Assembly: GCA_019241645.1 (NCBI GenBank)
Contig: JAFAWQ010000039.1
Location: forward strand, 62,001-126,000
Direction of reading: 5' to 3'
From: Alphaproteobacteria bacterium
GTDB lineage: Bacteria > Pseudomonadota > Alphaproteobacteria > Micropepsales > Micropepsaceae
Length of the DNA: 64,000 nucleotides
Shown: positions 1 through 64,000 of the stretch, piece after piece
Numbering within the stretch: position 1 is the first letter of the stretch
How the letters are laid out: each line of letters begins with the position of its first letter
The notes under the pieces: generated by a model
What the model saw: only the letters and a program-made list of their open reading frames with translations
Database searches by the model: none
Told to the model about the DNA's origin: nothing
Translations under genes and position numbers: made by a program

Positions 1-9
1 CGCCTGATC

Positions 10-480
10 ATGCCGGAGTGGAGCGATGGTTGGCAGTACCTTCTGCTCCGCGGCGAGGCCTACGAGGTACCGGAATTCGATCTGACCCCCGAGATCGGCA
101 GCACGCAATCGCCGCTTTCGGTGGAACGGCTGGGGCCAACGGCAGCCATTACCAGGCTGGCGGACGAGCTTTCGCTGATCATCGGCCCCTACGCAAAGCT
201 TGCCGTTACGCGCGCCGGTGACCGGACGCAAAGCTATGATCAGCTTTGCCGGGAAGTGGCGCTGGAGATCGAAGACGGGCAGCGCCGGCAAGTCTTTCTC
301 GAGCGCATGATGCAAGTTCATCTGCGTGTTTGGCGCCCGGGCACGATGGTCGCAGCGCGCCGAAACGCCAGCGGGCAATTGGCGTCGGAGCCATCCTTGC
401 GCGCCAGCGGCGAGGTGACCCTGCTTGCTTTCCCCGCAGGGCTTTTGGACCGCTCCTCGATACGCGCCGCCGCGGAGTAG
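10..480 (+). CDS. Hypothetical protein (start may lie upstream of the window)
   Basis: ORF 156 aa with coherent protein-like composition; no family recognised with certainty. Confidence 0.5.
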   Translation: MPEWSDGWQYLLLRGEAYEVPEFDLTPEIGSTQSPLSVERLGPTAAITRLADELSLIIGPYAKLAVTRAGDRTQSYDQLCREVALEIEDGQRRQVFLERMMQVHLRVWRPGTMVAARRNASGQLASEPSLRASGEVTLLAFPAGLLDRSSIRAAAE

Positions 481-486
481 ACGGCG

Positions 487-831
487 TCAGTGCGGCGCGC
501 GATGAAGGATCTGTTCGCGCAGGCCGGTTTCGTAGCCAAGTCCGAGGGCCGTCAGAACAATGCGATGCGGCCAATCTCCGCGCGCCAACCCTTTGCGCTC
601 GAGGGCGTGCCAGACCTTCTCGTTGTAAAGCCCTGTCATGTCTCTTGCGGAGACGACTGCATCGCCCAGATGCAAATGGTCGCCGTGCGCCTGTGGAAAT
701 CGCTCGACCGTGATTTCACCGGGTGCGGGACCGTTGGCTGCGCATTCGCGAAGCTGGGCAAGCGCCTGAAGAATTGCCAGGGAGCGTAGTTGAAGCGGGT
801 TGAGCTTCAACGGATTTTGCTTTGGCGGCAT
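487..831 (-). CDS. Conserved hypothetical protein
   Basis: ORF 114 aa, MPPKQNPLKLNPLQLRSLAILQALAQ..., plausible coding; overlapping ORFs less protein-like. Confidence 0.55.
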   Translation of the reverse strand: MPPKQNPLKLNPLQLRSLAILQALAQLRECAANGPAPGEITVERFPQAHGDHLHLGDAVVSARDMTGLYNEKVWHALERKGLARGDWPHRIVLTALGLGYETGLREQILHRAPH

Positions 832-907
832 GCGTCATTCCCGAGACAAATTTACGCGGCTCCGCGCGTGCTTTCGCATCGAGTGGAATAAGAAGCAATC
901 CGGAGGA

Positions 908-2299
908 TCAGGCCGCCAGGGTCTGGGCCGCGGCAGCCCCCCTTCGCTGGCGCAACGCTTCGCTCTCGTCGAGGCTGAAAAGGATGGTGGTCAGCTCTGT
1001 CGCGATGGCGGCGTACTGCTCGGCGTTCTGGCGCTGGTCGTCGTCCGCATAGCGCAACTCACGCACGATGGCTTCGTTGTAACGGCGAAGCGCGGCCGCG
1101 ATTTCCTGATCGGCGCGCAGGAGCGACGCCGCGAAGGAGCCGGCACTTGCCAGGCTGCGCGAGCCGGCCAGAAGGCGCGCATAGCAAAGCGCGCGATCGC
1201 ACTTCTCGAGGTCGGGCGCATTGAACATTTCCGGCACGTCGGACTGATCCACCTGCATCGGCAGGGCCGAGAGAATTTGCGATGGCGCGTCTTCCATGAA
1301 ACGGTCCATGGCTTCGGCCACGGCGGCGCAATCCTTCATCAGCCGTTCGCTCCAGAGCCCGTCGCGCCGCATTTCGACTTCCTTGACGACACCCTTGCAA
1401 AGCGTTGTGAAGCCGTGGAGATGGCCGACCAGAACGTCGGCATTGAAGTGTTCGGGGGCCGCCTCGAGAAGCGCGGCGACATGCGCTTCCAGCGCGCCGA
1501 ACAGGATTTCGCCAACCAGGCCAAGGTCGTCGCCGTGATCGGCGGACTCGTCTGGAGACTGCGTCGCGCCGAGCGGGAGGCGCAAAGCCTCCCAGGGAAA
1601 TTCCAGACGCTTCATCACCACCAGTGGCAGGTATGGCGCTGCCTCGGGCAGCCGTTTCAGCAGCGATTCGTAACTCTCCCGGAATGCATGAATCACATCG
1701 TCCGTGAGCGCGGGAATGCGGTTCGGCAATTGATCCTGCAAGGTGCAGAAATCGGCCGCGGCATAGAGCAATAGCCCCATTTCGCGCGCGTCTTCCATGA
1801 CTTCGTCGCCGCCAAGCGCCTGCCGCGCCTGCCTGCGCCCGCCCTCGCTGCCCAGCTTGTTGCGCAGAGCCTCGGCCGTAAGCCGCCAGAAATCGGCAAC
1901 CTGCTGATCGACATCCTCATCGCCCAGGCCGAGCGCCGCGGTTTTTACCGCGAGCGCGAACGCCATCGATTGCTCGGGGACAACATCGCGCGCCAGCCAG
2001 TTCCAGACAGGATTGATCGAGGACCGTGCGATCCGCCCTTTCTGCTTGCGCGCCCGGACATGGTTGGTGAGCAAATCCTCGAAAGGTCGGGCGAACACGC
2101 GCATCGGCGTGTTGGTGCGCCTGGCCTGATCGGCCTCGCGCAAGGCCGGACGGAGGCTGTCCAGGATAAGTTCGTGCGGCAGCACCTTGCCGTTGTTCAT
2201 GCGGTCCACTTCCACGGCCTGGGCCACCCGGCCGGCGAGGCCTGAGGGTAGCGAACCGAGAAAGGCCTTCAGCAAATCTGTCTTGTCCCGTGACGCCAT
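908..2299 (-). CDS. Conserved hypothetical protein (~463 aa)
   Basis: Longest ORF in region, soluble helical composition. Confidence 0.7.
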   Translation of the reverse strand: MASRDKTDLLKAFLGSLPSGLAGRVAQAVEVDRMNNGKVLPHELILDSLRPALREADQARRTNTPMRVFARPFEDLLTNHVRARKQKGRIARSSINPVWNWLARDVVPEQSMAFALAVKTAALGLGDEDVDQQVADFWRLTAEALRNKLGSEGGRRQARQALGGDEVMEDAREMGLLLYAAADFCTLQDQLPNRIPALTDDVIHAFRESYESLLKRLPEAAPYLPLVVMKRLEFPWEALRLPLGATQSPDESADHGDDLGLVGEILFGALEAHVAALLEAAPEHFNADVLVGHLHGFTTLCKGVVKEVEMRRDGLWSERLMKDCAAVAEAMDRFMEDAPSQILSALPMQVDQSDVPEMFNAPDLEKCDRALCYARLLAGSRSLASAGSFAASLLRADQEIAAALRRYNEAIVRELRYADDDQRQNAEQYAAIATELTTILFSLDESEALRQRRGAAAAQTLAA

Positions 2300-2416
2300 G
2301 GAAACCCTCGCGCACGCGGCCGCACAGCCGCTCCGGCCCGGAGATTAGGGGAGGCGTGGTTAAGGCAGTGTTTCCGTGATTTGAATCGGGACGCTCACCG
2401 CCGGATCGCTTGGCGG

Positions 2417-3832
2417 TCATGCCGCGCGGGGCAGGCGCAGGATCGCGCGGAGGCCGCCGCTTGAGCTTTCGGCCAGTTCCAGCGAGCCGCCGTAAAGCCC
2501 GGCGATATCGCGCACGATGGCGAGGCCGAAGCCGGAGCCGGGCACGCTTTCATCCAGCCGCTCGCCCCGTGCGCCGACGCGAGCGCGTTCTTCCGGCTCG
2601 AGGCCGGGTCCGTCGTCATCCACGCAGAGCGAAAGCTCGCCATCGGGCAGGCGCACCGCCGTCGCCTGCACCGTCGTTTCCGCCCACTTGCAGGCGTTGT
2701 CCATCAGATTGCCGGCCATTTCCTCGAGGTCCTGGCGGTCGCCGCGAAAGAACAAATCCGCCGGGCATGTCACCGCAATCGAAAGGCCGCGCCCCGAATG
2801 GATGCGGGCAAGCGTGCGGGAAAGATCGTCCAGCACCGGCTTCACGGCGGCGCGGCTGCCCAGCAGATCGGCGGCGCCGGCCGCTCGGGCGCGCGCCAGA
2901 TAATGATCGATCTGCCGGCGCATAGTGCCGACGCGCGCCGAAACGATGCCGGCCAGCGGCCCTTGCTGCGCCGAGGCTTCGCTCGCCAGCACCGACAGCG
3001 GCGTTTTCAGCGAATGCGCGAGATTGGATACCTGGGTGCGTGCGCGATCCACCACTTCAGCGTTGTGCGCGATCAGGCTGTTCAGCTCCCGCACCAGCGG
3101 CGCGATCTCGGCCGGGAAGCGTCCTTCGAGCCGCGAAGCTTCGCCGTCGCGCACGCGCGCAAGTCCGCTGCTTAATCGCCGCAGCGGCAGCAAGCCAATG
3201 CGCACCTGCAGAAAGATGGCCGCGATCAATCCCAGGCCGAAAATCGCGAACGACCAGAACAGCATGGTGTTGAAGCCCGCCACTTCGTCCTGCACTTCCT
3301 GCATCTTGCCCGCGACCAGGAAGGTGTAGCTGCGCGTGTCGTCGCGCTGCGGCGTGGCGGTGATGGGAAACTCGATGCGCCGCGCAGCTACACGAAGTGG
3401 CGTGTCTTCCGGGCCGACGCCGTGACCCCAGGCGATGCCGTTGCGCATGCGAAAGTCGGTGAGACGGATCGCCTTGTCCCACAGCGAGCGCGAGATGCGA
3501 ATGTCGCCTTTGGGCTGCTCCGGCACGATCTGCCAGTACCAGCCGGAATAGACGCGTTCGAAACGCGGATCGGAAAACCGCTCGCGCAGCGAGACGCGGC
3601 CGTTCGAATCCGGCTCCGCTGCGGCGATCAACCCGTCAAGATCGAACTGAAGGCGCGAGTCGAAATCGCTCTCCACCGAGGCGCGAAAGATCCCGGAAAG
3701 CAGGAGGCCGCCCGCGACCAGCGCCAGCAGAGTCCAAACGGCGGCCGCCGCGATCAGGCGGCCGGAGAGGGAATCAAGCCTTGGCCACAGATTCGGCGCG
3801 AAGCGCGTCCGGAGATTCGAGAGAATAGCCAA
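2417..3832 (-). CDS. Sensor histidine kinase (PhoQ-like)
   Basis: Two TM segments, H-box SNLAHSLKTPLSVL, N box NLMDNACKWA, G box DDGPGL / GSGFGLAIV; overlaps response regulator gene. Confidence 0.9.
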   Translation of the reverse strand: MAILSNLRTRFAPNLWPRLDSLSGRLIAAAAVWTLLALVAGGLLLSGIFRASVESDFDSRLQFDLDGLIAAAEPDSNGRVSLRERFSDPRFERVYSGWYWQIVPEQPKGDIRISRSLWDKAIRLTDFRMRNGIAWGHGVGPEDTPLRVAARRIEFPITATPQRDDTRSYTFLVAGKMQEVQDEVAGFNTMLFWSFAIFGLGLIAAIFLQVRIGLLPLRRLSSGLARVRDGEASRLEGRFPAEIAPLVRELNSLIAHNAEVVDRARTQVSNLAHSLKTPLSVLASEASAQQGPLAGIVSARVGTMRRQIDHYLARARAAGAADLLGSRAAVKPVLDDLSRTLARIHSGRGLSIAVTCPADLFFRGDRQDLEEMAGNLMDNACKWAETTVQATAVRLPDGELSLCVDDDGPGLEPEERARVGARGERLDESVPGSGFGLAIVRDIAGLYGGSLELAESSSGGLRAILRLPRAA

Positions 3833-4466
3833 GGCCGCGCACCGTCTGGATCAGGTTGGGATCGAGCTTCTTCCGCAGGCGTCCGACAAACACCTCTATC
3901 GTATTCGAGTCGCGGTCGAAATCCTGGTCGTAAAGATGCTCGACCAGTTCGGTGCGCGACACCACGCGGCCGCGATGATGCGCAAGATAGGCGAGCAGCC
4001 GGTATTCCAGCGAGGTGAGCTTGACCGGATTGCCGTCGAAGGTGACGCGCGAGGAGCGCGTGTCGATACGCAAGGCGCCAATCTCGATCTCCGAGGTGGC
4101 GAGCCCCGCGGCGCGGCGCAGAAGCGCGCGAACCCGCGCCAGCAGCTCTTCGGTATAGAACGGCTTGGCGAGGTAATCGTCCGCGCCTGCATCGAAGCCG
4201 GCAACCTTGTCGCTCCAGCGGTCGCGCGCGGTAAGAATGAGCACGGGCATCTTGCGGCCAGCCTTGCGCCATTGCTCGAGCACACGCACGCCATCCATTT
4301 TAGGAAGGCCGAGATCGAGGATCACGACATCGTATGGCTCGGTATCGCCGAGGAAATGGCCTTCCTCGCCATCGGCCGCGGCATCGACCACATAGCCCGC
4401 ATCGCTCAGCGCCTGCTTCAGCAGACGTTGAAGATCCTTGTCGTCCTCGACCAGCAAGACTCGCAT
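3774..4466 (-). CDS. OmpR/PhoP-family response regulator
   Basis: MRVLLVEDDKDLQRLL receiver, VILDLGLPKMDG, C-terminal winged helix TVRGLGYSLE. Confidence 0.93.
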   Translation of the reverse strand: MRVLLVEDDKDLQRLLKQALSDAGYVVDAAADGEEGHFLGDTEPYDVVILDLGLPKMDGVRVLEQWRKAGRKMPVLILTARDRWSDKVAGFDAGADDYLAKPFYTEELLARVRALLRRAAGLATSEIEIGALRIDTRSSRVTFDGNPVKLTSLEYRLLAYLAHHRGRVVSRTELVEHLYDQDFDRDSNTIEVFVGRLRKKLDPNLIQTVRGLGYSLESPDALRAESVAKA

Positions 4467-4925
4467 CTATCTGCCCCTCGGCCTGTGGTGGCCTCCCCGG
4501 CCCAACCCGAAATGTCCGCCACGCCATTCACGCCACGGACGGTACGGATGAAAGTAACGCGGCGGCGGCCCGTCCGGCATTCCGACCACGGGCGGATAGA
4601 ACCCGCGCGGGTAAGGACCATAGCCGCCCCAGCCGTGATTGACGCCAAGAATCCTGCCGGTGCGGGCATCGGCATCGAGCCAGACCACCCGGCCATCCGG
4701 CGTCAGCCATTTGATCCGATAGTGCAGTCGCCCGGTAGGATCGGCAAATGGGCCATCCACGTCCGAGAAAACGCCCGGATGCGTGCTGCGAATGTGCGGC
4801 AGGATGCGATCGAGCGGCATGGCGCCGCGCGCACCCTGAGGGTGCACGTAACGCCCTTGCGCCGCTGCCGGAGAAACTGCCAGCAGGAGCGCCGAGATTG
4901 CGCAAATCAAAAGCCGCCAGCACAT
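4467..4925 (-). CDS. Secreted PepSY-like domain protein
   Basis: Signal peptide MCWRLLICAISALLLAVSPAAAQG; GRLHYRIKWLTPDGRVVWLDADARTGRILGV typical of PepSY; adjacent to PhoPQ-like pair. Confidence 0.75.
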   Translation of the reverse strand: MCWRLLICAISALLLAVSPAAAQGRYVHPQGARGAMPLDRILPHIRSTHPGVFSDVDGPFADPTGRLHYRIKWLTPDGRVVWLDADARTGRILGVNHGWGGYGPYPRGFYPPVVGMPDGPPPRYFHPYRPWREWRGGHFGLGRGGHHRPRGR

Positions 4926-5122
4926 GGCAATTACCTAAGCTCCCGGCGATGAACCCGCGATGAATGCTGCTTCCAGAGACGGTTCAGCAGCCGCACAACA
5001 ATTTAGGGACGAATTTGCGGGATCAAGACGAGACGCATCGATTTTACGGTTGGATCGTTCTTGAGGCGGACGCGCGTTTCGCGGCAAGCCCCTCCACGCG
5101 GGGCGCGCGCACCGTCGTCAAG

Positions 5123-5161
5123 CGAGAGCCCGCGGGACCGGAAGGTCTCGCGGGTTTCTCT
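5123..5161 (+). terminator. GC-rich hairpin, possible terminator
   Basis: gagagcccgcgggacc...ggtctcgcgggtttctc inverted repeat. Confidence 0.4.
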
Positions 5162-5187
5162 CTTGCCGTGAGAGCCGCGACCTCGCG

Positions 5188-6234
5188 CTATGGCGACCGA
5201 ATGAAGCCGTGAAATATGTTGGCCCCATCCTTGTAGTATCCCACGACGTGTTTTTCCCCGTTGATGCCCGCCGCGAAAGTACCCTGACCCGAACCGAAAC
5301 CGGCCCCGGGTGCTTCGAAAGTGGTGATCTTTCCCTGACCCGAGCGCAGAAATCCTATCGTATGGAAACGCGAGTCTTGCGCGATCCCGATGACAGTGGA
5401 GGTGCCATTATTTTGTGCGGTTAGATCCTGACCAAACGTATCGGCTCTCTCAGATGTCTTGAATGTTGTCACGTTTCCACCACTCTCGCGCAAAAATGCT
5501 CCGGTAGACACTCGCCTTTCATCGTATCCTGTGATCCGCCCGGCATTGTCGATGGACTTCGGATAAGTGGCGGTAGATTTCGGCGCGTCGAAAACCTCGA
5601 AAGTGCCGTCTGGATTCCGTAGGAAACCATGAGATGTGAAGCCGTCGTACCAGCTTCCCGTGACAACGCCAAACTTGTTGATGCCCGTCGGTTGGGTGAA
5701 AACCGCACTTGGAACATCGAAGGTAGTTATGGAACCATCCGGCTGCCGCACAAAGCCGTGAGTTTCTGAATTGCTATACTGTCCCAGGATCGCTCCGTTT
5801 ATGTTGATGCCGATCAGATTGGTATCGATTGCCTGCTTCAACTCGATCGTGGTGATAGCTCCGTCGGCAGTGCGCAAGAAGCCGCGCGCGTGGCCACCAC
5901 GATGGGTGTAGTAGGTCCCGACGATGCTGCCAACGCCGTTGATGGCTTGCGGATAAGTCTGAACGGAGCCGGCCGGATCAAACGAGACAATCGATCCGCT
6001 CGGCTGACGGACGAAGCCATGATAAGTGTCCGTCGATGATTTATGATAGTAGCCGGTTACGACTCCGCCGGCATTGATAGACATGGCCAGAGTATCTGAT
6101 GCGCCGGGCACATCGAATTCAACATAGGACTCGCCGAATGCCGCGCCGCTCAAGCCAGTAGCGCAGACAGCAAGAATAAACGAAAGCGCGAACACACGCC
6201 GTAAGGCGGCTGGCCAATAACTCGCGGCAACCAT
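5188..6234 (-). CDS. Secreted HAF-type repeat protein
   Basis: Signal peptide then repeated units GFVRQPDGSITTFDVPSA / GFLRNPDGTFEVFDAPKS / NxxGxITGYY. Confidence 0.8.
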   Translation of the reverse strand: MVAASYWPAALRRVFALSFILAVCATGLSGAAFGESYVEFDVPGASDTLAMSINAGGVVTGYYHKSSTDTYHGFVRQPSGSIVSFDPAGSVQTYPQAINGVGSIVGTYYTHRGGHARGFLRTADGAITTIELKQAIDTNLIGININGAILGQYSNSETHGFVRQPDGSITTFDVPSAVFTQPTGINKFGVVTGSWYDGFTSHGFLRNPDGTFEVFDAPKSTATYPKSIDNAGRITGYDERRVSTGAFLRESGGNVTTFKTSERADTFGQDLTAQNNGTSTVIGIAQDSRFHTIGFLRSGQGKITTFEAPGAGFGSGQGTFAAGINGEKHVVGYYKDGANIFHGFIRSP

Positions 6235-6442
6235 GCAAGTCTCCCCGGAAAATTTTGGCTGACGCTGACTTATACACCTTCTGACGCCCCGCGCCTACGA
6301 TTTCGCGCTTCCGTTCATCTCCGCTTCACGTAGCTGAACGGAGAATTTTTTTTCGCCCCAGAGTCCGTTCAGCACGCGCCTGCCATCTTCCGCGCATCGC
6401 TCGCCCGATGTGGGCCGAGGAAATGGACAAGGAGTGTGGATC

Positions 6443-6754
6443 ATGAAGAGCAAATTCATCGCCGGTGCGATCGGCGCGCTTGCAATGGTGGCGAGCACCG
6501 TTTCCAACGCGGCCGTCATCATCGAGAAGAAGCACAAGGTGATCGTGGCGCCGAACCGCGCCGTCGCGGCGCGTTACATCGATCGCGGCCGCGTGCTGGA
6601 AGTGGTGAAGGCGCGCAACATCCGCGTCGTCGGAGCGCCATACATGTATCGCGGCTACTACGTCGTGAAGTGCGTCAACCGCTATGGCCGCGCGGCGTTC
6701 TGCAAGGTGAATCCGCGGACCGGCGCGTTCATCGGCGTGAGCTTCCGGCTCTGA
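6443..6754 (+). CDS. Small secreted hypothetical protein
   Basis: ATG at 6443 with GGAG upstream; MKSKFIAGAIGALAMVASTVSNAAV signal peptide. Confidence 0.75.
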   Translation: MKSKFIAGAIGALAMVASTVSNAAVIIEKKHKVIVAPNRAVAARYIDRGRVLEVVKARNIRVVGAPYMYRGYYVVKCVNRYGRAAFCKVNPRTGAFIGVSFRL

Positions 6755-6819
6755 CGTCTCGTAGCGGAAGCGCCGGCGGTATGCCCCTCCACGTACGGCG
6801 CCGAAGCGAAAAGAGAGAA

Positions 6820-6853
6820 CCCGCGGGAGCGAGAGCTTCCGCGGGTTTTCGTT
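6820..6853 (+). terminator. Rho-independent terminator candidate downstream of 6443..6754
   Basis: aacccgcgggagcgagagcttccgcgggttttcg hairpin followed by T-rich stretch. Confidence 0.65.
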
Positions 6854-7075
6854 TCAAGCCGCGGCGACGGCGCGTTCGAGCGCGGCCCGCAGGCGGGCCA
6901 GATCGGTTTGCATCGGCTCGTGATCGTCGATCCAGCATCCGAAGACGACGAGCAAAATCTCCTGCAGCACAATGCGGATGGGCTTATCGTTGGGCAGCAC
7001 TGTCGCAATCGCGTCCATCGCAGCGTCGAAATAGTCGATCCGCTTTACGGCAGAGTTTCCCATGGCCTGTCCCAT
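6854..7075 (-). CDS. Small hypothetical protein, last gene of lysis/fibre module
   Basis: ORF 73 aa immediately downstream of holin-like gene, same strand. Confidence 0.55.
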   Translation of the reverse strand: MGQAMGNSAVKRIDYFDAAMDAIATVLPNDKPIRIVLQEILLVVFGCWIDDHEPMQTDLARLRAALERAVAAA

Positions 7076-7081
7076 TCCGCT

Positions 7082-7531
7082 TCAGATCTTGCCAAGGGAT
7101 TGTGCCAGCACCGGCATCGCGGGGGCGCGCGCGCCCGTTGTGCCGAACGCTGAAGGCGGCGGCACCGGGAGGTAGGCCAGGGCCTTCAGTTCGAGCGCAT
7201 CGAGATCGAGAGCGAAGGCACGCATGGCATCCGGCGCATGGTTGAGCGCGTAACGCGCGGCGAACGCGGCGATTTCGTTCCGCACCGTGATTTGCGCATG
7301 CAGCTTCTCTGCGCCTTCAATGCTTTGCATCGCCACGGCGACTCCGTTGGCGAGCGCGGTGTTGAGATCGTCCGCCGCTTTGGTTTCCAGCGCCGCTCCG
7401 ACAAAAGGCGGCGCATATTTGTGCAGCAGCCAGGTGAACCAGGCGGCGATGAACGTCGCCACGCCTCCCAGCAGTGTCAGGATGGCGTCGTTGGCGATAC
7501 GGTAGACGGGCGAGATATCTATGACGTGCAT
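7082..7531 (-). CDS. Holin-like membrane protein
   Basis: Start ATG at 7531; MHVIDISPVYRIANDAILTLLGGVATFIAAWFTWLLHKY: single TM then helical tail, next to endolysin gene. Confidence 0.6.
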   Translation of the reverse strand: MHVIDISPVYRIANDAILTLLGGVATFIAAWFTWLLHKYAPPFVGAALETKAADDLNTALANGVAVAMQSIEGAEKLHAQITVRNEIAAFAARYALNHAPDAMRAFALDLDALELKALAYLPVPPPSAFGTTGARAPAMPVLAQSLGKI

Positions 7532-7550
7532 GAAGCGCTCCTGTTGGTTG

Positions 7551-8021
7551 CTATGTGCTGATGTCTGGGGTTGCCGGAGGAAACAGTCCGGCCCAGAGCC
7601 GGCGGCTCTCCGGCCCATACGTCCATAACGCCGCGTGATGCGCATCCACCGGATGGGTGTCGCAATGCAGCGCGTGGCGCATCAGGCCGAAGCGGAGAAA
7701 TCCCGCCTCGCGCGCGGCGTTCAATAACGGGCGGCGCGCATGCGGCCCCAATGCGATGTCGAAGGCGAGTTGCAGATGAACGGAATGCGCCGCTCCGCCG
7801 ACTTCCGCGTTGTGCCGCGCACAGCGATGGCCGCTCGCCACGGTCACCGGGCCTTCAAGCAGGCGCCGCAATCGCTCCAGCGCATCGAGGGCTTGTGCAT
7901 CGACATGCATTTCGCCGCAGCAGTGGCAGGAAAGCTCGCGCGGCGTGAAATGCGGCCAGCGCGCCGAATCCCATTCGACGCGGGACCAGTGGGCCGTGTG
8001 AATCATTCTGTCCTCATCCAT
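7551..8021 (-). CDS. Peptidase M15-type endolysin
   Basis: FTPRELSCHCCGEMHVDAQALDALERLRR...VASGHRCARHNAEVGGAAHSVHLQLAFDIAL resembles the M15A core (SGYRxxxHNxxVGGAxxSxHxxGxAxDI). Confidence 0.85.
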   Translation of the reverse strand: MDEDRMIHTAHWSRVEWDSARWPHFTPRELSCHCCGEMHVDAQALDALERLRRLLEGPVTVASGHRCARHNAEVGGAAHSVHLQLAFDIALGPHARRPLLNAAREAGFLRFGLMRHALHCDTHPVDAHHAALWTYGPESRRLWAGLFPPATPDIST

Positions 8022-8106
8022 GATGCAGCCGCGGCTGCGCCGGCCGCTTGATTTCATCGCTGCGGCTTTGCCGTTAGGCTGGCGCGGCCACAGTTGAGCA
8101 GCGCAC

Positions 8107-8781
8107 ATGAGCCAGGTGCCGGTTCATTTCCTGCACGTGCCGAAAACCGGCGGCAGCGCCATCAGGGCGGCGTTGGAACCGGTCGCGCAATCGTTCGGCC
8201 TTCAGCTTCACCGGCACAAGGTTGCACTCGCGGACATTCCCAATGGCGAAGGCGTGGTTGTTTTTCTTCGCCACCCGGTGACGCGCTTCATCAGCGCCTT
8301 CAACAGCCGCCTGCGCCGCGGGGCGCCGCATCACCAGGGGCGACACACCAAACGGGAAGAAATCGCCTTCGCGCAATTTCAAACACCCAATGCGCTGGCG
8401 GAAGCCCTGGCGAGCGGTGACGCGGATAAGAAGGCGGCGGCGGAGTTCGCCATCAATGTCATCTCCCACACGCGCCGCCGTTTGATCGACATGCTGGGCA
8501 GCATCGCGGATGTGAAACAGCGGCGTCGCGACCTCGTGTTTATCGGTTTTCAGGAAGCGCTCGCGGACGATTTCGAGCGCCTGAAGCAGCGCCTGTCACT
8601 GCCTGCATCGCTTGCATTGCCGGCAGACGATATCGTGGCGCACCGGATGCCGCCCGGCTTCGATACCGAGTTGAGCCAGGAAGGCCGCAGCGCCATCAAG
8701 GATTGGTATCGCGAAGACATCGAACTGTTTCGCTATCTGCGTTCCGTGGCGGCTGAACTTTCGGACTTCAGAAGTAGCTGA
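8107..8781 (+). CDS. Sulfotransferase family 2-like protein
   Basis: FLHVPKTGGSAIRAAL (5' PAPS loop motif) and VVFLRHPVTRFISAFNS (3' PAPS motif). Confidence 0.85.
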   Translation: MSQVPVHFLHVPKTGGSAIRAALEPVAQSFGLQLHRHKVALADIPNGEGVVVFLRHPVTRFISAFNSRLRRGAPHHQGRHTKREEIAFAQFQTPNALAEALASGDADKKAAAEFAINVISHTRRRLIDMLGSIADVKQRRRDLVFIGFQEALADDFERLKQRLSLPASLALPADDIVAHRMPPGFDTELSQEGRSAIKDWYREDIELFRYLRSVAAELSDFRSS

Positions 8782-10498
8782 CGAGACGCACTTCGCCGCG
8801 CGCTCCGCCGCCGCCGGCACCCGAATTGTTGCCATTGGACGATGCACCGCCGCCCGCGCCGCCGCCGCCGGGCGTTCCACCGCTGCCGCCAGCTCCGCCT
8901 GCTGCGGCCGAATTTCCGCCGCCGCCTCCACCGCCCGCGCCGCCCCATTGATGGACGGTGTCACTAATGCTGCCGCCATTGCCGCCATTGCTTCCGGTAG
9001 TTCCTGCCGCGCCGCCATTCGTGCGGCTATTCGACGGCGTACTTCCGTTCGATCCCGCCGTGCCGGCAAACGCTGTGTTCGCGGTCGACATGCCGCCGCC
9101 ATTGCCGCCATTGCCGGGACCTGCGCCGTCGTTCGACGCAGCGGCTGTTGCTGTGACCGAAGTTGCGGTGACGGCAACGGCCGTGGCGCCTGCCAGCGCG
9201 ACTTGCTGGCTCAAAGTCGCAGAGGCAGCAGCACCGCCGCCCACTCCGGCCTGTCCGCCGAGCGCGATGAGATGCGCGCCGAAACTCGATGTTCCACCTG
9301 CGCCGCCGGCGTTTCCATCGGTGCTGTCGGCGCTCTGCGCCGCACCGCCGGAACCGGCTGCTCCGATTGTGATGCTCTCGCTTGCGGAGATTGCGGACGC
9401 GGCAAAGCTCCAGCGGTTGAGAACCCCGCTCTGTCCGCCTTGGCCGCCCGAGCGCGCGCTTCCTGCAGCGCCGCGCCTTCCCGATCCGCCGCCGGCACCG
9501 GCGCCGATCACCGTGGCTTCGATGGATTGCGCGAGCGGCGGCTTCGTGTAGGTGCCGTTGGCGGTGAACACTTGCGCGAGCGGCGCGATATTCCAGCGCA
9601 CCGGCGTCCAGGCGCCATCCCAGAAGGCGAACATCGCTTCGTCGTATTGCGACGACAGCCACGCCATATCCGTGCCACCGCTGGTCTTCACTGTGACGCG
9701 GTTGGCGCTGGAATCCTTCTTGCGCACGATCACCCAATCGTCGGCATCGGCGCCCGCAGGAAGCGTGATATTGAAGGCGCCGCCGCTGGCGTCGGCGCGG
9801 ACGACGCGGCCGAGATGCGTGGCGCCGAGCGTTGCAGTGCCGCTGATGTCGGTATGCTTCAGCAGCACGCTGCCCGTGTTGCGGTTGAGGACCACGGCTT
9901 CATAGAAGGTCGTGCCGTCCGGCGAGACCTTGAAGTGGAAATTGTCGTCGCCGGTGAGGCCGATTTCCGCGCGGCCCGAGAAATTGGTTTGATACAGCAA
10001 CGAGGCGGTGTCGCCTGCAGCGTGCTTGTTCAACTTCGCTTGCACGCTTGCGCCGATGTGATTGAACAGCACGGCAGAGCTGGCGACGCTGAGCTTGTTG
10101 GTGGCATCGGCTGTGGCGTTGATGCCGAGCATGGGCACGTTCTGCAGCGGTACGGCGCTGACGAAATCCGCCCAAGCCAAACCGTTGTAGAAGATGAGCT
10201 TCGTTTCGTCGGCCACATAGGCGCTGAGCCCTTCGAACGGCGCATAGAAACGCCAGCCGCCGTCGATGGCGTAGGCGAGCTTGCCACTTTGGCCTGTCCA
10301 GGCGCCGGTGCCGGCGGCTTTGACGAGATAAGTGTCGCCATCGTCCGGACTCGCGGGCGGTGCTGACAAATCGCGGTCCAGAATGGTGGTGGCGATCAGC
10401 GCATCGAGCCCGAGCAGCGCTTCGTTGTGGGTGACGTGCTTCTGCGATTGCGCGGCCGCGAGCAGCGGCAACGCCACGCGCGGCGTGGTGTCGGACAT
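8768..10498 (-). CDS. DUF2793-type GTA/phage tail fibre protein with Gly-rich C-terminus
   Basis: MSDTTPRVALPLLAAAQSQKHVTHNEALLGLDALI...DGDTYLV...W..YAIDGGWRFYAPFEG matches DUF2793; C-terminal GGxGGxG repeats. Confidence 0.88.
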   Translation of the reverse strand: MSDTTPRVALPLLAAAQSQKHVTHNEALLGLDALIATTILDRDLSAPPASPDDGDTYLVKAAGTGAWTGQSGKLAYAIDGGWRFYAPFEGLSAYVADETKLIFYNGLAWADFVSAVPLQNVPMLGINATADATNKLSVASSAVLFNHIGASVQAKLNKHAAGDTASLLYQTNFSGRAEIGLTGDDNFHFKVSPDGTTFYEAVVLNRNTGSVLLKHTDISGTATLGATHLGRVVRADASGGAFNITLPAGADADDWVIVRKKDSSANRVTVKTSGGTDMAWLSSQYDEAMFAFWDGAWTPVRWNIAPLAQVFTANGTYTKPPLAQSIEATVIGAGAGGGSGRRGAAGSARSGGQGGQSGVLNRWSFAASAISASESITIGAAGSGGAAQSADSTDGNAGGAGGTSSFGAHLIALGGQAGVGGGAAASATLSQQVALAGATAVAVTATSVTATAAASNDGAGPGNGGNGGGMSTANTAFAGTAGSNGSTPSNSRTNGGAAGTTGSNGGNGGSISDTVHQWGGAGGGGGGGNSAAAGGAGGSGGTPGGGGAGGGASSNGNNSGAGGGGARGEVRLVSYF

Positions 10499-10534
10499 GA
10501 TGTGGTTCCTTGAAGATCGATGAACAGATTTGTC

Positions 10535-10676
10535 CTTCACCTTCCCCCCTTGTGGGGGAAGGTGGCTCGCTCGCACACGAGTGCGAGCGAGACGAAAGGG
10601 GGGCTGTTTGTGTTCCCCCCTTCAGTCATCCGCCGCTGGCGCGACGGCTGACAGCTTCCCCCACAAGAGGGGAAGC
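10535..10676. repeat. Palindromic element E1
   Basis: cttcacctt cccccttgtggggg aaggtgg ... cttcccccacaagagggg; inverted arms. Confidence 0.8.
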
Positions 10677-10730
10677 AGAACGCTTTTGTACGCGCCGTGC
10701 GCGAGACTCAATCGTCAGCGGTTGGCTCCG

Positions 10731-11255
10731 TCAGGGGTGCGCGACCGTCATCGTAAATCCGTCAAAACGGGATTGGCCCTCGTTAGTGAGCCTCGATTGC
10801 GTCCTGATGACATGCTTGCCGGGCGCCACATCCGGGCAGAGGTCTGTCATGGAATTGGCATATTCGTCCTCAGTCGATCGTCCCGCGAAGGCGTTCGCAA
10901 AGGTGGCGGTGGACGGGAGACAGCCCGTTGCGCCGTCGAGGACTATCTGCACCAAAGTGAAGGTCTGTGGAGAATACGTCGGCGCTGAAAACGTGACCAG
11001 CACGCAGCCCGGTTTCTTGGTGCGGAGATTCACAAATGCACCGGGCACGTCAGTATAGATGATTGAGGTGGTAGTTGAGGCGTCAGTCGAATTCACCACA
11101 TCGATCGTTTTCAGGGCGGTGCAGCTCCTAAACTTAACTGCCGGGGGATACCGCAGCGACCGCTCGCCTTGTTCGGCATTCGCGGATGCGGCCACTGCGA
11201 ATAAAGCAGCGCACATTGTCAGAACGGCGCAAGATACCTTCGCTTTTTCACGCAT
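10731..11255 (-). CDS. Secreted hypothetical protein
   Basis: Signal peptide MREKAKVSCAVLTMCAALFAVAASANAEQ; beta-rich mature part. Confidence 0.7.
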   Translation of the reverse strand: MREKAKVSCAVLTMCAALFAVAASANAEQGERSLRYPPAVKFRSCTALKTIDVVNSTDASTTTSIIYTDVPGAFVNLRTKKPGCVLVTFSAPTYSPQTFTLVQIVLDGATGCLPSTATFANAFAGRSTEDEYANSMTDLCPDVAPGKHVIRTQSRLTNEGQSRFDGFTMTVAHP

Positions 11256-11363
11256 GATTTTCCTCCCTGAACTGCCAGCAGAAACCTTATCCTCATATGC
11301 CGCCCGCTCCCAACCGGCGCGATAGTCCGCTGATCTGATTTTGCTTTTAAGCGCCCACAGGCG

Positions 11364-11945
11364 CTAGTTGAAATAAATGCCTGCCGCCTTCCCCACACCT
11401 CGGCCGAAGGTGGAGGAGAGCTGGTAGACGGTAAAGCGGAACGGCGAAGGTAAGCCGCTTGGGAAATCGGCGGTGATTTGAGCAGCGGTGTAGGTGAGCG
11501 AAGGTGAGGATACCGAGTTGAAGGAGCGGATGACATTGGAAAAGCCATCCAGGATTTCCACCTCGTAGCGTTCCGAAGACTCGCTCAGCGGAATCTCGAC
11601 CTGGTCCCAGCCGTCGCTTGCGGGATCGCGGTCGCGGCGCAGCCACGACAGCAACAAATCGCCGGATGCGGAATAGACAGCGCGCCACTGCACAGGCGAC
11701 AGCGGCCGCAAGCCGATGCCTTTGAATTGCAGCGAAATATACTGGTATGCCGGATCGGAAATCGGCTTGCCCTGCGGGCCGTAGAGATAATTGAACGGCA
11801 GCGCGTGTTCGGCCTGGCTCAACCCCAGTTGCATCAATGCTGAATCCAGAAGCACCACGCGTGCACCCGCTGCGAGCGGCGAACGCATCGCCCCTTCCGT
11901 GCCGGCCTGCCCGCGCAGCAAACGTGACAACGTCCATTCACCGGG
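11364..11945 (-). CDS. GTA megatron (gp15-like), 3' part, reached by +1 frameshift from 11938..15345
   Basis: GEWTLSRLLRGQAGTEGAMRSPLAAGARVVLLDSAL...FKGIGLRPLSPVQWRA... is the expected continuation of gp15-type proteins; no independent start with RBS identified. Confidence 0.8.
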   Translation of the reverse strand, partial: PGEWTLSRLLRGQAGTEGAMRSPLAAGARVVLLDSALMQLGLSQAEHALPFNYLYGPQGKPISDPAYQYISLQFKGIGLRPLSPVQWRAVYSASGDLLLSWLRRDRDPASDGWDQVEIPLSESSERYEVEILDGFSNVIRSFNSVSSPSLTYTAAQITADFPSGLPSPFRFTVYQLSSTFGRGVGKAAGIYFN

Positions 11946-14900
11946 GTCCGGTAAGCATCGCGTTCGCGAACTGCAGCACCTCCCATTCGCCGACCGCGTT
12001 CTGCACAGCGAGTGCATTGGCGCCGCCGAGTACGGACATATCGTCGAGTGACGACAGTGCCGTGCCGTCATAGATGGCAATTTTCAGTTGGTTGACCTCG
12101 TCCCAGCGCCACGCCGGCCCGGTGAAAAAATCGGCCGTGGTTTCGCCGATGGTGGCGGGCTTCTTCAGCGCGGTGTCGAGCACGTAATTCGAGTCAGTGG
12201 CGCTGCGGAACACCAGCACCGATCCCGGCCACCGCGATGCGAAAGCCGCGGCGAACGCATCCCACGGCTTCTGCTCTTGCGTGAGCCACGGCAGATCGAG
12301 AAACACCGCAAGCGCGCGGCCGGGCGAGGATAATCCCTGCATCTGCCCCGGTCCCCGCGCTGGCCCCGCGATCTCCTCGTAAATGGAGGGATCGGTGGCG
12401 ACCGATTGAATTTCGCGCCCGCCGGCATCGTTCACTTCCGTAAGCCGCAGACGTCGCTCGCGGCCACCAGCTGTGAGCACCACTTCGTCCGCCGGATCGA
12501 GCGCGAGTTGCGACGGCGGCAGCGCGAACGCCGCGCGCTCGCGCATTGTCCAGACATCCTGCAGCAGCCGCTCGCCGATGCCGATGGCGCCTGCCTGATC
12601 CAGCACGATCGGCAGCGCCGCTTGCGTGACGCGGTCGGACGTACCGACAAGGCGACGGGCCTCCGCCACTGCCTCCCGGTAATCGGCATCCACATCGATG
12701 TAGGCGATGCGAATGTCGTTCGGCAGATCGGTTTCCTGCGCCCGGATAAACGAAAAGCCGAAACCCGGATCGCCATGCTCCGGAATCACCAGATCGGTTT
12801 CGAGAACCGAAAGCGGATCGGGACGCCCCCGCGCCAGGAATTGGATCTCACCTTCGCTTTCCACCGCATCAAAAAAATAGGCGATGGAGAGGGGCTGGAG
12901 CACGTCGCGTACGCTCATGGTATCGGTCACGGCGAAGCCGGTGACCACACCATCAATATTGGAGACGTCGATCTCGCTGAAGTTCGCGTCCGCGCAAACG
13001 TCGGTCACCAGATCGGGCAACATCACCGCGCCGAGGCGGCCGTTCAGCCAATGGCCGAGATTGTAGTCGCGCGCATCGCCCCACACATTGGCAAACGCCG
13101 GAAAGAACGGAAACGGCCGCGCGTCCCAGCACCACAGATAGAGATTCGCCGTATCCAGCATCGCGCCGGAGTAGACGGACGATGTTGGATTGTTCGCCGG
13201 ATCGCTCCAGAATTTCAGATGCGCTTCCAGAAAGCGGCGCTGGATGATGTCGTCGCGCCCGCCATTGGAGTAATACGGCAGCGCACTCTCGCTCGACTTG
13301 GGATCGAAGAACACGTTGGGCTGGTTGGCGCCCTTGTCGACCGCCGGGCAGCCAAGCTCGGTGAACCAGATCGGCTTGCTCTGCGGCACCCAGGCCGTGT
13401 GCCCCGGACTCTCCGCACCGGCCGGCCGGTTGTGGTGCGGATTGCTCCACCACGCCCAGATGTCCTTTTGCCGGAACACCCAGGGCTTACCATGACCGTC
13501 GCTGATGGTGGTCCGCGCTTGCGCATCGCGGTCGGCATCGCTGGCGTAGTACCAGTCGTAATCCTCGCCGCCGCGAATGTTGGCGGTGAGATACTCCGCA
13601 TCGTGGATGTTTGTCGGGCCGTTCGCCGCGTCGTAGTCGAGATGCGCCGTGCCGTCACGCCAGTCGGACAGCTTCATGTAGTTGTCGATGCCCACGAAAT
13701 CGATGTTGGCGTCGCTCCACAGTGGATCGAGGTTGAACAGCAGCGCGCCCGGTGCATCGCCGGTCTGGTGATTGTTGTATTCGCTCCAGTCCGCGGCGTA
13801 GCCGATCTTGGTGCTGCTGCCGAGAATGGATCGCACATCCGCCGCCAGCGCTTTCAGCGCTGCGACCGCCGGATAGCTGGTGGCGCTGCTGCGGACGCGA
13901 GTCAGCCCGCGCAGTTCCGAACCGATGAGGAAGGCATCGACGCCGCCGGCCGCCGCGCAGAGATGCGCGTAATGCAGCACCATGCGGCGGTAGCCCCAAT
14001 CGTCGCCGCCAATCCAGCTCACGTTCGTTCCGCTGACGGAAAAATCACCAGCCGTAGCGCTGCCGAAGAAGTTGCTGACCTGTGTGGCCGCTGCGGCAGT
14101 TTTGTCAGGCGAGCCGGAAACACCCGACGCCGGATCGCAGGTGATGCGGCCGCGCCACGGATATGGCGGTTGCGAGCTCGCGCCGGTGTAGGGATCTTCC
14201 AGCGCGTTGCCGGCGGCGATGTCCATGAAAAGAAACGGATTGAACAGCACGCGCAAGCCGCGCGCCTTCAGTTCCTGTATCGCCTCCACCACGCATGCGT
14301 CCGATGGCGTGCCGCCATAAGCGGGAATGCCGCCCACCTGGCTCACCAGGTGCGCGTTTGCCCGCGTGACGCCGTTCACGCTCCAGGTTTGCGGATAAGT
14401 GTTTTTCTTGGCGATCTCCACGCCAGGCTTGATGAGCGTTTCGCCGCAGCGAAGGTCGTCGCCGAACCAGCCCACAACCAATGACACCGCGCGAAAATTC
14501 TGCGCCAGTGCCTGCAGCTCGTCGAGCGACGCGGTGTAGTCGGCCGCGCCGGCGACGTTGTGCGCGTTCTGCGGCGTGGTCGTTCCCCTGCCGTCATCGG
14601 CGGTTACGACTTCCGTCGCGTAGACGAACTCGCCGGCACCGGGAATCAGCGCCACGCCGCTTAAGCGATTCTCCAGCGCATCCGGATTGTTAGCGTTGAG
14701 CGAGCGGATGATCTCGAAATTCAGTTGCGGAATTCGGTTGCCGAAATTCGTCAGGTCAATGTCCTCGAACACGACGTACGCCAGGCCGCGATAGGCCGGC
14801 GTATTGCCGGCGCCTTCGGTTTCCTCGATCAGCGGATCGGCGGTTTGCGCGTCGTCACCGGGATAGAACCGCGTGGTGAATTGCGAGATGTCGATCAGGT

Positions 14901-15345
14901 TTCCATCAGCCCACACCCGGCCAATCTTTGTCACCGCGCCGGCGCACAGGCCGACCGCAAAGGAAATCGAATAGCGGTAGCCGATATCGGTTTCGGTGAC
15001 CTTCGGGCCGCCCTTGCCCCCGCCAGTCTGCTGCTCCGACTTGACAATGGTTTCCCTGAACTTGCTGGCCCACAGCAGCTGGCCCGCAACGCGCATGCGC
15101 CCATAGATTCGCGGAATCGGCGCGCCCTCTACAGAAGCCTGAATATTCACATCCGTCAGCCGCGGGCTGGTGCGCGTGATGTGCGTGCCGGGTGCAATGA
15201 GATTGTCGAGTTCCGCACCGAGCAGTGTGCCGATCGCCCCGCCGATCTGCGCGCCCGTGATGGTGGCGCCGAACAGCGAGAAGCCGCTGCCAAGCAGCGA
15301 AGCGCCCGCGGCCGATCCCGCGATGCCGAGTACAAGCGATGCCAT
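11938..15345 (-). CDS. GTA megatron / baseplate hub-TIM-barrel protein (gp15-like), 5' part
   Basis: 1135 aa; MASLVLGIAGSAAGASLLGSGFSLFGATITGAQIGGAIGTLLGAELD...; glycoside-hydrolase TIM-barrel region AADWSEYN, WFTELGCPAVDKGANQPNVFFDPKSSES typical of this family. Confidence 0.92.
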   Translation of the reverse strand: MASLVLGIAGSAAGASLLGSGFSLFGATITGAQIGGAIGTLLGAELDNLIAPGTHITRTSPRLTDVNIQASVEGAPIPRIYGRMRVAGQLLWASKFRETIVKSEQQTGGGKGGPKVTETDIGYRYSISFAVGLCAGAVTKIGRVWADGNLIDISQFTTRFYPGDDAQTADPLIEETEGAGNTPAYRGLAYVVFEDIDLTNFGNRIPQLNFEIIRSLNANNPDALENRLSGVALIPGAGEFVYATEVVTADDGRGTTTPQNAHNVAGAADYTASLDELQALAQNFRAVSLVVGWFGDDLRCGETLIKPGVEIAKKNTYPQTWSVNGVTRANAHLVSQVGGIPAYGGTPSDACVVEAIQELKARGLRVLFNPFLFMDIAAGNALEDPYTGASSQPPYPWRGRITCDPASGVSGSPDKTAAAATQVSNFFGSATAGDFSVSGTNVSWIGGDDWGYRRMVLHYAHLCAAAGGVDAFLIGSELRGLTRVRSSATSYPAVAALKALAADVRSILGSSTKIGYAADWSEYNNHQTGDAPGALLFNLDPLWSDANIDFVGIDNYMKLSDWRDGTAHLDYDAANGPTNIHDAEYLTANIRGGEDYDWYYASDADRDAQARTTISDGHGKPWVFRQKDIWAWWSNPHHNRPAGAESPGHTAWVPQSKPIWFTELGCPAVDKGANQPNVFFDPKSSESALPYYSNGGRDDIIQRRFLEAHLKFWSDPANNPTSSVYSGAMLDTANLYLWCWDARPFPFFPAFANVWGDARDYNLGHWLNGRLGAVMLPDLVTDVCADANFSEIDVSNIDGVVTGFAVTDTMSVRDVLQPLSIAYFFDAVESEGEIQFLARGRPDPLSVLETDLVIPEHGDPGFGFSFIRAQETDLPNDIRIAYIDVDADYREAVAEARRLVGTSDRVTQAALPIVLDQAGAIGIGERLLQDVWTMRERAAFALPPSQLALDPADEVVLTAGGRERRLRLTEVNDAGGREIQSVATDPSIYEEIAGPARGPGQMQGLSSPGRALAVFLDLPWLTQEQKPWDAFAAAFASRWPGSVLVFRSATDSNYVLDTALKKPATIGETTADFFTGPAWRWDEVNQLKIAIYDGTALSSLDDMSVLGGANALAVQNAVGEWEVLQFANAMLTGPR

Positions 15346-15354
15346 GTGGGTTCC

Positions 15355-15490
15355 TTCACCTCCCCCGTTGTGGGGAGGTCGATTTGCTGAAGCGCAGCGA
15401 AAGCAAATCGGGTGGGGGCGATGGCGGTTTCAACATCGTCCCCCGCCCGCATCGCTTCGCTTTGCGACCTCCCCGCAAAGGGGGAGGTGA
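15355..15490. repeat. Palindromic element E2
   Basis: ttcacctcccccgttgtggggaggtcgatttgct...aaagcaaatcgggtgggggcg ... gacctccccgcaaagggggaggtga. Confidence 0.9.
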
Positions 15491-15491
15491 T

Positions 15492-15604
15492 CTAAGGCTT
15501 CACGCCGTAGAGCAGGAATGTGTGGACGACTTCAGGATCGCGCGCGCGGGCCTGGTTGATGCCGGTGTCGCCGCCGATGGTGTCGCCGGATTTGTGTTTC
15601 GCCA
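15492..15604 (-). pseudogene. Duplicated 3' end of TPR gene
   Basis: Encodes LAKHKSGDTIGGDTGINQARARDPEVVHTFLLYGVKP, near-identical to the C-terminus of the 16328..17053 product; DNA similar by eye to 16328..16440. Confidence 0.8.
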
Positions 15605-15644
15605 GTGTTGTTAGAAAGGAGCCCGGCTGCAATTCTGTCCGCTC

Positions 15645-15676
15645 AAAAAGAAATGGCGGCTCGCCGCCGCCATTTC
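15645..15676 (-). terminator. Strong intrinsic terminator (minus strand)
   Basis: 10-bp perfect stem gaaatggcgg/ccgccatttc (15650-15659 / 15667-15676), U5 tract on minus strand (A5 at 15645-15649). Confidence 0.85.
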
Positions 15677-15697
15677 TCGCTTCAAATGCGGACGAAA

Positions 15698-16186
15698 TCA
15701 GTTCTTGTACATGGTATAGGTGCTTTGCCAATTGGCAAGCGAGCTCGCCTGATTCACATACACGTCGGTTCGCACCGTGTGACTGCCGGTCGCGACAGTG
15801 ATGCTGCCCTGACCGTTGCCCGTGACATAGGAGCTGCCGCCGGCTGCAACCGACCCCTGATACGGGCATCCGGGATTGGTATAGGTGCCATCGACATTTG
15901 GACAGATCGCCCAAAGGCCGTCCGGAGTCTGGAGCTGCACCATTTCGGTGACCGCAACGGTACATGGGCCTTTCTTGCAGTTCAGTGTGTGCGAGTCTAT
16001 CGTATTGAATCCGGGATTGAGCGTTCCGCCATTTCCGTTGGCAATCAGCGCGTCCTTCAGCTTGATCGGCGGCGCCACAAAGTGCTGGCCGTTACCCGTT
16101 GGGCTGGTCCGGTCCGCGGCGGATGCCTGCAGGCAAAGCCCACCGGCCAAAGCCGTTCCCATCAATATCGCAATCAGTTTTCCCAT
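15698..16186 (-). CDS. Secreted hypothetical protein
   Basis: MGKLIAILMGTALAGGLCLQASAADRT signal peptide; followed by strong terminator. Confidence 0.7.
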   Translation of the reverse strand: MGKLIAILMGTALAGGLCLQASAADRTSPTGNGQHFVAPPIKLKDALIANGNGGTLNPGFNTIDSHTLNCKKGPCTVAVTEMVQLQTPDGLWAICPNVDGTYTNPGCPYQGSVAAGGSSYVTGNGQGSITVATGSHTVRTDVYVNQASSLANWQSTYTMYKN

Positions 16187-16327
16187 CGTAATCCCCTGAG
16201 TTTTCTTACACCCCATCAAACACATGGGTTCAACTTGCTATCATCATTTCGGCCATAGTTGAAGAGTCCCTGGACCGCCTTTTCGAGGGAGCACAGGCAG
16301 TGCCCTTTTGCCCGGTTTGACAGTCCC

Positions 16328-17053
16328 TTAAGGCCTCACGCCGTAAGTCAGGAAGGTGCGGACGATGTCCGGATCGCGCGCGCGGGCCTGGTCGATGTCG
16401 GCGTCGCCGCCGATGGTGTCGCCGGATTTGTGTTTCGCCACGCCGCGCAAATACAGCGCCGAAGCGAGGTTGGGATCGGCGTCCTTGGCTGCGGTGCAAT
16501 CGGCAATGGCGGGCGGGTAGGCGGCGCGACGCAGATCGACGAAGCACCGCGCATCCAGCGCCGCTGCATCGCCGGGCTTCAAGGTGAGTGCCTGGTTGCA
16601 GTCTTCCCACGCGTCGTCGAGATCGCGGCCCGAGGCGGCGCGGGCCCAGCAGCGTCCGCGAAACGCGGCCAGCGATGCGGGCTGCAGCTCGATCATTCTG
16701 CCGAAATCGGCGATGGCGTGGCGATAATCCTCGAGCGCCATCAGCGCGCGGGCGCGATTTTCCAACGCCTCCAGATCGTCCGGCTTGAGGCGCAATGCTT
16801 CGCTCAGATCGCCGACCGCGCTTCCGTACATTTTCGCCTTGAAGTAGGCCCGCCCGCGGTTGAAATAGGCCCAGGCGATTTCCGCGCCCGATCCGGTCGC
16901 GATAATCTCGCTGCACGACGCGATGGCCGCCTCGCCCTCGCCGACCGTGCACAAATCCGTGTCGCGGTTCTGCGCGAACGCCGTACCCGCTGACAACGCA
17001 ACCGCGAGTCCAGCCGACAAAATCCCAATCCGTCGCAGCGCAGAAAACAACAT
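16328..17053 (-). CDS. Secreted TPR (tetratricopeptide) repeat protein
   Basis: Signal peptide; AWAYFNRGRAYFKAKMYGSAVGDLSEALRLKPDDLEALENRARALMAL TPR units. Confidence 0.85.
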   Translation of the reverse strand: MLFSALRRIGILSAGLAVALSAGTAFAQNRDTDLCTVGEGEAAIASCSEIIATGSGAEIAWAYFNRGRAYFKAKMYGSAVGDLSEALRLKPDDLEALENRARALMALEDYRHAIADFGRMIELQPASLAAFRGRCWARAASGRDLDDAWEDCNQALTLKPGDAAALDARCFVDLRRAAYPPAIADCTAAKDADPNLASALYLRGVAKHKSGDTIGGDADIDQARARDPDIVRTFLTYGVRP

Positions 17054-17055
17054 CG

Positions 17056-17808
17056 TTACTCCTTGATGCCCCACGAGCCCAGCACATCCGCCGTGCGTGG
17101 ACTGAGGCGAATGGCGGCGGCCATGTCTTGTTTACCAGCGTCTTCCTGACCCGCATGGCGCCTGGCCAGTCCGCGCATGTAGAGAGCCCCGGCGCTCTCC
17201 GGCTTTTCCTTCAGCACAGCATCGCAATCCGCGACGGCGTCCGCATAGCGGCCCAGCCGGTAGAGCACGAAGCAGCGCGCCTCGCGCGCGTTGGTATCTT
17301 CCGGCTTCAGCCGGATGGCCTCGTCGCATTCGCTGAGCGCTCGCGCCAGGGGTTTGCCCCGCACGACCCGCACCCAGCAGAGATTCGTCAAAGCCTCTCT
17401 CTCCGGCTTGCCCTTGGCGGCCTCCGCGTAATCGGCGAGTGCCTTTTCATGATCGCCCGTATCTTCGTAGGCATCGCCGCGCATTTCGTAGATGGCGGTC
17501 GGATCGTGCATCCAGCCGAGAGCATGGGTGTAATCGTCGATCGCGCTTTGCGGATCGCCGTCGAAATGCTGCAGCAGGCCGCGCGCGAACAGCATGCAGG
17601 CCTGCGCCCGGGTCGGCGCATGCGGATTGCGCAGCATGCGCGTCAACTCCGCGATGCGGTAGTGAATGGGCGGCGCCAGCACCGGATAGGCAAAGCAACG
17701 ATCGGGACTGAACGCCGATGACGGAGGCGCGACGAAGATCGCAATCGCACACAGCATTGCGGCACCGCCGACGCGAACGCTTCCGGCCATTGCCCACTTT
17801 AACGCCAT
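17056..17808 (-). CDS. Secreted TPR repeat protein
   Basis: Signal peptide; AIYEMRGDAYEDTGDHEKALADYAEAAKGKP / AREARCFVLYRLGRYADAVADCDAVLKEKP. Confidence 0.85.
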   Translation of the reverse strand: MALKWAMAGSVRVGGAAMLCAIAIFVAPPSSAFSPDRCFAYPVLAPPIHYRIAELTRMLRNPHAPTRAQACMLFARGLLQHFDGDPQSAIDDYTHALGWMHDPTAIYEMRGDAYEDTGDHEKALADYAEAAKGKPEREALTNLCWVRVVRGKPLARALSECDEAIRLKPEDTNAREARCFVLYRLGRYADAVADCDAVLKEKPESAGALYMRGLARRHAGQEDAGKQDMAAAIRLSPRTADVLGSWGIKE

Positions 17809-18546
17809 TCAAGCGGAGATGCGAAAGGCAAAGGCGAGCTTGCCGCGCCAGAACGGCGAAAGCGGCTCCTCGCTCACCCGCTTGTTCTGGCGAGAATGGA
17901 TCAAGGCTAGATTCCCTCCCTTGAAAAGGGAGGGTCGGATCGCGCAGCGATCCGGGGAGGGATCATTCTCCGGTGCTGGCAGCATGACCCCCACCCGATC
18001 CGCTCTGCGGATCGACCTCCCCCTTTCCGGGGGAGGAAACGAAGCCACAATCCCGCAATGTTTGGCCGGGCCGTGCGGCAGCATGCGGAACAGCACGATG
18101 TCGCCCGGGCCGATGTCTTTCGCGGAAATCTCCGCCGCATGGCGCCGGAGCGCCATATAGAAGGTTTCGACCCCGGTGGCCTCTGCCCAGTCCAGCGAAT
18201 AGGGCGGAACATCCTCGGGCTCCTCGCCGCGCAACTCGCGCCAGATGCCACGCAGCAAACCCAGACAATCACATCCGATGCCTTTGAGACTTGCCTGATG
18301 CACATACGGCGTCCCGATCCAGGATCGCGCGATGGCAACGATTTGGGATTCCCTCTCCCCCTCGGGGGGAGAGGGATACAGGGTGAGGGGGATGGCGGAA
18401 TTCAGAACACAGAAGTCGGAAGTCAGAACCGGATGCGAATAAGGAGCGGTTTCGATTTCTGATTTCTGACTTCTGATTTCCGATACCCCCTCACCCCTGC
18501 CCCTCTCCCCCATAGGGGGCGAGGGGAATCGTTGTTCAGTTTCCAT
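17809..18546 (-). CDS. GTA NlpC/P60 peptidase (gp14-like) containing two in-frame palindromic-element insertions
   Basis: SQIVAIARSWIGTPYVHQASLKGIGCDCLGLLRGIWREL...GPGDIVLFRMLPHGPAKHCGIVAS core; C-term LALIHSRQNKRVSEEPLSPFWRGKLAFAFRI; start ATG overlaps stop of DUF2163 gene (ATGGAAACTGA). Confidence 0.88.
   Translation of the reverse strand: METEQRFPSPPMGERGRGEGVSEIRSQKSEIETAPYSHPVLTSDFCVLNSAIPLTLYPSPPEGERESQIVAIARSWIGTPYVHQASLKGIGCDCLGLLRGIWRELRGEEPEDVPPYSLDWAEATGVETFYMALRRHAAEISAKDIGPGDIVLFRMLPHGPAKHCGIVASFPPPERGRSIRRADRVGVMLPAPENDPSPDRCAIRPSLFKGGNLALIHSRQNKRVSEEPLSPFWRGKLAFAFRISA
17911..18037. repeat. Palindromic element E3 (inside gp14 ORF)
   Basis: ccctcccttgaaaagggaggg tcggatcgcgcagcgatccggggaggg ... 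cccccacccgatccgctctgcggatcgacctccccctttccgggggagg. Confidence 0.88.
18349..18528. repeat. Palindromic element E4, composite, at 5' end of gp14 ORF
   Basis: ccctctcccc ctcggggggagaggg...; centre with cagaagtcggaagtcagaa / ttctgatttctgacttctgatttccg; distal arm ccccctcacccctgcccctctcccccatagggggcgagggg. Confidence 0.82.
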
Positions 18547-19429
18547 AGCGGCTGCCTCCGTCGAGGAGTTGCGATTGCGCCGGGTAGGACGTCACCGCGT
18601 CGTTGCCGGGCATGTAGGGGAAGCCGCGGAAGTTCAGGGTATTGGCGAACTTCGCCTTGCAGGTGCCGAACTGCTTGTCGCAGCCGGCGCTGACGATGAA
18701 GGAATCGCCGATCGCGATCGCTTCGCTCATCCGCTGCCAGAGTTCGAGACTGACCCGCGTACCGACAACGCCGTGGCGCTTCACTTCGATGGCACGCCCC
18801 GCATTGGCGCCGCTCGTCCAGCTGAGCTTGCCGCCGGCGAACCATTGATCCGCGAAATCGTCGAGCCCGCTTGCCGTGAAGCGCCGCTGATCGGTGATCG
18901 TGGCCACGCTTCCAACGCCGCTATACAGCGGATTGCTCAGGTCGATGGTGCAGCGCGCATCGCCGAGATCGGCATCGCAGGAATATCCGTAGGCGCGGCC
19001 GACCGGCTGATTGAGCCGATGCGCCAGGCCGCGCACCTCCGCCTGGAACGCGGTGCGCCCGCGCTTCACCTCGCCGAGATTACCTTTGCGCATCAGCACG
19101 CGCTGATCCGGCGCCGCCCAATTTACCCGCCAGATTTCGATGCTCGCATTGTCGTAGAGGCCAGCGGCAAGATCGGCTTCGCCGATGGCGCCGGACGACA
19201 GCGCGCCAAGCACGGTGAGATTGTCCACCGCCAGGCCGAGCGTGGACTGCACCTCGCTGGCGGTGAAGCCGCTCACCGCTTCGTAAGTCACGCCATCGAA
19301 CACCACCGCGACATCATGATCGGTGAAGCCAAGCGTCGTCGCATCGCCGCGCACGATCTTCCAGCACCAGCACAAGGTGGTGGTGCCGGAGTTCAGGTGT
19401 GATTGGAGAGCGGGTGAGATGGATTTCAC
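18536..19429 (-). CDS. DUF2163 GTA protein (gp13-like)
   Basis: MKSISPALQSHLNSGTTTLCWCWKIVRGDATTLGFTDHDVAVVFDGVTYEAVSGFTASEVQSTLGLAVDNLTVLGAL. Confidence 0.92.
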   Translation of the reverse strand: MKSISPALQSHLNSGTTTLCWCWKIVRGDATTLGFTDHDVAVVFDGVTYEAVSGFTASEVQSTLGLAVDNLTVLGALSSGAIGEADLAAGLYDNASIEIWRVNWAAPDQRVLMRKGNLGEVKRGRTAFQAEVRGLAHRLNQPVGRAYGYSCDADLGDARCTIDLSNPLYSGVGSVATITDQRRFTASGLDDFADQWFAGGKLSWTSGANAGRAIEVKRHGVVGTRVSLELWQRMSEAIAIGDSFIVSAGCDKQFGTCKAKFANTLNFRGFPYMPGNDAVTSYPAQSQLLDGGSRYGN

Positions 19430-20049
19430 AGCCGAATCTCCACCAGCGGGATCGAGGGGATTTCACCGGCGGCGAAGTTCGAGAGATTGATCGAAAGAGA
19501 ATCCGTGTCGAATCGCACCGGTGTGTCGAATTCGTAACCGGCGGTGATGGCGGCGCCGGCAGCAGGCGCGGAGGCAAACGCAATCAGGCCCGTTGTATCG
19601 TCGATTGTGATACCCGAGGTTTGCTCCAGGCCCGCGACGGCGATACGCACCGTTCCGGCGACTGGTTTCTTGATGGTACGCACCGAACTGGAGGGGCCCG
19701 AGATGTAGGTCTTGATCAGCTGAAACTGCGTTGTTGTTCCATCGCCGGTGCCGATGTTCTGATCGAGCGGCGCCAAGGCCGCGTTCGGCGCGCAGGATTT
19801 GAAATCGGCGAAATCCCTGAAGCGAAAGCCATAGAGGCGCCCCAGGCGAGCTTCGAAGAATGCAATGACCGCGTGCAGATCGTCCAGAGTTTTCACGCCG
19901 TAGCCCACATCGTAATGCCTTCGCGAATTGGCCCACACGGCGTTGCGCTCCTCGAAGCCGGAGCCGAGCGTGACGATTTCCGTCTTGCGCTCCGGCCCGC
20001 CGCTCGAGTGAAAGGCAATGGCGGTGGGGAATTGAATTTCGTGGAACAT
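19426..20049 (-). CDS. DUF2460 GTA protein (gp12-like)
   Basis: Start ATG at 20049; MFHEIQFPTAIAFHSSGGPERKTEIVTLGSGFEERNAVWANSRRHYDVGYGVKTLDDLHAVIAFFEARLGRLYGFRFRDFADFKS. Confidence 0.93.
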   Translation of the reverse strand: MFHEIQFPTAIAFHSSGGPERKTEIVTLGSGFEERNAVWANSRRHYDVGYGVKTLDDLHAVIAFFEARLGRLYGFRFRDFADFKSCAPNAALAPLDQNIGTGDGTTTQFQLIKTYISGPSSSVRTIKKPVAGTVRIAVAGLEQTSGITIDDTTGLIAFASAPAAGAAITAGYEFDTPVRFDTDSLSINLSNFAAGEIPSIPLVEIRL

Positions 20050-20612
20050 CACAAATTCCTTTGGCCGCGGGCTAGCGCGCGGGACAGCATGGCGGCTACT
20101 TGCGTTTCCGATTTGAGAAAGCTCTGCGCGTCGCGCGCGTTCACGTTGAGCACGATCTGCGGCCGTGCCGACGCACCTACCGCACCGTTCGGCACGATCG
20201 AGCCCACGCCTTGCGGCACGAACAGCTCCGGCCCTTGCTCGCCGACGAGATAAGCAAGCCCTGCATCCACCGGTCCACCTGCCGCGCGCGCGCCGCCCAC
20301 AGGCAACAGCGAGGATATCAGCGACGACAGCAAACCTTCGATCGGCTTCTCGATGAACTGCCTGACCGCGATGCGATCGAAATCCGCCAGGATCGCATTG
20401 ACCAGCGAATCCATCGACGCTTTGCCGGAAAGCACGGCGCGCGCAATGGTGTCGGCGATGGCGTTGAAGCTGCCGCTGACTGCGCGCTCGATTTGCGTGG
20501 CGCTGTCGGTGACCGGCCCTTTGGCGAACGCATCGAGCGATTTCGCCACGGCGGCCAGCGCGGTATCCACGCCGGAGAAATCGGCGTTTACGTTTACGGT
20601 TGCGCTCGCCAT
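20049..20612 (-). CDS. Tail tape measure protein (gp11-like)
   Basis: 187 aa; AYLVGEQGPELFVPQGVGSIVPNGAVG motif; position in GTA order. Confidence 0.85.
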   Translation of the reverse strand: MASATVNVNADFSGVDTALAAVAKSLDAFAKGPVTDSATQIERAVSGSFNAIADTIARAVLSGKASMDSLVNAILADFDRIAVRQFIEKPIEGLLSSLISSLLPVGGARAAGGPVDAGLAYLVGEQGPELFVPQGVGSIVPNGAVGASARPQIVLNVNARDAQSFLKSETQVAAMLSRALARGQRNL

Positions 20613-20815
20613 GGTGGCACCTCATCCGGATAAAGCTGCATCAGATGTTCGAGATCGGCGCGCGAGAGCGGAGCAGCGCGGTGCGAGCGGCGGGCGAATC
20701 CGTTCACCGCTGCGCGCCACTCGCCGAGCGACATGGCCCAGAACACCTCCGGTGTTATCCGCATCACGCCGAAGGCGAGTTCGAGGATGCGGTCCCAGCC
20801 AAAGGGCTTGCGTGC
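20594..20815 (-). CDS. Phage tail assembly chaperone (rcc01693-like); start codon uncertain
   Basis: Not in ORF track; reading minus strand gives ...KPFGWDRILELAFGVMRITPEVFWAMSLGEWRAAVNGFARRSHRAAPLSRADLEHLMQLYPDEVPPWRAQP*, stop TAA at 20594-20596; upstream merges into element E5. Confidence 0.75.
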   Translation of the reverse strand, partial: ARKPFGWDRILELAFGVMRITPEVFWAMSLGEWRAAVNGFARRSHRAAPLSRADLEHLMQLYPDEVPPWRAQP

Positions 20816-21171
20816 GCCCCCTCCACCGCGCTTTGCGCGGTCCCCCTCCCCGGCTGCGCAGGGGAGGATCCCTCTCGCTTCAGCCCGACAGCATCGAAGG
20901 CATCGGTGATGGCGCCGATTAAGGTGCCGAGGCCGGTGTCGAGCTTCAGCACTTCGGCCGGCGCGATGTCATGTCCGGCGCCGCGCAACAATGCCGCCGC
21001 AACCATCGCCAGATCCATGGTGCCAAGGGATTTCAGCTTGCCGGCGATTTCGCTCAAGCTGGAAACGCCTAGGCCGTTTTCGATTTCGGCCAGCGCGCCG
21101 AGCGTCAGCCGCATGACATAGCGTTCGGTTCCGGCAAGAAATTCGCTCTCGCCCCGGATTTTGTTGGGCAT
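20764..21171 (-). CDS. GTA gp10-like protein with element-derived C-terminal tail
   Basis: MPNKIRGESEFLAGTERYVMRLTLGALAEIENGLGVSSLSEIAGKL; tail LKREGSSPAQPGRGTAQSAVEGAHASPLAGT... encoded by E5. Confidence 0.85.
   Translation of the reverse strand: MPNKIRGESEFLAGTERYVMRLTLGALAEIENGLGVSSLSEIAGKLKSLGTMDLAMVAAALLRGAGHDIAPAEVLKLDTGLGTLIGAITDAFDAVGLKREGSSPAQPGRGTAQSAVEGAHASPLAGTASSNSPSA
20815..20876. repeat. Palindromic element E5 (short form)
   Basis: gccccctccaccgcgctttgcgcggtccccctccccggctgcgcaggggagg. Confidence 0.7.
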
Positions 21172-21191
21172 TGTGAAACTCCTTCTCTCGA

Positions 21192-21608
21192 TCAAAGCGC
21201 CGTAAACGTCAGCGCGCCGGCGGAATGCAGCGACAGCGACAGCTTTACTTCGCCATCGTGCGGGCCTTCGTATTGCAGGGAGGCGATCTGGAACGGTCCG
21301 GCGATGGTTCCGAAGTTCGGAACGATCACCTGGAAGTTCGGCGTTGTCTGATTGAAGAATGCGCTACGCAGACTTTCGTCGCTCGCCGCATCCTTGAACA
21401 CACCGGAGCCGGAGAAGCTTGCGGCTTTCACACCAGCGCCCGCCAGCAATTCGCGCCAGTGATTGGCCGAATCGGCATTGGTGACATCGACGGTGGTGGA
21501 ATTGAACGACAAGGTCGTGGTGCGCAGGCCGGCGACGGTGGTGAAAGTCTCGGGCATCCCGCCATCGCCGATCTTGACGAGCAGGTCGCGCCCCTTTTGT
21601 GCGGACAT
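21192..21608 (-). CDS. Major tail protein (TP901-1 type, gp9-like)
   Basis: MSAQKGRDLLVKIGDGGMPETFTTVAGLRTTTLSFNSTTVDVTNADSANHWRELLAGAGVKAASFSGSGVFKD. Confidence 0.93.
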   Translation of the reverse strand: MSAQKGRDLLVKIGDGGMPETFTTVAGLRTTTLSFNSTTVDVTNADSANHWRELLAGAGVKAASFSGSGVFKDAASDESLRSAFFNQTTPNFQVIVPNFGTIAGPFQIASLQYEGPHDGEVKLSLSLHSAGALTFTAL

Positions 21609-21619
21609 GTTGTTTCTCC

Positions 21620-22021
21620 TTAGGGTTCGGTGACGGCGCGGAAGGTGAGCCGCGCGCGAAAGGTCTGGCCGTCGGGCTCGCGGCTGAAGCCAGTCGCGAG
21701 ATGGCGGATATCGATCAGGGTGGCGCCGCTGATCGCGAGCACAGCATTGTGCAGCGTGGCGCGGACGATTTCGGCGATCTGCTTGGCTTCCTCGTGCCCT
21801 GCGCTTCGCGACCAGACATCAATTTGAACCGCATGCTCGCTGCCGGTTTCGGTCGCGGTGCTCCAGTCGCTTTCGCCACCATCGCCCAGCACCACATAGG
21901 GAAAGACGCTTTCGCGCGGCACGAAATCGAACAGGCAAGTGCCGATCAGCGCCTGCAGTTCACTGCTGGCCGAAAGCGCGGCGAAGATCGCCTGCTGCAG
22001 AGCGAAAGAGATGCCGCTCAT
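21620..22021 (-). CDS. DUF3168 tail terminator (gp8-like)
   Basis: LQQAIFAALSASSELQALIGTCLFDFVPRESVFPYVVLGDGGESDWSTATETGSEHAVQIDVWSRSAGHEEAKQIAE. Confidence 0.92.
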   Translation of the reverse strand: MSGISFALQQAIFAALSASSELQALIGTCLFDFVPRESVFPYVVLGDGGESDWSTATETGSEHAVQIDVWSRSAGHEEAKQIAEIVRATLHNAVLAISGATLIDIRHLATGFSREPDGQTFRARLTFRAVTEP

Positions 22022-22332
22022 GCGATTTTCTCCGTCATCAGAGTGAGGAATTGGGCTTGGGGGCCATCGTCGAGCACCGCATGAATGGTGAACACGCGTC
22101 CGCCGTCGGTCGCGCGCATGCCGGCGGCTACGTCCGTGCGGCGGCGAATGGTGATGCGATAGCGAACGCGCGCTTCGCTGGCATCGGGACCGAACACATC
22201 GGCGCCGCTGACTGGTTCGATCTCAGCCCATACGGTGGCGAGCGTGCTCCAGCCCGCGCTGTATCCGCCGCCGCCGTCGGGCAAGAGCGTCTGCGCTTCC
22301 AGCGTGACGCGGCGGTTCAGTGAAGAGAGCAT
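22018..22332 (-). CDS. Head-tail adaptor / head closure protein (gp7-like)
   Basis: LNRRVTLEAQTLLPDGGGGYSAGWSTLATVWAEIEPVSG. Confidence 0.92.
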   Translation of the reverse strand: MLSSLNRRVTLEAQTLLPDGGGGYSAGWSTLATVWAEIEPVSGADVFGPDASEARVRYRITIRRRTDVAAGMRATDGGRVFTIHAVLDDGPQAQFLTLMTEKIA

Positions 22333-22355
22333 GATGTTTCTCCAACGCGCTGCCT

Positions 22356-22500
22356 AACCCCCTCCCCTCGCGGGAGGGGGCAAATGCTTTGAGCGAAGCG
22401 AAAAGTATTTGGGGGAGGGGAGAACGAGGCTTTGCCCCTCCCCCAAGCCTCACGCGCGTGTGCACGTTCGGCTTGCCCCCTCCCGCGAGGGGAGGGGGTA
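22356..22500. repeat. Palindromic element E6
   Basis: ccccctcccctcgcgggaggggg ... gccccctcccgcgaggggaggggg with internal complementary arms. Confidence 0.88.
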
Positions 22501-22512
22501 GTAAGCGCATCG

Positions 22513-23076
22513 CTAGAGATGCAAGACTCGGAACGGCGACAGCAGCGCTAGAATGTCCAGCGGCAATTCAGCCGGCGCTTCGCCGCGGTGTTCGTACAGG
22601 AAGGCAGTCAGTTCCAAGATGGCGTCGCGAATTCCTGCCGGAACATCGGTCGCGGCGCTGCCGTAACCGGCCGTAAAGGCCACGGCCACCGCATTCATCG
22701 CGCGCAGGTTGATCGGCGGCAGCACCGTCGATTTCAATGCAAGCCGCGCGGGCGCGGAGGCTGCATCCACCTGGTAGGCCGCTGGATCGATCACGCTGGC
22801 GCTATCGTTCGGCGCGTACACCGTGACCGAACTCACGCCCTGCAGTGGCGGCAGCGCGATTTCAATTGGGGCGCAGAGCGGCCAGCCATCCAGCCACAAA
22901 ATCCAGCTTTGCGTGTTGAGCGCGCGGCCGGTGTGCCATTCGGCGCGGGCGCGCGCGGCGATGATGAGGCGGGCGATCAGCGCGTCGTCGTCGCTTGTAT
23001 CGACCTTCAGATGCAGCTTGGCATCGGCCAGAGTCACCGGCTCGACCGCCGGCGGGGTGATGAGTTGGAGGGACAT
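22513..23076 (-). CDS. Head-tail connector (gp6-like)
   Basis: LITPPAVEPVTLADAKLHLKVDTSDDDALIARLIIAARARAEWHTGRALNTQSW. Confidence 0.92.
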   Translation of the reverse strand: MSLQLITPPAVEPVTLADAKLHLKVDTSDDDALIARLIIAARARAEWHTGRALNTQSWILWLDGWPLCAPIEIALPPLQGVSSVTVYAPNDSASVIDPAAYQVDAASAPARLALKSTVLPPINLRAMNAVAVAFTAGYGSAATDVPAGIRDAILELTAFLYEHRGEAPAELPLDILALLSPFRVLHL

Positions 23077-23085
23077 AATTCAATC

Positions 23086-23225
23086 CTTCACCTCCCCCAT
23101 TGTGGGGAGGTCGATTTGCTTGAGCGAAAACGAAAGCAAATCGGGTGGGGGGCGATGCTTGTTTTAGGACTGTCCCCCCACCCGCGTCGCTGGGCTCCGC
23201 GACCTCCCCACAAGGGGCAAGTGAT
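23086..23225. repeat. Palindromic element E7
   Basis: ttcacctcccccattgtggggaggtcgatttgcttgagcg...gacctccccacaaggggcaagtga. Confidence 0.9.
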
Positions 23226-23228
23226 GGG

Positions 23229-24485
23229 CTAGCTCACCGCGAACTTCATCAGCTTGATGGCCTCGAAATTCTGCACGCCGCCGCCCACGCGCTTCGTCGT
23301 GTAGAACAGCACGTAAGGCTTGGCCGAATACGGATCGCGCAGCACGCGAATGCCCACGCGATCCACCACCAGATAACCGCGGGCGAAATCGCCGAAGGCA
23401 ATCGAGTAGGAATTCGTAGCGATGTCCGGCATGTCTTCGGCGACCGCCACCGGGAAGCCGAACAGCGTTGCCGGCTGGCCTGCCGCAAGTCCCGGCGACC
23501 AGATGTAGTTGCCGGTCGAGTCCTTGAACTTGCGGATGGCCGCCTCAACCTTGCGATTCATCACCCAGCTCGCGTTGGCGCGATAAGCCTGCTTCGGAGC
23601 ATATGCCAGATCGAGCAGAGCATCGCTGGGATTGGAGACGGGAAACCCGCCTGCGGAGCCGGAAGGAATGTAGCCGAGATTGCCCCAGCTCCAGCTTCCC
23701 TCCGCCACGTTGGTGTAGCTGAGCAGGCCTTTGGGCTGCGTGGTGCCGTTGCCCGTGATGAACGCGGCACCTTCCTGCACGCCGAAAACGATCTGCACTT
23801 CGGAAGCGAGCCAGGTTTCGATATCCACCTGCGCATCGTCCAGCAATGCCTGCGTCGCGGCCGGCATGGCGTAAAGCTCCATCGCCGGGAAATCGATGGC
23901 CGCGAGATTGGGCGTGCTGGTTTGCGGCCGCGCGTCGGTTTCCGCAACCCAGCCGCTACCCGCGTCGTTGGTGCTGATCGGCTTGCGGTACACATTGCCG
24001 CCGATCTGCTGCACCGTGGCGATGGCGCGGATGGGCGAGACCTTGGCCAACACGCGGTCGATAGTCTGCTCGATCTCCAGCGGCACAACGTAACCGCCGT
24101 CCGGGTTGGAGCCGATGCTCATTGCCTTCAGCTCCAGCGTGTTGAAGCCGCTCGCATCGCCCTTGCGCACGTATGTGTCGAACGCCGCCTTGCGCTCGCG
24201 CGCGGTGCGATCGCTGGCGGCTTTGGTTTCGCCGCCGAGCTGCGGCCGCGCCGCCGACAGCATCAGCTCATCGAGCAGCCGCTTCTGCGTGTCCAGCGCC
24301 TTGTTGATGCGCTCGACCTTTTCTTCGGTGACGACATCGGCGCCGCGCTTCTCCAACTGCGCCAGGCGATTGTCGTTTGCTTCCTTGAAGCTTTCGAAGG
24401 CGTGCAGGAATTCTCCGAACGCCTCCTTGATTTCGCGGCTCTGCGCCGCGTCGCGCGTTTCCAGCGCCTTGGTTTCCAGTTCCAT
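23229..24485 (-). CDS. Major capsid protein, HK97 family (gp5-like)
   Basis: N-terminal coiled delta domain then SIGSNPDGGYVVPLEIEQTIDRVLAKVSPIRAIATVQQIGGNVYRKPI. Confidence 0.95.
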   Translation of the reverse strand: MELETKALETRDAAQSREIKEAFGEFLHAFESFKEANDNRLAQLEKRGADVVTEEKVERINKALDTQKRLLDELMLSAARPQLGGETKAASDRTARERKAAFDTYVRKGDASGFNTLELKAMSIGSNPDGGYVVPLEIEQTIDRVLAKVSPIRAIATVQQIGGNVYRKPISTNDAGSGWVAETDARPQTSTPNLAAIDFPAMELYAMPAATQALLDDAQVDIETWLASEVQIVFGVQEGAAFITGNGTTQPKGLLSYTNVAEGSWSWGNLGYIPSGSAGGFPVSNPSDALLDLAYAPKQAYRANASWVMNRKVEAAIRKFKDSTGNYIWSPGLAAGQPATLFGFPVAVAEDMPDIATNSYSIAFGDFARGYLVVDRVGIRVLRDPYSAKPYVLFYTTKRVGGGVQNFEAIKLMKFAVS

Positions 24486-24511
24486 GTGTGTGGTTCTCCT
24501 TGGGGGTTGAA

Positions 24512-24651
24512 ATCACCTCCCCTGTTGTGGGGAGGTCGATTTGCTTGAGCAGAGCGAAAGCAAATCGGGTGGGCGGCTGCGCGTGCCTTTGCACCTTCCC
24601 CCATCCGGCTCGCTTCGCTTGCCGACCTCCCCACAAAGGGGGAGGTGAATT
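24512..24651. repeat. Palindromic element E8 (read as C-terminus of protease gene)
   Basis: tcacctcccctgttgtggggaggtcgatttgcttgagc...gacctccccacaaagggggaggtga. Confidence 0.9.
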
Positions 24652-25190
24652 TTTGGGCGAACGGCTTCAGCCGCGAGCCGAATGTGTTGCGCCGTGACGC
24701 TTTTCGCGCCGATGGCTGTGACGGCGCTTCCTTCCAACAGCGGGAAGGTCACGACCGAAACTTCCCAAAGCTCGACTTCGATGAGCGTGCGCGCGCCGGT
24801 TGCCGGATCGCGGCGCGCGCTTTTCGTCTTGAATCCGATGGAGAGGCCGTCGAGCGCGCCGTCGTTCAGCAGCGCCAGCACGTCGCGGCCACGCTCGATA
24901 TCGGTGGTGAGGCGGCCGCGCACATAAAGCCCGCGCGCATCCTCCCGGATCTCCGCCCACACGCCGATGGGCTCATGCGCGAAATGCTGGTAGAGCATGC
25001 GAATGCGCGAGAGGCCGCGGCTGCGCAGCGATTTGGCGAAAGCACCGGGCGCCATCACGTCGCCCGCGCCATCGGGGACCCCAAACAGCGAGGCGTAGCC
25101 TTCGAACTCACCGCGACTGAGAGTGCTAAGCGCGGCCGGCGCGTCGAGACGCGCCAGCCTGCGCCGCAAATGCATGACTTGCGGGGGCAT
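24513..25190 (-). CDS. HK97 prohead protease (gp4-like) with element-encoded C-terminal tail
   Basis: GEFEGYASLFGVPDGAGDVMAPGAFAKSLRSRGLSRIRMLYQHFAHEPIGVW...; start taken at MPPQVMHLRRR. Confidence 0.92.
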   Translation of the reverse strand: MPPQVMHLRRRLARLDAPAALSTLSRGEFEGYASLFGVPDGAGDVMAPGAFAKSLRSRGLSRIRMLYQHFAHEPIGVWAEIREDARGLYVRGRLTTDIERGRDVLALLNDGALDGLSIGFKTKSARRDPATGARTLIEVELWEVSVVTFPLLEGSAVTAIGAKSVTAQHIRLAAEAVRPKIHLPLCGEVGKRSEPDGGRCKGTRSRPPDLLSLCSSKSTSPQQGR

Positions 25191-25210
25191 GATGATTCTC
25201 TGTGTGTTGG

Positions 25211-25240
25211 ATTCACCTCCCCACAAAGAGGGAGGTCGAG
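25211..25240. repeat. Palindromic element E9 (single-arm remnant)
   Basis: attcacctccccacaaagagggaggtcgag. Confidence 0.65.
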
Positions 25241-25525
25241 TTATTGCGCGTGCGACTGCGAGCTCGTTCCCTGCATGCGGTCGAGCTTGCCTTCGATGCG
25301 AGACAGCTGATCTTTCATCTCGCGCACCTGTTCTCCCAGCACGGCAACTTGCGCAATCGCCGCCTGCTCGCTCTGCACAGTGTGCTCAAGCACACTGATG
25401 CGGTTGGCGGCGGAGCCTGCCCAGAACAGCGCGCCGGCCGTTTGCAACAAAAAAGCCGCCACGAGGGCGGCCGGAACTTTCTTGGCATCCAGCGCCGGCT
25501 GGATGTGGTCGCCGATGATACTCAT
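25241..25525 (-). CDS. Small membrane protein between portal and protease genes (gp3.5-like position)
   Basis: 94 aa, one TM, coiled-coil C-terminus. Confidence 0.75.
   Translation of the reverse strand: MSIIGDHIQPALDAKKVPAALVAAFLLQTAGALFWAGSAANRISVLEHTVQSEQAAIAQVAVLGEQVREMKDQLSRIEGKLDRMQGTSSQSHAQ
25449..25471 (-). terminator. Terminator-like hairpin inside gp3.5-like coding sequence
   Basis: Minus strand GCCGCC-CTCGT-GGCGGC-TTTTTT. Confidence 0.6.
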
Positions 25526-25528
25526 TGC

Positions 25529-26719
25529 TCACTCCATTGTATCCCCGTCGTCGAGCGGGCCGTAGCCGGCGGCGGCGCGCTTTTCGTTGAGCGTTAGAAA
25601 CGAAGCGCCGGTCAACTTCTCCCAGGTGGCTTCGCGCGCTTCGCTGAGCGCGGGCACCGCATCGATGTCGTAATCGATGCGCAACGCCTCGCCGAATTTC
25701 GGCTTGAGCCAGCGCGTGAGCTGCGCGGCTGTGCGCGCCACCAGCGGCAGCACCGTCTGCCGCCACAGCGCCAGATTCGCCTGCGCGTAATTCGAGTAGG
25801 TATTGTCGCCGGGAATGCCGAGCAGCATCGGCGGCACGCCGAAGGCGAGCGCGATCTCGCGCGCCGCCACGTCGCGCGTGTTGGCGAAATCGAGATCGGC
25901 CGGCGAGTGGCTCATGCTCTGCCATTCGAGCCCGCCTTCCAGCACCATCGGCCGGCCGGCATTGATGGCGCCCTGGTAGCCGGTTTCGAGCTCGTCCTTC
26001 AGCCGCCGGAACTGATCGTCGGTCAGGTTGGGCGCGCCGTCCGGGCCTTTGTAGACGAGCGCGCCGGAAGGCCGCGCCGCATTGTCGAGCAGCGCCTTCG
26101 TCCACGATGCGCCCTGGTTGTGCACGTCGATGGCGTTGAGCGCGGGCTCGATCGGCGACAATCCGTAATGATCGTCGAGGGGATGAAACAGGCTGCCGTG
26201 CAGCAGCGGAAGGAACCCGCTGGCATCGCGGCCGATGCGTGCGCTTCGCCCGTTGACGCAGTATTCGTACGCCAGCGGCCAGCCGCCGGCGCTTTCGATG
26301 GCCTTCACGCGATCCGGACGCAGCACATGCAGCTCGCGCACCTCGCCCTGAATGGTGAGTGCCTGCAGATACGAATTGCCGGCGCATTGCAGAAAGGCAT
26401 ACCAGCGCTCGAACAAGGTCGCGCCGCTTTCCCGTGCATTGGGCGATCGCAGCAATGCGAGCAATGGATGCTGCTCCAGCTCGGTCTCGCCTTCGTACAG
26501 CAGAAACGGCACACTGGCTGCGGCCTCGGCGATCATTCGCACGCAGCGATAGACCACGGCGTTTTTCATCACGCCGTTTCGCGCCAGGCTGGCGTAATCG
26601 CGCGAACTCCAGCGCGGGCCGCCGATGAGTTGCAACGCGATCCACGGCGGCGTGGATTTGGTTTCCGGCACGCAGGTTTGCGCCCGCCGCTCCATCGAGC
26701 GGAAGAGTCGTTCGAACAT
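25529..26719 (-). CDS. Phage portal protein, HK97 family (gp3-like)
   Basis: MFERLFRSMERRAQ...GSLFHPLDDHYGLSPIEPALNAIDVHNQGASWTKALLDNAARPSGAL...ALAFGVPPMLLGIPGDNTYSNYAQANLALWRQTVLPL. Confidence 0.95.
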   Translation of the reverse strand: MFERLFRSMERRAQTCVPETKSTPPWIALQLIGGPRWSSRDYASLARNGVMKNAVVYRCVRMIAEAAASVPFLLYEGETELEQHPLLALLRSPNARESGATLFERWYAFLQCAGNSYLQALTIQGEVRELHVLRPDRVKAIESAGGWPLAYEYCVNGRSARIGRDASGFLPLLHGSLFHPLDDHYGLSPIEPALNAIDVHNQGASWTKALLDNAARPSGALVYKGPDGAPNLTDDQFRRLKDELETGYQGAINAGRPMVLEGGLEWQSMSHSPADLDFANTRDVAAREIALAFGVPPMLLGIPGDNTYSNYAQANLALWRQTVLPLVARTAAQLTRWLKPKFGEALRIDYDIDAVPALSEAREATWEKLTGASFLTLNEKRAAAGYGPLDDGDTME

Positions 26720-26728
26720 GTGGTTCCT

Positions 26729-26871
26729 TTCACCTCCCCCAACGTGGGGAGGTCGAAGTGGCGAGCGAAGCGAGACACTTCGGGTGGGGGGCGAAGGGAG
26801 CATACTCCCCCACCCGATCCATTTCCGCTTCGCTCAAATGGATCGACCTCCCCACGTCGGGGGAGGTGAAT
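26729..26871. repeat. Palindromic element E10
   Basis: cacctcccccaacgtggggaggtcgaagtggcgagcgaagcgagacacttcgggtgggg...gacctccccacgtcgggggaggtga. Confidence 0.9.
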
Positions 26872-28160
26872 CAGTAGCGTACCTTCGGAACTCCCTGGCG
26901 CTGCTGCGGGAACAGTTCCGTCAGGGCCCAAACCAGCGCATCGAGGCGGTCGGGAGATTTGCCGGAGCCGTCATACTGGCAGAGCTGATCCTCCAGTTGC
27001 GGAAACACGCCGGCGTGATGCACGCGGCCATTTTCGTACATTGCCGACACCGGCTCGGCGCGTAGCAGCTTGCCTTTGGAGGCGTGCACTTTCCTGACAT
27101 TCATGTTGGAATGCGCGTTGAACAACGTGCTCTTCACCATGTCGCCGCCTTGGTTGGCTTCGGCCACCACGCAATCGGCTTCGTACTGTTCGTAGGCATC
27201 GGCCACGCGATCGGCCCATTGCTTGGCGCTGAGCCGTTCGCGCGTGAAGTCGGCGAGCACGTAGGCGTCATCTTCTACCCTGCCGGCAACTACGATGCCG
27301 CATGCGCCTGTCTGACTCGCCGGAGGATCGACGCCGACGACAACGCGCGTGCAGTGCGGCTCCTGCCTCACCCGCGCGCTTTCGATCCATTCGCGGCGCC
27401 ACAACGCGCCTTCCACATCCTCGATGATTTCGCCATCCAGCTCCTGGCGGCCCAATCGCGTTTTGCCGTAAGTTTTCTTCATCGTGGCGATGAACGCCTT
27501 CGGCAGATTGGCCTTGTTCTCATACGTCGTGCTTTTGGTCACAATGCAATCGGACGACTTTGCGAGGTCGAGCAGCGCCGGAATCGGCCGAGGCGTGGTG
27601 GTGAGCATCAGCCTGGGATCCTCTCCCAGCCGCAATCCCATGCGCAGCATGTCGAGCGCATTCTGCGCCTCCGGCCATTTGCAGAACTCATCGCCCCAGG
27701 CGAGATCGAACTGATAGCCGCGAAGAGAATCCGGCTCGTCGGCGCTCATGACGCAGGCTTCGGCACCGTTGGCCGGCCAGCGCACACGGCGCAAGGATGG
27801 CTCATATTCCGCCCCGGGACTGACAGAGAGCAATCCCGCCGGGCCTTCGATCATCACCATGCGCGCATCGCCATGGGTGGCGGCAATGAGCGCCACCCGT
27901 TTGGCGCGGCCGCTGCGAACGTGCTCCGCCACCCATTCGGCGCCGGCGCGGGTTTTTCCCGCCCCGCGTCCGCCAAGAAACAACCAGATGCGCCAGTCGC
28001 CTTCTGGCTCATATTGTTCATCTCGCGCCCAGAATGACCATGTTCCATGCAGCTCTTTGGCTTGCGCTTCAGTCAGACCCCGGAAGAGTTCGTCTCTCTC
28101 GTTCAATTGTAACGATGCGAGTGACCTCACGCTGAAGCGCTTCCAAGGCAGTTCCGTCAT
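26871..28160 (-). CDS. Terminase large subunit (gp2-like)
   Basis: WRIWLFLGGRGAGKTRAGAEWVAEHVRSG (Walker A), FDLAWGDEFCKW (Walker B), nuclease region VVGVDPPAS. Confidence 0.95.
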   Translation of the reverse strand: MTELPWKRFSVRSLASLQLNERDELFRGLTEAQAKELHGTWSFWARDEQYEPEGDWRIWLFLGGRGAGKTRAGAEWVAEHVRSGRAKRVALIAATHGDARMVMIEGPAGLLSVSPGAEYEPSLRRVRWPANGAEACVMSADEPDSLRGYQFDLAWGDEFCKWPEAQNALDMLRMGLRLGEDPRLMLTTTPRPIPALLDLAKSSDCIVTKSTTYENKANLPKAFIATMKKTYGKTRLGRQELDGEIIEDVEGALWRREWIESARVRQEPHCTRVVVGVDPPASQTGACGIVVAGRVEDDAYVLADFTRERLSAKQWADRVADAYEQYEADCVVAEANQGGDMVKSTLFNAHSNMNVRKVHASKGKLLRAEPVSAMYENGRVHHAGVFPQLEDQLCQYDGSGKSPDRLDALVWALTELFPQQRQGVPKVRY

Positions 28161-28458
28161 TCTTGCTTACCTGACTCTTGCGCGCGGCGGCGCGGCCGGC
28201 TTCGACATTGGCGAGCCGTTCCATGGTGCGTTCCAGCGAAGCGAGAATGCGCGCATCGCGCTCGCGCACGGCCGCTTCCTCGGCATTTTTCTTTCCGGTG
28301 TGTTCCAGCAAATTCATTTGCCGCGTCAGTTCGTTGAAGATACGCATGACGAGTTCGTCCATCTTGTCGGAGTCGATATCGGAGGGCTTCAGCCCTTTGG
28401 TCGAAAGCGGCGGGCGCGAATCCGCGCTCGCCGCCGGTGTGTCCGGCACGTGAGGCAT
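28069..28458 (-). CDS. GTA gp1-like protein (small terminase position)
   Basis: ATG at 28458 with AGGAAG upstream; helical, precedes TerL; weak sequence signature. Confidence 0.7.
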   Translation of the reverse strand: MPHVPDTPAASADSRPPLSTKGLKPSDIDSDKMDELVMRIFNELTRQMNLLEHTGKKNAEEAAVRERDARILASLERTMERLANVEAGRAAARKSQVSKNDGTALEALQREVTRIVTIERERRTLPGSD

Positions 28459-28475
28459 GTCGATCTTCCTTACTG

Positions 28476-29165
28476 TTAGATCGGAACGTTGGTCAGCTGC
28501 GAAACGACCGGCGTTTCCTTGCCGATCCATTCGTACTGAAAGTGATCGCCCTGCGTGACGTTCAGCACCAGGCGCGGATGAAACACCGCGAGGTTCACGC
28601 CGCCATCGTACCGCACACTGTCGAAGCAGAGACCGTTCGAGCCGCTTTTGCGCAGCGCCACCCCATAGGGCTGCGATTGCGCATAGCTGCTCGGCGAATA
28701 TAGCGCCGGCAATTCTTTGCGCATCCCTCGCAGATCGTGAAACTCGTCGTCCACATCCGCGCGCAGCTCGCGCATCTGGATCGTCTGGTAATAACGCGCC
28801 GCCGAATGCGAAAGCCGGCGGGTGTGGTGATACACCGTCTCCACAATCGCCGTCTGCAGGTCGAATGAGCAGTACCAGCAGCCCAACGTGCCGTCGGTGA
28901 ATCGTCCGCCTTGCTCATCGGCATGCAGCCAGGCGGCCATGACGATGTTCGCGTGCGGAATGCCGACCACCCATTCGCTTTCCGGCAGCTCGTGCAATCG
29001 CTCCAGCGGAACACGCAGCCGATCGTTGGTCATCATCTCCAGCTCATACGCCGCCTGGATGTCGGCCGGCACGCTCACGCGATCGAACACGCCGATGGTC
29101 GGCCAGCGGCTGGCGATCAGTCGGCGCGTGGCTTGCGTGATGTGCGCCAGTTTCGGCGGCGTCAC
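28476..29165 (-). CDS. RES-domain toxin (NAD+-degrading type)
   Basis: RES-family pattern: GCWYCSFDLQTAIVETVYHHTRRL, GLCFDSVRYDGGVNLAVFHP. Confidence 0.88.
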   Translation of the reverse strand: MTPPKLAHITQATRRLIASRWPTIGVFDRVSVPADIQAAYELEMMTNDRLRVPLERLHELPESEWVVGIPHANIVMAAWLHADEQGGRFTDGTLGCWYCSFDLQTAIVETVYHHTRRLSHSAARYYQTIQMRELRADVDDEFHDLRGMRKELPALYSPSSYAQSQPYGVALRKSGSNGLCFDSVRYDGGVNLAVFHPRLVLNVTQGDHFQYEWIGKETPVVSQLTNVPI

Positions 29166-29608
29166 CGTACGCCGCGCCAGGCATCAAGGTAGCGCCGCGC
29201 GGCGTAGAGATCTTCGATGCCGCCGCGCAGCATGCGCGCCAGCGGCGAGAAGCCACCGAACACGGCCTCCGTGTTGGCGCTTTTGAGCCAGCGCTTGCCG
29301 CCATCGCCATCGGCGAACAAGAGCGCCATGCCCTTGTAGATGCCCATCACCAGCGACACGCGCTCCAGCTGATCGCGCGACAGCGCCGCGACCTGCCCGG
29401 CTTTCCAGTTGTGCAACGACGACTTCGAAATCCCGCCCAGCAGGGTTCGCTGCTGCTCGGTGGTCAGGCCCCAGTCATCGGCGATATTGAAAAAGGTGCG
29501 CAGTCCCGGCCCGGTGAGCCGTGTGCGATCCGCCAGACTATCGAGGGAACTTCGCGGCGGCTGCCATTTCACCGCTGCTTCGGCAAAGCCCATTTCGGCG
29601 TTCTCCAT
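29162..29608 (-). CDS. Xre/MbcA/ParS-type antitoxin
   Basis: LGGISKSSLHNWKAGQ HTH and C-terminal toxin-binding-like FGGFSPLARMLRGGIEDLYAARRYLDAWRG; overlaps RES gene by 4 nt. Confidence 0.88.
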   Translation of the reverse strand: MENAEMGFAEAAVKWQPPRSSLDSLADRTRLTGPGLRTFFNIADDWGLTTEQQRTLLGGISKSSLHNWKAGQVAALSRDQLERVSLVMGIYKGMALLFADGDGGKRWLKSANTEAVFGGFSPLARMLRGGIEDLYAARRYLDAWRGVR

Positions 29609-29634
29609 AATTGGAGTATTAGTCCATAATTGGA
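29604..29634. promoter_or_regulatory. Tandem 12-bp operator-like boxes of the TA operon
   Basis: TCCATAATTGGA at 29604-29615 and 29623-29634, 19-bp spacing. Confidence 0.7.
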
Positions 29635-29842
29635 CAACGATCAAGAGCTGTCAAAGTTCGCCCTCCGGGTTAGACCGTGGTGATCGCGAGGCAGAATTCG
29701 GGAGATGGGGATAATATGCAAACGGAGCGGCACGGTGTCAACAGCCGATATGAAAATTTTTGCTCAATGGCGTAAAAAATCATATCTGCGGGAAATCGTT
29801 ACGTTTTTACCTTCAGCACGGCCGAGTAGCCAGGAGGTTGGC

Positions 29843-30766
29843 ATGGTATTAGCTTGTCCGAAGGGGCCGGTGGGAGCGAAGGGAACGTTAATGGTCGGGA
29901 GAATTAACCAAACGGCGTTCGCGGCCGCGCTGTTGCTGGGGGGAATGATGGGCGCAAGCACCGGCATGGCCCACAGCTTTGTCGATGGCCCGGTGGCCTA
30001 TGTGCAGATCCAAGACGATGAATCCGGCTATGGCGGAGCGCCGGACTATGACGACTCCACCGAGGCGCCCGACGATCGCGACTACCGAAGCGCGCCGGAT
30101 TATCGTGACCGGTCCTATCGCAGCCGCCCGGATGAGCAGCGCCAGCCCGATTATCGAAGCCAACCTGCCTATCGGGAGCGACAGACCTATCGCGGCTATC
30201 CCGACTCGCGCGACGTGCCGAGCTATGGGGCATCGCCGCGCGATCGAGAAACTCCGCGCTATCGCCAGCGGCGCGATTTCGGCCACGCCCGGCAATATGC
30301 CGAAGACACCGCAAGCGCCAGCACCGGACCGTCGATCACGGTGGCGAAATTTCGCTCCGACGGACTCCATACCAGCGCCGTGATTGCCGATAACCTGCGT
30401 GCATTCCTGATCGACGCCCTGTCGCGCGACGGACGTTTCGGCGTGACGGATGAGCCCGGCAACATCCGTATCGAAGGCACGGTCACACGATACGACGCCG
30501 GTGAGCGGGCCGCCGATCCGCGGCTGAAGCAAGGGTCGATCGAGATTTCACTGCGCATCGTCAACGGCACCACCGGTTGGCTGATCGGCAGCGTGCAAGC
30601 GCAAGGCTCCGGCACCGCGATGAGTTCGGGAATGGATGCGGTCAACAGCGCGGGCCCTCCCGCGCCGCTTGAGATCTATCGCGAAACGGCACTGGGACGG
30701 GCCAGCGTGGAAGCCGCCCGCGCGGCAGCCGACAAGATCGCCTCGATGGCACAGCGCGCATTCTAG
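29843..30766 (+). CDS. Secreted protein with low-complexity DYRSxPxYRxR region and CsgG-like C-terminus (tentative)
   Basis: Signal-like N-terminus; Tyr/Arg/Asp-rich repeats; SITVAKFRSDGLHTSAVIADNLRAFLIDALSRDGRFGVTD. Confidence 0.7.
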   Translation: MVLACPKGPVGAKGTLMVGRINQTAFAAALLLGGMMGASTGMAHSFVDGPVAYVQIQDDESGYGGAPDYDDSTEAPDDRDYRSAPDYRDRSYRSRPDEQRQPDYRSQPAYRERQTYRGYPDSRDVPSYGASPRDRETPRYRQRRDFGHARQYAEDTASASTGPSITVAKFRSDGLHTSAVIADNLRAFLIDALSRDGRFGVTDEPGNIRIEGTVTRYDAGERAADPRLKQGSIEISLRIVNGTTGWLIGSVQAQGSGTAMSSGMDAVNSAGPPAPLEIYRETALGRASVEAARAAADKIASMAQRAF

Positions 30767-30786
30767 CGCGCAGCCCACGCGGCTGA

Positions 30787-31968
30787 TCAGTAAAAGAATT
30801 GCGTCAGCTGGTTGCGGCCGTCGCCATCCGGTCCGCCATACAACCAGCCCATCCGCTTGGAGGGATTGATGCGCGGCGGCGGATTGATCACGGCATCTTT
30901 CGGCAGGGTGAAGCCGGCGATGGTGTTCACGAGCTTGCCGCGCTCGTTGTAAACCAGCAGCGCGCTGCCCTGGCTGCCGTCGCAATAATTCGGCTCGACA
31001 ACGAGGAACAGTTTGTTCAGCGGGTCGTTGGCGATCGTCGTGCCGCTGTTGAGCTGATCGGTGGCGCCGGTGCAGGGCAACTGGGCAAAGGTGATACCGC
31101 TCATTTTCTTGAGATCATAGAACTCCACTTGCGCGTTCAGTTCCGTGGTTGTGGCGGCGATCCCGGCGTTGGGATCCACGGCCAGCCCGTTCACCGCCCC
31201 GGCGTGGAAAAAGCCATTGTTGTAGCCGTTGAACTGCGTCTGCTTGCCGTTCGACAGATCGATCAGCACGTTAATGGGCGCAACGCCGCCGACCGCGCCG
31301 CCATCCGGCGAGAGCGCGAACACCGCCTGGTTGGCGGCTGTGTACTGCGCCAGGTTGGGCCCGGTGTTCAGCCCGAACAGGTCAGGATCGAGATGAAAAA
31401 CCTGGCTGAAGGTGTTGGCGGCGACATCCGAAACCAGGAGAAGCGGCACCTCATCCTGTTTCAGGCCGGCGAGCGCGAAGACGGATGTGATCGCTGAAGA
31501 CTGATCCTCCGACATTTGCTGCGCGATGATCTGGTGCTGCGTTGGCGTCCATTTGCCGGTGAACTTCTGCCCGCTGACGGGATTCATCACCAGATAATGT
31601 CGCTTGGGGAAAATTTCGCCTTCCGGCACCACCTCGTGATCCACAAGGCCGACATCGCCCGCGGCAATGCCGTAAACCACATAATCGCTATCGGAAGTTT
31701 TCGAGTGCCCAATCGCCTTGAGAATTTTGCCCTTGTCCTGGTCGAAAATCTGGACGGAGCTCGCCGTTGCCAGCACCCCGTCATTGCCCTCCCGGTTGAT
31801 ATCGAAGCCGAATATCTGGCCCTGACCTTCCGAGGTGAGCACCTTGCCGAGGCCCACCTTGTGTGTGGGCGCCGCTCGCGTGACTGCCGAGCAGGGAACA
31901 GAAAGAGCGAGCAATACGCCGGTCGCGGCGATGAAGCGGAATGGTGTCACTTTAGCCCCCTGAAACAC
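30787..31968 (-). CDS. Secreted propeller-like hypothetical protein
   Basis: Signal peptide; ORF 393 aa, beta-rich composition. Confidence 0.75.
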   Translation of the reverse strand: MFQGAKVTPFRFIAATGVLLALSVPCSAVTRAAPTHKVGLGKVLTSEGQGQIFGFDINREGNDGVLATASSVQIFDQDKGKILKAIGHSKTSDSDYVVYGIAAGDVGLVDHEVVPEGEIFPKRHYLVMNPVSGQKFTGKWTPTQHQIIAQQMSEDQSSAITSVFALAGLKQDEVPLLLVSDVAANTFSQVFHLDPDLFGLNTGPNLAQYTAANQAVFALSPDGGAVGGVAPINVLIDLSNGKQTQFNGYNNGFFHAGAVNGLAVDPNAGIAATTTELNAQVEFYDLKKMSGITFAQLPCTGATDQLNSGTTIANDPLNKLFLVVEPNYCDGSQGSALLVYNERGKLVNTIAGFTLPKDAVINPPPRINPSKRMGWLYGGPDGDGRNQLTQFFY

Positions 31969-32062
31969 GCGGACAGGTCAGCCGCCGCGCGATTCCACGA
32001 CGCTTCGGCTGTTGGTTTTATTCCCGTGAAGGCAGTCCGCCCGCCCTAGTCCACGTGACGCG

Positions 32063-32308
32063 TCAGTGTTTCGTACAGAGCACGGGGATGGTAAAAACAG
32101 GCTCGCCGCTCGCATCGGCGACCTCCAGCTCGCCATCGAGCTCGCTTTCGTCGTTCAGCATTGCGATCATCGCAAGATCGCGGCAGGTGTCCAGGGCTGC
32201 CGCACGCGCCGTCTCGACATCCGGCAAATACATGCCGATGCTGTCGTGCGCGATTTCGCTTCCACTGCGAAAATTGAAGAAGTAGCGATTCAACCCGACG
32301 CGCTCCAA
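32063..32308 (-). CDS. DUF6894-like protein
   Basis: RYFFNFRSGSEIAHDSIGMYLPDVETARAAALDTCRDL. Confidence 0.8.
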   Translation of the reverse strand: MERVGLNRYFFNFRSGSEIAHDSIGMYLPDVETARAAALDTCRDLAMIAMLNDESELDGELEVADASGEPVFTIPVLCTKH

Positions 32309-32557
32309 CGAAATCCTCTTAGATAGTCGCGAAAGCAGCAGGGGTTCCCATCGTTGTCGCGTTTAACGATGAGTGCGGCGTCATTGTGGCAGGCCCGTGC
32401 GGCCGAATGACATTTGACATCTCGGGTCGGCGCACCGCGCAACCGCATTCCACTGAATCGAACAAAACAAGACACAACTCAAATGTGAATATCGGAACGC
32501 GTGCGACGAAAAAGCATTTTCATATTAGGGGCAGCTCGAACGACTAAGGAGTTGCAG

Positions 32558-32971
32558 ATGAACACTTCTCGTTTGTTAGGAACTATTGCGGTCGCGACAG
32601 TCCTCGGTTTAGCTCCGGCTTTTGCAAAGGGTGGCGGTTCGCCGACGACAGGAAAAACTCAGCGCGATGCCACCACGCTATCGACCGGCTCGGGGCCGAA
32701 AGCGGACCCGACGGGATCTCCGCGCCAGTTGGACCCCCCGCCCAATCCAATACCCGTCAGTACCATGGGATCTAATTCGACACCCACCGCTCAACCGCGG
32801 GCAATCGATCCGCCACCGTCCGCAGGGGGCGATGGTGGCACCAACCACATTGTAACGCCTGTAGCGAATCGGCCAGGTGGCGCGCGTCCGGACGACACAA
32901 ACCAGCATATTTACCGCAAAGTGCCGCCCCCGCCACCGAAAACCGTTCCTAACGGTCCAGCGCAAGACTAG
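32558..32971 (+). CDS. Secreted Pro-rich hypothetical protein
   Basis: Signal peptide MNTSRLLGTIAVATVLGLAPAFAKG, upstream AAGGAG; Pro-rich. Confidence 0.7.
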   Translation: MNTSRLLGTIAVATVLGLAPAFAKGGGSPTTGKTQRDATTLSTGSGPKADPTGSPRQLDPPPNPIPVSTMGSNSTPTAQPRAIDPPPSAGGDGGTNHIVTPVANRPGGARPDDTNQHIYRKVPPPPPKTVPNGPAQD

Positions 32972-32990
32972 ATCGCCGCGCGAAACGCTT

Positions 32991-33024
32991 AGAGCAGCAG
33001 GCATGCCTGCTGCTCTTTCTTTTA
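32991..33024 (+). terminator. Rho-independent terminator
   Basis: Perfect palindrome agagcagcaggcatgcctgctgctct followed by ttcttttat. Confidence 0.85.
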
Positions 33025-34359
33025 TGCGTGAAGCAAAAATCCAGCGCTGATCACGCTGTCGCGAAAATCGGCGGAGTCCACTGTCGAACCCCGTGACGTA
33101 TAAAGATATGAGAATTGCAGGCTCGCATCCCGGTTCAGGAAATAACGCAGCGTGACGCCCGCGGATGGATATTGGTCGACGCGGTCCCCGCCGGCGAAGC
33201 GGCTATAGGTGTACGCGCCAAAGCTCTGGAGGACGACATCCCTCGCCAGTTCACAATCGATGCCAAGCCGCACCGATTGGTCATCCGATGTCGTGACCCC
33301 GGGGAGGATGACATCGGAAAGGGAGCGGGCCGCCGAAACATGTACCGTCAGCTCGGGCCCGGGATACCAGTTGAGGGCCGCTCCGTAGTCGAGCGTTTTG
33401 AAATCGGGAAGCGGCGGCACAGCACTGTCGGGAAAAATCTGCTGCAGATAGCCCACGAACATTTCACCTTTAACGGTCCTTGCCACGTCGACGACGGCAC
33501 CCGCCTGCAGCCGGTAGCCCCATGATGAACGGTCAAGCTCGAGCGAAGCCGGGTGATGAAAATCACGGCTGTTGAAAATCGCGCGCCCAAAAAGCTGAAG
33601 CTCCCCGGTGATCTGATAACCGGCCTTGATCCATTCCTCGCCAGTGCTCTCGTCGCGGATTCGATTGCTGGCCGTTCGAATATCACCGCTACGATGAAGC
33701 AGCGATGTCGGCTGCCAGTCGAAAGAGTCGAAGGATCCTCCCAGGCCAAACCGCCACAGGCCCGGCTCATAGGCGATAGCGGAGTCGAGATGCCCCCGAT
33801 AGTACCGGGTGTAGTTGCGCTGCTGCAGTTTCGGCGTGACTTCCGCCGATTCAAAGCTCTCGTGATATGCGCCATAATAGCCGGATGCCGAGGCGCGCAG
33901 CACATTGTCGCTCGTGGCGACGCTAGCATCGGCGCCGGCTGTCCAGTCCGTCAGATTGAGCTGGTGGAACCTCGCATAGTTGAGGGTATCGAGATTGCCG
34001 GAGAAGCCAATCACGGCATTGCTGGTTTTCCGCTGCACCCGCACGATAGGCGTGGTTTCCAGGAACCAGTCTGACGGTGCGCGGCCCGGGAGCAGACTGC
34101 GGAAGACGTTGTTGTCGTAATTGGCGGTGGCGATCAACGAGGGCAGCAGCAGCCAGTCGCCGATGGCAATTCCGGTGGCGTCGTAGTCCGGCCGCGAACG
34201 CTCCATCACGCCCGGCGGCTCTTGCGCCGTCGTTTGCGCCCGCGTTTCTGCGCTGGACAAGGCACAAGGCAAAGCGGCGGCAAGCCAGCACGCGGACAGT
34301 TTCTGCTTGCGAAAAAACGACGACAGAGCCGGTGCCATTACCCCCAGTCTTTCCCCCAT
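33022..34359 (-). CDS. Outer membrane beta-barrel protein
   Basis: Alternating amphipathic strands, YDATGIAIGDWLLLPSLIATANYDNNVFR, C-terminal SVISAGFLLHA. Confidence 0.8.
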   Translation of the reverse strand: MGERLGVMAPALSSFFRKQKLSACWLAAALPCALSSAETRAQTTAQEPPGVMERSRPDYDATGIAIGDWLLLPSLIATANYDNNVFRSLLPGRAPSDWFLETTPIVRVQRKTSNAVIGFSGNLDTLNYARFHQLNLTDWTAGADASVATSDNVLRASASGYYGAYHESFESAEVTPKLQQRNYTRYYRGHLDSAIAYEPGLWRFGLGGSFDSFDWQPTSLLHRSGDIRTASNRIRDESTGEEWIKAGYQITGELQLFGRAIFNSRDFHHPASLELDRSSWGYRLQAGAVVDVARTVKGEMFVGYLQQIFPDSAVPPLPDFKTLDYGAALNWYPGPELTVHVSAARSLSDVILPGVTTSDDQSVRLGIDCELARDVVLQSFGAYTYSRFAGGDRVDQYPSAGVTLRYFLNRDASLQFSYLYTSRGSTVDSADFRDSVISAGFLLHA

Positions 34360-34459
34360 CCATCAGACACGTTCTATTGCCGCGAAAACGCATCAGGAAA
34401 GAGAAGGCTCCCCGGACCGATGCCTGCGGCTGATGTCGCACGGCCTCCCGCCTGCGAGT

Positions 34460-34660
34460 TCAGATCAGTTCTTCAATGATATAGAAAACGCCGACCATTG
34501 CGCCTGCTCCCGCAGCGGCCACGAGCACCGCGGCAACGAAGCCGACCGCCCGCTCGCTGACTGGAATGGGCGCGCGCCGGAAGGCGGCGTAGAGCCCATA
34601 CGCGACGAATGCCACGGCCCAGACCACGGCTGAAAAATAGATGAGCGGCTGAAACCACAT
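34460..34660 (-). CDS. Small membrane protein
   Basis: 66 aa, two TM segments. Confidence 0.55.
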   Translation of the reverse strand: MWFQPLIYFSAVVWAVAFVAYGLYAAFRRAPIPVSERAVGFVAAVLVAAAGAGAMVGVFYIIEELI

Positions 34661-34732
34661 ACGCGACCCCTCTGCCGGCCGCCAAGACTAGCGCCTGCCA
34701 CGCGGCTTTGCACCTCCCGAACAGTCAATCCA

Positions 34733-34945
34733 TCAGGATGCCATGCAGGGGCTGGCGTCACGACGGCACTCCTCCAGATCCAGCCGCGTGACCACGCGCC
34801 GCCCCAAGGGATCCTCGACATGGACATGCCAGACCCCCGGATCGGCGAGCAGCGAAACCGCACGCGCCAGCGCCTGCTCCCAGGATGAGTAATCGTCCGC
34901 CAGGGAAAACGAACCCTGGCGATAAATGACGCGAAATGCATGCAT
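34733..34945 (-). CDS. Small hypothetical protein
   Basis: 70 aa ORF, MHAFRVIYRQGSFSLADDYSSWEQALARAVSLLADPGVWHVHVEDPLGR. Confidence 0.55.
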   Translation of the reverse strand: MHAFRVIYRQGSFSLADDYSSWEQALARAVSLLADPGVWHVHVEDPLGRRVVTRLDLEECRRDASPCMAS

Positions 34946-35087
34946 GACAGAATTGCTCCCGGCCCTTGTGCGTAACTAACGCATGCGCTGCGAATTCAGG
35001 CGCGACCGCAGGTGTTTTGGAGTTAATGGATTACGAAGGATACGACGCGGCGTGAAATGAATGAGGCTTTGTTTCACACGGAGCTAA

Positions 35088-35420
35088 TCAGACGATAGGT
35101 TCGTCCACGAAGGCGCGTCCATCGCGATCTTCTATTTCCAAAATCCACAAATCGGGATCGAAGCGCGCCTGCTTTTCGAGATAAGCCAGCACCGCGTTTT
35201 CATCGGCGCTTTCGCCGAGCGGCTTGGTCCAGATCAGTTCGCCATCGCCGCGCCGTGCCTGGTTGAGAACCGTGAATGTGCCATCGAGACGCGATAGCTT
35301 GAGGAACAGCGCGCCCGCATCTTCCTGCCCCCTGCGCACGAGATAGGCCTGCGCGCCCGCCACTTCGGCGCGGCGGATGATGGCCTTGGCCTGAATGGCG
35401 CTCTTGATGCGAGGCTGCAT
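35088..35420 (-). CDS. DUF1491-like protein
   Basis: AQAYLVRRGQEDAGALFLKLSRLDGTFTVLNQARRGDGELIWTKPLG...LEKQARFDPDLWILEIEDRDGRAFVDE. Confidence 0.85.
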   Translation of the reverse strand: MQPRIKSAIQAKAIIRRAEVAGAQAYLVRRGQEDAGALFLKLSRLDGTFTVLNQARRGDGELIWTKPLGESADENAVLAYLEKQARFDPDLWILEIEDRDGRAFVDEPIV

Positions 35421-35431
35421 GCGGCCAGCTC

Positions 35432-36097
35432 CTATTCTTCCGGCACGCGAAATATGGCGGCGGTCACCCGATAGTTGTGTTTGAGCCAATAAAGCTTGCC
35501 CATGGAGCGCCGCCATTTCTTAAGTCCAAGGAACGGCACCGGCGCGCGGAACACATGACGCAAAAGTATCCAGGGCCGCTTTTTCACCTGGTCGCGATAG
35601 GATTCACCCACGTCGAGAATTTCCCCTTCCAGCATCCTCGCCGGCGCGAACAGCTGGGCGAGCGCGGCGGGAGACGGGCGGTACATCGTGTCGATCGGAT
35701 CGCGATGATGGGGATAGCTGTAAGGCACGGTCACGAAAACCAGCCCGCCCGGGCCGGCGATTTCGAGACAGCGCGACGCGAGCCGTTCTGGCTCGCGCAC
35801 ATGCTCCAGAATGTTGCAGCAAAGAATCGCCTTCGCCCCAACCGCCTTCAATCGCGGCAGATCGGCATCCGCAAGAATATCTGCACGCAAATCGATGCCG
35901 TCGCCTTCGCGGAAATCGAGATGGACGAGATGAATTCCGGCCGCTTCCAGCGGCGCGAACAGTTCCCGATGCGTCCAGGGCTGCTCAACCTCGCGAAACG
36001 CGCGCGTGCTGGAGCCGATGTTCAGCAGCGGCGAAACCCGCGCGATCGGGAAATCGCGCACCTTGCGGCAGAGCCAGCGAGCTTCGGCTTCGAACAT
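35432..36097 (-). CDS. SAM-dependent methyltransferase
   Basis: VSPLLNIGSSTRAFREVEQPW, AILCCNILEHVREPERLASRCLEIAGPGGLVFVTVPYSYPHHRDPIDTMYRP. Confidence 0.85.
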   Translation of the reverse strand: MFEAEARWLCRKVRDFPIARVSPLLNIGSSTRAFREVEQPWTHRELFAPLEAAGIHLVHLDFREGDGIDLRADILADADLPRLKAVGAKAILCCNILEHVREPERLASRCLEIAGPGGLVFVTVPYSYPHHRDPIDTMYRPSPAALAQLFAPARMLEGEILDVGESYRDQVKKRPWILLRHVFRAPVPFLGLKKWRRSMGKLYWLKHNYRVTAAIFRVPEE

Positions 36098-36157
36098 GCG
36101 ATTGCAAAATCCGGAATGACTTCTGCCGCAGGATAGCGCGGGCGGGACAATCCAATG

Positions 36158-37864
36158 TCAAGCCGCGCAGCTGCCGTGCATCGTCTCGCGTTCATCGCGC
36201 CTTCCAAGCACGCAGCTCACCTTTCGGGCCAGATCGTCCTTGGCGAAGGGCTTGCCGAGGATGTGGTCGGCGTCCACCCCCGCGACCGCGGCGCGATCCG
36301 CAAATCCGGTGACAAACAGGACAGGCAAATCGGGGCGGCGCTGCTTAGCTTCGCGCGCGAGCTCGGCGCCATTCATGCCAGGCATGGCAAAATCGAACAC
36401 CGCAAGATCGATGCCGTGCTCACGCTCCACAAGATCGAGTGCCGCGCCGCCACTGCCGGCCTCCAGGACCGAATATCCGAGATCGCGGAGCATGACAGCG
36501 GTCACGTCACGCACCGCCCGATCGTCGTCGACCAGCAGGATCGTCCCGCCGCCGGTGGCATACGGACTACCCTTTGCCCGATCGATGACGCGGCCGTCGG
36601 ACACATTGGCCCGTGCGCGCGGCAGATAAATGCGCACGGTGGTGCCTTCATTCGCAGCCGAGTCGATCCGAACGCCACCGCCCGACTGTTTGGCGAAACC
36701 GAGAACCTGGCTGAGGCCCAGACCCGATCCCTTGCCGATTTCCTTGGTGGTGAAAAAGGGTTCGAAGGCTTTCTGGCGCACCTCTTCGGTCATGCCGGTG
36801 CCGGTATCGTGCACGCACACTTCCACATAGTCGCCGGCGGGTGGCTCCTCCGGCGACATCGGCGCACCCAGTGTCACGTTCGATGTTTTGACGGTGAGTT
36901 CCCCGCCTTTCGGCATCGCATCCCGCGCATTGATTGCAAGATTGAGAATGGCGAGCTCCACCTGCGTGGGGTCCGCCAGCGCCGGCCACAGCCCTGCGCC
37001 AGATTCGGTGGTGATATGCACGCCGCCGCCGATGGTGGTCTGCAAGAGATCGCGAATGCGTTCCACGACATTGTTCAGGTCGAGTGTCTTGGGAAGCAGG
37101 CGTTGGCGGCGCGAGAAGGAGAGCAGCTGGTCGGTGAGCTTCGCGCCGCGCTCCGCGGCCGTGCGCATATAGGAAAGCCGCTGCAGGGATTTGGCGTCGA
37201 CCCCTGCCGTTTGCAGGTCGCGCTCCAGGAACTGGATATTTCCCAGGACGACGGTGAGCAGATTATTGAAATCATGGGCCACGCCGGAGGTCAGCTGGCC
37301 CACAGCTTCCAGCCGCTGCATCTGACGAAGCGTGGCCTCCACGCGCTCGCGTTCCTCGATCTGATTGAGCAGCTGGCGGTTGGCGGTCGCGAGCTCCTCG
37401 GTGCGCTCGTTCACCCGCAACTCGAGTTCTTCGTTCAGCCGCTGCCAGGCATACTGCCGCTGGCGGCTGCGAAGATTGGTGTGCACCAGACTGACGAGGG
37501 TGGTCGGATGAAACGGCCTCTCCAGGAACGTGACGTTTCCAAGCGTCCTTGTCAGTTCCGCGGCGGCGGGATTGCGCTCCAGCCCGCCGCCATGCTGCGT
37601 CAGCAGGACGAAGGGAAAATCCGACCAGGGCGGCTGATCTCTCACCCATTCCACCAGCATGCGCAGTTCCCCAGCCTGCAAAGCTTCCTCGGTGACGATC
37701 GCGGTTTCCGCGCCCCGGTTCAGCTCACCCACAAGCTGATTCAGATCCTCGCAGATGAGGCACGAGAGCTTCGCGTCGCGAAGGATGGTAGCCGCCACCG
37801 ACGCATCGCGGCCCCGCGGCGCCAGGATCAGCGTCATCGGCGCAGCATTGCGCGATTCGGTCAC
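36158..37864 (-). CDS. Hybrid sensor histidine kinase / response regulator
   Basis: SGVAHDFNNLLTVVLGN H-box; GSGLGLSQVLGFAKQSGG; C-terminal receiver ILLVDDDRAVRDVT...VFDFAMPGMNGAEL. Confidence 0.92.
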   Translation of the reverse strand: MTESRNAAPMTLILAPRGRDASVAATILRDAKLSCLICEDLNQLVGELNRGAETAIVTEEALQAGELRMLVEWVRDQPPWSDFPFVLLTQHGGGLERNPAAAELTRTLGNVTFLERPFHPTTLVSLVHTNLRSRQRQYAWQRLNEELELRVNERTEELATANRQLLNQIEERERVEATLRQMQRLEAVGQLTSGVAHDFNNLLTVVLGNIQFLERDLQTAGVDAKSLQRLSYMRTAAERGAKLTDQLLSFSRRQRLLPKTLDLNNVVERIRDLLQTTIGGGVHITTESGAGLWPALADPTQVELAILNLAINARDAMPKGGELTVKTSNVTLGAPMSPEEPPAGDYVEVCVHDTGTGMTEEVRQKAFEPFFTTKEIGKGSGLGLSQVLGFAKQSGGGVRIDSAANEGTTVRIYLPRARANVSDGRVIDRAKGSPYATGGGTILLVDDDRAVRDVTAVMLRDLGYSVLEAGSGGAALDLVEREHGIDLAVFDFAMPGMNGAELAREAKQRRPDLPVLFVTGFADRAAVAGVDADHILGKPFAKDDLARKVSCVLGRRDERETMHGSCAA

Positions 37865-39357
37865 GCCTTGCCCTCGAGCAGGGGCGAGCTTTTCCCGACA
37901 TAGGTTGGAACGCCTCCCAGCACACCGTGGAAATCCACCAATGGCGGTCCTACAGTCACGCCGTCGTCCCCGATGCGGAATTCGCGAATGGTATCCTCGT
38001 GCTTGCCGGTGCGTTTCTTGATGACCGAGATGGCGCGCCGCACCCGGCCGCCGGCTTCGAAGTAGCGGAGCAATATGACCGTGTCGGCGAGATAGGTGAC
38101 ATCCACCGTCTGCTTCATATCGCCCACCATGCCGTGCTGCGCGACGGTGAGAAACGTGGCCGCGCCCCGCCGGTTCAAATACTGCAGCAACTCGTGCAGA
38201 TGCAGGATCAGGTACTGCTCCTCCGGCATGGCGGCCTGGTAGCCGTTGACGCTGTCGATACCCACGAGCTTGGCGCCGCTGCGGTCCACCGCGGCGCGCA
38301 CCCGGTGCGAAAACTCACCGGGAGACAATTCCGCCGCATCCATCTGTTCGATGAACAACTTGCCGGAATCCCGCATCGCCGCGAGATCCACGCCCAATTC
38401 GAGGGCGCGGGAAAAGAGCAGGCCGATTTCCTCGTCGAACAGGAACAGCGCGACGCGATCGCCACGCTTCACGGCAGCCTGCATGTATTTCAGGACAAGT
38501 AGCGACTTTCCGCTCCCTGCCGGGCCGAGAAGCAAGGTGCTGGAGCCGGACGTGACGCCTCCGCCCATCAGCGCATCCAGTTCCGGAATGTCGCTTGCGA
38601 TGATGTTGCTGACAAAGCTTCCGCGATGCTCTGCCGCGACAAGGCGCGGATAAACGTTCACGCCGCCCATGGTGATCGTGAAATCGTGAAAGCCGCTGCG
38701 GAAGCTCTGCCCGCGGCACTTCACCGCCCGGAGCCTGCGGCGTTCGCCGCCGTAGACCGGCGCGAGCTGGTCCAGATGCACCACGCTATGCGCAATGGAA
38801 TGCACCGCGCGATCGACGGTGTCGGCCGTCATGTCGTCGAGCAGGATGACGGTCGTCTGATGCTCGGCGAAGTAATGCTTGAGCGCGAGGATTTGCCGGC
38901 GGTAGCGCAGCGAGCTTTGCGCCAGCAAGCGGATCTCGGAGAGGCTGTCGATCACCACGCGCTTGGGCTTCAACCGCTCGATCGCGGCGAAAATCCGCTC
39001 CATGGTTTCGCCGAGCTCAAGGTCGGACGAGTAGAGCAGGCTTTGATGCTGCTCGGGATCGAGCACGCTTTCCGGCGGCACCAGCTCGAACACTTCGATG
39101 TGATCGTCGAGCGTCCAGCCGTGGGATTTCGCGCCGGCCCGCAGCTCATCCTCCGTTTCCGCCAGGCTGACGTAGATACCGCTCTCTCCCGCTTTCGCGC
39201 CCGCCATGAGGAAGTGGAGCGCGATGGTGGTTTTTCCCGTGCCGGGCGTGCCTTCCAGCAGATGCAGGCGGTTGCGCGCCCAGCCCCCGTAAAGAATCTC
39301 GTCCAGCCCGGAGATCCCCGAGGAAGCCTTGGGAAGCGTGAGTGCGGGATCGTTCAT
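37861..39357 (-). CDS. KaiC/RadA-like ATPase with two ATPase domains
   Basis: LLEGTPGTGKTTIALHF and LLLGPAGSGKSLLVLKY Walker A motifs; YVSLAETEDEL; ATGA overlap with kinase gene. Confidence 0.92.
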   Translation of the reverse strand: MNDPALTLPKASSGISGLDEILYGGWARNRLHLLEGTPGTGKTTIALHFLMAGAKAGESGIYVSLAETEDELRAGAKSHGWTLDDHIEVFELVPPESVLDPEQHQSLLYSSDLELGETMERIFAAIERLKPKRVVIDSLSEIRLLAQSSLRYRRQILALKHYFAEHQTTVILLDDMTADTVDRAVHSIAHSVVHLDQLAPVYGGERRRLRAVKCRGQSFRSGFHDFTITMGGVNVYPRLVAAEHRGSFVSNIIASDIPELDALMGGGVTSGSSTLLLGPAGSGKSLLVLKYMQAAVKRGDRVALFLFDEEIGLLFSRALELGVDLAAMRDSGKLFIEQMDAAELSPGEFSHRVRAAVDRSGAKLVGIDSVNGYQAAMPEEQYLILHLHELLQYLNRRGAATFLTVAQHGMVGDMKQTVDVTYLADTVILLRYFEAGGRVRRAISVIKKRTGKHEDTIREFRIGDDGVTVGPPLVDFHGVLGGVPTYVGKSSPLLEGKA

Positions 39358-39467
39358 GCAGCGAAACCAAAATAGACGGCTAGTTTTCGGCTCCGCCCGA
39401 AACTCGCCCCGGCGAGAGTAAACGCTCCGCGGCCTGCGCGGGTTCCCGGCCAGCCGCGTATCGACCC

Positions 39468-41858
39468 TTACTCCGGATTGTCCTCGTCCGTGCCGTCGGG
39501 ATTCTGGGCGCCTTCGTCATCGACATCGGGCGGCGGTGCGGGCGGCGGGCCGACTCGCGGCGGCGGCGGCGGCGGACGATCATCGCGCGGCGGCGGAGGC
39601 TCGGCATAGCGCGGCCGCTGCGAGCGAACGCCGCCGACGGATTCTCGATCGATACCAGGGCTCTCGGCGGCGGGTTGGGGTTCCTGGGGCACGATCACGC
39701 GCGCGGGCGGCGGCTGCTGCCGCACCACGCCGGAACGCGCCGACGGTTCTCCCGGCGGCGCTCTGCTTCGATCTTCGTTGAACAGCCAGTTCCACCACGA
39801 CCCGTTGCGCTCGCCCCTGCTGCTGTCCCTTCCGCGCGCGGAGCCGGTGTCTTTGTCCGCTGAGTCCGAATCGTCTTCGATATTCGCGCCGCCCGACTCC
39901 TCGTCCACATCCACCGATGTCGGGCTGTCATCCTCGATCGCGGCACCGCCCTCTTCAGCCGTGACGATGCCGTTGTCCATTTCCACGGTCTGCGGTGCGG
40001 ACTTTTCGAGTGGCTTTGCGGGCAGTCCATCTTCGGCGCTCGTCATCACCGCCTTCCACACTTCGGCGGGAATGCTGCCGCCGGTGACGTTGCGCATGGG
40101 CGAAGAGTCATCGTTGCCGATCCACACGCAAGCCACGTAATCGGCGGTGAAGCCCACAAACCAGGCATCGCGATAGTCCTGCGTGGTGCCGGTCTTGCCG
40201 GCGGCTTCATGGCCTGAAATCGCGGCGCTGCGGCCGGTGCCTTCAGCGACCACGCCATAGAGCATCGCCACCATGTCGCGGTTGGTGGTTTCCGTGACGA
40301 CGCGCTGCGGCGAGGGCTGCAGCCTGCGATAGAGCATGCGGCCTCTGGTATCGTCCACTTCCGTCACCATGTAGGGCTGCACGCGCAGGCCGCCATTGGC
40401 GAAGGCGGCATAAGCGGTGGTGAGTTCCAGCGGCGTGACTTCGGAGGTGCCAAGCGCCAACGACGCATTCGCTTCCAGCGGCGATTTGATGCCGAGGCGC
40501 TGCGCCGCCTGAATCACCTTCTCGATGCCGACTTCCTGGCCCAGCCCCGCAGTGATGGTGTTGACGGAATGCGCGAGCGCGCTCGCCAGCGTGATGGTGC
40601 CCCAGGAGCGGCCACCGTAATTCGTGGGCGTCCACCCATCGATATCGACGGATGAGTCGTTGCGGGTCTCCCACGGGCTGATGCCGCTTTCGAGCGCCGC
40701 CAGATACACGAAGGGCTTGAAGGCGCTGCCGGGTTGCCGTTTCGCCTGGGTGGCGCGGTTGAAGACGCTTTCGTCGTAATCGCGGCCGCCGACCAGTGCG
40801 GAGATCATCCCGTCGGGCTTCATCAGGATCACAGCGCCTTCATGCGCGCGGGCGCGGCGGCCCTCTTTTGCCAGCACGCGGTTGAGGCTACGGCGCGCGT
40901 TCTCCTGCAGGCGCGGATCGAGGGTGGTGCGCACCACCAGATCGCCGCTGGGCGGCTCGCCATTGATGCTGGCGAGCCGCGTGGCTTCGTCGGCCGCGGT
41001 GTCGAGAAAAAAGTTCCGCGCGTCCTGAACAGCGCGGTCGGTGATCACGGCAGGGTTGGCCTTGGCCTCCTCCGCCTGCTCACGGGTGATGGCATGTGTC
41101 TTCACCATCAGGTTGAGCACGTGGACAGCGCGCTCCTGGGCGCGGACGAGATCGCGCCGCGGCGAAAACACCGACGGCGCCGTGGTGAGCGTCGCCAGCA
41201 TGGCCGCTTCCGGCAGCGTGACGTCGCGCGCGCTCTTGCCGAAATACACATGCGCCGCGCCATCCACCCCATAAGCGCCGGAGCCGAGATAGATGCGATT
41301 CAGATAGAGCTGGAGAATCTCGGCCTTGCTGAGAGAATTCTCCAGGCTTGCCGCATCGAACAGCTCTTCCAGCTTGCGTGCATAAGTGCGCTTGGGATTG
41401 AGGAAGACGATCTTCGCCGTTTGCTGCGTGATGGTGGAACCGCCCTGCACCACATGCCCGGCGCGGAAGTTGATCCACATGGCGCGCAGCAGGCCGTGCA
41501 TGTCGATGCCGCCATGCGAATAGAAATGGCGGTCTTCCACCGCGATGAAGGCGGCAGGCAGATAGGCGGGCATCTCGTTCAGCTTCAGCCGCTCGCCGAC
41601 CATGGCGCCGCGGTGCCCGAGCTGGTTGCCCTCGGCATCCAGGAAGGTGAAAGCGATCGGGCGATTGACGGTGTAGAGGTCCTTGCGCGTGTCCAGCGGT
41701 GGCGCGAACTGGCGAAGGAGGGCCGGTGCGAGCGCAAGGCCAAGCAGGGGCAGAGCGATCAAAATCGTCGCGATGGCAAAATACTTGGCGAAGGGGCCAT
41801 GGGGACGCGCGAGCCACTGGCCAAACGCCCGGAGATTCTCCTCGAAATGATCGGCCAT
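39468..41858 (-). CDS. Penicillin-binding protein 1A-type transglycosylase/transpeptidase
   Basis: AFIAVEDRHFYSHGGID (GT51), GSAFKPFVYLAAL, AHSVNTI, KTGTTQDYRDAWFVGFT; Pro-rich C-terminus. Confidence 0.94.
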   Translation of the reverse strand: MADHFEENLRAFGQWLARPHGPFAKYFAIATILIALPLLGLALAPALLRQFAPPLDTRKDLYTVNRPIAFTFLDAEGNQLGHRGAMVGERLKLNEMPAYLPAAFIAVEDRHFYSHGGIDMHGLLRAMWINFRAGHVVQGGSTITQQTAKIVFLNPKRTYARKLEELFDAASLENSLSKAEILQLYLNRIYLGSGAYGVDGAAHVYFGKSARDVTLPEAAMLATLTTAPSVFSPRRDLVRAQERAVHVLNLMVKTHAITREQAEEAKANPAVITDRAVQDARNFFLDTAADEATRLASINGEPPSGDLVVRTTLDPRLQENARRSLNRVLAKEGRRARAHEGAVILMKPDGMISALVGGRDYDESVFNRATQAKRQPGSAFKPFVYLAALESGISPWETRNDSSVDIDGWTPTNYGGRSWGTITLASALAHSVNTITAGLGQEVGIEKVIQAAQRLGIKSPLEANASLALGTSEVTPLELTTAYAAFANGGLRVQPYMVTEVDDTRGRMLYRRLQPSPQRVVTETTNRDMVAMLYGVVAEGTGRSAAISGHEAAGKTGTTQDYRDAWFVGFTADYVACVWIGNDDSSPMRNVTGGSIPAEVWKAVMTSAEDGLPAKPLEKSAPQTVEMDNGIVTAEEGGAAIEDDSPTSVDVDEESGGANIEDDSDSADKDTGSARGRDSSRGERNGSWWNWLFNEDRSRAPPGEPSARSGVVRQQPPPARVIVPQEPQPAAESPGIDRESVGGVRSQRPRYAEPPPPRDDRPPPPPPRVGPPPAPPPDVDDEGAQNPDGTDEDNPE

Positions 41859-42111
41859 GGTCCTCGGGTGGTTCCGCGCGAGACAGCCCGTCCAGAACGA
41901 CAGTAACTCGCCGATGTTTGCGGCGGTTTCAAGACTCGGGACGCTAACGCGCGGACGCCGCGCCGGCCTGCGCATTGAAAAGCCGGTTGCCGGCCAACAT
42001 TAAGAAACCGACAGGAGCGTCCGGGGTCGCCCACCGACGCGGCGGCTACTTTGATGTATCGCAGAAAAATCGCAGAAATATCGCGAAACATGTTGAATTC
42101 TGCCGAAATAT

Positions 42112-42627
42112 GTGCGACGCAAGGATGCGATTTGGAGGGGGCAGGGGTTGGGTCAACCGGCAGGACGAAAGGATCATTCCGCTTTTCTTGCCGAGCTTGC
42201 AGCCGCTCTGCAGGAATCCCAGGCCCGGCCGGGCGTGTCGGCGGAAGAGCGCGGACGGCACGCGCGCTGGCTGGAGCATGCGCAGGCGCTGAGCGAACTC
42301 TTTGGCGCCGATGCGACGGGGAGCGCCGGCGCGACGACTCCCGAACACGCTTTGCCGCCGGCGCTGCTGAAGGAGTTGAGCCCGCGCAAGCGCGATCAGT
42401 TGGAGCAGCAAATCGTGGCCGTGCTTGCCGCCTCCGACGGCAGCGCCGACCTCGATCATATCCTCATCGGATTGTATCGCGGCTATGGAGTGATCGCGAA
42501 ACGCCGCGTCATCCAGAACAAGCTGTGGCGGCTGGTGCGCACCGGCAGAATTCGCAAAGCCAAGAACACCCGCAACGTCTTCGCCCTCAACGCGCCGAAA
42601 GAGCGCCGCAGCAAACGCAAGCGATAA
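42112..42627 (+). CDS. Hypothetical protein with possible winged-helix C-terminus (start uncertain)
   Basis: DLDHILIGLYRGYGVIAKRRVIQNKLWRLVRTGRIRKAKNTRNVFAL. Confidence 0.65.
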   Translation: MRRKDAIWRGQGLGQPAGRKDHSAFLAELAAALQESQARPGVSAEERGRHARWLEHAQALSELFGADATGSAGATTPEHALPPALLKELSPRKRDQLEQQIVAVLAASDGSADLDHILIGLYRGYGVIAKRRVIQNKLWRLVRTGRIRKAKNTRNVFALNAPKERRSKRKR

Positions 42628-42673
42628 GCGTCAAAAAAGGAATTCAGCCCTGTACACCTTCATCCATCTGAAT

Positions 42674-42874
42674 ATGCCGGAAATGCAGGGCGGATTGCTG
42701 GCCATTGTTGTTCTGGCGGGCGGTGCGCTCTGTTCCCTCGTGATCCTTGCCTTCCTGGCCGCGGTGTACCGGGTTGCGTTGCAACGCATGCGCAAGCCCC
42801 GGCGAGCGGCACCTCCACGCCCCCTCAGGATGCCTGCTGCGAAACCGCAAATCCCCTTGCGGCGCGCTGCCTGA
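42674..42874 (+). CDS. Small membrane protein
   Basis: 66 aa, one TM. Confidence 0.5.
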   Translation: MPEMQGGLLAIVVLAGGALCSLVILAFLAAVYRVALQRMRKPRRAAPPRPLRMPAAKPQIPLRRAA

Positions 42875-42926
42875 GCAGGTGCTATCTCGTTCGCGCAAAC
42901 AATCACGCGGCGCGCGGGGAGTCTGA

Positions 42927-44675
42927 GTGGCTCATGCATCGCCTCTGATTCTGGTGCTGGTAGCGGGCTTCGGCCTGGCGTTCGCGTTGGGCACTTTGGC
43001 CGTGCGCCTGCGGCTGTCGCCGATCGCGGGCTACCTGCTCGCAGGCATCGCCATCGGGCCGTTCACGCCGGGCTTCGTCGCCGACTCGCATTTGACGCTC
43101 GACCTCGCCGAGATCGGCGTCATCCTGCTGATGTTCGGCGTGGGGCTGCAGTTCTCGCCGAAGGAATTGCTGGCCGTGCGGGCCATCGCCCTGCCCGGCG
43201 CGCTGCTTCAGGTACTTCTTTCTACCGCCATCGGTACCGGCGTGGCGTGGATGCTCGGCTGGCCTCCGCTCGGCGGCGGCCTCGTGATCGGCATCGCGCT
43301 CTCCATCAGCAGCACGATCGTCACCATGCGCACCTTGCAGGAGCGCCGCATCGTCGACAGCGAGCGCGGCCACATCCTGGCCGGCTGGCTGGTGGTGCAG
43401 GACATCGTCACTGTCCTTGCACTGGTGCTGCTGCCGGCGCTCGCGCCTCTGTTGAGCACCACGCCGACTATGCAGACGGTCTCATTTGCCGCCGTTCTGT
43501 TGTCGCTTGCTTTCACGCTTGCGAAACTTGCCGCCTTCGGGGCGTTGATGTGGCTCGTGGGACGGCGAATCATTCCCGCAGTTCTGCATTACGTGGCACA
43601 CACCGGCTCGCGCGAACTGTTCCGCCTGGCCGTGCTGTCGCTGGCGCTCGGCGTCGCCTTCGCGGCGTCGGAGATATTCGGCGTCTCGCTCGCGCTCGGC
43701 GCCTTCATCGCCGGCATGATCCTGAGCGAATCGCCGCTCAGCCAGCAGGCCGCCGCGGAATCCCTGCCGCTGCGCGACGCGTTTGCCGTGCTGTTTTTTG
43801 TCTCGGTCGGGATGCTGTTCGATCCCTCCACGCTTGTGCATGCGCCGTTTACGCTGATCGCCACTGTTCTGGCCGTTCTGCTGGCGATTTCCGTCAGCGT
43901 CTTCCTGCTGATCCGGGTGCTCGGAGGATCGGCGGGCACAGCGCTCTTCGCGGCGGCGGCCCTGGCGCAGATCGGCGAATTCTCCTTCATCCTCATGGAT
44001 CTCGGCCTGGGTTTGAAGCTGGTGCCGCCGGACGCGCGCAACGTGGTGCTGGGCACCTCCATCGTCACAATCCTTCTCAATCCGGCGTTGCTTGCGGGTG
44101 TGGGATATCTGCTGCGCCGGAATGAACCCGCGCCTTCTGCAAGAGATGCGCGCGCCGAAGCGCTGATGCCGACCGCTCTCAGGGATCATGCCGTGGTGGT
44201 GGGTTACGGCCGCGTCGGCAGCCTTGTCGCCGATGAACTGGCGAAGTCTGGCATGCCGGTGCTGGTCATCGAGGAAATTCGCGATGTGGTGAAGCTGCGC
44301 GGCGATGTGTCAATGGAATTCCTGGCAGGCAATGCCGCCGATGAGCGCGTGCTGGGCGCGGCGGGGCTGAAAGATGCCCGGCTGCTTTTCGTGGCGATTC
44401 CGCAAGCGTTCGACGCAGGCCAGATCGTCGAACAGGCGCGCGCCATCAATCCCGGTTTGCGAATTGTTGCACGCGCGCATTTCGACGCGGAAACCGAGCA
44501 CCTGATGCAGCACGGCGCCGATGCCGTCATCATGGGCGAACGCGAAATCGCCCGCGCCATGCTGGATTTCGCTCTATTGCATGGTCAGAAAGAGTTCGCC
44601 GGCCGGGCATTTACGCCGACCGCACCGATGCGCCGGCCGCACGGGCAACCTTCAGGCACTGCTGATCAAAACTGA
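42927..44675 (+). CDS. CPA2-family Kef-type cation/proton antiporter with TrkA-N domain
   Basis: GTG start; multiple TM, GYLLAGIAIGPFTPGFV, C-terminal HAVVVGYGRVGSLVADEL. Confidence 0.93.
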   Translation: MAHASPLILVLVAGFGLAFALGTLAVRLRLSPIAGYLLAGIAIGPFTPGFVADSHLTLDLAEIGVILLMFGVGLQFSPKELLAVRAIALPGALLQVLLSTAIGTGVAWMLGWPPLGGGLVIGIALSISSTIVTMRTLQERRIVDSERGHILAGWLVVQDIVTVLALVLLPALAPLLSTTPTMQTVSFAAVLLSLAFTLAKLAAFGALMWLVGRRIIPAVLHYVAHTGSRELFRLAVLSLALGVAFAASEIFGVSLALGAFIAGMILSESPLSQQAAAESLPLRDAFAVLFFVSVGMLFDPSTLVHAPFTLIATVLAVLLAISVSVFLLIRVLGGSAGTALFAAAALAQIGEFSFILMDLGLGLKLVPPDARNVVLGTSIVTILLNPALLAGVGYLLRRNEPAPSARDARAEALMPTALRDHAVVVGYGRVGSLVADELAKSGMPVLVIEEIRDVVKLRGDVSMEFLAGNAADERVLGAAGLKDARLLFVAIPQAFDAGQIVEQARAINPGLRIVARAHFDAETEHLMQHGADAVIMGEREIARAMLDFALLHGQKEFAGRAFTPTAPMRRPHGQPSGTADQN

Positions 44676-44997
44676 CAAATGCTTCGCAATCCTTCGCGGC
44701 AGTCAGATGCAACGCGTCGGCGAAGTCCATACCGGCGTCCACCAACCGTAGGGCTTCCGCCGCAAGGAACGGATTCTCTGGTCGGACTTGCGGCAATCCA
44801 ATGAACGCCGCGAACGCTTCGGCCACCTGCTTTGGCGAAAAGCCGTAGACACTTCTTAGAACCCACTCTGCCTCGAGAAGAACGGTGGTGGTAATGAACA
44901 CCTCGTTGTTTTCGATCAAACGCCGCGCCTTGCCTTTCTGCGCGGGATCATCCTGCACCAAATACCTGATGAGTATATTAGTATCGATTGCGAGCAT
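44611..44997 (-). CDS. PIN-domain (VapC-type) toxin
   Basis: MLAIDTNILIRYLVQDDPAQ, ADALHLTAAKDCEAFVSFDQ. Confidence 0.92.
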   Translation of the reverse strand: MLAIDTNILIRYLVQDDPAQKGKARRLIENNEVFITTTVLLEAEWVLRSVYGFSPKQVAEAFAAFIGLPQVRPENPFLAAEALRLVDAGMDFADALHLTAAKDCEAFVSFDQQCLKVARAAGASVRSA

Positions 44998-45259
44998 GGC
45001 GGCGCTTCACCTCTTCCGCGATGCCGGCGTTCATCTCCTCAATGGTTATTGGGGGTCCCTCGTACCGGAGGCAGCCACAAACGTCTTCCGGCCGGGTGCG
45101 TGGAAAAGGCGATGTGGATTTCAACAGCACGCCATCAGGCGTTTCTTCCACAACCAGCCGCGTTCCCGGCTCCCACCGCCGCCGGTCGCGAACGGCTTTG
45201 GGCAGGATCACTTGCCCCTTGGTCGATACAATTGTCGTTTCCGGTGCGCCTCTGGCCAT
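44978..45259 (-). CDS. AbrB/MazE-type antitoxin
   Basis: ETTIVSTKGQVILPKAVRDRRRWEPGTRLVVEETPDGVLLK. Confidence 0.9.
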   Translation of the reverse strand: MARGAPETTIVSTKGQVILPKAVRDRRRWEPGTRLVVEETPDGVLLKSTSPFPRTRPEDVCGCLRYEGPPITIEEMNAGIAEEVKRRHARNRY

Positions 45260-45321
45260 TCGTCTGCTCTAGGTAAGACGAAAGTAAGATAGCAACATCC
45301 TACGGCATTTGCAAGCTGCCG

Positions 45322-46137
45322 TTAAACCGGCACGCCGAGCGTGCAGGTCGCCGTGTAGCCATCCTTGATGCTGCCCTCGAACTTAGGCGTCATGGCGCGA
45401 AGCTGGCGCTTCGTGTCATCGCGAAACACCGAGTCCGTTTCGATCGAAATGTTGGCGAAGCTTGTACGGCTCGCTCTATATCCCGGGGCATTGTCGTAGA
45501 CGTCCTGGCAGACATCGCCCGGCAGCGCGAGCTGCGTGGTGAGCACGGCATTGTGCCCGTTGGTTGCCTGCTCAAGGCTCTCGAAAATCTCGAGATGCAT
45601 GTGCGGATAGCGGCCCGGATAGCAGGCGGGGAAAATCGTCTTGAAGGTCAGGTTGCCGTTCTCGTCCGCCACCTGCACGCCGCGCAGATAACTTTCCTTC
45701 GGCACCGTGTAGAGCGAATAGCCCGCATCCCGGTCGCATTGCCAGATGTACACCGCATAGCCCGGCAAAATCGCGCATCCGCCATGCGTATTCACGACCT
45801 GCATCGTCAGCTTGACGGGAACGCCCTTCGCCTTGGCCACAGAACCGATGAAGCTCGAGCGGATATCGCGGCGCACCACGCCGGCTTCGGTGAGGACATC
45901 GCTGGTCGGGCCCTGCGACTGGTTGGTGCCGTCGGCCGGGTACGGGCCGGCTGTCTCCGGCGCATCGGCTACGCAGTGGTCGCCGGCGGCAGCCGCAACA
46001 GGCGTCAGCAACTTGCCGATCCCGCCAAGCGCCGCGAACCCTGCCGCCGCGCCGAACAGCTTCAACGCGCGCCTGCGCTCCAGCATTCGTGCAAAAATCG
46101 CCAGATCCTGCTTCAGACCGCCGTCTTCATGGTGCAT
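45322..46137 (-). CDS. Intradiol ring-cleavage dioxygenase-like protein
   Basis: ETAGPYPADGTNQ, VVNTHGGCAILPGYAVYIWQCDRDAGYSLY, NLTFKTIFPACYPGRYPHMHLEIF; Tat-like N-terminus. Confidence 0.85.
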   Translation of the reverse strand: MHHEDGGLKQDLAIFARMLERRRALKLFGAAAGFAALGGIGKLLTPVAAAAGDHCVADAPETAGPYPADGTNQSQGPTSDVLTEAGVVRRDIRSSFIGSVAKAKGVPVKLTMQVVNTHGGCAILPGYAVYIWQCDRDAGYSLYTVPKESYLRGVQVADENGNLTFKTIFPACYPGRYPHMHLEIFESLEQATNGHNAVLTTQLALPGDVCQDVYDNAPGYRASRTSFANISIETDSVFRDDTKRQLRAMTPKFEGSIKDGYTATCTLGVPV

Positions 46138-46225
46138 GGCTGCATTCCCCTTGATCCCCGGACATCGTTCCGGCCTGACGCCGCCTTGTCAATGCAAGTG
46201 GCCGACATCGCCGCCAGAGCGCCGC

Positions 46226-47335
46226 CTATCGCGTCTTTTCCCAGTGCGCGTAGAAATTTTCGTATCGTTCCACCACCCGACGCAGCGCCTCTTTGCGCAC
46301 ATCGCCATCCAACAATAGTGGCACCAGTTCGTGCCGGCGGTCGATCATCGCCTGGCAAGCGTCGAGATTCGCTTCGCACCATGCAATCTTTTCGGGCACG
46401 TCCGAGAAATCCACTGCCACCGGCACGTAGTGCTCCCAGGGGTGGAAGTGCCCATCAAAGAACACCTGCCAGGAATAGGGCTCGCGCAGGATCACGCTGT
46501 TGGTGCCGAGCAACCAGGCGAAATTGGTGGCGACATCGGTGCCCTGAATTGCAATCTGGTAGCGGTGGTGCAGCTGCTCTTCCGGCGCCATGAAAGCGCC
46601 CGCGTAACGCGCGACGTCTGGTGCCTGCAAGGCGTCCAGACCGCGTTTTGGCCGGGTGAGTCCCACGTCAAAACCTTGCTGGCGGAAATAGCGCATGACG
46701 AAGGCGTAGCGCGGCACGGTTTTCAGATGCGAAAGCAACTTGGCGTTATCCGTCCTGCCATCGAGAAATGCCTTCAGAGGTCCCTGTATGTTTGCCGGCG
46801 CTGCTCCAAGCCTGCTGAAGCCCCGCAGCGATCCGCGCCAAACGAGACCGGGTTTTTTGTCGCGCAGTCTCGGTTCTGCCGGATCGGGCGCGGAACACAG
46901 AGCACCTTTCGCCAAATCGTGGACTCGGTTGTGCGGCCAGAGGATGGAATTCTTCGCGCCACTCTGCCGGTTGTACTGAAACGTTGGAAATGCATTGCTG
47001 CTGTGGACCGCATCGTTCATGTCCATCAATACGGGTGAGGCCAGCTTGGATTGATAGAGACCGGTCAGGAGATCGGCTTTCCGGTTCGCCTTCATCTTCC
47101 TGCCGGGTAGCGCCTCCTGTGGCAGAGACACTTGCCATCTTCCATGGCGATCCATCGCGAGACCCACACCGCGATCTTCCGGCACGAACGATCCGGTTCC
47201 CGGATCGTGAAAGGCGAGCGACGGTCTGGTTTCGGCCCCGGTGCGCGCCAATTCAGCAAGGCCAACCTTCGGCTCGGCGGAGCAGCTTCCAAACTGGAAG
47301 GCCACCTGCGTTTCAATGAATTGCTCGCGATCCAT
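46226..47335 (-). CDS. GT90/CAP10-like glycosyltransferase
   Basis: PTFQYNRQ...KPGLVWRGSLRG...HHRYQIAIQGTDVATNFAWLLGTNSVILREPYSWQVFFDGHFHPWEHYVPV. Confidence 0.85.
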   Translation of the reverse strand: MDREQFIETQVAFQFGSCSAEPKVGLAELARTGAETRPSLAFHDPGTGSFVPEDRGVGLAMDRHGRWQVSLPQEALPGRKMKANRKADLLTGLYQSKLASPVLMDMNDAVHSSNAFPTFQYNRQSGAKNSILWPHNRVHDLAKGALCSAPDPAEPRLRDKKPGLVWRGSLRGFSRLGAAPANIQGPLKAFLDGRTDNAKLLSHLKTVPRYAFVMRYFRQQGFDVGLTRPKRGLDALQAPDVARYAGAFMAPEEQLHHRYQIAIQGTDVATNFAWLLGTNSVILREPYSWQVFFDGHFHPWEHYVPVAVDFSDVPEKIAWCEANLDACQAMIDRRHELVPLLLDGDVRKEALRRVVERYENFYAHWEKTR

Positions 47336-47430
47336 GCGCCGTTGCTCGAATGGGAGGCCGAGGCGTAGGCATGCCTCCGCGCAGGGTCAAGCGCATGCGT
47401 TGGAGCACATGGGGTCTTGGAATCGATCGG

Positions 47431-49158
47431 TCAGGCGGCGCCTTTGAGCGAGACAGCGGGAGGAGACGCGGCTTCCTCTGCGCGGCCGTGCGCATCCGCC
47501 GCCGCATGGGGCAGCGTGATGCACACAACAGTGCCCCGGCCCGGTTTCGATTCGATCGATAGCCTGCCGCCATGCGCGGCGGTTAGTGCCTTTATCAGCG
47601 CGAGGCCAAGGCCGGTGCCCTCCTGACGCTTCACCTGCATGCCATCGGCCTGTTCGAAGGGACGCCCCAGCCGCTGCAAATCCTCTTCCGAAATACCGAC
47701 ACCCGTATCGCGCACCGCAAGCTGAACCACGCGGCCATCGCGCGCCGCGGAAACTTTCACCTCGCCTCCACGCGGGGTGAACTTCACGGCATTGGTCAGC
47801 AGGTTGATAAGAATCTGCTTTATCGCGCGCTCGTCGGCGAAGATGTTGGCGCAATCCTCGGCGATGGCCGCCCTCAGCACGAGCCCTTTCCGGTCCGCCT
47901 GCAGCTTGACGAAACGCATGGCCTGCGTCGCCACCTTGTTCAAATCGAACAGATCTTCCGAGACCTGGAATTTCCCGGCCTCGATCTTCGACATGTCGAG
48001 CACGCCGTTGATCAACTCCAGCAGATGCTCGCCGGATTCGTGGATCAGGCCCGCATATTCGCGGTACTTCGGCCCGCCCAGCGGACCGAACATTTCGTGC
48101 GTCATCACTTCGGAGAAGCCGATGATGGCATTCAGCGGCGTGCGCAGTTCGTGGCTCATGTTGGCGAGGAAGCCCGACTTCGCGCGATTGGCCTGGTCCG
48201 CCGCGTCCCGCGCCTGGATCAGCGCGTGCTCCTGCGCCTTGCGCTCCGAAATATCGCGCGTGACGGCGACGATCTCGGATTGCTGACCGATGCCGCGCCC
48301 TGCCGGGCGGCAACGGATTTCCGTCCAGACGAAACCTCCATCCGCGCATTTCAAGCGGACTTCCGCTTCGGCGTCCTGACCGAAATAGCTGGCGCGCACG
48401 AAGGCATAGTGCATCGGCTTCACATCGTCGCCATGCACCAGCATGGCCGGCGCCTCGCCGACCAGCGATTCCGGGTCGCGGCCAAGCAGCGACCGCGCCG
48501 CCGGGCTGGCGTAGCGGATGCGGCCGTCCGAGCCGTGCAAGGTGATGAGATCCATCGCGTTGTTGGCGAGGAAGCGATACATCGTCGTGCCCGCCGCGGC
48601 GGCTTCATCGGCGCGGCGTTGCCGGTCTTGCGCCGCGGATGCGATCAGCGCGGCCTGGATCACGGCGATGAACGCGGAGCCCACGTAAAATTGCCAGCCG
48701 GCGACGAGCAGGCGGGAAGCAGGAACCAGGTTCAGGTATTCAGTCACCCCGATGCAAAGCACGGCGGCCGCGGCGGCGATGGTTGCGTAAACCACCGGCC
48801 ACTTTCCGCCGGAGAGCGCGGCTTCGGCCGGCACCAGCACCAGCCAGAGCAGCAGCGGCGAGGCCGCGCCGCCGGTGATCAGCACAAGATACGCAATGGT
48901 GGCGGCGAGAAACACCTGCGCCGCTGTTTCGAGCACCGGCAGAGGGGCCCGCAACAGGGCTGCGAGCGCGAGCAGGCCAGGCGACAGGAGCGCGCCGATC
49001 GCGATGGAATCGAGGAGATCAGGGATACCGAAAAGCAGGCCGTAAGCCCCGCCGAGCAGCGCCCCGAGGCCGGCTTTGCTCAGCTGAACGCGGATGAAGC
49101 GACGGCGCAATGCCGCCTTGTTCCGCTTGGCTTTATCCTTACCTGCCGCCAAGCCCAC
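47431..49158 (-). CDS. Membrane PAS-domain sensor histidine kinase
   Basis: TM region, PAS, SGFLANMSHELRTPLNAIIGFSE, RDTGVGISEEDLQRLGRPFEQ. Confidence 0.93.
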   Translation of the reverse strand: MGLAAGKDKAKRNKAALRRRFIRVQLSKAGLGALLGGAYGLLFGIPDLLDSIAIGALLSPGLLALAALLRAPLPVLETAAQVFLAATIAYLVLITGGAASPLLLWLVLVPAEAALSGGKWPVVYATIAAAAAVLCIGVTEYLNLVPASRLLVAGWQFYVGSAFIAVIQAALIASAAQDRQRRADEAAAAGTTMYRFLANNAMDLITLHGSDGRIRYASPAARSLLGRDPESLVGEAPAMLVHGDDVKPMHYAFVRASYFGQDAEAEVRLKCADGGFVWTEIRCRPAGRGIGQQSEIVAVTRDISERKAQEHALIQARDAADQANRAKSGFLANMSHELRTPLNAIIGFSEVMTHEMFGPLGGPKYREYAGLIHESGEHLLELINGVLDMSKIEAGKFQVSEDLFDLNKVATQAMRFVKLQADRKGLVLRAAIAEDCANIFADERAIKQILINLLTNAVKFTPRGGEVKVSAARDGRVVQLAVRDTGVGISEEDLQRLGRPFEQADGMQVKRQEGTGLGLALIKALTAAHGGRLSIESKPGRGTVVCITLPHAAADAHGRAEEAASPPAVSLKGAA

Positions 49159-49398
49159 ATCCTTTCCAGCTGTTTGTAGGAGGGGGATGCTGGCCCGGCC
49201 AAACTTAACGAAGTTTGAATCCCGGCGTTCTTTATTGAGAAATCCACAAGGAATGATCGAGTCCCGTTCTGTGCCTGTTTACCTAACAAACCAAGGTAAT
49301 AGGGCGCCCCGCCGTTCGAAATTGCGATAAATTTTATCTTTTCGCCTAAGCCTGGAGCAAACCGGCTGCTATAGCGTTGGCTTCGCGAAAGGCGAGGT

Positions 49399-49611
49399 AT
49401 GATTTTTCGGGCGATTTTCTGGCTGGCGGTGGTGGCTCTCCTCATGCCGCATGGCGGCGGGGCGGGTGCTGCGCCGGATTGCCATCGCGCTTCCTGTTCC
49501 GCCGGCGCACAATTCCTCGACCGCATTAAGGATGCCGGACTTCACAGTCTCGTGCGCGTGCGCGCCGACATAAAAACAGCCGAGCGCGCCCGCAACCACG
49601 CCGCCGGCTAG
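49399..49611 (+). CDS. Small secreted hypothetical protein
   Basis: MIFRAIFWLAVVALLMPHGGGAGAA signal peptide. Confidence 0.5.
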   Translation: MIFRAIFWLAVVALLMPHGGGAGAAPDCHRASCSAGAQFLDRIKDAGLHSLVRVRADIKTAERARNHAAG

Positions 49612-49895
49612 TGCTGTCCGGGAATCGGGCTCAACGAATTGCCGGGTAGCGATCCGCCCATCGTCTGATTGCGGCAGGTGGCAAAGCCGCTGCTCCATCC
49701 CGCGCGATAAGCCTGGTCGGACTCATACAACGCATCGTCGCGGTATGGCTGGCCGCGCGGATTGGCGCCCATGGTGCTCGCCGCCGCGCAACCGTCATCG
49801 TAGCCGGCACGATAGTTGGGAGTCTTCTGCATCGCGCGCTCCGCGTCCGATTGAAACAAGCCGCACCCCGCCAGTAACAACGCGGGCAGAAACAT
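49608..49895 (-). CDS. Small lipoprotein
   Basis: MFLPALLLAGCGLFQ lipobox. Confidence 0.7.
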   Translation of the reverse strand: MFLPALLLAGCGLFQSDAERAMQKTPNYRAGYDDGCAAASTMGANPRGQPYRDDALYESDQAYRAGWSSGFATCRNQTMGGSLPGNSLSPIPGQH

Positions 49896-49970
49896 CAGAT
49901 TCCGTACCACTATCGCGGCGCGCAAACGGTGGTAGGCCTCTCGCCCCATGATAGTTTCGGCAGTTCCGAT

Positions 49971-51029
49971 CTAGCGCGAAAGATTCAATGGCAGAAAGTA
50001 ATCCACCCGGTCCGCGGTGGGCGAATTCGCTCCCGTCGCGGTACGGTGCCGAACACCGTGCCCCGGATGATGGCGGGCCAATTTTTGCGCCGGGACATGG
50101 ATGCCCGGGCCGAATGACACCGCCATGCCTCCCCCCGGACATTTGGCAGGTTTGTGCGGGCAGTAGATGAAGTCGCCCGCATCGGATTGAACGGCAATGA
50201 ACCCGGCGGCATTGATCCCTTGAAGATAGGTATACAGCAGCGCGCCCGGAACATCGAGCGGATAGAAAGTGCTCGTTTTCGTATCGTAAGAAAATCCATG
50301 CACGATGTAATCCGGAGCGCCTGTATCCCAATAGCCGACGGCGATGCCCGACTTGTTGATTTTGTAAAGATAGGTGTTGGAGGCTGTGTCATCGGGATAG
50401 TCAACAAGCGTTGAGACGCCGTGCTGCAGCACAAATCCGCTATCGTGGTCCGTGCCCGGACTATAACCGACAATAGTACCGTGACTGTTGATGCCACGCG
50501 CTCGAGGTGATGGCATGTCGGATCGTAGATCCTTTTTGTACTTGGTCTTCTGTCCAACGAAGCTGTGATTGTGACGGTCAAGGTCGTAGTAGCTGCCGAC
50601 AAATCTCGCTTTTGAGCTGATCTGGCCAACGAGTCCTGAAAGCGGCGTGCCATGTTTGCTGAGCGTCACGAATGTCCCGTCGGGCTTGCGGACGAACTCG
50701 CATTGCCCTGCGGGCGGACAGATATCCCCATTCAGATAATATCCAGTGATCCAGCCGTCGTTGTTGATGCCAATGGCCTTGGCAAAGCCCTGATAATTCT
50801 CGCCATCGAACGATGTATATTGTCCGTCCAGTGTGCCGAAGAACGCATGATAGAAGCCATTGTCGGCAACGTAGAAGCCTGCAATCTCGTTCTTGTCATT
50901 GATGTCGTAAGCCGTGGTGCCCGAACTATCCGGAAAGGGGACGACCGGAATCAGCGTCCCCGCCGCCGCCGGCCCTGCGCACCCGATGAAAGCAATCATC
51001 GAGATCAACTGCCGGGCAAAATTGCGCAT
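49971..51029 (-). CDS. Secreted HAF-like repeat protein
   Basis: Signal peptide; repeated ININxGxIxGYY / HGFxYD units, similar layout to 5188..6234. Confidence 0.75.
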   Translation of the reverse strand: MRNFARQLISMIAFIGCAGPAAAGTLIPVVPFPDSSGTTAYDINDKNEIAGFYVADNGFYHAFFGTLDGQYTSFDGENYQGFAKAIGINNDGWITGYYLNGDICPPAGQCEFVRKPDGTFVTLSKHGTPLSGLVGQISSKARFVGSYYDLDRHNHSFVGQKTKYKKDLRSDMPSPRARGINSHGTIVGYSPGTDHDSGFVLQHGVSTLVDYPDDTASNTYLYKINKSGIAVGYWDTGAPDYIVHGFSYDTKTSTFYPLDVPGALLYTYLQGINAAGFIAVQSDAGDFIYCPHKPAKCPGGGMAVSFGPGIHVPAQKLARHHPGHGVRHRTATGANSPTADRVDYFLPLNLSR

Positions 51030-51107
51030 GCCCCCTCCCCGTGAGTACCACGCTAAGTTGTAGCACGCCGCGATGTCAGCGGCCAGCGGGTATCGCAAGT
51101 TCGGCGG

Positions 51108-52334
51108 CTAATGTTTCTTGATATCGATCGCGTAGAGCCAGGAGTGATATTTCTTCGGCGACTCGCAAAGCTGCACGGCCGGGATATACGCGCGGTCGCC
51201 CGACGGCGTGAAGCGCGGACGGGCAAACGGCACCGCGCAAGTCCCATCTTTCTCCTTGGGAATGTTGATCTCGAACTGGAGCGCGCCGTTCGCCGGCGAA
51301 AATCCCTGGATCAACCCCGGCTCGCCGTAGGTCGGCTGCCCGCCAAGCAGGACGAGATCGTTCGCGGGGCTGACGATGGGCCCCGAGATGGGACCTTGCG
51401 ACAGCAGGCTCGGGGAAACCCAGCGCGTCGCAGGCTTGGGCGTGAGCGAATAGAGCTCGCCCAGATTGCGAACGATGTAGATGTTGCCGTCCGGGCCGAC
51501 ATCCGGCGCGGTCAGATCGTTGGTCACGGTCTGCTCATCGCCGAAGAACGACCACAGGAACTTCCCGTTGGGCGAAAATGCGTTCAGCCGCGGCTGCAGC
51601 TGTGTCGGCACCAACACGCTGCCGTCCTTTGCGACATCGGCCTGGCCAGCGCGGCCGACGTTCACGTTGAATCGCTGCTTCCCGGTCTCGATATCGAAGG
51701 CCCAGACATCGCCGGTGTAGGTCGCCGTGAAGTAGACGTTGCCGCCGCCGAAGACCAGCTCGCGTCCCAGCTGCCCATATTCGAACACGCGCGGATTTCC
51801 ATGCGTGTTCCACCGCCTGGTACCCGCCGGCGTGAGAGAGACGGCGCCGATCGGACCTCCGATATCGAACATCGCATAGATGTTTCCATCCGGTCCGATC
51901 CCGGGCCCACCGATGATCCCCTGCGAATCTTTCGCCACGAAAATCCATTTGCGCGTTCCGTCGGGATTGACGGCGTGAACGGCGCTGAGCGACGCCGTGC
52001 CGAAATAGATGGTGCCGTCCGGACCCACCACCGTCGGGCCTTGCGAGCCCAAACCGTGGCCGTTGTACGTCCATTTCTGCGTGCCTTCCGGCGTGAGCGC
52101 GTGAAGTATTCCGGAGGAGTCGTTGAAATAAACCGTACCGTCCGGCCCGACAGCCGCGCGGTGGCTGATAAAGTTCGCCAGAACCTTGAAGCGCCACGCC
52201 ACCTTGCCTTTGACGGCGGGCTGCGCGGCAACGGATGCCGCTTTTCCTGCCGCGCTGGCGCCGAGAGGCGCGCCCAGCACGGTCGTGGCCAACAACATCG
52301 CCAGTGTGAGGCGAAGACACGTCTGCATTTTCAT
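51108..52334 (-). CDS. Secreted PQQ-like beta-propeller protein
   Basis: GPDGTVYFNDSSGILHALTPEGTQKWTYNG repeats. Confidence 0.88.
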   Translation of the reverse strand: MKMQTCLRLTLAMLLATTVLGAPLGASAAGKAASVAAQPAVKGKVAWRFKVLANFISHRAAVGPDGTVYFNDSSGILHALTPEGTQKWTYNGHGLGSQGPTVVGPDGTIYFGTASLSAVHAVNPDGTRKWIFVAKDSQGIIGGPGIGPDGNIYAMFDIGGPIGAVSLTPAGTRRWNTHGNPRVFEYGQLGRELVFGGGNVYFTATYTGDVWAFDIETGKQRFNVNVGRAGQADVAKDGSVLVPTQLQPRLNAFSPNGKFLWSFFGDEQTVTNDLTAPDVGPDGNIYIVRNLGELYSLTPKPATRWVSPSLLSQGPISGPIVSPANDLVLLGGQPTYGEPGLIQGFSPANGALQFEINIPKEKDGTCAVPFARPRFTPSGDRAYIPAVQLCESPKKYHSWLYAIDIKKH

Positions 52335-52495
52335 CGAACAACTCTCAGGTGAGGTTCAGTCAATATCTCAACGTCCCGAACGCACCGAAGTTGCCGATTG
52401 ATTAAAGCTTTGAAGGAAACGGTGCGTTTCCATTTGAAGTCGCGCGTGGGCCAATCATCGTCTCGATTGCGCCGAGGGAGCATCATGTTGCCGGA

Positions 52496-53038
52496 TCATT
52501 CTTGCGAGGCAGCCGGTCGTGGAAATGGGGCCGGGTCTTCCGGCCGCAACGCCTGCGATACGGCCGTAGCGTCGACGGCTTCTGTCATCTGTTGCGCCTC
52601 CGAATCGATGCGGTTTGGCACGTGAGGCAGATCGCGGCGAAGTTCTTCCACCAAAGCGATAAGCTTGGCGGACTTTTGTTCACTGACGAAGGTCAGCTGC
52701 AGTATCAGCTTCTCGCGATGCTCGGCGAGCCGGTCCGCGCGCCACTGCGTTGAAAGAACCAGCACCGTGATGCAAACCGCGGCGAACGCGAGTGCAAGGG
52801 ACAAATAGAGGAAGGGCGGCGGATCCAGCCGCAGGCGGATAGGCAGAGTGGCATTGGCGAGCACCCAGGCCAGAACGCTTGCCAGCAGAAAGCCAAGAAA
52901 ACCCGGACGGCTAATTAAAGCCTTCGTGCCATCCAGCAAGCGATCGACAGGACTGGCACATTCGCGGTGCTCGACATGCAGCTGTTCCACCGCGCGGACC
53001 GTCTGCTCGATGTGCGGGGGCAAGTGTGGATCCGGCAT
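52496..53038 (-). CDS. DUF1003-like membrane protein
   Basis: Two TM, LRLDPPPFLYLSLALAFAAVCITVLVLSTQWRADRLAEHREKLILQLTFVSEQKSAKLIALVEELRRDLP. Confidence 0.8.
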   Translation of the reverse strand: MPDPHLPPHIEQTVRAVEQLHVEHRECASPVDRLLDGTKALISRPGFLGFLLASVLAWVLANATLPIRLRLDPPPFLYLSLALAFAAVCITVLVLSTQWRADRLAEHREKLILQLTFVSEQKSAKLIALVEELRRDLPHVPNRIDSEAQQMTEAVDATAVSQALRPEDPAPFPRPAASQE

Positions 53039-53191
53039 GCCGATCTGGCCTCTCGCGTCACGGGGTGTGTTCTATCACCAGAGCGCTTCCGACCAACGTT
53101 CGGCACGCTGCATTGATCCTTCGGGAAAACAGCATGGCGGACGCGCGCCGTCCGCGGTTCCTTCGTCCCGCCAACTATTGCCGGTCACCTT

Positions 53192-54373
53192 TTACTTCTT
53201 CACGACGTAGACCGTGCCGAGGCCGCTCGCGCCGCCGAGATCGGTGGTGCCGTAGAGATTGCGATCGTTGTCCATGGCGATGCCGGACAGCGGCTCGAAA
53301 CCGTCACCAGTCGCGCCGAAAATGTGCAGGATGATTTCCTTGCCGTCCGGCCGCAGCTTGAACACGGTGCCTTTCGAGCCGTCATTGGTGGTTCCGTACA
53401 GATCCCCATTTTGTGTGCGGCGCAAAGTCGAAAGCGGATTGGCGCCATCCCTGCCGCCTGCGAAGGCATGCAGGATCGTCAGCATTTTGTCGGCCCCAAG
53501 CATGAACACGGTGCCGCAGCCATAGGTGCAGTTGTCGTGTCCGCCGCCGCCTTGCGTGACGCCGTAGATATTCCCGGCCGCATCGATGATCAGTCCCGCG
53601 GCCGGATAGCGGCCGTCAGTGCCGCCGGCGAAAGAATGCAGCAGCTTGAATTTGCCGTTCGGCGCAACGCGATAGATCGTGCCGTAGTCGCTGGCGCCGC
53701 CGAACTGCGTCATGCCGTAGAGATTGCCCGCCGCATCCATCGCCAATCCGGAGCTGGTGGGATTGACTCCGTCTTTCGCACCGCCGGCAAAAGAATGCAG
53801 CACGGTCTGCGTGCCGTCGGCGGCCAGCTTGTACACGGTGCCCTTGCTGTTCGCGCCACCGCCATAGGTGGTGCCGTAGATCGTGCCGGCATCGTCGCGC
53901 AGCAGACGGCCTTCCGGCGTGTTGCCGTCGGCGCCCCCGCTGAAGGAATAGAGCGTGGTCAGCGTGCCGTCGCTCCCCAGTCTGAAGATGGTACCGGCGC
54001 CGCCGGAGCCGCCCGAAAGCGTGCTGCCGTAAAGATCGCCGGTTTTCTTGTCGAGGATGAGATCGCTGGCGGGATTGCCGCCGTCGTTCCAGTTGAAATT
54101 GTGCAGCACGGAGAAGGTGCCGTCCGGCGTCAGCTTGTAGATGTTGCCGCAACCGGACGGACCACAGTTTTCGCTGGCGCCGGCGAACGTCACCGCGCCA
54201 TAGATGTTGCCCGCGTTGTCGAGGGTGACGCCGGCCCAGGGCTGCTGTCCGTCGACACCGCCGGTGAAGCTGTAAAGCACCTGCTCTTCCTTGGCATGCG
54301 CCACCGCAACGCTGGCAAATGCAATGGCGATAAACGCCGCGGCAAAGAACGGCTTGCGATTGTCCAACATCAT
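53192..54373 (-). CDS. Secreted GloVer-type tandem repeat protein
   Basis: Repeats LYSFSGGADGNTPEGRLLRDDAGTIYGTTYGGGANSKGTVYKLAADGTQTVLHSF. Confidence 0.9.
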   Translation of the reverse strand: MMLDNRKPFFAAAFIAIAFASVAVAHAKEEQVLYSFTGGVDGQQPWAGVTLDNAGNIYGAVTFAGASENCGPSGCGNIYKLTPDGTFSVLHNFNWNDGGNPASDLILDKKTGDLYGSTLSGGSGGAGTIFRLGSDGTLTTLYSFSGGADGNTPEGRLLRDDAGTIYGTTYGGGANSKGTVYKLAADGTQTVLHSFAGGAKDGVNPTSSGLAMDAAGNLYGMTQFGGASDYGTIYRVAPNGKFKLLHSFAGGTDGRYPAAGLIIDAAGNIYGVTQGGGGHDNCTYGCGTVFMLGADKMLTILHAFAGGRDGANPLSTLRRTQNGDLYGTTNDGSKGTVFKLRPDGKEIILHIFGATGDGFEPLSGIAMDNDRNLYGTTDLGGASGLGTVYVVKK

Positions 54374-54416
54374 CCCCTCCCCGCATCGCTAACGATGGAT
54401 TTTCGATAAGCCGCAG

Positions 54417-54890
54417 CTAGCGCCGCAGATCGATCAGACGCTTCAATCCCGCGATGTCGCGCCGCGCGCCGGGCGGGTTCACCGTGTAGGTACCGCCCCC
54501 TTCCTTCGACAAGGTCTTGCCGTCCTGGGTGAAGACGGTGGTGAATTTGCCGCCGGTGACGAGCGGATAATCGACGACGAAAATGTATTGATACGCCTCC
54601 CCGCCTTTTGGGCTGAGATTGATGGCGAAGGTGATGGCATTGCCGCGGTTATTGATGCGGCCGATGGTGCCGAGGCCGAAATGCGCGCCCTCGTCGCAAC
54701 CGTTGCCGGTTTCGAGCGCCAGCCGGCCCGGCTTGTCGAGGATGATATCCAGTCCGTCGCAAAAGCCGTCGAACGAGATCGACACCTTGTTTTTCGCAGT
54801 CGCCGAACTGGCCACGCACAGCGCCAGGGCGGCGGCCGCCAGCGGAAGAAATGCTTTCATGTCACTGTCCCTCGAAGAGTCAGATTGCAC
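54417..54890 (-). CDS. Secreted hypothetical protein
   Basis: Signal peptide; ORF 157 aa. Confidence 0.7.
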   Translation of the reverse strand: MQSDSSRDSDMKAFLPLAAAALALCVASSATAKNKVSISFDGFCDGLDIILDKPGRLALETGNGCDEGAHFGLGTIGRINNRGNAITFAINLSPKGGEAYQYIFVVDYPLVTGGKFTTVFTQDGKTLSKEGGGTYTVNPPGARRDIAGLKRLIDLRR

Positions 54891-54992
54891 CTGGGCGAAC
54901 CCTAGAGTGCAAAGCGCCGTGGGTTCAAGCCACGCGGGCCGCCGCCATGCGAACAGGGTGCATGGTGACGGCGCGCGTACGGGACTTGGCTG

Positions 54993-56243
54993 CTACTTCT
55001 TCGTCACGCTGAAAACGACGCCATTGCTGGAGGCGCCGCCCGAGGCAGTGGTGCCATAGAAGACGTGATTGTCTTCCACCAGGCCGGCCGAATAACCGCC
55101 GCCATCGGCGCCGGTGAAGGCATGCAGCACCTTCTCCTTGCCCTTTGAGGTGACCTCATAGACGGCGCCGCATTGGCAGCCCGCATCGCCGCCGCTGCTG
55201 GCGGTGCTGTAGAGATTCTTCCCGACCAGCAGCATATCGCCTTCCGGGGCGCCGCCATCGGTTCCGCCGGTGAAGTTGTACAAGGTGGTCAGCGTTCCAT
55301 CCTGGGTGAGCTTGAAGACCGTGCCGGCGGCATGGGCGCCGCCATCGACGGTGCTGCCATAGACGTTGCCGTCCTTGTCGAGCGCCAGCCCGCCATAGAG
55401 GAAGCCTCCATCCTCTTGGCCGGTGAAGCTGTAGAGCGTCTTGAGCTTTCCTTTCGGCGAAAGTTTGTAAACGGTGCCTTCATCGCTGGCGCCGCCGAAC
55501 GCGGTAACGCCGTACAGATTTCCCGCGGAATCGCTCACCACCCCGTGCTCCGGAAACAATCCGTCGGTGCCGTTGAAGGCATGCAGGACGGTGAATGTCC
55601 CGTCGGCGGCGTATTTGTAGACCGTGCCGTCGCCATTGACGCCGCCGAACAGCGCCGTACCGTAAATGTTGCCCTGTTTATCGCGGATCAGATTTCCCCG
55701 GAGGAAAGCGCCATCGTCCGCCGTAAAATCGTGCAGGATTTTGTACTTTCCCTTCGCCGTGATCTTGAAGAGAACGCCATTGCCGTTCGCGCCACCGGAT
55801 CCGGCCGTCCCGACGATATCGCCGTTCGGCATCAGAAGAACGGCGCCATCGGGACCCGAACCGTCGGTGCTATTGAAGGAATGAAGCAGAGTCTGCGTTC
55901 CGTCCGGCGCGAGCTTGAAGACGGTGCCGAAACCGTTGGCGCCGCCGAAATCGGTGGTGCCGTAGATGTTGCCTTCGTCGTCCAGCGTGACATTGGCGCC
56001 TGAGCCGCCGCCGTCATTCGGGCTTCCGGCAAAATCATGCAGGACCGTGTAGGTGGGATCAGCCGCCACGCCGCGCGCCGCGCCAAACGCGGATGTATGG
56101 TTGCCGTGCAGCGCGCGGTCTCGGTGCGAATCGGCGCGAGACGCCGCAGCAGGCGTCAAGGCGGCGAGCGCCAGCGCCGAACCGAGCAGCGCAACGCGAA
56201 TGTGTGTGAAACTCAAACGCATGGAAATCCTCCTTGAAGACAT
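54993..56243 (-). CDS. Secreted GloVer-type tandem repeat protein
   Basis: Repeats DEGNIYGTTDFGGANGFGTVFKLAPDGTQTLLHSFNSTDG. Confidence 0.9.
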   Translation of the reverse strand: MSSRRISMRLSFTHIRVALLGSALALAALTPAAASRADSHRDRALHGNHTSAFGAARGVAADPTYTVLHDFAGSPNDGGGSGANVTLDDEGNIYGTTDFGGANGFGTVFKLAPDGTQTLLHSFNSTDGSGPDGAVLLMPNGDIVGTAGSGGANGNGVLFKITAKGKYKILHDFTADDGAFLRGNLIRDKQGNIYGTALFGGVNGDGTVYKYAADGTFTVLHAFNGTDGLFPEHGVVSDSAGNLYGVTAFGGASDEGTVYKLSPKGKLKTLYSFTGQEDGGFLYGGLALDKDGNVYGSTVDGGAHAAGTVFKLTQDGTLTTLYNFTGGTDGGAPEGDMLLVGKNLYSTASSGGDAGCQCGAVYEVTSKGKEKVLHAFTGADGGGYSAGLVEDNHVFYGTTASGGASSNGVVFSVTKK

Positions 56244-56383
56244 TGCCCATCTCCTCGTGTGCCTGGGAGATTTGAGAGTGCGGGAGACTAAGCATCGAGC
56301 GCGGCTCTCCGCAATGCGATTTCGCTTCCGCCAATGTGTTTCACGCGTCCTGCATTTTCGCCCGTGGATTGGGCGTGCCGGGA

Positions 56384-56989
56384 CTACCGCTTTGCGAGTT
56401 CGGAGCTGATTGCTTGCGCAAGCAAGGGTACAACATCATGAAAAGCTGCAATCACTCGTTCCTGCGAATAGTTGCTGCAACTGGGGTCGGTGTACTTCGG
56501 GTCGGCGCGAAGCAGAACGTATCCCGGTAGCCGGGGGACGGTCGCAGTGTCCACGTAATCGTATTCGCGCTCAAGAAGGGTTTCACCGCGCGCGTCTGTC
56601 AGCTTTGTCCCGATCAACATGATCGGTTTGCAATCTCGGCCAAAAGGCGCATCGGGCATATAGTCTGCGACCTTTATAATGACGGACAGAACAGCGTCAG
56701 CCGACCTCTCATCTGGAACGAATTGATATCCTTCCTTGATTAGAGCCGCTCCGATGGCATTTCTGCCATCCACCGCGACATTCGCGCGTCCTAACAGGGA
56801 TCGAGGCGGTCCCCCGGCCTTTTCAAAGAAAGGACGGTCTGGGGGTTCTATAATTGCACCAAAGTAGATGGTGTGAACCGACGCGAGTCGTTCTCGGTCC
56901 ACTGGCGCAGTGGCGCAGGCCGGAACCAACAAGAAGGCAATGGACACTTGAGCGGCGACTGCAGCACATCTAGTCCAGCGCACGATCAA
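56384..56989 (-). CDS. Hypothetical lipoprotein
   Basis: VSIAFLLVPACATAP lipobox; ORF 201 aa. Confidence 0.65.
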   Translation of the reverse strand: MIVRWTRCAAVAAQVSIAFLLVPACATAPVDRERLASVHTIYFGAIIEPPDRPFFEKAGGPPRSLLGRANVAVDGRNAIGAALIKEGYQFVPDERSADAVLSVIIKVADYMPDAPFGRDCKPIMLIGTKLTDARGETLLEREYDYVDTATVPRLPGYVLLRADPKYTDPSCSNYSQERVIAAFHDVVPLLAQAISSELAKR

Positions 56990-57294
56990 TATTCTCCATT
57001 GAGCGCTACCTGACGTTCAGGAACAGTGACGCGCGTTAGGCACATTTCATTTTGACGCGCTGAGTCCCAAATGGTTATCGGCTCGCACTGCGGCGATAGA
57101 TAGGTGATTGTTTCGCGCTTTTCCGAAATCGGGTGATACGGGGCAGTCACCATGAAAAGCCCGCCCACGCTAGCGACAATCGCTAACGTGAAAAGCAACG
57201 CGATTGCGCCTGGCAGGACTGACTCACGCGTCATTGTGTAAAGAATATCACGCCCCGCGACGCTGCCAATCCTGAGATGAATACCGATTTCCAC
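56986..57294 (-). CDS. Small membrane-anchored hypothetical protein
   Basis: One TM; overlaps 56384..56989 by 4 nt. Confidence 0.55.
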   Translation of the reverse strand: MEIGIHLRIGSVAGRDILYTMTRESVLPGAIALLFTLAIVASVGGLFMVTAPYHPISEKRETITYLSPQCEPITIWDSARQNEMCLTRVTVPERQVALNGEY

Positions 57295-57487
57295 GCGGCG
57301 GATGCGTCATAAAAAGACCCGAGGAGTGCCGATACGCAACCTGCCAGCGGGGCGAAGCCACAGCTCGCAAGGCGAAACCGCCATTTGTACACGCAATAAA
57401 ATTTTTTCTTAAATATCGTCTACCACGTCCTATTATGTGCTACTATTCCTTCTATGGGTACAAGATGACACAGGACGCGGCAAAAAC

Positions 57488-57823
57488 ATGGCTATAGTCG
57501 GAACAAAACAGGAATATCGTGCACCTATCCAGATTGCGCAGGCGGTGGCGGCCCATGCGTTCGGCCTGCCGTTAGCGGCTATCGCGAACGCCGAAGTGCC
57601 GGCCGGCCCGCAGGCCTTCAGGGGCCGGCAGCTCGCCATTTATCTCTCCCGCTCAGTCCTGAAACGCAGTCTGCGAGGGGTGGGCCGCGCCTTCGGCCGT
57701 ACGCATCCGACCGTGCTGCACGCCTGCCGTCGGATCGAGGAAGAACGCGAAGATCCCGTCTTCGACCGCACAGTGGAATGGCTGGAAATGCTGGTGCGGC
57801 GTGCCGCCCGGGTGGCGGCATGA
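57488..57823 (+). CDS. gafY: GafY-like protein: DnaA-domain-IV-like helix-turn-helix
   Basis: SVLKRSLRGVGRAFGRTHPTVLHACRRIEEEREDPVFDRTVEWLE; followed by DUF6456 gene via ATGA overlap. Confidence 0.78.
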   Translation: MAIVGTKQEYRAPIQIAQAVAAHAFGLPLAAIANAEVPAGPQAFRGRQLAIYLSRSVLKRSLRGVGRAFGRTHPTVLHACRRIEEEREDPVFDRTVEWLEMLVRRAARVAA

Positions 57824-58620
57824 GCGCGATACCCGAGCACGAACTGCAGCGAGAAGGCCGGCGTGTTTTGCGCAAGCTGGCCGATTCCAAGGCGCACCTG
57901 GAGCACCTCCCCAACGGCAGCTGGACCGTGGTCCAGCGCGGCGACCGCGAGTCCGGCCGCATGCGAATCGCATCCGGACTGATCAAGGCGTTCCGCGAGC
58001 GTGGCTGGCTCGAGGCAGCGGAGGGCGAGGCATTGCGCCTCGGCGCCGGCGGGCGCAGCTGGCTGATCGCGGAGCTGGCCGGGATCGATATCTCGGCCGC
58101 GCAGCACCAGTCGCTGGGTTTGCGGCTGGTGCAGAACGACCGTGGCGGCGAGGATCTGGTGGTGGTCAATCAGGCGGAGTCGCCGCTAGCCTGGCTGCAT
58201 GCCCGCGGCGCGCTCGACAGCGTTCAGTTCGAGGCCGGCGAGCGCCTGCGCCGGGACTATACCCTGGCGCAGCTCGAGCCCCGGCTATGCACCGATCTGA
58301 GTGCACCCGTCGTTTTGGGCGGCAACGGCCCGAAAACGATGTTCATTTCCGACACTGTTCTCGCCGCCAAACAGCGTTTGGCGAAAGCCTTGGGGGCTGT
58401 GGGACCGGGCCTTTCGGACGTCCTGTTCGATGTCTGCTGCGCGCTTAAGGGGCTCGAAACGGCAGAGAAAGAGAAAAGCTGGCCGCGCCGTTCTGGCAAG
58501 GTTGTCTTGGCACTCGCGCTCGATCGCTTGGCCGACCACTACGGTCTGCGGCCCGCGGCCATCTCAGGCCGCATGCGCAGCTGGTCGGCCGACAACCTCG
58601 AACCGGCGCGGCCGATTTAA
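57820..58620 (+). CDS. gafZ: GafZ-like DUF6456 protein
   Basis: GERLRRDYTLAQLEPRLCTDLSAP...ISDTVLAAKQRLAKALGAVGPGLSDVLFDVCCALKGLETAEKEKSWPRRSGKVVLALALDRLADHYGL. Confidence 0.8.
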   Translation: MSAIPEHELQREGRRVLRKLADSKAHLEHLPNGSWTVVQRGDRESGRMRIASGLIKAFRERGWLEAAEGEALRLGAGGRSWLIAELAGIDISAAQHQSLGLRLVQNDRGGEDLVVVNQAESPLAWLHARGALDSVQFEAGERLRRDYTLAQLEPRLCTDLSAPVVLGGNGPKTMFISDTVLAAKQRLAKALGAVGPGLSDVLFDVCCALKGLETAEKEKSWPRRSGKVVLALALDRLADHYGLRPAAISGRMRSWSADNLEPARPI

Positions 58621-58725
58621 TGGGGTCGAAAAACCCAAAAGTGGTGATATCGACTGCTGCCCCTCAGGCCCAACCACAAAATGTTGTGCCGTGGTGCATG
58701 CAGCGGCGGCGGCTGGCGAGCGGCT

Positions 58726-58819
58726 GGCGGACAGGGAGGGATTCGAACCCTCGAAACGGCTCATCACCGTTTACGCACTTTCCAGGCGCGCGCCTTCAAC
58801 CGCTCGGCCACCTGTCCGC
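58726..58819 (-). tRNA. tRNA-Ser(GGA)
   Basis: Reverse complement gcggacaggtggccgagcggttgaaggcgcgcgcctGGAaagtgcgtaaacggtgatgagccgtttcgagggttcgaatccctccctgtccgc: 7-bp acceptor stem, long variable arm, TTCGAATC loop. Confidence 0.95.
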
Positions 58820-58947
58820 GGAAGGCGCGGACTATAGCCAGCGCGACCCGCGCCGCAACTGCACAACCGCGCCGCTTCTTGAAACCGCGGGGCTGCGCGC
58901 CATATCGCAACTCTTTGCCCGCCGGTGGCAAACGCCCAAAGGAGCTT

Positions 58948-59643
58948 ATGCCCGAACCTGTACCTGCCATTCTCCTGCGAGACATTTCTCTGACGCTGAC
59001 GAGCGCGGCGGGGCCGGTGAATATCTTGTCCGGCGTGTCGCTCGCGGTGGAGCCGGGAGAAGCCGTGGCGCTGGTAGGGCCGTCCGGCTCCGGCAAATCA
59101 TCGCTGCTGATGGTCGCCGCGGGCCTGGAAGCGCCGACCTGCGGCCGCGCCATGGTCGCCGGAACCGACATCACCGGGCTTGGCGAGGATGCGCTGGCAC
59201 GCTTCCGCCGCGGCACGATCGGCATCGTGTTCCAGTCCTTCCATCTCATTCCCACCATGACGGCGTTGGAAAACGTCGCCGTGCCGTTGGAGTTGGCGGG
59301 CATGCGCGACGCGTTCGAGCGGGCGCGCGCGGAACTGGCAACGGTGGGTTTGGCCGCGCGCGTGGATCATTATCCCGCGCAACTCTCCGGCGGCGAGCAG
59401 CAGCGCGTGGCGCTGGCGCGCGCCACCGCGCCGCGTCCTGCCGTGCTGTTTGCCGACGAGCCTACCGGCAATCTCGACACGCAGACGGGCGCAGATGTCG
59501 CCGAACTGCTGTTCGCATTGCAGGCGCGCGATCGCACCACGCTTTTTCTCGTGACTCATGAGGAATCCCTGGCGCGGCGCTGCCATCGCATCCTGCGCAT
59601 GAAGGATGGCCGCATCGTCGCAGACGAACGTGTGAACGCATGA
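58948..59643 (+). CDS. ABC transporter ATP-binding protein (LolD/YbbA-like)
   Basis: LVGPSGSGKSSLLMVAAGLE, LSGGEQQRVALARA, VLFADEPTGNLD. Confidence 0.95.
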   Translation: MPEPVPAILLRDISLTLTSAAGPVNILSGVSLAVEPGEAVALVGPSGSGKSSLLMVAAGLEAPTCGRAMVAGTDITGLGEDALARFRRGTIGIVFQSFHLIPTMTALENVAVPLELAGMRDAFERARAELATVGLAARVDHYPAQLSGGEQQRVALARATAPRPAVLFADEPTGNLDTQTGADVAELLFALQARDRTTLFLVTHEESLARRCHRILRMKDGRIVADERVNA

Positions 59644-62171
59644 CAGCGTTGATGTTGGCAGTGCGGTTCGCACACCGCGAATTGCGCAGCGGATTTTCCG
59701 GCTTCCGCATCTTCTTCGCCTGTCTGGTACTGGGCGTGGCGGCAATTGCCGGTGTCGGCTCGCTGGCACAGGCAATGCTTATCGGGCTCGCGTCGCAGGG
59801 GCGCGAATTGCTTGGCGGCGATGTTTCGGTGGAGATCGTGCATCGCGCCGCCACGCCAGACGAGCATGCGTTTCTGTCGCGATATGGCCGCGTATCCGAA
59901 GTCACCTCGATGCGCGCCATGGCGTACGCGCTGGCCAAAGGCGCTCAGAGCGAACGCCAGCTCATCGAATTGAAAGCGGCAGATTCCGCTTATCCGTTGT
60001 ACGGCAGCGTCGGCCTCACGCCAAGTCCATCTCTGTCCCGTGCACTGATTTGCAATGGACAAACCTGCGGCGCGGTTGTCGAACAGACATTGCTGGAACG
60101 ACTGCATCTGTCCGTAGGCGGAACGATGCGCATCGGCAGCCAGACTTTCCGCATAGCGGCGGTGTTGCAAGGCGAGCCCGACCGCATCTCCGGCGGCTTC
60201 AGCCTCGGTCCGCATGTGCTGATCTCGAACGAGGCATTGAAACGAACGGGTTTGGTCGTTCTCGGCAGCCTGATCGAATATCGCTATCGCGTGGCGATGC
60301 CGCCGGGCAGTTCCATTCCTGCATTCAAGGCAGCGGCGAAACGCGAGTTCCCCGATGCCGGATGGCAAATCCGCGACCGCAGCGACGCGGCGCCGGGCCT
60401 GCGGAGGTTCATCGAGCAGATCACCATGTTCCTCACACTGGTCGGGCTCACGGCGCTTGCAGTCGGCGGCGTGGGCGCCGGTCAGGCGGTGAGCGCCTTC
60501 CTTGACCGCAAGCGCACCGAAATTGCGATCCTGAAGTCGCTGGGCGCGGACGGCGTGCTCATCTTCCTCACTTTTTTTCTGCAGGTGATGGCGATTGCGC
60601 TGCTTGCGGTGATCTGCGGATTGCTGATCGGCATCTTCCTGCCTTTCCTGCTTGAACAATCCTATGGCGCGCAAATTCCGGCACCTGCGCAGTATGGGAT
60701 CTACGCCGGTCCGCTGATTCTTGCGGCAGCGTTCGGACTGCTGTCAGCCATCGTGTTTTCCGTGCCGCCGCTGGCGCGCGCGAGGGAGATCGCGCCGGCC
60801 TCGCTGTTCCGCGATATTGTTGCGCCCGCGAAACATCGTGGCCGGCTGCCCTATCTCGCGCTGACCGGTACGGCCGCGTTGTTCGTGATCGCGCTGGCGC
60901 TGTGGATTTCGCCTTCGCCGATTTTCGCAGCGTGGTTTCTGGCCGGTGCCGCTGGTTCTCTGATTGCCTTGCGGCTGATCGCTGCGGGTTTTCGGCTTCT
61001 CTTGCGCAAGCTGCCGCGGCCACGGCGCGCGGGGTGGCGGCTTGCGCTCGCCAATCTCACACGGCCTGGTGCGGCAACGGCCGGCGTTGTTGTCGCGCTC
61101 GGCCTGGGACTGACACTGCTTACGGCCGTGACTTTGATCGACCGCACCATCTCCGCGCAGGTGAAGGACGCGCTGCCCGGCAGGGCGCCCACCTTCTATT
61201 TCGTCGACATCCAGCCGGATCAGGCGGCAGCGTTCGACCGCATCATCGCCCGTTTCCCCGCCGCGCGGGATTACCGGCGCACGCCTATGATCCGTGGACG
61301 CATAATCGCGCTGAACGGCGTTCCCGCGGCACAGGCGAAAGTCGACCAGGGTTCCCGCTGGGCGCTGAACGGCGACCGCGGCATCACCTACGCCGCCACG
61401 CCACCGAAAGGCACAGACATCGCTGAAGGGAAATGGTGGGCGCCGGACTATCGCGGCCCCACCCTCATCTCCTTCGACTCGGACCTCGCCGAAGGCATGC
61501 ATCTCAAGCTCGGCGACCGCATGACCTTGAATGTGCTCGGACGCGAGATCGAGGGCCGGATCGCCAATCTCCGCAACGTGGACTTTTCCAATGGCCGCCA
61601 GAATTTCGTGCTTGTTCTTTCACCGGGATTGATCGATCGCGCGCCCCACAGCTTCCTCGCCACTGTCGCTGTTCCGCCGCGCGACGAAGAACCGATGTAT
61701 CGCGCCGTCACAGATCGTTTCCCCAACATCTCGACCGTTCGCGTGAAGGACGCGATCGCGCAGGTGAACGGGCTCTTGCGACAGTTGGCGGATGGTGTGC
61801 GCGCGGCCAGCCTCGTTACCATCCTCGCGGGATTGCTTGTGCTGGCGGGCGCCATTGCCGCGGGGCAGCGCGCGCGCATCTACGATTCCACGGTGCTGAA
61901 AGTGCTTGGCGCCACGCGCGCCCGGATCGCCGGAATCTATGCACTGGAATACGGGCTGCTGGGCATCATCACCGGGACGCTGGCACTTGCCGCGGGAACA
62001 GCCGCCGCCTGGCTCGTCGCGCGCCGCGTGTTCGATGTGCCGTTCGTGTTCGATGGCGGCGCGGCACTCGTTACGGTGCTGGGCGGCGCGTCTGCTACCT
62101 TGCTCTTCGGGCTTGCGTCGACCTGGACTGCCCTCTCCGCCCGCCCCGCCACGCAGCTGCGCAAGCCATGA
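59640..62171 (+). CDS. FtsX-like ABC permease (YbbP-type)
   Basis: 843 aa, multiple TM, FtsX-type repeats; ATGA overlap with ATPase gene. Confidence 0.93.
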   Translation: MTALMLAVRFAHRELRSGFSGFRIFFACLVLGVAAIAGVGSLAQAMLIGLASQGRELLGGDVSVEIVHRAATPDEHAFLSRYGRVSEVTSMRAMAYALAKGAQSERQLIELKAADSAYPLYGSVGLTPSPSLSRALICNGQTCGAVVEQTLLERLHLSVGGTMRIGSQTFRIAAVLQGEPDRISGGFSLGPHVLISNEALKRTGLVVLGSLIEYRYRVAMPPGSSIPAFKAAAKREFPDAGWQIRDRSDAAPGLRRFIEQITMFLTLVGLTALAVGGVGAGQAVSAFLDRKRTEIAILKSLGADGVLIFLTFFLQVMAIALLAVICGLLIGIFLPFLLEQSYGAQIPAPAQYGIYAGPLILAAAFGLLSAIVFSVPPLARAREIAPASLFRDIVAPAKHRGRLPYLALTGTAALFVIALALWISPSPIFAAWFLAGAAGSLIALRLIAAGFRLLLRKLPRPRRAGWRLALANLTRPGAATAGVVVALGLGLTLLTAVTLIDRTISAQVKDALPGRAPTFYFVDIQPDQAAAFDRIIARFPAARDYRRTPMIRGRIIALNGVPAAQAKVDQGSRWALNGDRGITYAATPPKGTDIAEGKWWAPDYRGPTLISFDSDLAEGMHLKLGDRMTLNVLGREIEGRIANLRNVDFSNGRQNFVLVLSPGLIDRAPHSFLATVAVPPRDEEPMYRAVTDRFPNISTVRVKDAIAQVNGLLRQLADGVRAASLVTILAGLLVLAGAIAAGQRARIYDSTVLKVLGATRARIAGIYALEYGLLGIITGTLALAAGTAAAWLVARRVFDVPFVFDGGAALVTVLGGASATLLFGLASTWTALSARPATQLRKP

Positions 62172-62263
62172 GACATCGAATAGCGGCTTCGCACGGGCGT
62201 TCACCCGGAACCGGGAGGTGGCACAATCGTTCCGAAACGGGGCCGAAACAGGAGCACTGAACC

Positions 62264-62497
62264 ATGACAAAACTCGGCATCGCCGCAGGCCTGACTGCCG
62301 CATCGCTGCTGGCCGCCTGCGCGCACAACGATTCTGCACCACCGCCTCCCCCGCCACCGGCGCCTCAGGCCGACATGCAGACGCAGCAGAGCACCACCAC
62401 AACGACGGAAGACACCGGCGGCGGCGCGTCTTATCGATCGAACAGCGTAGGCCCCTCGGGCGGCGGATCCGGTGGTGGATCCGGCGGCGGCCGCTAG
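62264..62497 (+). CDS. Small low-complexity lipoprotein
   Basis: MTKLGIAAGLTAASLLAACAHND lipobox; GGGSGGGSGGG tail. Confidence 0.7.
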   Translation: MTKLGIAAGLTAASLLAACAHNDSAPPPPPPPAPQADMQTQQSTTTTTEDTGGGASYRSNSVGPSGGGSGGGSGGGR

Positions 62498-62503
62498 AGA
62501 AGA

Positions 62504-62535
62504 AGAGGCGGCGGACCTTTTCGCCCGCCGCCTTC
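62504..62535. terminator. Possible bidirectional terminator between convergent genes
   Basis: agaggcggcgg accttttcgc ccgccgcctt hairpin. Confidence 0.5.
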
Positions 62536-63011
62536 TACTTTACGTCCACCGGAACGCCGGGCTCGCGCTTGGCGGGGCGAATGACCAGCGAAGACTTAAC
62601 ACCGGCCACGTTCTTGGCGGCCGTCAGCGTATTCGTAATGAAGGCCTGAAAGCTGGTGAGATCCTTCGCGACACACTTCAGCAGGAAATCCACTTCGCCG
62701 GAGAGCATGTAACATTCGCGCACCTCCGGCCAACTCCGCACCTGCTCCTCGAAGCGCTTCAAGTCGCCGTCGGCCTGGCTTGAAAGCCCTACGAATACAT
62801 ACGCACTGACCTCATATCCCAACCGTTTCGCATCGAGGTCGGCATGATAGCCGCGGATGTATCCGGCCTTCTCGAGCGCTCGCATGCGGCGCAGGCACGG
62901 CGGCGCGGTTATCTTCGCGCGCCGGGATAATTCCACGTTGGTAATGCGGCCATTTGCCTGCAGCTCGGACAGAATTCTGAGATCGATTGAATCGAGTTTC
63001 TGATGTTCCAT
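62535..63011 (-). CDS. Lrp/AsnC family transcriptional regulator
   Basis: LDSIDLRILSELQANGRITNVELSRRAKITAPPCLRRMRALEKAGYIRGYHADLD. Confidence 0.95.
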   Translation of the reverse strand: MEHQKLDSIDLRILSELQANGRITNVELSRRAKITAPPCLRRMRALEKAGYIRGYHADLDAKRLGYEVSAYVFVGLSSQADGDLKRFEEQVRSWPEVRECYMLSGEVDFLLKCVAKDLTSFQAFITNTLTAAKNVAGVKSSLVIRPAKREPGVPVDVK

Positions 63012-63161
63012 GTGGACCTTGAGGAATATGAGGTAAGCGGCATTAAACTCCTCTTGGCCCGGTTGAGCAATAAAGTGTCGCAAGTATAAGGCGTCGATCG
63101 CTAGCCTTTTTCCGGGAATTGGGCGCAGGCAAGCGTAAACCATCATCACAGGATCGCGAGG

Positions 63162-64000
63162 ATGACCAGACACGAACGGGACATCGGCGAGATTCTCGAA
63201 ACCCTGGATGTGATCGCGTGGGACGGTCCGGTGTTAACCAACATGTCGGGGTCGCCGGTTGACGCGCTGGAGGATGGAAAAGTTCTTTATCTGCCTCGAT
63301 TGGGATTCGGCTTGTCCGCCGGTGAAACGCGGTTTCTCTCGCCCGCCATGGCGGATGCCGCGGCCAAGAATGTCAGCTACCATCCGCCGTCGGACGCGCT
63401 GAAACACGCGCTGGGCTCGGCCGAAGACCTCGCCGCGATGAAGGCGATGCTGCGCCGCTATCATGAGCACGCGCTCGCGCTCGTCCGCCTGCTGCTTCCG
63501 CAATATGCCGACTCACTTGAGATCGGCCGTACGAGTTTTCGCCCCGCTGAGATCGCAGGCCGGCGGCTCAGTGCGAAAAGAGATGACACACGCCTGCATG
63601 TGGACGCGTTTCCGTCTGCGCCTACCGGTGGCAAGCGAATTCTTCGCGTGTTCACAAACGTCAATCCGGACGGCAAAGGCCGCGACTGGCGTCTGGGCGA
63701 GAGATTTGAAGAGGTGGCGCTCGCCTTCTCGGGTAAGCTGCCCCCATATTCCCGCGCGCGCGCCAGATTCCTGAACACCATTGGAGCGACAAAAGCATTT
63801 CGCACGGCCTACGATCACACAATGCTCAACATCCATGACCGCATGAAAGCCGACGACGAATATCAACGCGCGGCCGAACAAAACGCATTCAGCTTTCCGC
63901 CGGGATCGACATGGATTGTGTACACCGATCGGGTGAGCCATGCCGCGATGGCGGGACAGCATCTTTTCGAGCAGACATTCTATCTGCCTGTGAAGGCGAT
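63162..64000 (+). CDS. Kdo (3-deoxy-manno-oct-2-ulosonic acid) hydroxylase-like protein, truncated by window end
   Basis: Absent from ORF track because it runs off the end; MTRHERDIGEILETLDVIAWDGPVLTNMSGSPVDALEDGKVLYLPRLGFGLSAGE...RDDTRLHVDAFPSAPTGGKRILRVFTNVNPDGKGRDWRLGE... Confidence 0.8.
   Translation, partial: MTRHERDIGEILETLDVIAWDGPVLTNMSGSPVDALEDGKVLYLPRLGFGLSAGETRFLSPAMADAAAKNVSYHPPSDALKHALGSAEDLAAMKAMLRRYHEHALALVRLLLPQYADSLEIGRTSFRPAEIAGRRLSAKRDDTRLHVDAFPSAPTGGKRILRVFTNVNPDGKGRDWRLGERFEEVALAFSGKLPPYSRARARFLNTIGATKAFRTAYDHTMLNIHDRMKADDEYQRAAEQNAFSFPPGSTWIVYTDRVSHAAMAGQHLFEQTFYLPVKA

Follow-up and report, generated by a model that had tools for sequence, protein, structure and literature searches.

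A single extra base, probably a recent insertion, splits the baseplate megatron gene of an RcGTA-type GTA cluster in a Micropepsaceae bacterium

We show that, in the 64,000-nucleotide stretch of alphaproteobacterial DNA analysed here (the window), the baseplate megatron gene of an RcGTA-type GTA is broken by one surplus C in a run of four, that no relative examined carries this break, and that the coding sequence on both of its sides remains constrained. The explanation we favour, and hold to be probable with real room for doubt, is a recent one-base insertion, from CCC to CCCC, that is truly in the organism; the presence of the extra C in the organism, beyond its assembly, is the part that we infer. 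Whether the base arose by mutation or by error, the sequence comparisons make programmed frameshifting very unlikely. The features on which the argument depends are as follows:

11938..15345, minus strand: first part of the megatron gene (g15), 1135 aa; matches NF048004 positions 1-1115 with 1546 bits, as well as GTA_TIM, Phage-tail_3 and the first 70 positions of Rcc01698_C
11943..11946, minus strand: CCCC run (GGGG on the plus strand), one C beyond what the frame needs, as judged from the sequence and the closest relative (G074, locus L054)
11364..11942, minus strand, +1 frame: C-terminal part of the megatron, 192 aa, without a start codon at its beginning; matches NF048004 positions 1117-1296
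17809..28160, minus strand: remaining structural genes of the GTA cluster, on the upstream side of the megatron; NCBIfam matches, all genes open and without a frameshift relative to their relatives

The first part of the megatron is a minus-strand ORF that begins at 15345 and ends in a TGA at 11940-11938. Its end reads ATG CTT ACC GGA CCC CGG TGA (...QFANAMLTGPR-stop), with GGA at 11949-11947, CCC at 11946-11944 and CGG at 11943-11941. When one C of the C4 run is skipped, translation continues as LTGP-GEWTLSRLLRGQAGTEGAM... and stays open until a stop at 11366-11364. The two parts match the NF048004 profile (length 1299) consecutively, the first exceeding the curated cut-off of 800 bits alone and the second (E 1.8e-46) making the match near full-length, and they also match the RcGTA megatron chain 6tba_8A consecutively, at residues 6-1118 and then 1123-1297. 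Because both parts match the profile and the solved chain in this order, the split gene is more than a chance arrangement. The gene thus lacks the single ORF of a GTA megatron, with the TGA and a +1 shift in its path, and the break cuts the Pfam domain Rcc01698_C into positions 1-70 and 70-98. These results bear out the initial annotation in placing a +1 split of the megatron at GGA-CCC-C-GGT beside a TGA, with the correct coordinates and translation. Its description of the site as CCC-C before a stop holds for the CCCC run but not for the layout, which is CCC-CGG-TGA, the stop coming one codon later than a CCC-stop site would have it.

The cluster upstream of the megatron encodes an NlpC/P60 protein (g14), hub, distal tail protein, tape measure, tail tube, head closure, head-tail connector, capsid, prohead protease, portal and terminase. 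This is the gene order of an RcGTA-type cluster, with three small genes that have no NCBIfam match. The split gene resembles RcGTA g15, the megatron Rcc01698 (PDB 6tba, 6teh; NF048004), in its consecutive matches over almost the whole length and in its position as the last large gene, after the hub and NlpC/P60 genes. It differs from RcGTA g15 in that one surplus base disrupts its ORF within the fibre-binding domain, and in that g14 and g15 are 2.4 kb apart, the intervening DNA carrying a small ORF and two TPR-like genes. The suggestion that the break marks a dead GTA is too strong, as the remaining structural genes all have open frames, most of them with matches to their families, and the decay of the megatron amounts to this one base.

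Two further features of the cluster were observed. The two TPR-like genes and the small, secreted-looking ORF (15698-17808, minus strand) interrupt the usual GTA order between g14 and the megatron, and a comparable TPR-like gene stands between g14 and g15 in G074. Within g14 (NlpC/P60, 17809-18546), a strongly palindromic repeat of ~135 bases (-83 kcal/mol; 17911-18045, minus strand) lies in frame, lengthening a loop by about 38 residues; it is absent from most relatives, including G074, while L061 has an insert of different length in the same loop, and three diverged partial copies of the repeat occur in 701 kb of the genome. This repeat may resemble the in-frame palindromic elements of Rickettsia.

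The megatron was found in 32 of the 69 genomes of the congeneric set, which includes the window's own. The junction lies in one frame in all congeneric copies that reach it, and also in copies from families elsewhere in the class. Among copies that span the site completely, the closest is that of G074 (82-83% amino acid identity); it reads ACC GGC CCC GGC GAG TGG, compared with ACC GGA CCC C GGT GAA TGG in the window, so that the extra base relative to the relatives' frame is one C. The junction comparison left out G081 (87% identity in the hub gene), whose assembly is without the C-terminal region of the megatron. In three other genomes the megatron is frameshifted, in each case away from the window's site: within a few codons downstream of it in G010, where the break is a different one, and near residues 370 and 518 in G011 and G029. 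Comparison with G074 gave a dN/dS of 0.14-0.16 for the part preceding the break and 0.22 for the part following it, in which 7 residues are changed only in the window and 16 only in G074. By this measure, the C-terminal part is still under purifying selection. The dN/dS against G074 gives no sign of long-standing neutrality after the break, which must therefore be very recent or not real, and a long-dead pseudogene is ruled out by the unrelaxed constraint.

The CCCC run had raised the possibility of a programmed +1 ribosomal frameshift, in which the peptidyl-tRNA-Pro would slip from CCC to the +1 CCC and yield a short, fibre-less and a long megatron in a set ratio. A tRNA can re-pair on CCC-C, constraint is kept downstream of the break, and structural genes of Listeria phages use +1 shifts on CCC (PMC5009743), at CCC_UGA in the tsh genes and at a CCC followed by a pseudoknot in the capsid gene of PSA. 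Like the phages PSA, A118 and A500, the window has a proline CCC near a UGA within a structural gene of phage type, but where their CCC is followed by UGA (tsh) or a pseudoknot (cps), the window has CGG, no detected stimulator and no conservation. The slow A-site codon, usually a stop, that would directly follow the slip codon is absent, its place being taken by CGG. The downstream RNA is no stabler than dinucleotide shuffles and in fact folds slightly less well (z +0.99 and +1.15, for pseudoknot-free folds). In its layout, the site resembles the Salmonella frameshift mutations at CCC-CAA-UGA, which are not rescued without suppressors: parental strains that lack one cannot grow without histidine (PMC3617221). 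Neither the break nor the need for a shift is conserved in any relative examined; an intact single ORF in sister genomes, which is what we found, is the outcome that the initial annotation had itself named as speaking against recoding. The site layout, the unexceptional folding of the downstream RNA and, on top of these, the lack of conservation make recoding unlikely, and we reject a programmed frameshift, on the relatives' intact frame and the site layout, as highly improbable. That this species alone has recently acquired a +1 recoding site, giving mixed fibre-less and fibre-bearing GTA baseplates, seems more improbable still. Hardly credible is a split gene whose second part would be translated separately from an internal start and join the first part in the particle: an in-frame ATG does lie 18 codons into the second part, after GAAGGGGCG, but no relative has a two-gene arrangement, and an internal restart producing a two-piece protein is unlikely because the cut falls inside one domain, Rcc01698_C.

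An assembly or sequencing error, with the extra C confined to the assembly and the organism's megatron intact in one frame, is a serious possibility, albeit one that we consider doubtful. An extra base in a homopolymeric C run is also how such an error would look, every relative is intact at the site, and the megatron shows no other decay, with constraint past the break that is not relaxed and is as expected for an intact gene. Against an error, the C run is just four bases long and the rest of the assembly (2.87 Mb in 53 contigs, the window being in contig C33; 99.67% complete, 0.09% contamination) yielded no other frameshift where it was compared. This survey set relatives' ORFs (1.26 Mb of DNA) against 701 kb of the genome, with confident matches covering ~77 kb (stringent) to 108 kb (lenient) of coding DNA; the megatron was the sole relative ORF split across two frames. 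With no other event seen, frameshifts should occur at most about once per 26-36 kb (95%, rule of three), a limit that still permits a single error; an indel-ridden assembly is unsupported. The reverse comparison flagged the breaks of G011 and G029, and thus the survey method works; it missed that of G010, close to the window's own. Of the readings first proposed, an inactivating mutation and a sequencing error both remain, with mutation somewhat favoured.

In RcGTA, the fibre-binding domain of the megatron comprises residues 985-1304 (PMC7296036). If the insertion is real, ribosomes stopping at the TGA would produce a 1135-residue megatron without its last ~190 residues. Judging from the published RcGTA structure, this truncation would fall in the middle of the fibre-binding domain, and the iris, adhesin-like, peripheral and central domains would be kept. 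Since more than half of the fibre-binding domain would be removed, fibre attachment should fail, and particles, if made, would have tail fibres that are not properly attached or would not form a normal baseplate.

Sequence comparison across the genus indicates that GTA decay is common, which speaks for a real insertion. Megatron matches were absent from 37 of the 69 congeneric genomes, some of these absences presumably being due to incomplete assemblies, and G007 and G031 retain nothing more than remnants. Pseudogenisation and loss of alphaproteobacterial GTAs, possibly as cheater lineages, have been reported (PMC10883770). The window resembles those clusters in having a disrupted structural gene in an otherwise complete cluster, with the GTA lost in other congeneric species, and differs from them in that it has one wrong base and intact constraint, so that the break is either very young or an error. 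We considered whether the megatron is a hot spot for breaks, but with four frameshifted megatrons, compared with one split copy among terminase, portal and hub genes of similar summed length, the numbers are too small to say so.

Other arrangements were seen in individual genomes. In the single-contig genome G028, the GTA terminase is split at residue 318/319 (G028:C1:3090049-3091261). In G007 (locus L020, around 3786), the megatron from residue 340 on directly adjoins part of a capsid gene, an arrangement that would fit a large deletion joining both ends of the GTA cluster. G063 and G064 have three intact megatron genes each, which suggests several GTA-like or prophage clusters per genome.

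The break is in itself an ordinary one-base lesion in a GTA gene, and GTA pseudogenisation has already been published. If it is an error, it merely explains why annotation would call the megatron a pseudogene. If the insertion is real, it would be a loss-of-function allele of very recent origin in a GTA that is otherwise intact, and may mark the first step towards losing the GTA; about half of the genomes in this genus no longer show a megatron.

Follow-up and report, generated by a model that had tools for sequence, protein, structure and literature searches.

In all probability (about 0.88), the two overlapping genes described here constitute a bona fide gafYZ pair, the activator switch of the gene transfer agent (GTA) of this bacterium, the function as an activator being assigned by homology. 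Gene transfer agents are phage-like particles which move DNA between cells. The pair is identified as gafYZ because it exists in a single copy, the same pair is found in relatives, it co-occurs with the GTA terminase and both are undetected in a genome of the same genus (G239). A preliminary description had proposed this identity, and the domains, the gene order and overlap kept in relatives, the uniqueness, the co-occurrence and co-absence with the GTA, a tree position apart from DnaA and purifying selection all agree with it, as do promoter elements which match the published Caulobacter circuit. The window mentioned below is the whole stretch of 64,000 nucleotides that was analysed.

The Gene Pair and Its Products

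The pair is composed of the following genes:

57488..57823, + strand: gafY, 111 aa, a predicted DnaA-domain-IV-like DNA-binding protein with a Bac_DnaA_C match
57820..58620, + strand: gafZ, 266 aa, a DUF6456 protein, in ATGA overlap with gafY

Open reading frame coordinates and Pfam matches coincide with the earlier proposal of a DnaA-domain-IV-like gene and a DUF6456 gene overlapping by ATGA (57820-57823). In the profile comparison, both products scored over the Pfam cut-offs, that is, GafY with 46.9 bits against Bac_DnaA_C (cut-off 31.5) and GafZ with 141.8 bits against DUF6456 (cut-off 26.3). The closest NCBIfam family for GafY is an unnamed small-protein family, NF004688, and the score is under the family cut-off. 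Unlike the DnaA replication initiators, GafY has no AAA+ domain III and consists of the domain IV-like part only. In a tree of domain IV the DnaA proteins form one clade (support 99/98), and GafY of the window and GafY of the closest relative, G289, stand outside it, many other forks being weakly supported. Both genes are constrained in comparison with locus L035 (dN/dS about 0.25, an approximate value because dS is above 1), and gafY, gafZ and the terminase gene are under constraint between this genome and G289.

The predicted model of GafZ has a mean pLDDT of 82. The model gave no significant match in the PDB; the best local matches were chains of sigma region 4 with good target TM-scores and E = 1.8, so that the resemblance to sigma region 4 in this fold search is suggestive only. 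A sequence search of solved structures with GafZ likewise gave matches at chance level only. Significant viral matches are DUF6456 and related phage proteins, including that of roseophage RDJL Phi 1, in which a GafA homologue has been reported (PMC6363796). In addition, the IMG/VR contigs L122-L124 encode short DUF6456-like proteins with no matching N-terminal part, which are possible phage relatives of the C-terminal domain of GafZ.

A tRNA-Ser (GGA) gene lies just 3' of gafZ on the opposite strand (58725-58817, - strand), followed by ABC-transporter-like genes and no phage genes. In the loci of ten relatives no tRNA gene was found near gafYZ, that is, the tRNA synteny is not conserved.

Single Copy in the Genome and the Same Pair in Relatives

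Another GafYZ pair elsewhere would have told against the identification; a search of the genome (2.87 Mb, 99.67% complete) for further copies gave none. It has one DUF6456 gene, which is gafZ, and two Bac_DnaA_C genes over the cut-off, which are dnaA and gafY. No second pair was found, there being no other DUF6456 gene and, over the cut-off, no other DnaA-IV-like gene except dnaA.

The closest GafZ sequences (65 to 45% identity) come from metagenome-assembled genomes of Alphaproteobacteria, one of them a Rhizomicrobium. About 20 loci across the Alphaproteobacteria show the same order gafY-gafZ and the 4-base overlap. The two genes are fused in L007 and L008; Albimonas pacifica and Bosea have single frames. 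The DUF6456 profile also matches in the control genome of C. vibrioides, and the fused relatives carry both domains. Split and fused forms were already known, an adjacent GafY having been reported for 494 of 759 GafZ homologues (PMC9632790), and GafA matches carry the DUF6456 annotation (PMC9638019). Several loci (L024, L026, L030, L096, L103, L109 and L112, including named Sphingomonas) have a DUF6456 gene without a detected adjoining GafY, and so GafZ may need no partner in those genomes or may work with a divergent one.

Association and Linkage with the GTA

Strong DUF6456 matches were compared with the GTA terminase in 289 class-level genomes. The terminase is present in 24 of the 31 genomes with a strong DUF6456 match and in 49 of the remaining 258 (Fisher p = 1.1e-10); because the genomes are not phylogenetically independent, p-values of this kind overstate the evidence. 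Conversely, 49 of the 73 genomes with a GTA terminase are devoid of a strong DUF6456 gene, and therefore GafZ is not universal. Searches of G239, a genome of the same genus, detected neither the terminase nor gafZ, gafY or a candidate for the repressor RogA, a joint absence which may be a single event.

The preliminary description had placed the activator about 29 kb from the GTA operon and called the two loosely linked. The measured distance from the terminase to the DUF6456 domain is 30.0 kb, and such linkage is common in the class: both genes lie within 60 kb on one contig in 12 of the 24 genomes (0.7 to 54 kb) versus about 3.8% expected by chance. The 30-kb spacing is typical of this frequent loose linkage, which suggests that in many lineages the activator has only partly dispersed from an ancestral element.

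The GTA Cluster and Its Likely Promoter

The genome which carries the pair also has a GTA cluster, with terminase, connector, capsid and tail genes identified by family matches. The head of the cluster is arranged as follows, from upstream to downstream:

29752..29781, - strand: A/T-tract directly preceding the GTA promoter, a possible IHF site judging from its sequence
29694..29741, - strand: likely GTA operon promoter, upstream of the Xre gene, conserved with G289 and related to the GTA promoters of relatives
28476..29644, - strand: Xre antitoxin-like and RES toxin-like genes (Pfam), between the promoter and the small terminase gene
28069..28458, - strand: probable small terminase gene of the GTA (g1), 129 aa, judged from its position and its likeness to the genes which open the clusters of relatives
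26871..28160, - strand: GTA large terminase (Terminase_6N/6C), with head and tail genes downstream to about 11938

A DUF2793 protein, possibly a GTA accessory protein, is encoded 3' of the tail genes (8768-10576, - strand).

The promoter has a -35 box TTGACA (29741-29736, - strand), a partial palindrome ACCGTGCCGCT (29736-29726, - strand), a -10-like CATATT (29718-29713, - strand) and a conserved initial region (29707-29695). The window and G289 have in common the order TTGACA, palindrome, CATATTAT and then CCCATCTYCSGAATT, and the promoter sequence is found at one site per genome in both. The palindrome is imperfect and half-matching in the window and perfect in G289. Caulobacter has its GafZ element, a palindrome, between -35 and -10 (PMC11150451). 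Among 39 GTA upstream regions, a perfect A[GC]CG-N2-3-CG[GC]T beside TTG occurs in 11, versus a Markov expectation of 0.73, a maximum of 3 in 300 shuffles and 2 on the opposite strand; the pattern was set after some of these regions had been seen, and four of the matches are from families outside its definition.

The genome has four IHF/HU-family genes. Inspection by eye of the gafY and GTA promoters gave no convincing GafY-binding element common to both. Furthermore, a second -10-like ATCCC/CATCTCCC and GAATTG are conserved in the initial transcribed region of the window (29707-29695, - strand) and of L136-L145. By analogy with Q-type antitermination one might speculate that this region serves as a signal at which GafZ pauses or is loaded.

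The Xre-RES pair is also found in G289 at the same position with 76-80% identity; in the other relatives examined, the region upstream of the GTA showed no such pair. Twin TCCAATTATGGA repeats (29635-29602) by the module suggest that it may have an autoregulated promoter of its own. PADLOC models gave no match with either the Xre-RES pair or gafYZ. The idea that GTA operons have a recurrent slot for cargo at their head was considered and rejected: besides Xre-RES, a clear extra gene is seen in G292 only, and the longer open reading frames in L175 and L179 resemble, by eye, larger small-terminase genes.

The gafY Promoter and a RogA Candidate

The region in front of gafY was analysed for AT-richness and RogA-like sites:

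57395..57487, + strand: AT-rich gafYZ promoter region with an extended -10-like TGCTACTAT and a half RogA-type box at 57436-57451

As the preliminary description had noted, this region is AT-rich: its GC content is 36.6% versus 62.6% for the window, below 99.97% of equal-length stretches and thus in the lowest 0.03%. GTGCTAYTATTCCT within it is conserved with L035.

Caulobacter RogA is a 213-aa LexA-like protein which acts at GGAA-N4-TTCC repeats (PMC9632790). The search for RogA-like sites gave a divided answer: they are clear in the gafY promoters of relatives, and the window keeps a degenerate half only. GGA-N6-TCC is present in 13 of 45 promoters, where it lies upstream of the GafY domain by about 90-145 bases. 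Most relatives also have related boxes in front of rogA. An inverted repeat of the GGAA-N4-TTCC type is found at the gafYZ core promoter of relatives, while the window and L035 have only the degenerate half; the half-box at 57436-57451 is a low-scoring match in register with the boxes of relatives. A full RogA-type box is missing at both gafY and rogA in this genome and in G289. The RogA candidate is a 215-aa HTH+S24 protein (G000:C5:48259-48903) distinct from LexA, a candidate of this kind being present in 10 of the 11 genomes searched, and it is likely to be orthologous to RogA. GDSM and a lysine further downstream are retained in the candidates and resemble the Ser-Lys pair of LexA, whereas RogA of C. 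crescentus is reportedly without key cleavage residues.

Proposed Circuit and Alternative Explanations

If the Caulobacter work (PMC11150451, PMC9632790) applies here, GafY would bind upstream of the GTA promoter, IHF would bend the DNA there, and GafY would recruit the sigma-70 RNA polymerase. GafZ would load at the palindrome beside the -35 box and, as an antiterminator, accompany the polymerase along the long operon, and the LexA-like repressor RogA would silence gafYZ until relieved. In this genome, transcription from the GTA promoter would first pass through the Xre-RES insertion and only then reach the small terminase gene. A tentative extension, which we think somewhat doubtful, is that the circuit was rewired in this lineage, Xre-RES being driven by GTA activation because it lies between the GafYZ-dependent promoter and that gene, and gafYZ and rogA having lost the full RogA-type operator, with a shift in GTA timing.

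An improbable alternative, though the least improbable of those weighed, is that gafYZ is genuine but has ceased to drive a functional GTA in this genome, owing to decay of the operon or of its promoter. The half-matching palindrome, the missing full RogA-type box and the two-gene insertion ahead of the small terminase gene would fit such decay; however, gafY, gafZ and the terminase are constrained in comparison with G289, which has the same insertion, and the promoter is conserved with G289, whose palindrome is perfect. Much less credible is that the small gene encodes a DnaA-like modulator of chromosome replication unrelated to the GTA. GafY is similar to DnaA in domain IV, and its Caulobacter homologue, once called hdaB, altered replication on overexpression (earlier work cited in PMC9632790), but that effect has been re-read as GTA production (PMC9632790), and GafY has a DUF6456 partner at every locus studied, is missing from G239, a genome without the GTA terminase, and falls outside the DnaA clade.

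It is slightly less credible still that the pair belongs to a prophage or to what is left of a phage, and that it controls the late genes of a phage. DUF6456-like proteins do exist in phages, and a GafA homologue is reported in RDJL Phi 1, but the pair is conserved in chromosomes throughout the class, follows the GTA terminase in its occurrence and has the tRNA-Ser and ABC-transporter-like genes after it instead of phage genes.

Comparison with Known Systems

The antiterminators of the lambda Q type are analogous in mode of action alone: the proposal for GafZ is that it loads at an element within the promoter and then moves along with the polymerase (PMC11150451), and no sequence or fold relationship was found between them. 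GafA of Rhodobacter capsulatus (rcc01865) has an N-terminal DnaA-like part and a C-terminal sigma-like/DUF6456 part, as in the window pair, and activates the GTA promoter, a role which the pair would share by homology. GafA, however, is one fused protein whose central region binds the omega subunit, whereas the parts are separate genes in the window.

GafY/GafZ of Caulobacter crescentus (CCNA_01111/01112) are, as in the window, adjacent separate genes, DnaA-IV-like and then DUF6456-type. The RogA-type operator of Caulobacter is paralleled in the gafY promoters of the window's relatives, and the palindrome between -35 and -10 of its GTA promoter in relatives as well, but both are degenerate in the window. 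Judging from the gene numbers, the pair and the GTA would be much further apart in Caulobacter than the 30 kb of the window; moreover, the Xre-RES module following the GTA promoter sets the window apart from Caulobacter. The lineage of this genome is added to those with GafYZ-controlled GTAs, and sequence elements, namely a palindrome adjoining the -35 box in GTA promoters as well as the RogA-type box at gafY and rogA, are extended beyond Caulobacter. The gafYZ switch is ordinary in kind, but its connection to the genes of the particle seems to have changed in this lineage.
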